Shown one piece after another: positions 1 through 20,202 of a stretch of 20,202 bases of DNA. Below the pieces are notes generated by a model. It was not told the DNA's origin. It saw nothing but the letters and a program-made list of their open reading frames with translations, and searched no databases. Source of the DNA: a virus; IMG/VR virus record IMGVR_UViG_3300027580_000034, positions 1-20,202 of that record. One strand, 5' to 3'. How positions within the stretch are numbered: position 1 is the first letter of the stretch; each line of letters starts with the position of its first letter. A program made the position numbers and the translations under genes.

Positions 1-1
1 A

Positions 2-124
2 CAGCGCAACCTCAACGACATCCACTCGATGGGTATCGAGGCTGTGGTCGCGCAGAACCAGCAGACCAACCTCGCAAACGAACTTCAGGAGACGAACGAA
101 ACTGACGACAGCGGCAACTCGTAA
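2..124 (+). CDS. 3' end of an unidentified gene (partial)
   Basis: This is the last 40 codons of a gene that begins before the window; the frame is open from base 2 to the TAA at 122-124. The visible tail is polar, rich in Gln, Asn and acidic residues (for example NQQTNLANELQETNETDD), and ends in a disordered-looking acidic stretch. No motif is recognisable. It lies just upstream of the packaging genes on the same strand, so it could be the last gene of an upstream virus module, but its role cannot be told from this fragment. Confidence 0.6.
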   Translation, partial: QRNLNDIHSMGIEAVVAQNQQTNLANELQETNETDDSGNS

Positions 125-272
125 CGAATCGTTCCTCGCAGACACCCTCCAGACGGTGCGGTTTTCAGTACACAACAATGCACGCGAACGTTTCGATACG
201 GGCCGGACGAACGCCCCCCAGCGCTCCGAGGGCACGAGACGCGAGGAGCAAGCTGATATCAAAAACAACCTC
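125..272 (+). other. Leader region upstream of the terminase genes, no confident gene
   Basis: These 148 bases separate the upstream partial gene from the preferred start of the small-terminase-like gene. The downstream frame stays open back to a GTG at 156, which would add 39 residues rich in Arg and unlike the rest of the protein. A second small frame (178-276, 32 codons, ending in an ATGA overlap with the start at 273) uses codons unusual for haloarchaea (ATA, AGG, TCA). I regard both as probably non-coding. The position just before the terminase genes is where packaging initiation (cos or pac) sites often lie, but no specific site can be recognised. Confidence 0.35.
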
Positions 273-731
273 ATGAACGAGACTGACGGCTGCCCTGCGA
301 CGAACCGACACGGTGAGCCGTGCGGCCATCCTGCGGGCTGGGGAACTGACAATGATACCGGGGCGTGCAAATTCCACGGCGGCAAGGGTGGTGCGCCCGA
401 GGGCAATGATAACGCTGTCACAGTCGGCGCCTATCGAGAACAATACATTGAGCACTTGCCGAAAGAGGACAAGAAACTCATCCGAGAAGGGCAGCAACTA
501 CTCTCGGATGACGCGACTGCGCAGGAGATCGGCGAAATGGCTGCCTCGCTCGCACTGCAGAAATTCAGGGAGTCGGGCGATGAGAAGTTCCTTCGTCGTT
601 TTGAGTCCCTCTGTGACACGTTCGAGATTGCGCCCGAAGATGTCCAGCGCCACGAGCACGCCGGCGGTGAGGGGGAGGCTATCCAGTTTGACGTTACGCG
701 AACGGTCGTGAGCACTGATGAGCACAAGTAA
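273..731 (+). CDS. Small zinc-binding protein in the small terminase subunit position
   Basis: The predicted 152-residue protein starts at ATG 273 (MNETDGC). It has an N-terminal putative zinc site made of C7, C17, C32 and H35 in the pattern CP-x-T-x-G-x-PC ... ACKFHGG, a motif common in short phage proteins encoded just before the large terminase. The remainder is charged and predicted helical (about residues 55-130). It overlaps the large terminase start by 14 bp, so the two are translationally linked. By position it is the likely small terminase subunit, which would recognise viral DNA and recruit the large subunit; this is inferred from context and the motif, not from a full match. A GTG start at 156 is possible but would add an atypical Arg-rich extension. 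Confidence 0.65.
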   Translation: MNETDGCPATNRHGEPCGHPAGWGTDNDTGACKFHGGKGGAPEGNDNAVTVGAYREQYIEHLPKEDKKLIREGQQLLSDDATAQEIGEMAASLALQKFRESGDEKFLRRFESLCDTFEIAPEDVQRHEHAGGEGEAIQFDVTRTVVSTDEHK

Positions 732-2061
732 CCAGATTGAGTTCCAGTACGCCGGCTATCAGGAGGCGTGCATTGACGAGCTTGAGGCGGGCGACTCCGA
801 CCTGGTCGTCCTCCGAACTGGGTATGGCGGCGGCAAGTCGTACACGGGCGGGCAGTGGATCCACGAGGGCAGCATGGGCTGGCTGCCGGGGTCGCCGGCG
901 CTCGATCACGGCGAAAGTCTCGTGCTTGCGCCCGACTTCCAGAAAGGCGGCCCCGCAACGTACCGTGTCTTTTTCGAGACGCTGCCCGGTGAGAATACGG
1001 TCCCCGACGACGCCGGCGGGGATCCCGAGAACAGCTCAATCGTTGCCGGCTACAATCGCAATAAGCGCCGAATCACGTACGTCTCGGGCCACGTCGTCCG
1101 ACTCGGCAGTGCCGACAAGTGGAACCGCTACGCCGGCTCTGAGTTCCACCGAATCTGGATGGATGAACCGGGTCACTACGACACTACCAACCTTTACGAC
1201 CTACACGAGATGCTCATCTCACGCCAGCGCACCCAAGCGGGGCCGAACACATCGTTCTGGACCTCAACTGGCAATGGATTCAACCAGTTTTACGACATCA
1301 CAGAGCGGCGCGTTGACTCGGACGACGGTCAGCTTCCGTGGGGCGACTCGATGTCGGTCTTCGTCAAGTCGAGCCTGCAGAATCCATTCCTCCCGGAGGA
1401 CGCCAAGGCGAAGCTTCGCCGACAGTTTGAGGGGACCGGCCGGGAGGAGCAGGCACTCCATGGCGGGTTCGCGGCGGCCGAGGGCTTGGTATACGACCAG
1501 TTCACGCGACAGCGCCACGTCCGACCGCGCGACGAGATTGAGCTGCGTGACGACTGGCGGATGTACGGCTACGACTACGGCTGGCAGGATCCGCGGGTCA
1601 TCATCGAGTACGGTAAAACTCACGCAGACCAGTACGTCGCCTGGGATTGCTACTACGAGCATGGCCGGCCTGTCGAAGATGCGATTCGATGGCTTCAGAG
1701 TAACGACAAGCCTCTCGGGCCGATTTACTGCGACCACGACCCCGAACACATCGACAAGTTCCGGCAGGCCGGGTACGGTGCTCGCGCGGCAACCAAAGAC
1801 CTCGACGAGGGCATCAGCGAGGTTCAGGCCGTCCTCGAAGTCGACGCGGAGGTCGGGCCGGGACTGCTGGTCGTCAAGGACCTGGTCGAGTTGATTCAGG
1901 AGTTTCAGAGCTACAAGGAGGACGACGTCGGGACGAGTCGCGCCGAAGACCACTGTCTCGACGTGACTCGGTACGCCGTGATGGGCGACCGATACGGCGA
2001 TAGCGATAAATCTATTCGCCGCCGGTCGGGCGGCTCGCCATCCCGAGGGAGTTTCCAATGA
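718..2061 (+). CDS. terL: Terminase large subunit (DNA packaging ATPase and nuclease)
   Basis: This is the motor that translocates viral DNA into the prohead and cuts it to length. The ATPase domain shows a Walker A motif TGYGGGKS (residues 34-41), a Walker B motif WMDE (147-150, with catalytic Glu150) and a coupling motif with sequence TSTGNG shortly after. The RNase H-like nuclease domain shows acidic residues in the expected order: Asp286 in GYDYGW, Asp339 and Asp341 in CDHDPEH, and Asp411/Asp415 in DHCLD. The length of 447 residues is normal for the family. It overlaps the preceding gene by 14 bp and the portal gene by ATGA at 2058-2061. All key residues are present, so it appears functional. 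Confidence 0.96.
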   Translation: MSTSNQIEFQYAGYQEACIDELEAGDSDLVVLRTGYGGGKSYTGGQWIHEGSMGWLPGSPALDHGESLVLAPDFQKGGPATYRVFFETLPGENTVPDDAGGDPENSSIVAGYNRNKRRITYVSGHVVRLGSADKWNRYAGSEFHRIWMDEPGHYDTTNLYDLHEMLISRQRTQAGPNTSFWTSTGNGFNQFYDITERRVDSDDGQLPWGDSMSVFVKSSLQNPFLPEDAKAKLRRQFEGTGREEQALHGGFAAAEGLVYDQFTRQRHVRPRDEIELRDDWRMYGYDYGWQDPRVIIEYGKTHADQYVAWDCYYEHGRPVEDAIRWLQSNDKPLGPIYCDHDPEHIDKFRQAGYGARAATKDLDEGISEVQAVLEVDAEVGPGLLVVKDLVELIQEFQSYKEDDVGTSRAEDHCLDVTRYAVMGDRYGDSDKSIRRRSGGSPSRGSFQ

Positions 2062-3593
2062 GTACGAACACAGGCATCATCCGCGGTCGCATCGAGGCGC
2101 TCCAGCAGCGACTGTCGCAGTCCGTCGAGACGGTCAGTCGCAAGTCGCGCATCTTCATCGAGAGCAGCGATGTCGACGACCTGAACCCGCCCGAGGACAT
2201 CGACGAGTATCACAACCACTACCGCAAAGTGGGCATCGTTCGTGGGAACATCAACCAGTTCGTCCGTGACGTGGTCGGCCCGGGCGTCCGGGTTGAAGCA
2301 GACGATGAGACGACCGCGGCCTACTTTACCGGCGAGTGGGATGGCAGTACACCAGACTGGGCACCGGCGGGTGGCTTTCTCGACAACTGCGCAGTTATCG
2401 CTGGCGAGCGTCACCAGCCGTTCTATCCGTATCTCAAAACCTCGGTCGTCCAGAAGTACACTCGTGGGACTGTTCTCCACGAGTACCTCAAAAGCGACGA
2501 CCAGCAGGACGACGTCGAATTCCAAATTCAGGGGTTCAAGCACATCCGGCCAGAGACGGTATCGGCTCGGACGCACGCGAACACGAACATCCTCGTCGGA
2601 CCTGATGAAACTGACCTCGACCTCGATAGCGACGAAATCACGCCCCGACGCGAGGCGGCGGCCTATGTCCAGTTCGATGACAGCAGCATTGTCGGCACCC
2701 GGCGCGGCGGCCTCGACAAAGACGAAGTCCCGCTCTCGCAGAACGATGTGCTCAAGCAGGTCAACGACCCGGATGTCGGCGGGGACTCAGCCATCGAGGA
2801 CGGTGTGTTCGGCGACCCGCCACTGGCGGCAGTATCCGAGGACGTCGAAGAGTACCGTGAAATAAAGCGCGACCGAGCGCGGGCCATCAAGACGAAGGCA
2901 TACGGGGTGTGGTCGGCCCAGTTTAATACTGAGGTCACAGAGGCTGGCACCGAGATCATCCTCGAAGAGTGGGACGGCGAGGAGCAAAACGAATGGATCG
3001 ACGATGTCGGCAACCTGGGGCCAGGTGACATCATCGGCCACGACGGCAGCATCGAGCTTGACCAGTGGGAGCCGACAGTCCCCGACCTGAACGACGACCT
3101 GATGCATCTCGCCGACGACATCCTCGCAGCGCTGCCTGCTCCGAAGTTCCTTACGGCCCACGGCGAGCAGGTGACTCAGCACGTCACCAACGAGCAGAGT
3201 GAGGGCTATCACGACCTCGTCGAGGAGGAGCGCAAAGCACAGGAACGAGATTGGACGCAGGCGTTCCGCGAGGTCGCAAAGCGCCATCCGCGACTTGACG
3301 CCCAGGGCATCCAGGTTCGCATCCGTCCGCCGGAGTCAAGTAACCCCATCGCCGAACTGGATGATGAGCAAATCGAGAAGATGGAGCAGTTCATGTCGGC
3401 GCTGAACAACGGTCTCGGGGATGTGCCGATTGACTTGGTACTCGATGTTGAGGAGTTCCTGATGACGACAATGGACATCCCCGAAGAGGCGTTCGCGTCG
3501 GGTGGCGAGTCGGCCGTCGACGAGTCGAATCCGCAGGTGCAGGAGATGGCCGAAGAGTTGACGGGAGAACTCTCCGGGAGCGATGACGAATGA
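2058..3593 (+). CDS. Portal protein
   Basis: This 511-residue acidic protein directly follows the large terminase with a 4-bp ATGA overlap, and is followed by a Mu gpF-like minor head protein. That is the standard place of the portal, the dodecameric ring at the capsid vertex through which DNA enters. The sequence fits: an N-terminal helical segment, a mixed core that includes IQGFKHIRPETV and a long EEERKAQERDWTQAFREVAKRHP-type helical region (shown here split: EEERKAQERDW, about residues 392-402), then an acidic, disordered-looking C-terminus (ELTGELSGSDDE). There is no single diagnostic motif, so the call rests on length, composition and strict gene order. Confidence 0.85.
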   Translation: MSTNTGIIRGRIEALQQRLSQSVETVSRKSRIFIESSDVDDLNPPEDIDEYHNHYRKVGIVRGNINQFVRDVVGPGVRVEADDETTAAYFTGEWDGSTPDWAPAGGFLDNCAVIAGERHQPFYPYLKTSVVQKYTRGTVLHEYLKSDDQQDDVEFQIQGFKHIRPETVSARTHANTNILVGPDETDLDLDSDEITPRREAAAYVQFDDSSIVGTRRGGLDKDEVPLSQNDVLKQVNDPDVGGDSAIEDGVFGDPPLAAVSEDVEEYREIKRDRARAIKTKAYGVWSAQFNTEVTEAGTEIILEEWDGEEQNEWIDDVGNLGPGDIIGHDGSIELDQWEPTVPDLNDDLMHLADDILAALPAPKFLTAHGEQVTQHVTNEQSEGYHDLVEEERKAQERDWTQAFREVAKRHPRLDAQGIQVRIRPPESSNPIAELDDEQIEKMEQFMSALNNGLGDVPIDLVLDVEEFLMTTMDIPEEAFASGGESAVDESNPQVQEMAEELTGELSGSDDE

Positions 3594-4408
3594 GCGCAAC
3601 CGCCACCACCCGCCACGACAACATCATCGAACGGGCCCGCGAGCGTGACGAACCGACGCGGACCCAGACACTTCGGACACGGTATCAGCAACGCCTTCGT
3701 GGGCGATGGGCAGATATCATGGCGGCGCTCCGGACAGCCATCGTCGAGAACGATGTGTTTGGTCTCCGGACCGAGGCGCTGGTCGACCCTCCACGCGGAT
3801 TCGACTTCGAGCGGGACGCCGACAAACAGCGCGCCTTTGCGCGGTGGCTGGACCGACAAACCGACCGGGAAATCCTCCAACAGTTCGGACAAGATAACCA
3901 GTTTATTACGCGAGCCTACGAGCGCGGACTCACGGACGCCGCCACGGAGCTGAATGCACTCGGCGGGCTTGGCGACATCAGCACGTCGACGATTCGTCTC
4001 CCCGTCCATCGCGACCAACTCGAGGCGTTGTTCACACGGAACCTCACCGCGCTCGAAGGGATGACCGATGCGACGGCAACGCAGATGCGCCGGGAACTCG
4101 CCGAGGGGCTTGCGGGTGGTGAGTCACCGACCGCTATCAAAGACCGCTTGGCCGACCGCATTGACAAGATCGGCAAAACTCGTGCCGAGACCATCGCCCG
4201 GACTGAAATCCAGCACAGCCACAACCGAGCGCGGGCCACAGAGTACGAGCGGGCGGGGGTTGACCAGGTCGACATCGTCATTGCCAACGATGCCTGTCCC
4301 GAGTGCCAGGCGCTCAAAGCCGGTGCACCGTATCCGATTGAGAAGGCGGGCGGGCTGCTGCCGCTGCACCCTTCGTGTAGGTGCGCGTTAGTGGTTCACA
4401 CGGACTAA
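3590..4408 (+). CDS. Minor head protein, Mu gpF / SPP1 gp7-like (head morphogenesis), with replaced 3' end
   Basis: The 272-residue protein carries the classic C-terminal signature of this family: KTRAETIARTEIQHSHNRAR, then C236-x2-C239 in NDACPECQ, and finally LHPSCRCALVV with H260, C263 and C265. Family members enter the prohead in few copies, bind the portal and help DNA exit or head assembly. The start overlaps the portal stop by ATGA at 3590-3593. The last codons from about 4370 use AGG and TTA, which are rare in the neighbouring genes, and a second copy of the same C-terminus survives downstream at 5211-5262. The present 3' end therefore seems to have been supplied by the inserted endonuclease element. 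The protein itself should still be complete. Confidence 0.92.
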   Translation: MSATATTRHDNIIERARERDEPTRTQTLRTRYQQRLRGRWADIMAALRTAIVENDVFGLRTEALVDPPRGFDFERDADKQRAFARWLDRQTDREILQQFGQDNQFITRAYERGLTDAATELNALGGLGDISTSTIRLPVHRDQLEALFTRNLTALEGMTDATATQMRRELAEGLAGGESPTAIKDRLADRIDKIGKTRAETIARTEIQHSHNRARATEYERAGVDQVDIVIANDACPECQALKAGAPYPIEKAGGLLPLHPSCRCALVVHTD

Positions 4409-4438
4409 TCGCAAGACTTAGACGGCTTTAGAATAAAT
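4409..4438 (+). promoter_or_regulatory. Possible promoter of the HNH gene
   Basis: The 30 bases between the minor head stop and the endonuclease ATG are clearly AT-rich compared with the flanks and contain GACTTAGA and CTTTAGAATAAAT immediately before the ATG. No ribosome binding site is seen, which would suit an independently transcribed, near-leaderless gene. The spacing of a TATA-like element to the ATG (about 20 bases) is slightly short for a standard archaeal promoter, so this remains tentative. Confidence 0.3.
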
Positions 4439-5209
4439 ATGTATTCAACTAAGCGTGGGATTCCGCCGGTACAGAAATCGGACGGTGCTGGAACACCGCC
4501 CGCGCCTGGTGCCTCACCAAGCATGATGCAATTACCGATTGGCGCTTATCAAACCTCCGTCAGTGTATGCCCAGTTTGTAAGAAAGAACTCGCCTCAGCA
4601 AAAGGACTCGGCCCACACGTCCGAGCGACCCATCCAGATATTCATACAACGACCGAACGAATACGCAACGACTTCAACGCCAACCCGGACGACGTACTCA
4701 ACGCGCTGCACAACGCCGCCGGGTTGACAGTGCAGGAAATCAGTGAGCGGTTCGGCTACCATCGTGAGCAAATCGCCGAGTCGTTTGAGTTGCTCGGCGT
4801 TGAACGCGACGACCGGCCAGGGCTACAACAGAATTGGGAGGATCGGCCGGAAGAGGCGCGTATGTGGAATAAGACGAACGCTTCGCTTGGTGCTGCGGGT
4901 CGTAAAAAAAACGGGATGAAAGGCGTCACCGGGCAGGACCACCCAAACTGGCGTGGTGGGAAATCACTGTATCACGCGATTGTGGCCCAACTGCCTGGAC
5001 CGTCGTGGCGGACGCTACGGAAACAGCACCGGGGCAACGACTGCGAGATGTGCGGGAGCAGCGACCGGGAACTGCACCTGCACCACATCGTCCCGGTGTT
5101 GTCTGGGGGCACCAACGAGCCGTGGAACTTTCTGACGCTCTGCCAAGAATGCCACACAGCTGTGGAGTGGCGGACCCGCGAATTCGCCGACCCTGTTCTT
5201 GCCGAGTAA
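4439..5209 (+). CDS. HNH homing endonuclease with C2H2 zinc finger
   Basis: The 256-residue protein has three recognisable parts. Residues 44-65 form a C2H2 finger (C44, C47, H60, H65). Residues about 92-123 look like a helix-turn-helix (LTVQEISERFGYHREQIAES). The C-terminus has the HPNWRGG motif typical of phage HNH homing enzymes, followed by the nuclease with C202-x2-C205, catalytic HH at 215-216 in LHLHHIVPV, Asn in NEPWNF, and C235-x2-C238-H239. The metal and catalytic residues all look intact. Such enzymes cut a target allele lacking the element so that repair copies the element in. The likely target is the uninterrupted 3' end of the minor head gene, since this gene lies inside that site. 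Its GC content is somewhat lower than that of its neighbours. Confidence 0.93.
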   Translation: MYSTKRGIPPVQKSDGAGTPPAPGASPSMMQLPIGAYQTSVSVCPVCKKELASAKGLGPHVRATHPDIHTTTERIRNDFNANPDDVLNALHNAAGLTVQEISERFGYHREQIAESFELLGVERDDRPGLQQNWEDRPEEARMWNKTNASLGAAGRKKNGMKGVTGQDHPNWRGGKSLYHAIVAQLPGPSWRTLRKQHRGNDCEMCGSSDRELHLHHIVPVLSGGTNEPWNFLTLCQECHTAVEWRTREFADPVLAE

Positions 5210-5210
5210 C

Positions 5211-5262
5211 GCTGCCGCCGAACTGCCGCTGTGCTCTCGTCGTCTATACAACGAACACATGA
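5211..5262 (+). pseudogene. Orphaned original 3' end of the minor head gene
   Basis: In the frame that starts codons at 5200 + 3n, the DNA just after the endonuclease stop reads L-P-P-NCRCALVVYTTNT and ends in TGA at 5260-5262. This duplicates the C-terminus of the intact minor head protein (HPSCRCALVVHTD at 4367-4408). The two copies share CRCALVV but differ in many synonymous positions (for example CGC TGT GCT CTC here versus AGG TGC GCG TTA upstream). Its stop overlaps the protease ATG by ATGA at 5259-5262, the junction style used throughout the operon. It is the leftover of the gene as it was before insertion and is not expected to be translated alone. Confidence 0.85.
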
Positions 5263-7082
5263 CTCTCGAAACACTCCAGACTGGGACGGCCACCGTCTCC
5301 GGTGATGCGACCTTCGACGACGGCCCGTGGACAGTGCACGGTGTCGCACAGGCAAGTGAGGTCACGCAGGGTGTCAGCGGCAAGCGGCGGTTCTGGCCGT
5401 CTGAGGTCTTACGGGACGCCGTCGAGAAACTCGAGTCGACGCCGCTGGTGTCCCCAGACGACCACGAGGACCTGACACAGGGTCAGCCGGACCCGACGAC
5501 GATTATCGGTGAGGTGACCGACGCGGCGTTCGACGAGACACGCGCAGCACTGGTCTATCAGGCGGAGATTGACGACCCCGAGTTCGCAAAACTCGCGGCT
5601 CGCGGTCGTATCGATGTGTCTCCGTCGGTCGCACTCCGTGCCGGCGACCGCGACGAGGAGCGCGACGCCCAGCGCGTCGCCGAAGTCCTCGAGTACCGTG
5701 ACCTCGCTGCCGTGACCGAGGGCGCACACCCGAGCGCGTCGATTAATCTCGGCACTGCCGAGGCACTCTCTCGGCAGTTCGGGGTCTCGGTTGACGCTCT
5801 GCAACGTCAGCAGGCCCGGACGCCCGCATACCGCGGCACCGAGGACAGCGAGTGGTCAACACCGACGCTGGTCGACTATCTCCGCAACTACGACACGCTC
5901 CCCGCACCAGACGAGGTGAACAGCGTCGGCGACCTCACGCAAGACCAGCGCTCGCTCATCGCCAGCAAGTCGCTGCTGGGCACACCATCGGGAGAGACAC
6001 TCCGCGAGGTTCGGTTTTTCCCGGTCGTTGAACCGAGCACCGACGCATTGAATCGCCGCGCTCTGGGGGCCGTGCGGTCAGGGCGCGGAGAACAAGCTGA
6101 GATTCCCGACGACGCGCTCGCCAATGCCCAACAGCGCGCGGGCGAGTTGCTCGTCGAAGAGTTCGACAGCGATATCGATATTGAAACTATGGCAGACGTT
6201 AGCGAACTCGCTGAAGGACGACTGGTTCGGTGGCCGTCGACAGGTGACCGACCAGCCTACGGGATGATTGACGAAGTCCGGACAGACGGCGAACCTGCCC
6301 TCGACGAGGCGATTAACGGGGAGCAGCGCGTTACCAGTCCTGCCGCACTCATCGAAGTACACCGCCCTGATGGTGACGGTGGCTGGCAGCCGAGCGGGAC
6401 GATGGTCGGGCACAAGCCCGATACGCTGACTATCATCGACGACCTGCCGGACCCAGAATCGCTTGCTAACTCCTGGGGTGGCGATGACGGCCCAGACGGC
6501 GGTATGGGCCAGAGCACCCCGGCCACTGATTGGAGGACAATCATGTCTGACAACCTAACTGACAAGGAACGCGAGCTCCTCGCGGCCGCTGGCCAGAAGG
6601 ACGACCCTGTGGTCGTCGAGGCCGGGGTGCGCGAGCGGCTCTCCGAACACGACGAACTGCTCGACGACGCCGAGTCTACCGAGGACCCGGTCGTCGTTGA
6701 ATCAACCAACTACGACGCGCTGCAGGAGCGCGTCAGCGAAGTGCGAGACGTACTCTCCGAAGCCCTCCAGGAGCGGACTGGTCTGTCGGACGCTGCCATC
6801 AAGGCGATGCCGTTTGAGGCGCTTGCGGCAGAGTTCGAGACCGACGACGGCGACCTCGATGTCGAGGCACTGACGCAGTCGCCGGAAACAGGGAGCGGTC
6901 CGTCGGGGGACGGCGGCACTGACGGGCCGACTGACGAGGACCTGGAGCGACTCGGCGAAATCAAGACCAAACTCGACACAGTGGGAGACGCACTCCCCGA
7001 CTCGCGTGTCGAGGCACTCCGTGAGGAGGCGACTTCTCTCGCGGAGACGGACGACTACGCGGCCGCTATGGAGGTGCTCTGA
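5259..7082 (+). CDS. Prohead protease with C-terminal scaffold-like region
   Basis: The protein has 607 residues from ATG 5259. I chose this start because it overlaps the old minor head stop by ATGA; an upstream in-frame start at 5199 would lie inside the endonuclease insertion. Residues 1-160 look like a phage prohead serine protease: ESTPLVSPDDHED with His69, then IIGEVTDAAFDE, then DVSPSVALRA with Ser121 or Ser123 as nucleophile candidate. The middle contains SEWSTPTLVDYL ... LLVEEF, and a short beta-rich piece RLVRWPSTGDRPAYGMIDEV that resembles Tudor-like modules found in other phage proteases. The C-terminal part (from 429) is acidic and helical like a scaffold. The protease should process scaffold and capsid proteins in the prohead. 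Confidence 0.8.
   Translation: MTLETLQTGTATVSGDATFDDGPWTVHGVAQASEVTQGVSGKRRFWPSEVLRDAVEKLESTPLVSPDDHEDLTQGQPDPTTIIGEVTDAAFDETRAALVYQAEIDDPEFAKLAARGRIDVSPSVALRAGDRDEERDAQRVAEVLEYRDLAAVTEGAHPSASINLGTAEALSRQFGVSVDALQRQQARTPAYRGTEDSEWSTPTLVDYLRNYDTLPAPDEVNSVGDLTQDQRSLIASKSLLGTPSGETLREVRFFPVVEPSTDALNRRALGAVRSGRGEQAEIPDDALANAQQRAGELLVEEFDSDIDIETMADVSELAEGRLVRWPSTGDRPAYGMIDEVRTDGEPALDEAINGEQRVTSPAALIEVHRPDGDGGWQPSGTMVGHKPDTLTIIDDLPDPESLANSWGGDDGPDGGMGQSTPATDWRTIMSDNLTDKERELLAAAGQKDDPVVVEAGVRERLSEHDELLDDAESTEDPVVVESTNYDALQERVSEVRDVLSEALQERTGLSDAAIKAMPFEALAAEFETDDGDLDVEALTQSPETGSGPSGDGGTDGPTDEDLERLGEIKTKLDTVGDALPDSRVEALREEATSLAETDDYAAAMEVL
6532..6536 (+). promoter_or_regulatory. Internal ribosome binding site inside the protease gene
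   Basis: GGAGG at 6532-6536 lies six bases before an in-frame ATG at 6543. This is one of the few canonical Shine-Dalgarno sequences at a start in this window and it sits inside a coding region, exactly where the protease-like part gives way to the scaffold-like part. It supports separate translation of the C-terminal region. Confidence 0.6.
6543..7082 (+). CDS. Nested, in-frame scaffold protein (179 residues)
   Basis: Starting at ATG 6543 (residue 429 of the protease gene) and sharing its stop, this reading frame gives an acidic, helix-rich 179-residue protein, MSDNLTDKERELL and onward. It contains two DPVVVE motifs near its start, a coiled-coil-like stretch (ALQERVSEVRDVLSEALQER), a Gly/Asp-rich linker and a final helix. 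These are features of capsid scaffolds. The strong ribosome binding site upstream supports translation on its own, as for the lambda C/Nu3 pair, in which scaffold is made from inside the protease gene. The short capsid protein (283 residues, no obvious N-terminal scaffold domain) also argues for a separate scaffold. Independent production is an inference. Confidence 0.6.
   Translation: MSDNLTDKERELLAAAGQKDDPVVVEAGVRERLSEHDELLDDAESTEDPVVVESTNYDALQERVSEVRDVLSEALQERTGLSDAAIKAMPFEALAAEFETDDGDLDVEALTQSPETGSGPSGDGGTDGPTDEDLERLGEIKTKLDTVGDALPDSRVEALREEATSLAETDDYAAAMEVL
7070..7076 (+). promoter_or_regulatory. Ribosome binding site of the decoration protein gene
   Basis: GGAGGTG, complementary to the haloarchaeal 16S rRNA end, lies eight bases before ATG 7085 and within the last codons of the protease gene. 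It fixes the start and suggests high translation of the capsid cement gene. Confidence 0.65.
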
Positions 7083-7084
7083 AC

Positions 7085-7471
7085 ATGGCAACCAACGAAG
7101 GGCAGGCCGGAGGCTCCAGCACGGAGACCATCGGCTACGACGACAGCAGCGACACGACCAGCCCCGGCGACGCTGTCGGCATCACCAGCGGCGAAATCGA
7201 ACCCGGGACGGATACCGAGAACGTCCTCGGTGTTCGCGCTCGGGGGCGAGCGACCGAGGACGGCACCATCGCACCGGTCCACGTCAGCGGCCCGTGTGTC
7301 GCTGCAGTCGAGGGGTCTGTCTCCGCTGGAGACGACCTGGACTTCGGAACGACCGGTGCGGACGGCGAACTGGAGACAACTGCGGGAGGACCAGCCCACG
7401 CCCTCTCGGACGAAAACGGCTCGTGGCGCGGCCAGACCGCGCCTGCGGGTTACGCGTGGGTGCTCCTGTGA
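7085..7471 (+). CDS. Capsid decoration (head stabilisation) protein
   Basis: This 128-residue, Gly/Thr/Asp-rich, predicted all-beta protein lies between the protease/scaffold and the major capsid protein, the usual position of small capsid cement proteins (lambda gpD or DUF2190 type). The central part has the repeated beta pattern VLGVRARGRATEDGTIAPVHVSG split across residues about 45-70, followed by SAGDDLDFGTTGADGELE and the end GYAWVLL, which resembles DUF2190-like proteins. Such proteins bind the outside of expanded heads and stabilise them against DNA pressure. The role follows from position, size and fold; there is no catalytic motif to check. Confidence 0.7.
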   Translation: MATNEGQAGGSSTETIGYDDSSDTTSPGDAVGITSGEIEPGTDTENVLGVRARGRATEDGTIAPVHVSGPCVAAVEGSVSAGDDLDFGTTGADGELETTAGGPAHALSDENGSWRGQTAPAGYAWVLL

Positions 7472-7477
7472 GGTGAT
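7470..7477 (+). promoter_or_regulatory. Ribosome binding site of the major capsid gene
   Basis: GAGGTGAT at 7470-7477 matches the haloarchaeal anti-Shine-Dalgarno sequence and ends five bases before ATG 7483. It overlaps the decoration gene stop, in line with strong coupled translation of the most abundant virion protein. Confidence 0.65.
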
Positions 7478-7482
7478 TAGAT

Positions 7483-8334
7483 ATGCCACTTACTGCATCC
7501 GATGTCATCAGCGACGATGACGTGCGCGCAATCGTCGAAAAGATTCGCAATCAGTACTACCAGGCCCGACGCGCCTTCCGCGGCTACGACGCGACGAACA
7601 ACGACAGCAACTCGGTCGAGTTCCCCGTGTCCGACTCCGACTTCGACGGCAACGTGGCCGAGGTCCCGCCTGGCAGCGAGTATCCTCGCTCCACAAAGGA
7701 CTACGACACTGTGTCGGCGGCCCACACCAAGTACGGGTTCGAGGTCGCAATCCCCGACGAAGATGTCGAGGACTCGGTCATCGAAATCACGATGGACCAC
7801 GAGGAGGACATGATTCGCGCCGAGGAGCGGCGGATGGACTCTATCGCGTTCAACATCCTCGATGCCAACACCGGCACGACGGTCAGCGGTGCGTCGACGA
7901 GCTCGTGGGACTACGACGACTTCACGGCGGCACGCCAGGGGGCGTTCGACAACGAACTCGCGCTCGGAGAAGTGGAGGTGTACGTCGCAAGTAACGCCGT
8001 GTCCGAAATCCTGCAGATTGACGAGTTCACCCAGGCCAGCGAACTCGGCGATCAAGTCATCGAGCAGGGCATCCTCCCTGGCGGCGACATGACCGCGCAA
8101 GGGTTCCTCGGGACCATCGCCGGCCTGCCAGTCTATGTGTCGAACACGGGCGACTTCTCGCAGTACACCGGCTACCTTGTCGACACCAGTCAGTTCGGCT
8201 GGGAGTCGACCCGCCGCGACCTCGACGTGACGGTCTACCGCGAGGAGAGCAAAGAGCAGGACGTGTTCCAGATCGACCAGCGCGTCGACTTCCTGGCGAC
8301 GAGAAGCCAGGCGGGCCTCGAAATCGACGCGTAA
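7483..8334 (+). CDS. Major capsid protein (HK97 fold)
   Basis: The 283-residue acidic protein follows protease, scaffold and decoration genes and precedes the connector genes, the invariant place of the capsid protein. It starts with a short helical arm (DVISDDDVRAIVEKIRNQYY), then has a predicted E-loop and beta region (EFPVSDSDFDGNVAEVPPGS), a long spine-like helix region (DHEEDMIRAEERRMDSIAF), and a typical A-domain end with GLPVYVSNTG and VTVYREESKEQDVFQIDQRV. HK97-fold proteins form the icosahedral shell. There is no long N-terminal delta domain, which suggests that scaffold is supplied separately by the gene upstream. Confidence 0.88.
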   Translation: MPLTASDVISDDDVRAIVEKIRNQYYQARRAFRGYDATNNDSNSVEFPVSDSDFDGNVAEVPPGSEYPRSTKDYDTVSAAHTKYGFEVAIPDEDVEDSVIEITMDHEEDMIRAEERRMDSIAFNILDANTGTTVSGASTSSWDYDDFTAARQGAFDNELALGEVEVYVASNAVSEILQIDEFTQASELGDQVIEQGILPGGDMTAQGFLGTIAGLPVYVSNTGDFSQYTGYLVDTSQFGWESTRRDLDVTVYREESKEQDVFQIDQRVDFLATRSQAGLEIDA

Positions 8335-8363
8335 ACTCTGCGCCCGGATACAGCCGTTCAATC

Positions 8364-8729
8364 ATGCCAACAACTGCAGGCACATCCCCGGACGACGTTC
8401 GAGTCGAGATTGAAACCGGGCTCAAGGATGGCGCAATCAGTAACATCCTCACCCGTGTCGATCGGGAGATTGACCGCGCCTACAGCACGCCCGACTTCCA
8501 GAACAGCCAGCACCGGCAGGACTTCGAAGCGGCGCTGGCGGCACTCCGCATCGCCGAAGGCCGGGACCGTCGCGCGAGCGAGGCATCGACAGGCGGGGTG
8601 CGGACCGACTACGAGGCTGCCGAAATCGACCAGCTCCGAAAGCGCGTGCGTCGCGACGACCCTGGCGACGAGTTCGGCCACGCCGGCACCATCAGCCGGG
8701 ATAGCGGCCGGAACATCTCCACAACCTGA
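8364..8729 (+). CDS. Head-tail connector (adaptor) protein
   Basis: This 121-residue charged and mainly helical protein is the first gene after the capsid protein, the position of the adaptor that binds below the portal ring (HK97 gp6 or SPP1 gp15 type). Visible features are an N-terminal helix (VRVEIETGLKDGAISNIL), the REIDRAYSTPDF segment, and a central ALAALRIAEGRDRR helix. In adaptors the helical bundle joins portal to head-closure protein. The start ATG at 8364 leaves a 29-bp gap after the capsid gene. The call depends mostly on order, size and predicted fold. Confidence 0.65.
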   Translation: MPTTAGTSPDDVRVEIETGLKDGAISNILTRVDREIDRAYSTPDFQNSQHRQDFEAALAALRIAEGRDRRASEASTGGVRTDYEAAEIDQLRKRVRRDDPGDEFGHAGTISRDSGRNISTT

Positions 8730-8731
8730 CC

Positions 8732-9082
8732 ATGGACCACGCCTTCGAGCGCCACCTCGATGCCGAGTGTTCCATCACCCGCCGGTCTAAGACTGGCGAG
8801 AACGCCCTCGGCGAACCCATCTACGGGGACACCACTACCGTCGTCAGCGGCGTGGCGTGTCACCTTGAGGACCGGGGCACCGAGTTCGTCCGTGAGGACT
8901 CCGGCGAACGGGTGAACCGCCCGGCGACGGTCCGCCTGCCTGCCGGGACGGACGTCCAGGAGGGCGACACACTCGACATCGACGGCGAGTCAACCGACTA
9001 CGAAGTTCGGGGGGTGGAACGCCACCGCGATCACCGTCACGATGTCGTCGGCATCAGCGCCACCGTGGAGCGTGTTGACTGA
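8732..9082 (+). CDS. Head closure protein
   Basis: The 116-residue protein is predicted all-beta: ECSITRRSKTGENALGEPIY, VVSGVACHLEDRG, and the end GDTLDIDGESTDYEVRGVER. This pattern, with a final statement of the form 'property value, then derived parameter', is typical of SPP1 gp16-like head-closure proteins, which sit between adaptor and tail and keep DNA inside. It begins two bases after the adaptor stop and its stop shares one base with the next start (TGATG at 9080-9084). Assignment is by fold type and by gene order. Confidence 0.65.
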   Translation: MDHAFERHLDAECSITRRSKTGENALGEPIYGDTTTVVSGVACHLEDRGTEFVREDSGERVNRPATVRLPAGTDVQEGDTLDIDGESTDYEVRGVERHRDHRHDVVGISATVERVD

Positions 9083-9576
9083 TGCGCGCCGAACTGACGT
9101 TTGACGGGGGCGACCTCACGCCGACCGAGTTGGTGAACGCACTCGACGATCTCGAGGGGAGCGCCGGGGAGCACCTGGAGACGGCAGCCCAGGAGATCGC
9201 ATTCGAAATCGAGGGCGATGCGACGGAAAACGCCCCAGTCGGTGTGAGTGGTAATCTCCAGTCGAGTCTCCGGTCTACCGTCGACTCCGTTGGCGAGACC
9301 CTCCTCGAGATACACGTTGGCTCGACCGCGAATTATGCAGCTGCTGTAGAGAAGGGAACCGACCCACATTTTCCACCGCCCTCGGCACTTCGAGACTGGG
9401 CGCGGTCGGTGCTTGGCGACGAGGACCTCGCCTACCCGGTTGCCCGCAGTATCGCCGAGAACGGCACCGAAGCACAGCCGTTTCTCGAACCGGCGTTCGA
9501 AGACAATCTCACGTTCATCGTTGACCGCATCAACGACGCGGTCGAGCAGGCAATCCAAGAGGCACTATTCTCGTGA
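9082..9576 (+). CDS. Tail completion protein, HK97 gp10-like
   Basis: The 164-residue protein has the hallmark of the HK97 gp10-like family: an N-terminal helical stretch, then ENAPVGVSGNLQSSL (PVxxGxL type motif, about residues 52-66), then STANYAAAVEKGTDPHFPPP (about 89-108), and the terminal QPFLEPAFEDN segment. Family members join the finished tail to the head or terminate tail assembly. It sits between the head-closure gene and the presumed tail terminator, as in other long-tailed phages. The stop overlaps the next start by GTGA. Confidence 0.85.
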   Translation: MRAELTFDGGDLTPTELVNALDDLEGSAGEHLETAAQEIAFEIEGDATENAPVGVSGNLQSSLRSTVDSVGETLLEIHVGSTANYAAAVEKGTDPHFPPPSALRDWARSVLGDEDLAYPVARSIAENGTEAQPFLEPAFEDNLTFIVDRINDAVEQAIQEALFS

Positions 9577-9992
9577 GCCGAAGTGTCGACCTCCAGAAGG
9601 AAGCCATCAACCGATTAGGCGCGGCGCTTCCAATCCCAGCCGACAATGTCATCCCGGTACAGATTGCTGCCCAACGGGACGACCTTGACTCCCGTGTCTC
9701 GGTCGGGGCGACGATAACCACCGACCGGGGCAACAAGCTCGAAACCGCTTCGGGCCGGGTCCGCGTTATCGTCGATGGCACTGAGTCCTACGTCGCAGCG
9801 AACGGCACGAAAGGACTCTCCGACATCCAGGCGGCGGTCGTCGATGAGTTGACCAGCCACTCCCCGGCGTGGGGGGCTAATGGCGTGTCAAACCAAGACC
9901 CAGTATCGTTCGACGATAGCGTGAACCGACACCTCGGGATTGTTGAAACGACCCACGAGCGCACTGACATTCATCCAACACACCAACCATAA
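9573..9992 (+). CDS. Probable tail terminator protein
   Basis: This 139-residue protein begins with GTG at 9573, which overlaps the previous stop by four bases (GTGA). It has an N-terminal helix (VDLQKEAINRLGAALPI) followed by beta strands (RVSVGATITTDRG, ASGRVRVIVDGT), consistent with the alpha/beta fold of tail terminators (lambda gpU or SPP1 gp17), which cap the growing tail tube and join it to the head. Placement just before the major tail genes supports this. The C-terminal part (from about residue 100) is polar and gives no further clue. Confidence 0.6.
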   Translation: MSRSVDLQKEAINRLGAALPIPADNVIPVQIAAQRDDLDSRVSVGATITTDRGNKLETASGRVRVIVDGTESYVAANGTKGLSDIQAAVVDELTSHSPAWGANGVSNQDPVSFDDSVNRHLGIVETTHERTDIHPTHQP

Positions 9993-10000
9993 GATAACCT

Positions 10001-10459
10001 ATGAGCGCATCAGACGTGGTCCAGGGGCGTGTCTACAACGTCAGCATCAACAGCACGCAACTGGACCTGATAGCGGACGAGTCGTTCAGTTTCGACGCCG
10101 GAGAGGACGTATCGTCGTTCGACCTGGCGACCGCAACAACCACACAGTCCATCCCCGGCAATTCCGACCCACAACTCTCGTTCGACCTTCATATGGAGAC
10201 AGCGAGCAAAACGGGCCTGGAGGAACTCGGCGTCATCGATGCCAGCGGCAATTACCAGTTCGACAAATCCAGTCGTGAACAGTCAACTGTGACTGTCGAA
10301 GTACTTGATGCCGAGTCGGGCAACGTCGAGGTCACACACGAGTTCACTGATGTCCTGTTCGAATTCAGCGGAATAGACGACGGCACGCCGGTTGAAATGT
10401 CTGCGACCGGGCACGTCAACGGTGACGCAACCATCGCTGTCAACAAAGGGGGTGCGTAA
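10001..10459 (+). CDS. Major tail tube protein, copy 1
   Basis: The 152-residue protein is predicted all-beta and directly precedes a close paralogue of identical length, then the tail assembly chaperones and tape measure gene. This is the place of the major tail tube protein. Visible parts are an N-terminal strand (MSASDVVQGRVYNVSINST), DLIADESFSFDAGEDVSSFD, SFDLHMETASKTGLEELGV, and a C-terminal FEFSGIDDGTPVEMSATGHV. Tube proteins stack as hexameric rings around the tape measure. Relative to copy 2, the middle region (about residues 65-120) differs most. It starts nine bases after the terminator gene and has no clear ribosome binding site. Confidence 0.8.
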   Translation: MSASDVVQGRVYNVSINSTQLDLIADESFSFDAGEDVSSFDLATATTTQSIPGNSDPQLSFDLHMETASKTGLEELGVIDASGNYQFDKSSREQSTVTVEVLDAESGNVEVTHEFTDVLFEFSGIDDGTPVEMSATGHVNGDATIAVNKGGA

Positions 10460-10462
10460 TCA

Positions 10463-10921
10463 ATGAGTGCATCCGATGTGGTTCAGGGCCGTGTGTACAG
10501 CGTTTCTGTGGGCGGCACGGCACTGGACCTAATAGCGGACGAGTCGTTCAGTTTCGACGCCGGGGAGGACGTATCGTCGTTCGACCTGGCGGCCGCAACA
10601 ACCACGCAAAGCATCCCGGCGAACGCCGACCCGCAAATCTCGTTTGACCTCCACATGGAATCAGCGAATCAGGCGGGGTTAGAGGCACTGGGTGTTGTCG
10701 ATGCGAACGGGGAGTACCAGTTCGACTCCGGGACTCGGCAAATCGACCCCGTCACGGTTGAGGTGCTCGATGCCGAGTCAGGGACCGTTGAAGTGAAACA
10801 CATCTTCAATAACGTACTCTTCGAATTCAGCGGAATAGACGACGGCACGCCAGTCGAGATGTCCGTCACCGGGTACATCAACGGCGACGTAACGATTGCG
10901 GATAACAAGACAGCCGCCTAA
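10463..10921 (+). CDS. Major tail tube protein, copy 2
   Basis: This 152-residue protein aligns with copy 1 without a gap. It shares MSASDVVQGRVY, the DLIADESFSFDAGEDVSSFD segment and FEFSGIDDGTPVEMS, but differs elsewhere (for example ANQAGLEALGVVDANGEYQF and VKHIFNNVLFEF). It starts three bases after the stop of copy 1 and is followed by the chaperone gene at 10924. Divergence with retained length and frame shows that both copies are probably functional. One may form the tube while the other forms a special ring, for instance at the tail end, or both may mix; the sequence does not decide this. Confidence 0.8.
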   Translation: MSASDVVQGRVYSVSVGGTALDLIADESFSFDAGEDVSSFDLAAATTTQSIPANADPQISFDLHMESANQAGLEALGVVDANGEYQFDSGTRQIDPVTVEVLDAESGTVEVKHIFNNVLFEFSGIDDGTPVEMSVTGYINGDVTIADNKTAA

Positions 10922-10923
10922 TC

Positions 10924-11397
10924 ATGAGTGATACTGCCGAACTCGCTGGCAACTACGCTGTCTCGGGTGGCGACGGGGACCCGGAGTTCGTCGCGGAACG
11001 TCTCGAAGAAATGCAGGAGGAGGCGACTGTCGAGCAACAGCAGACGGTGGAGTTCAGTGAAACCAAAGCCAAGCTCGAACAGAAGCGAGACCGCCAGCGC
11101 CGAATCATCGATGTCATGGACGAACCCGTCGAGTTTCGCCCGGTCGGCGGGCGTGTCGCACAGGAGGCGATGTCGCTTCGACAGCGGGCGTTCGAGGGTG
11201 ACGACCCCGAGGCCGAGGGGGAGCTGATTGACCTCGTGTTCGACACACTGGCCGAGTACAGCGTTGACCCCGAGATGAATACCGACTGGTGGGCGGGGTT
11301 CCCGGTGCCGGTCGTGCAAAAGACGTTCGAGTCGCTGGTCATGTCCGACATGGACGCGAGCGACCGGGCGGCGGTCGAGGAGTTTCGCGGCGAGTGA
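10924..11397 (+). CDS. Tail assembly chaperone, upstream part (lambda gpG-like position)
   Basis: The 157-residue acidic protein lies between the tail tube genes and the tape measure gene, where tail assembly chaperones are encoded. Residues 20-65 form charged helices (ERLEEMQEEATVEQQQ, KLEQKRDRQRRI), followed by EFRPVGGRVAQEAMSLRQRA and the end AVEEFRGE. A second, start-less coding frame continues directly after it to the tape measure start, so the short protein is probably made with a longer frameshifted version. Both would bind the tape measure protein during tail assembly and be absent from the finished virion, as known for lambda gpG and gpGT. Confidence 0.75.
   Translation: MSDTAELAGNYAVSGGDGDPEFVAERLEEMQEEATVEQQQTVEFSETKAKLEQKRDRQRRIIDVMDEPVEFRPVGGRVAQEAMSLRQRAFEGDDPEAEGELIDLVFDTLAEYSVDPEMNTDWWAGFPVPVVQKTFESLVMSDMDASDRAAVEEFRGE
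11383..11386 (+). other. Candidate +1 frameshift site
   Basis: At 11383-11386 the sequence is TTTC, read as TTT CGC in the chaperone frame four codons before its TGA. A phenylalanine tRNA on TTT could slip by one base to the better-matched TTC, giving the frame that continues as AASDYGQAYHDLL. The GAG TGA C at the stop itself (11392-11398) is an alternative shift point. The need for a +1 (or -2) shift is clear from the frames; the exact slip site is an inference. Confidence 0.45.
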
Positions 11398-11542
11398 CTA
11401 CGGGCAGGCTTATCATGACCTGCTCGCCCAGTTCGGCAAGACTGCCGACGAGTGGGGTGAGTTGCCCCCGGATGTGCGACATTTTCACGAGACGGCGTAT
11501 CGAGAGCAACAGAGACGCGCTAAACAGCATGATAAGAGATAA
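11387..11542 (+). CDS. Tail assembly chaperone, downstream part (gpT-like), reached by frameshift
   Basis: This +1 frame encodes about 51 residues, AASDYGQAYHDLLAQFGKTA and onward through ELPPDVRHFHETAYREQQRR, ending in TAA at 11540-11542. It has codon usage like its neighbours and contains no ATG and no plausible start near the chaperone stop. The stop shares one base with the tape measure ATG (TAATG at 11540-11544). The arrangement (long frame, then short start-less frame directly before the tape measure gene) is the classic G/GT layout. Fusion through the TTTC site would give a protein of about 205 residues. Confidence 0.7.
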   Translation, partial: AASDYGQAYHDLLAQFGKTADEWGELPPDVRHFHETAYREQQRRAKQHDKR

Positions 11543-14286
11543 TGAGTCTCGGTGAGAACTTCAACCTTGAGGGGTTCTTGCGGCTGAACTCGCAGGACTT
11601 CAACGAGGGCATCAATGACGCCGAACAGGAGACCGAGGAGTTTGGCACCCAGACCGCCCAGACAGCCGACAAGGTAGAGCGGAATCTCGGGGAACGTTTC
11701 TCGGCGGTCGGCGAGTCTGTCCGTAACACTGGACTTGCGATGAGTGCAACCATCACCCCCGCGCTTGGTGCAATTGGACTCTCCTCGGTACAAGCGGCGA
11801 GTAAAGCCGAGGAAGCTGAGGCGCGGTTCAACTCCGTCTTTGACGAAACTGGCGACCGTGTCGAAACCTTCTCCGACGAGTTCGCTGAGAAAATTGGGCG
11901 TAGCGAACTCGCGATCGAGAACATGGCGGCAAACTTCGGTTCAATTCTGAACCCAATGACGGACAGCGAAGACAAGGCCGCGGACCTGTCTGTGGAGTTT
12001 ACCAAACTAACACAAGACCTCGCGTCCTTCGAGAATCGTGATCCCGCACAGGTGCAACGGGACTTGCAGAGTGCGCTTGCTGGGTCGTCCGAGACAATGC
12101 AGAAATACGGCGTCTCGTTGGATGTCGCCCGCGTTGAGCAAGAGCTACTCAACATGGGTATCAAAGGGGGACGGGAGGAGGCCACGCGAGCACAAGAGGC
12201 ACAGGCCCGGCTGAACGCTATCGTTGAGGATACTCAGTCAGCACAGGGCAACGCGGCAGAAACCTCCGAGTCGTTCGCCAACCAGCAACGGGCACTCCGG
12301 GGCCGGATTCGGGACCTGCGTGTTGAGTTTGGTGAACAACTACTCCCGGTCGCAAAGGAGGTGCTCGATGTGTTCTCAGGGTTCAGCGAACGGTTGACCG
12401 GGCTGAGTGACAGCACACAGCGCACGATTGCGATAGTCGGGGGGCTTGCGGCGGCACTGGGGCCGGTCTTAGCAATCCTCGGACAGCTGGCAATCAGCAT
12501 CGGTGGTCTCGTTGGACCACTCGGGTCCCTGGTGGGGACGTTCGGCGGACTAACGACCGTTGGCACCGCGCTCGCCGGCGTCCTCGGGACGGTCGCAACA
12601 GCACTCGGCCTTCCGTTCGCAGCGGTCGCTGTCGCAGCGGGCGCGCTCGTCGCGGCAATCGGTGGCCTCGTGTTCATCTTCCGCGATGAACTACTCACAA
12701 TTTTACAGACTGTCACTGGGTTCATTTTGGACGAGGTGGTGCCGGCGGTGGTTGGGGTCGCCGAGGATGCAATCCCGGCGCTAATCGATGCCGGAGGAAT
12801 GACAGTCGACATCCTCGGGGACGTGGTTGAGGCACTGGAGCCTGTCGGTGAACTCGCCGCCGATGTCGGTGAACGAGCGGCCGATTTGGCTGCTGATATT
12901 GCAGACACACTCGAACCGGCAGTCTCGGATATCGTCGAGATGCTTGAGGTGTGGGCTGGTGTGTTCACAGACGATATCCTGCCAGTAATACAGGACGCTA
13001 TTGATGTCGCCAGCGGGTTAGCCAACACACTCGCCAACACATTAGAGCCGGCAGTTGGCCCTGTTGTCGGTGCGTTAGAAACGTTGGTGGGTGTGATAGA
13101 ATCCGCCGTTCTGACTGCATTCGAGGGGATTCAAGAGGCAATCGGAGTGGTAACGGACTTGCTTAGCGGTGATTTCGAGGGGGCACTAAACTCCGCGAAA
13201 GCCGTGGCCGGGACTGCTATCGACGCTATCGCGTCTGCGTTTGGGGAGTTGCCGGACATCATCGGTGGATTGACCGGGGCTGTCACCGACGCGATTATCG
13301 CGCTGTTCCCCACGAGTCTCGATGAACTGGCGGGCGTGGCTGGAACACTCGATGATATCGGCACGGCTGCGATTGATGCGATTGTTGGCGCATTCACATC
13401 CGTCGCCGGGGCCATCGCCGGAGTGTTCCCCACGTCACTAAGCGCGGTTGGCAGCGTCGCCTCCGATATGGCGAGTATCGGCGGGTCTGCGATTACTGCG
13501 ATTGTTGGCGCATTCACCTCGGTTGCTGAAGATGTCGCTGGGCTGTTCCCCACATCGCTGAGTGTACTCGGGAGTGTCGCATCGAACCTGACGAGCATCG
13601 GCGGGACCGCCATCGGCAAAATAACCGGCGCGTTCACGCCGGTCATTGGCGACATCGCGGGCTTGTTCCCAACGTCGCTCAGTGACCTCGGAGATGTGGT
13701 GACTACGATGTCCGATATTGGGGTTGGGGTTGTTGATGCAATTACTGCGGGGCTTGCGGAGGCCCCGGACCTCTTTTTCGACCTTGTGGAGCTGTTAGAG
13801 GATGCTGTTCCGACAGCGTCCAGAGTCGCTGATATCGTGTCGGATATTGGGGGCGACATTGTCAGTGCGATTGCGGATGCTATCACAGACGCGCCGGGCG
13901 CAATCATGTCGGCGATTGAGGGGCTGATTAATGATGGAATTGGGGCAATCAATGATTTGGCCCCCAATCTGACAGTAGAGCTTCCTGATAACGATGTTGG
14001 CCTGCCGGGGCCGTTGCCGAGTGTTGACGAGGGTTCAATTGCGGACACGACGATTATTCCGGACGACCCATTCCCCACACTCGACACGGGTGGGTTCATC
14101 GAGTCGGGGGGCCGAGCGACACTGCACGAGGGCGAGCGTGTCGTCCCGGAGGCACAGGTCAGCGACCGTGGCGGCGTTGAAACGACGACAATCGAGCAGA
14201 TTGTCATCAACGCGGACAGTCAGCGCGGCGGTCGTGAGGCAGCGCGTGGACTGAAACAGGAACTCCGCCGGCAGGGGGTCCGATAG
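11542..14286 (+). CDS. Tail tape measure protein
   Basis: This is the longest gene (914 residues). It sets tail length and fills the tube before DNA ejection. The N-terminus shows the common LRLNSQDFNEGINDAEQETE helix and AMSATITPALGAIGLSSV. A long helical part follows, then a hydrophobic segment at about residues 305-380 (GLVGPLGSLVGTFGGLTTVG, LPFAAVAVAAGALVAAIGGL) that may insert into membranes. Four 40-residue repeats of the form FPTSL...IGGxAI..I.GAFT lie at about 588-747. The C-terminus has GGFIESGGRATLHEGERVVP, a usual tape measure ending. At about 0.15 nm per residue it predicts a tail near 137 nm. The chaperone genes are directly upstream. Confidence 0.93.
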   Translation: MSLGENFNLEGFLRLNSQDFNEGINDAEQETEEFGTQTAQTADKVERNLGERFSAVGESVRNTGLAMSATITPALGAIGLSSVQAASKAEEAEARFNSVFDETGDRVETFSDEFAEKIGRSELAIENMAANFGSILNPMTDSEDKAADLSVEFTKLTQDLASFENRDPAQVQRDLQSALAGSSETMQKYGVSLDVARVEQELLNMGIKGGREEATRAQEAQARLNAIVEDTQSAQGNAAETSESFANQQRALRGRIRDLRVEFGEQLLPVAKEVLDVFSGFSERLTGLSDSTQRTIAIVGGLAAALGPVLAILGQLAISIGGLVGPLGSLVGTFGGLTTVGTALAGVLGTVATALGLPFAAVAVAAGALVAAIGGLVFIFRDELLTILQTVTGFILDEVVPAVVGVAEDAIPALIDAGGMTVDILGDVVEALEPVGELAADVGERAADLAADIADTLEPAVSDIVEMLEVWAGVFTDDILPVIQDAIDVASGLANTLANTLEPAVGPVVGALETLVGVIESAVLTAFEGIQEAIGVVTDLLSGDFEGALNSAKAVAGTAIDAIASAFGELPDIIGGLTGAVTDAIIALFPTSLDELAGVAGTLDDIGTAAIDAIVGAFTSVAGAIAGVFPTSLSAVGSVASDMASIGGSAITAIVGAFTSVAEDVAGLFPTSLSVLGSVASNLTSIGGTAIGKITGAFTPVIGDIAGLFPTSLSDLGDVVTTMSDIGVGVVDAITAGLAEAPDLFFDLVELLEDAVPTASRVADIVSDIGGDIVSAIADAITDAPGAIMSAIEGLINDGIGAINDLAPNLTVELPDNDVGLPGPLPSVDEGSIADTTIIPDDPFPTLDTGGFIESGGRATLHEGERVVPEAQVSDRGGVETTTIEQIVINADSQRGGREAARGLKQELRRQGVR
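13303..13782 (+). repeat. Four 120-bp tandem repeats in the tape measure gene
   Basis: Units begin at 13303, 13423, 13543 and 13663, each exactly 120 bp (40 codons). The protein unit starts with (L/V)FPTSL, contains (S/D)IG(G/T)xAI in the middle and GAFT(S/P)V near the end. The fourth unit is the most diverged in its second half (TAGLAEAPDLFF). The exact whole-codon period suggests length changes by unit gain or loss, which would change tail length by a fixed step. Confidence 0.9.
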
Positions 14287-15789
14287 ATGCCTGCTGCGCT
14301 CTCCGTGGACGGGCTGGAGCTTACAGTATACCCACCGTCCGGACCGTCCACAGACCCGTTGACGACGTGGACGGGGTCGCAACTCGTCGGGTCGCTTGAT
14401 TTCTCCGCTGGCGTCGGGTCGACTGTCGAGCAGGCCAGTGTCGAGTTGGTTGGCGACCTTGCAATCACGGCGTCGACGGATGCCCTGACGATTCCGACGA
14501 CAGTGCCAGCAACCGTCACTGGCGGAGATGCCGAGGATATCTTCAAGCCGGGCAACGTCGTCACGGTGGACGTGAACCACGACCTGACGACTGGATTGGA
14601 GCGCATCGGCCGATTGCGGATGGCCGACGCGACACTCGCTCTCCGGACTGACGGCGAGACGTTCGAGGCGGATGTGCAACTCGAAAACTGGCTGTGGGCA
14701 ACACTTCGGGACCGAAACGTTACTGCTCGCATCCGCGACGAACCACTCGATGCAGCACTCCAGCGACTTATCGACCGCGAGGCACCAACACTGACACTGG
14801 ATTACACCCTCTCAAACAACCCCACTGCGTCGGCCACGTTCGACGCCGAATCTCTCCGGACAGCGATTGTCTCACTTATCGGGTCGCGTGGACAGGCGGT
14901 CGCTGACGGGGACACCCTCCGAATCGAGCGTCTGCCGGACAGTACAACCGGAACGTTTGACCTCGCAGACTTGCGGCTGCCGACGAGACAGATTACCGAC
15001 GACGCCCTTGCGACCCGAGTTCGCGTCGACGGTGGGACGCTTGCGGTGCGTGTTCCCGGCGCTGTCCGGCCCGACGTGTCCACGTTCGTCGGCCTCTTGA
15101 ATGGTCGACAGACCGTCCGGCTCTCCTCGGCAGTCTCTGAACTGGACCGCGTCGGGCTGCGGACCAAACACAGCGGCGCGGATGGGCAACTCGTTGTCCG
15201 ACTGCAAGCCGACGATGGCGGCTCCCCAACCGCCCCGGACGACCCACAGCAAGATATTGCCAGTCGCGGCCAGACAGCGTCTTTCGTGAGCCCCGATGGA
15301 CAGACCGCCTTCGAGTTTCCGGAGCATGATATTCCAGCGCCCGACCCGTGGCTCATCATCGAGCAACAAACAAACGAGCAGTCTCCAACTGGATTTGAAA
15401 TCGGACTTGGCTCGGACGGGAACGTAGCTGTTACTGACGTGCAATCACGGCAGCCGCTGGTTGTGGAGGTCCGAGACGACGCCGCGACAACCGAGTATGG
15501 CCGCCGAGACACACGCATCCGCGATGAGTCACTCTCCTCGTTTGGAGAGTCGCAGACCCGCGCCGAGCAACTGCTCACCCGACGGAACAGTCCGAGTGAC
15601 GAACTCGTGAGTCCGGCGCTATCAGCCGACGCATACAACGCAAGCCTGCTGGACGCCTACGATATCTCACTGCCACCGTTCGAACTCAGCGAGGCGTTCG
15701 TCGTGACTGCCATCCAGACGACCATCGACACGCGACAACTGACTCGATCGCTTACGTTCCGACAACCGCCTGGGTTTTCACAACCATGA
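14287..15789 (+). CDS. Tail hub / baseplate-like protein
   Basis: The 500-residue protein starts immediately after the tape measure stop, the place of the distal tail or hub protein. It is predicted largely beta. Around residues 145-235 it has AALQRLIDREAPTLTLDYTL, SLRTAIVSLIGSRGQAVADG and DTLRIERLPDSTTGTFDLAD, a pattern seen in hub proteins of the gp27/late-control-D type. A disordered segment (about 315-330, DDGGSPTAPDDPQQ) separates it from a C-terminal half that ends in FVVTAIQTTIDTRQLTRSLT. It would close the tail tube and anchor the tip and fibres. The assignment rests on position and general fold. Confidence 0.6.
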   Translation: MPAALSVDGLELTVYPPSGPSTDPLTTWTGSQLVGSLDFSAGVGSTVEQASVELVGDLAITASTDALTIPTTVPATVTGGDAEDIFKPGNVVTVDVNHDLTTGLERIGRLRMADATLALRTDGETFEADVQLENWLWATLRDRNVTARIRDEPLDAALQRLIDREAPTLTLDYTLSNNPTASATFDAESLRTAIVSLIGSRGQAVADGDTLRIERLPDSTTGTFDLADLRLPTRQITDDALATRVRVDGGTLAVRVPGAVRPDVSTFVGLLNGRQTVRLSSAVSELDRVGLRTKHSGADGQLVVRLQADDGGSPTAPDDPQQDIASRGQTASFVSPDGQTAFEFPEHDIPAPDPWLIIEQQTNEQSPTGFEIGLGSDGNVAVTDVQSRQPLVVEVRDDAATTEYGRRDTRIRDESLSSFGESQTRAEQLLTRRNSPSDELVSPALSADAYNASLLDAYDISLPPFELSEAFVVTAIQTTIDTRQLTRSLTFRQPPGFSQP

Positions 15790-16007
15790 CAGATAACAAC
15801 CGAGACATCGGTCGCGCAATCGGCCGTATCTTCGACGAACTGCAAGCACTGCAACGGCGAAACAATCCTGACAGCGACCTTGCTGTTGCTGAATCCGCAA
15901 GCGAGGAGTTGGTACTGGCCGACACGACGACTGCGACGGCTAAGACCGGCTCAGCCCGGCTCCTGAAATACAACAATGACTCCTACGGATTCGCGGAATA
16001 TGATTGA
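15786..16007 (+). CDS. Small tail-region protein of unknown role
   Basis: This 73-residue protein starts in an ATGA overlap with the hub gene and its stop overlaps the next start by eight bases. It has an N-terminal helix (RDIGRAIGRIFDELQALQRR) that could form a coiled coil or trimer, followed by a polar, beta-prone segment (LVLADTTTATAKTGSARLLK). Nothing points to an enzyme. In the run of tail-tip genes it may be a small structural or assembly part, but I do not recognise the family. Confidence 0.65.
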   Translation: MTDNNRDIGRAIGRIFDELQALQRRNNPDSDLAVAESASEELVLADTTTATAKTGSARLLKYNNDSYGFAEYD

Positions 16008-16449
16008 TGCACAGCTCTCTCTCGACGCGAACGTCCGGGTTGTAGCCATCTCCCCGGACGGGATGACAGTCGATTGTGTGAGCAACGTCACCTGCGTCGG
16101 CGGTCACGAAGCGGTCGCTGAACTGTTGGCAGGCGCACGCCCGACCGTTGACTCCGTCGCGCTCGGGAATGATGGTGGTGCCGGGACGGACACATCGAAT
16201 CGCTCGCTCAACAACCAGTTGGACACGGTGGCGGCGAACTCGCTGGACTCGTCTGGCGCAACAGCGACCATCCGGGCGTTCGTCCCGTCACTGCTCCAAC
16301 TTGGGTCGGCGGCCGACCCCGTCGACGAGGTTGGCGCGGTCCTGTCGAGTGGTGACTTACTCAACCACGCGACCATCCCCAGCGTTGACCTCAGTGGGAC
16401 CGATACCGTGCTGGTCATCGACATTACAATCACAGTCGCAGACGCATGA
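16000..16449 (+). CDS. Predicted tail-tip structural protein
   Basis: From ATG 16000 the protein has 149 residues (MIDAQLSLDANVRVV). A start at 15976 would add eight residues but lengthen the overlap to 32 bases, so I prefer 16000. The sequence is beta-rich with VDSVALGNDGGAGTDTSNRS and a final VLVIDITITVADA. The LGNDGG...TD...L pattern is common in phage tail or fibre-associated proteins that describe a value 'per position'. It lies between a small tail protein and two fibre-like genes and overlaps the next by ATGA. The exact function is not known. Confidence 0.7.
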   Translation: MIDAQLSLDANVRVVAISPDGMTVDCVSNVTCVGGHEAVAELLAGARPTVDSVALGNDGGAGTDTSNRSLNNQLDTVAANSLDSSGATATIRAFVPSLLQLGSAADPVDEVGAVLSSGDLLNHATIPSVDLSGTDTVLVIDITITVADA

Positions 16450-17255
16450 CAGACATCGTTGAAGCATCCACCGACCGCGTTGCATCGGCACTCGCAACTA
16501 ACGCTGGCCGACACGCCGGCATTAATGACTACATCGTGAGCGAGTCGGACTCGCCGTTTTTCGACCCGCCGATAAACGCCAATCTCACGACAGGGAACCT
16601 CAAGGGGTTCCGGCAAGTGTCTGCCTCGAACCCAGGCAGTAGCGACTGGGAATTGACAGTCGAGGGCGGGGAGGCATTTATCGCTGGTGCGTACGTCGCG
16701 CGAGATACGCAGACAAGAATTACGGGCGACTTCACGAGCGGCAGCCGAACCATCGGCGTCGGATGGACGGGGACCGGGAACGGTGGGGTTACGACTGATG
16801 CGGTCGTCATCAAGCCGACCGACGAGTTTGGCCCCAACAGTCAATATCTCCCCCTGGGGCAACTGCAGGCGCTCGGGGGTGGGGTTACGTACGAAGACCT
16901 CCGGCAAACAACGCCGCAAGTGGCTGTTAGTGATACGACGCTCGATTTGGGGGTGGACAGGATTGATTATTCGGAGACGGGGCTCCTGCAGTTCGCCGAC
17001 GGCAATACTGTTGTCTTCCAACTGGCTCAGGGGTCTATCGGCATCACGAAAAACACCGTCGTTAATGGAGAGTTTGTTGCACGGGAAGACACGGCTCTGG
17101 GCACTACAACGATTGACGACATCCTCACCCTGACTGGCCGGACGAGTGACCCCTCGAATCCGGAGAACGGGATGGTCTGGTATCGCTCGGACACTGACGA
17201 ATTTCGTGTCCAGGAGGGCGGGACAACAAAGACACTTGATACAAGCACAATCTAA
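16446..17255 (+). CDS. Fibre- or tip-associated structural protein
   Basis: This 269-residue protein overlaps the previous gene by ATGA and lies before the probable receptor-binding fibre. The first half reads like an attachment domain (SPFFDPPINANLTTGNLKGF, SDWELTVEGGEAFIAGAYVA). The end, PENGMVWYRSDTDEFRVQEG, resembles the widespread tail-fibre motif of the form GMxWYxxDTxxxxVxxxG. A glycine-rich stretch (GVGWTGTGNGGV) links these parts. It is likely part of the tail tip or the proximal fibre. No enzyme motif was seen. Confidence 0.7.
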   Translation: MTDIVEASTDRVASALATNAGRHAGINDYIVSESDSPFFDPPINANLTTGNLKGFRQVSASNPGSSDWELTVEGGEAFIAGAYVARDTQTRITGDFTSGSRTIGVGWTGTGNGGVTTDAVVIKPTDEFGPNSQYLPLGQLQALGGGVTYEDLRQTTPQVAVSDTTLDLGVDRIDYSETGLLQFADGNTVVFQLAQGSIGITKNTVVNGEFVAREDTALGTTTIDDILTLTGRTSDPSNPENGMVWYRSDTDEFRVQEGGTTKTLDTSTI

Positions 17256-17257
17256 CA

Positions 17258-18727
17258 ATGGCACAAGAGAGCCTACTCAACACGAACTGGAATAACGGCG
17301 ACGTAATTGCCCCCTCAGAACTCAACACCCACGGACAGGCCCATCTCGATCTCGACGGCCACGGCGATGCGCTGCACTCGGTGCAGTACGTCAAAGCACT
17401 GACGGGCGGCGATGGCATCGACCCCTCGTCTATCGGGGACGGCGACACCGTCTCCGTCGCGTGGGGGGACGCAAACGACCTCGACGCGGACGGGAACGTC
17501 ACCAGCAGTGGCGGCATTAGTAGTCTCACTGGTGGCATCGGTATCTTGCCAGCCACTATCGGGGACGGCGACACGCTCGACGTTGATTTGAGTGCAATCG
17601 CTGGACAGAATCTCACTGTCGATACAACTAATAACGAGTTAGATGCCTCGGGAGCGAGTGGGATTACGTCTCTATCAGGTGGAGACGGTATCTCTCCGGC
17701 ATCTATCGGAGACGGTGACACGCTGGCGGTCGCGTGGGCCGATGCCAGTGCGCTTGGGGCCGCTGGTGGGTTATTGACCGACTCGCTGACCGTCGCGGGC
17801 AACTCTGTTGCACTCGGCGGGTCAACAGGTATCAGTCACGGCGACCTTTCGAGTGCGCCGACGAACGCCCATCACCAGGAGCCGACTGCGGGCACAGGGA
17901 TTACCGACGAGGGGACAAATGCGTTCGCCATCTCAGTGGGTGGCGTTAAAGACACTCAACTCGGCGTCGACCCCTTCGTCTACGACCCAGGTATGACCGA
18001 GTTCGAGGCTGGACTATCGGACGAGGAGATAAATCGTATCGTCCTCCAGAGTGGGGAGTCGCTCGAAGTTGAACGCATCGAATTCCGACAGAAAGGTGGC
18101 GGGTCGTCCTCAAGCGTGAGTGTTGACGTGCGGGATGTTGACCGGAGTAGTACAGTCGGGTCCCAGACGCTTGGCGGGACGACGAAAGACCCTGGTGAGG
18201 CAGGGCCAGGGAGTACAGTTCTCATCCGAGTCACGAACTCAACTGGTTCAAGCATCACCGCCGCCCCGCGTGTGCAGGGCTACATTACGGGGGTGGTTAG
18301 TTCATTTCTTGACTTTTCTGGTTTCGACCAGTCGTTCCCCTACTCGCCGTCGATTGCGGACGGTTCAATAACCTTCGATACGGTTAATTCGACGGCGTTC
18401 TCGAACGCGCCGGGTCTGACAATTGACCAGGATGCTTCAACGGGAGGAAATGAGCAGCTTTTCGCAGTCACGAAAGATATTGATGTGACAGGTAAATCCG
18501 CGCTGGAGTGTGTCACAGACTTCACCAGAGATGGGTCATTTGACTCATTACAGATAAAACTCGGCGGGCAAACGCTCTATGACAGTGCATCCGCCCACTC
18601 GTTCACACAGCGGTCGTTTGATATTTCTGGACTCAGTGGGACACAGACATTAGCAATCGGTCACATCGTGAGTGGGGGCAATACAAGAGAGCCAAAGTCG
18701 ATAGTGACCGAACTGGAGTTAGTATGA
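17258..18727 (+). CDS. Probable receptor-binding tail fibre with internal repeats
   Basis: The 489-residue protein starts two bases after the previous stop. After an N-terminal segment with NTNWNNGDVIAPSELNTHGQ it has three copies of a short unit, L(T/S)GG(D/I)GI-x-P-x-(S/T)IGDGDT, at about residues 48, 90 and 139. A HGDLSSAPTNAHH segment follows, then a beta-rich C-terminal half ending in SGLSGTQTLAIGHIVSGGNT. Repeats in the shaft and a variable C-terminal domain are typical of adhesins that bind host surface structures. The last 420 bases are close to 50% GC by hand count, lower than the 5' part, which fits exchange of the binding domain. Confidence 0.7.
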   Translation: MAQESLLNTNWNNGDVIAPSELNTHGQAHLDLDGHGDALHSVQYVKALTGGDGIDPSSIGDGDTVSVAWGDANDLDADGNVTSSGGISSLTGGIGILPATIGDGDTLDVDLSAIAGQNLTVDTTNNELDASGASGITSLSGGDGISPASIGDGDTLAVAWADASALGAAGGLLTDSLTVAGNSVALGGSTGISHGDLSSAPTNAHHQEPTAGTGITDEGTNAFAISVGGVKDTQLGVDPFVYDPGMTEFEAGLSDEEINRIVLQSGESLEVERIEFRQKGGGSSSSVSVDVRDVDRSSTVGSQTLGGTTKDPGEAGPGSTVLIRVTNSTGSSITAAPRVQGYITGVVSSFLDFSGFDQSFPYSPSIADGSITFDTVNSTAFSNAPGLTIDQDASTGGNEQLFAVTKDIDVTGKSALECVTDFTRDGSFDSLQIKLGGQTLYDSASAHSFTQRSFDISGLSGTQTLAIGHIVSGGNTREPKSIVTELELV

Positions 18728-18780
18728 GCCACTGTTATCGCATCCGGGCAACCCCGGACACGACAACGCGAGGGGGCTAA
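18724..18780 (+). CDS. Possible 18-residue leader-like peptide
   Basis: An ATG at 18724 overlaps the fibre stop in the ATGA manner used throughout this operon and opens 18 codons (MSHCYRIRATPDTTTRGG) to TAA at 18780. The next start follows one base later. It may only serve to carry terminating ribosomes to the next gene, or it may be chance. No function is suggested by the sequence. Confidence 0.3.
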   Translation: MSHCYRIRATPDTTTRGG

Positions 18781-18781
18781 G

Positions 18782-18898
18782 ATGACCCGGCACACCCGCC
18801 GCTGGTTCATCGCCGGCCTGCTCGCCGTGCTCGTAGTCACGCCGGTCGCACTCGGGGCGCTCTCGGACCCGGCGGCCAGTCCCGGCATGAGTTCCTGA
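18782..18898 (+). CDS. Small single-pass membrane protein with RR motif
   Basis: The 38-residue protein begins with a basic end (MTRHTRR) followed at once by a hydrophobic helix (WFIAGLLAVLVVTPVALGAL) and a short polar tail. The TRRWFI sequence followed by a hydrophobic run resembles a twin-arginine signal, the main export route in haloarchaea, but it could equally be a positive-inside membrane anchor. A purine-rich GAGGGGG sits a few bases before the ATG. It is the last gene of the late operon, a place where lysis or envelope proteins are often found; a holin-like role is possible but unproven. Confidence 0.55.
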   Translation: MTRHTRRWFIAGLLAVLVVTPVALGALSDPAASPGMSS

Positions 18899-18965
18899 CT
18901 CGTTTTGCGACAGTCCCGCTGGTGGCGGTTTCTCTCCTGTTCCAAAACCGACAGTGGCGACACTC
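18899..18965. terminator. Possible bidirectional terminator between convergent operons
   Basis: The 67-bp space between the last + strand gene and the last - strand gene has GTTTTG at 18902-18907 and its inverse CAAAAC at 18943-18948. Transcripts from either side thus meet a short T run, and the + strand also meets a pyrimidine-rich GGTTTCTCTCCTGTTCC. Archaeal termination depends mainly on such U-rich stretches. The T runs are only four long, so the call is weak. Confidence 0.35.
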
Positions 18966-19076
18966 TCAGTCGTCGGTGTCGCTGTCGTCGAACCAGTCAG
19001 CGAAGTCCTCGAACCACAGCTGAGGGAACTCCCGCGACTGTGCTCGCAAATCGGAGTTGAGGGTGGTCCTACTCAT
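18966..19076 (-). CDS. 36-residue acidic microprotein
   Basis: This last gene of the - strand operon starts with ATG at 19076, overlapping the stop of the upstream microprotein gene by eight bases (ATGAGTAG). The product begins MSRTTLNSDLRAQ and ends in an acidic, aromatic helix-like segment (FPQLWFEDFADWFDDSDTDD). The aromatic/acidic face could bind a protein partner, in the way many small phage inhibitors do, but this is speculation. A longer version starting at 19157 in the same frame would overlap the zinc microprotein in another frame and is less likely. Confidence 0.5.
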   Translation of the reverse strand: MSRTTLNSDLRAQSREFPQLWFEDFADWFDDSDTDD

Positions 19077-19182
19077 CGTAGATGCATCCCTCGTGGTCGG
19101 CCATTGAGTATATCGGCTCCCCGCACAACGGGCACACACCAGAGAACGCGCGTCCACCGCTGGCGCGTGGGTGTTCAGTCAT
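19069..19182 (-). CDS. 37-residue zinc-finger-like microprotein
   Basis: From ATG 19182 the frame gives a 37-residue protein with CPLCGEPIYSMADHEGC: a CPxCG knuckle followed by His and Cys, a CCHC-type zinc site. Such short CPxCG proteins are frequent in haloarchaea, where they act in regulation. It overlaps its neighbours on both sides by eight bases (stop of the 30-residue gene; start of the 36-residue gene). These overlaps and the intact metal pattern argue that it is a real gene although it is very short. Confidence 0.65.
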   Translation of the reverse strand: MTEHPRASGGRAFSGVCPLCGEPIYSMADHEGCIYDE

Positions 19183-19267
19183 CGCCACCCTCCGGCTCGT
19201 CGAACGCATCGAGCGCGGTCTGTTCGTCGTCCCATCGAGGATCACGCAGATGGGTCTGGCTACTCAT
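19175..19267 (-). CDS. 30-residue acidic microprotein
   Basis: ATG at 19267 overlaps the stop of the GIY-YIG gene by eight bases (ATGAGTAG), and its own stop overlaps the start of the next gene by eight bases. The product begins MSSQTHLRDPRWDDEQTALD and ends acidic (FDEPEGGDD). It has no motif I recognise. The chained overlaps are the main evidence that it is translated. Confidence 0.5.
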   Translation of the reverse strand: MSSQTHLRDPRWDDEQTALDAFDEPEGGDD

Positions 19268-19835
19268 CGGTGGCCTCCGTGTCTCGGGGGTCGTCAACGA
19301 TTACCCACAACGCAGTAGGTTTGTGTGCATACTCAATACAGTCAGCACTCTTGAGCTTGTCCAGCCGTTTCGTGACTGTCGCCCGCGTCGTCTCTGTCCA
19401 GTCGACCAGTGCTCCTGTCGTAGCGCGCCCGTCAACGAGGTGGTTGAGTATCTCGTCCATCAACGGGTCAACGCGAAGGCCCGCACGGGTCGTTCTGTCA
19501 AGAAGTTCCTCAGGTTCACCTCTGTCGTGTCTGTGCGGGTCTGTATAGTTCGGTGACGTTTTAGAATTTAATAACTCAAATCGGTCTGATAGACGTTGGA
19601 ATGCACTCCGTTCCTTCTCGCTAAGGTCCTCTACCCCAGCCACATTGATAATCTGCATCTTCGGCTCATGGTTGTCGCGTTTGAGTTCATCAACCCACCC
19701 CGCAAGTTCAGCACTGTGTGGTGCGTGGATGTGCGATTTTAGACGCTGTTCTGGGTTCCGTGTTGCACCGACGTACCGTACCTCATCAGTTCGAGGGTCG
19801 GACAGGGTGTAGACGTAGCCGGTTTCAGTCGTCAT
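19260..19835 (-). CDS. GIY-YIG nuclease fused to a winged-helix domain
   Basis: From ATG 19835 the protein has 191 residues. I chose this start because it overlaps the upstream stop by ATGA and has GGAGGTG eight bases before it. The N-terminal 95 residues form a GIY-YIG nuclease: GYVYTLSDP (6-14), RYVGATRNPEQRLKSH (20-35, with Arg31 and His35), the acidic SEKER segment near 74 and a final LLNSKT. The catalytic pattern looks complete. The C-terminal half (about 122-185) is a winged helix: MDEILNHLVDGRATTGALVD, then TRATVTKRLDKLKSADCIEY. The middle is AT-rich (19561-19620 is about 40% GC by count). It could be a homing enzyme or a sequence-directed nuclease under a DNA-binding domain; the operon context does not decide. 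Confidence 0.85.
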   Translation of the reverse strand: MTTETGYVYTLSDPRTDEVRYVGATRNPEQRLKSHIHAPHSAELAGWVDELKRDNHEPKMQIINVAGVEDLSEKERSAFQRLSDRFELLNSKTSPNYTDPHRHDRGEPEELLDRTTRAGLRVDPLMDEILNHLVDGRATTGALVDWTETTRATVTKRLDKLKSADCIEYAHKPTALWVIVDDPRDTEATDE

Positions 19836-20062
19836 TCCTCCAGCACCTCCGACCAATTCGGTTCATCTTCAAGTTCGTACAGGCCACTGCCGAGGTTCTC
19901 GATGTGTCCAGCCTGAGCCAGCTCACCGAGTCGGTCGCTCACATACTGACGCGAAAGGTCAGTCTCGTCAGCGATGTTCGTGGCGAGGTTGCGGCCCTCT
20001 CGGAGTGTTCTGCATATCTGTTCGTCGGCGGGTCGATAGCGCATGGGTGTTGGTAGAGCCAT
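19832..20062 (-). CDS. Winged-helix transcriptional regulator, phiH1-repressor-like
   Basis: The protein has 76 residues from ATG 20062. Alternative starts are GTG 20089 and ATG 20044 (MRYRPADEQI); the helical domain begins at the latter. The fold is seen in ICRTLREGRNLATNIADETD, LSRQYVSDRLGELAQAGHIE and NLGSGLYELE, matching the pattern of phiH1-type repressors of haloarchaeal viruses (helix, turn, recognition helix, then the NLG-x-G-x-Y-x-L wing). As first gene of the - strand operon, next to a likely divergent promoter, it may repress its own promoter and a rightward gene. The stop overlaps the GIY-YIG start by ATGA. Confidence 0.75.
   Translation of the reverse strand: MALPTPMRYRPADEQICRTLREGRNLATNIADETDLSRQYVSDRLGELAQAGHIENLGSGLYELEDEPNWSEVLEE
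19844..19850 (-). promoter_or_regulatory. Ribosome binding site of the GIY-YIG gene
   Basis: On the - strand GGAGGTG (19850-19844) ends eight bases before ATG 19835, inside the end of the upstream repressor gene. It decides the start in favour of 19835 over the in-frame upstream codon at 19856. A second GGAGGA lies directly against the ATG and is too close to act. Confidence 0.6.
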
Positions 20063-20154
20063 GACGATTGTATATTCTTTCCACGCCACTATATGCGTTA
20101 CGGTGTATGCCCGATACTATACAATGTAAAGATTAAAGTACTCCCGGTCCCTAC
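20063..20154. promoter_or_regulatory. Promoter region with inverted repeat ATTGTATA / TATACAAT
   Basis: This AT-rich region lies before the - strand operon. ATTGTATA (20067-20074) and its exact inverse TATACAAT (20118-20125) are about 51 bp apart centre to centre. On the - strand CATATAG (about 20096-20090) lies near 30 bases before ATG 20062, and AATATACAA lies near 30 bases before ATG 20044, so either could be the TATA box of a leaderless transcript. On the + strand CTATACAA and GATTAAAG could serve a rightward promoter. The inverted repeat overlaps these elements, as expected for repressor operators; binding is inferred. Confidence 0.5.
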
Positions 20155-20202
20155 ATGGTAGTAGGCAGGGAGCATCGAAGCGATGCCCGGCGTCGGAGCG
20201 CC
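20155..20202 (+). CDS. Possible start of a divergent + strand gene (partial)
   Basis: A frame opens at ATG 20155 and continues to the window edge (MVVGREHRSDARRRSA). It is placed where a gene divergent from the repressor would start, about 35 bases after a TATA-like CTATACAA. However, the DNA is also full of small inverted repeats (CCTAC/GTAGG around the ATG; GCATCG/CGATGC at 20172-20186; GGCG/CGCC at 20189-20202), so it may instead be a structured leader or a non-coding element. Sixteen codons are too few to decide. Confidence 0.25.
   Translation, partial: MVVGREHRSDARRRSA

What the first reader, a model, noticed from the sequence alone, without database searches (positions are those of the whole stretch)
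4357..5262. HNH element interrupts the minor head gene and carries a recoded copy of the severed 3' end
Seen in the sequence: the minor head gene (3590-4408) ends with HPSCRCALVVHTD. After the HNH gene the same ending reappears out of frame with it, as P-P-NCRCALVVYTTNT-stop at 5211-5262, still overlapping the protease start by ATGA. The two copies are mostly synonymous but differently coded (AGG TGC GCG TTA GTG GTT versus CGC TGT GCT CTC GTC GTC). Known: homing endonucleases spread by cutting empty alleles at conserved sites. Inference: the element inserted at the most conserved motif of the family and supplies a replacement gene end that keeps the protein whole while removing the cleavage site. 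This would let a free-standing endonuclease live inside an essential gene without intron or intein splicing.
Basis: partly seen in the sequence, partly recalled or inferred. Interest (0 to 1): 0.85.

Follow-up and report, generated by a model that had tools for sequence, protein, structure and literature searches.

The report
Nuclease gene that replaces severed gene ends
In viruses of salt-loving archaea, a selfish DNA-cutting gene sits inside the end of an essential virus-head gene and supplies a rewritten copy of the cut-off end, so the host protein stays whole without any splicing; fungal mitochondria show the same trick, but I found no report of it in viruses or prokaryotes.

Summary
Confirmed and extended. 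The MuF-like minor head gene (3590-4408) ends HPSCRCALVVHTD*. An HNH gene follows, and 2 nt after its stop lies an orphan LPPNCRCALVVYTTNT* (5212-5262) that runs into the protease start. All eight shared degenerate codons differ between the two copies. Relatives without the HNH gene carry only one copy. The same architecture (host gene with replacement end, HNH, orphan native end abutting the HNH stop) occurs in five more viral contigs: L086, L119, L120 and L265 at the same MuF motif, and L124 at the end of the portal-like gene upstream of MuF. L120 and L265 share one site, so about five independent cases. HNH occupancy is patchy over the MuF tree (8-9 changes). Copies share fewer codons than independent synonymous draws predict (6 of 43 versus 15.8 expected, P about 6e-4). 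Best reading: free-standing HNH homing elements that persist inside essential head genes by supplying a recoded gene terminus. The arrangement works like the fungal mitochondrial mORF gene hybrids (atp6, cox2), here with HNH enzymes in archaeal viruses. Cleavage, homing and immunity of the recoded end are inferred, not shown. The HNH gene also carries a structured leader RNA with no Rfam match, shared by seven loci.

The parts
3590..4408 (+). MuF-like minor head (head morphogenesis) gene, with the replacement C-terminus
   Evidence: PF04233 2.7e-8; phrog_758 1.9e-30; 66% identical to L002
4367..4408 (+). Element-borne, recoded 3' end of the MuF gene: HPSCRCALVVHTD*
   Evidence: Read; compared with the remnant
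4412..4522 (+). Structured leader RNA of the HNH gene: P1, three-way P2/P3/P4, and a hairpin P5 just before ATG 4523 (in most relatives with a Shine-Dalgarno-like loop)
   Evidence: Same fold with many pair changes in L010, L120, L122, L123, L125, L265; no Rfam match
4439..5209 (+). HNH endonuclease ORF as listed; likely true start 4523 or 4526; C2H2-like zinc finger N-terminus, HNH C-terminus
   Evidence: PF01844 3.2e-10; HH, N and H residues invariant in 13 relatives
5212..5262 (+). Orphan native 3' end of the MuF gene, LPPNCRCALVVYTTNT*, out of frame with HNH, overlapping the protease start
   Evidence: same kind of remnant in L086, L119, L120, L265, L124
5259..7082 (+). Next head gene, prohead-protease-like (adjacent to MuF in relatives without the HNH gene)
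   Evidence: same position as the annotated putative prohead protease of ChaoS9; phrog_36109
2058..3593 (+). Portal gene (context); in L124 a portal-like gene carries the same kind of HNH element at its 3' end
   Evidence: phrog_9232 1.1e-38; L124

Best explanation
The segment from about 4373 to 5211 is a free-standing HNH homing element inserted inside the 3' end of the MuF head gene. It carries (i) a recoded copy of the gene's last about ten codons and stop, which is what the virus now translates, (ii) a structured leader RNA with a hairpin right before the HNH start, and (iii) the HNH gene, whose stop abuts the displaced native end. The native end (5212-5262) is an untranslated relic that keeps the overlap with the protease start and gives the right-hand homology arm for repair. 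Inferred cycle: the enzyme cuts an uninterrupted MuF gene at or near the HP|NCRC codons, and break repair from an occupied genome copies in the whole cassette. The recoded end keeps the product whole, is not a target, and is too diverged from the relic for the 40-50 bp direct repeat to recombine and delete the element. Shown: architecture, recurrence, empty sites, patchy distribution, excess codon difference. Inferred: cleavage, homing, immunity, non-translation of the relic.
For: Six loci with the complete architecture; the remnant starts 1-10 nt after the HNH stop and, in five of six, ends at a matching stop codon; scores 34-67 versus at most 26 in HNH-downstream controls. Empty sites: L002, L007, L009, L011, L012. 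L292 (74% aa to L086 MuF) and L293/L294/L296 are empty sites of the L086 lineage whose ends match the L086 remnant better (24-26 of 30 nt) than its element-borne end (21-22 of 30). L119's MuF end and its remnant both align to the same segment of the empty allele L212 (sequences). Codon identity at identical residues: 6 of 43 against 15.8 expected (P 6e-4; about 5e-3 without L120) and 48% between native ends. HNH occupancy needs 8-9 changes on the MuF tree, and the window's nearest row L007 is empty. L120 versus L265: MuF 62-75% identical, remnant and rightward 88-93%, a recombination boundary at the element. The same MuF motif hosts an intein in L040 (HPG|CRC).
Against: No cleavage or homing data. 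Individual repeats are short (7-13 codons). The element-borne end matches its own virus's C-terminus (ALVV in the window, AWLPV in L086), so it does not travel unchanged with the HNH gene over long distances. Several HNH-bearing MuF loci (L010, L122, L125) show no clear remnant, and L123 sits beyond an unaltered stop, so end replacement is not obligatory. For L119, the empty allele L212 matches both ends equally (22 of 30 nt).
Confidence: 0.83

Rival explanations
1. Same insertion, but recoding is passive: the new end came from a diverged relative or drifted to synonymous saturation, and gives no immunity.
For: GC3 of the recoded end equals that of the HNH gene in the window and L086; the fungal precedents are read as horizontal transfer (PMC3630166).
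Against: Shared codons (6 of 43) are below what even independent draws give (15.8), and native ends share 48%. In L120 and L265 the recoded end (GC3 0.14) is far more AT-rich than either host gene or HNH.
Confidence: 0.3
2. A self-splicing intron: removal of about 4373-5214 would join HP to NCRCALVVYTTNT.
For: Position and HNH cargo are typical of group I introns; the leader is structured RNA.
Against: No Rfam intron match in the window or 21 loci. The unspliced gene already encodes a full conserved C-terminus, which an intron would not need. Remnants abut the HNH stop with no room for a 3' splice structure.
Confidence: 0.03
3. The HNH gene moved in as an ordinary intergenic gene and the repeat is a local tandem duplication unrelated to mobility.
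For: L123 and probably HATV-3 have the HNH gene after an unaltered stop; HNH genes are common near phage head genes (PMC10448857).
Against: Six loci, two host genes and differing HNH proteins all place the remnant directly after the HNH stop; both copies align to one segment in the empty allele.
Confidence: 0.08
4. Assembly chimera or metagenomic artefact.
For: The window is an unnamed virus record from contig data.
Against: The same structure appears in several independent contigs from different metagenomes; reading frames are intact.
Confidence: 0.02

Closest known systems
Fungal mitochondrial mORF gene hybrids (Allomyces macrogynus atp6; Glomus atp6, atp9, cox2, nad3; Phlebia atp6/cox2; Ophiostoma rps3), PMC3630166 and PMC4019555
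   Same: Endonuclease ORF inside a gene; new C-terminus fused in frame upstream of it; native C-terminus displaced downstream; copies far more alike in protein than in DNA (Glomus atp6: 63.5% nt, 91% aa)
   Different: HNH enzymes, where the fungal case read here has a LAGLIDADG ORF; archaeal tailed viruses instead of mitochondria; very short ends (7-13 codons); structured RNA leader; several host families at one conserved motif
Free-standing homing endonucleases of T4-like phages (mob/seg), including the split nrdA of Aeh1 (PMC2988022)
   Same: Stand-alone HNH gene in or beside an essential gene; RNA hairpin near the ribosome-binding site; patchy distribution
   Different: There an interrupted gene becomes two polypeptides; here the severed end is replaced and one whole protein is kept
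ShiLan insertion with a hidden HNH in a mycobacteriophage methylase (PMC11855218)
   Same: HNH insertion in a phage gene with no intron or intein
   Different: ShiLan stays in frame and is thought to be kept in the protein; here the host gene is terminated with a recoded end
Fractured genes: split intein plus free-standing endonuclease (Dassa et al. 2009, from memory; paper not held)
   Same: Free-standing nuclease inside a gene; L128 looks like such a case in a MuF gene
   Different: Depends on protein trans-splicing; the window has no intein

Membership tests
HNH homing endonuclease (free-standing) | HNH nuclease motif with catalytic residues | tested here: met
   PF01844 3.2e-10; invariant C, HH, N and H residues in 13 members
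HNH homing endonuclease (free-standing) | Occupied and empty alleles of the same site, patchy distribution | tested here: met
   Empty L002, L007, L212, L292, L293; 8-9 changes on the tree
HNH homing endonuclease (free-standing) | Site-specific cleavage of the empty allele and super-Mendelian transfer | not testable with these tools
   Needs enzyme and mixed-infection assays
Terminus-replacing mobile ORF (fungal mORF gene hybrid) | Gene body fused to an inserted C-terminus, endonuclease ORF, displaced native C-terminus in that order | tested here: met
   Window plus five loci
Terminus-replacing mobile ORF (fungal mORF gene hybrid) | Displaced end resembles the empty relative more than the inserted end does | tested here: inconclusive
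   Met for L086 (24-26 versus 21-22 of 30 nt); window better for L007 and L011 but not L002; L119 equal
Terminus-replacing mobile ORF (fungal mORF gene hybrid) | Common descent with the fungal elements | not tested
   Analogy only
Group I or II intron | Conserved catalytic RNA | tested here: not met
   No Rfam hit at E up to 1 in 3590-5600 or at gathering score in L010 and others
Intein | In-frame splicing domain | tested here: not met
   HNH is a separate ORF after a stop; only HNH families hit by Pfam, in contrast to L040, which hits PF14890
IscB/HEARO (RNA-guided HNH) | RuvC and PLMP domains plus omega RNA | tested here: not met
   228 aa, only HNH by Pfam; HEARO not hit in Rfam; an IscB chain matches only through its HNH part

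The most novel reading that the evidence does not exclude
A general class of terminus-replacing HNH elements in archaeal tailed viruses. Each essential head gene they enter evolves a synonymously recoded end under selection both to escape self-cleavage and to stop deletion by repeat recombination, with expression gated by a switch-like leader RNA whose helices P2 and P5 compete for one strand. It is a fourth way, besides introns, inteins and intergenic placement, for a nuclease to live in essential viral genes.
Probability: 0.45. Interest if true: 0.82.

Novelty: new variant of a known kind. Interest (0 to 1): 0.7.

Why it matters
It shows how a selfish nuclease can occupy the inside of an essential virus gene without splicing, using a replacement gene end. 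The trick was known from fungal mitochondria; here it recurs several times in archaeal viruses, at one conserved motif and in two genes, with natural empty alleles and natural recoded alleles side by side. That makes the idea that synonymous recoding gives immunity to a homing enzyme directly testable. It also explains annotation oddities (duplicated gene ends, out-of-frame relics) and marks recombination boundaries in virus head modules.

Tried and rejected
Intron: Rfam searches negative. Intein in the window: none. Direct searches for close relatives of the window HNH in viral contigs and of MuF in genome contigs found nothing; alignment-based searches were needed. The AGA/AGG codon as a mark of occupied alleles: weak. 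A covariance model of the leader RNA was not built, because MAFFT misaligned the P2 strands; pairing was checked by hand-placed helices instead. Remnants in HATV-3 (FSGG) and L126 (VSGG) are suggestive but too short to count. The best HNH hits in haloarchaeal host genomes (L235-L238) show no end duplication by eye.

Full report
Observation. The window is a 20.2 kb virus record with a head module terminase, portal, MuF, HNH, protease-like gene, major capsid, close to haloarchaeal tailed viruses. The MuF gene ends at 4408 with HPSCRCALVVHTD*, the HNH ORF ends at 5209, and 5212-5262 reads LPPNCRCALVVYTTNT*, overlapping the protease ATG at 5259. The two ends share eight degenerate residues and not one codon. 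The match scores 56 against at most 21 in 31 regions downstream of unrelated HNH genes. In 20 relatives lacking the HNH gene, no second copy turns up downstream; the best chance score over 1.2 kb is 32.

Empty sites. L002 (66% identical MuF) ends LLPLHPNCRCALSIYTGAS* with the protease start 2 nt later. L007, L009, L011, L012, L013 and L014 are likewise uninterrupted. On a MuF tree of 64 rows the window's nearest row is the empty L007, and HNH occupancy needs 8-9 changes (few columns, so only starred forks are trusted).

Recurrence. L086 is a second complete case, in a distant virus on another branch of the MuF tree: element-borne end NCRCAWLPVI*, HNH, then NCRCAWLPVV* 2 nt after the HNH stop. 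Its nearest relatives L292 and L293/L294/L296 are empty, and their ends resemble the L086 remnant more than its new end. L119 has CVCAIAPVV* before and CVCALAPVV* after the HNH gene, and both align to the same short segment of the empty allele L212. L120 and L265 have VLLPVIS*/VLLPVIG* before and VLLPVIG* after. L124 has the element at the end of the portal-like gene upstream of MuF: EGWRQGG* before and after. In all six the remnant begins 1-10 nt after the HNH stop. L120 and L265 share one site and are not independent.

Codons. Over the six loci, identical residues use the same codon in 6 of 43 positions. Independent draws from HNH and host-gene usage would give 15.8 (P 6e-4; about 5e-3 without L120), and native ends of empty relatives share 48% (190 of 397). 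So the two ends are more different than saturation explains, which fits selection for difference. Arg as AGA/AGG at the CRC motif is commoner beside HNH genes (5 of 10) than without (5 of 43; Fisher p 0.014), but six tree-independent pairs cannot reach significance.

Mechanism. The nuclease is intact by motif. The inferred cycle is cleavage of an uninterrupted end near HP|NCRC, repair from an occupied genome with the MuF body as left arm and the relic plus protease gene as right arm, and acquisition of recoded end, leader and HNH together. L120 versus L265 fits such exchange: MuF 62-75% identical, then 88-93% from the HNH tail and relic rightward. The element-borne end always matches its own virus's C-terminus, so it is probably made or acquired within each lineage and not carried over long distances. 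Not every HNH gene here does this: L010, L122 and L125 lack a clear relic, and L123 follows an unaltered stop.

Leader RNA. The first 28 codons of the listed HNH ORF lie in a segment conserved in L010, whose HNH protein is otherwise different. The same fold, P2 enclosing P3 and P4, then a hairpin P5 directly before ATG (with a Shine-Dalgarno-like loop in most members), can be placed in the window, L010, L120, L122, L123, L125 and L265, with all placed pairs standard and many pair changes (helices placed by hand). P2 and P5 share the GCTT strand in most members, so they exclude each other. No Rfam family matches. T4 homing endonucleases are also translated under RNA hairpins (PMC2988022).

Same target, other solutions. 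L040 carries an intein at HPG|CRC of its MuF gene, and L128 a MuF gene broken by what looks like a split intein with a free-standing HNH between the halves. The MuF gene is thus a repeated target with at least three ways to keep the protein.

Known background. Fungal mitochondrial genes show the same arrangement: inserted C-terminus, endonuclease ORF, displaced native end, with copies alike in protein and not in DNA (PMC3630166; PMC4019555). In phages, interruptions leave split genes (PMC2988022) or in-frame inserts (PMC11855218). Text searches found no report of terminus replacement in a virus or prokaryote, within a library limited to open licences. I therefore class it as a new variant of a known kind.

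Noticed in passing
window 4412-4522; L010 4766-4876; upstream of HNH in L120, L122, L123, L125, L265: Structured leader RNA shared by different HNH genes, with mutually exclusive helices P2 and P5 and mostly a Shine-Dalgarno-like sequence in the P5 loop; unknown to Rfam.
   Followed up: partly
between MuF stop and protease start in L008, L010, L017, L025, L091, L093, L123, L125, L205, L206: A second conserved element, CCGATGAC...(hairpin with changing but paired stem, e.g. GCCGGG/CCCGGC, GCTGGG/CCCAGC, GCCAGG/CCTGGC), often followed by a T-run; possible terminator, leader peptide (MTPAGAE..) or k-turn. No Rfam match.
   Followed up: no
L040 290-2023: Intein inserted in a MuF gene at HPG|CRC, one codon from the HNH insertion point.
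   Followed up: partly
L128 2652-4838: MuF gene apparently broken by a split intein with a free-standing HNH gene between the halves.
   Followed up: partly
L120 and L265: Sharp recombination boundary at the HNH 3' part: 62-75% identity to the left in MuF, 88-93% to the right.
   Followed up: yes
L121 3809-5570; L123 3353-4930: Two HNH-type genes in tandem after MuF, i.e. nested or successive insertions at one site.
   Followed up: no
L016, L093/L094 MuF ends: Element-like recoded ends (TGTAGGTGC, TGCAGATGCGCGTGGTTGCCGG) without an HNH gene; possibly alleles that lost the element.
   Followed up: no
window 10001-10459 and 10463-10921: Tandem pair of 152-aa paralogues, 76% identical, in the tail gene region.
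   Followed up: no
L004 (ChaoS9) 3715-3786: tRNA-like sequence with an unusual anticodon loop between MuF and protease.
   Followed up: no
L189 about 3965-4000 and 4390-4440: In an AT-rich virus contig the short leader before an HNH start is repeated before the next gene's start (ATTAATAAACAAAACAAAAAATATG), another possible insertion footprint.
   Followed up: no
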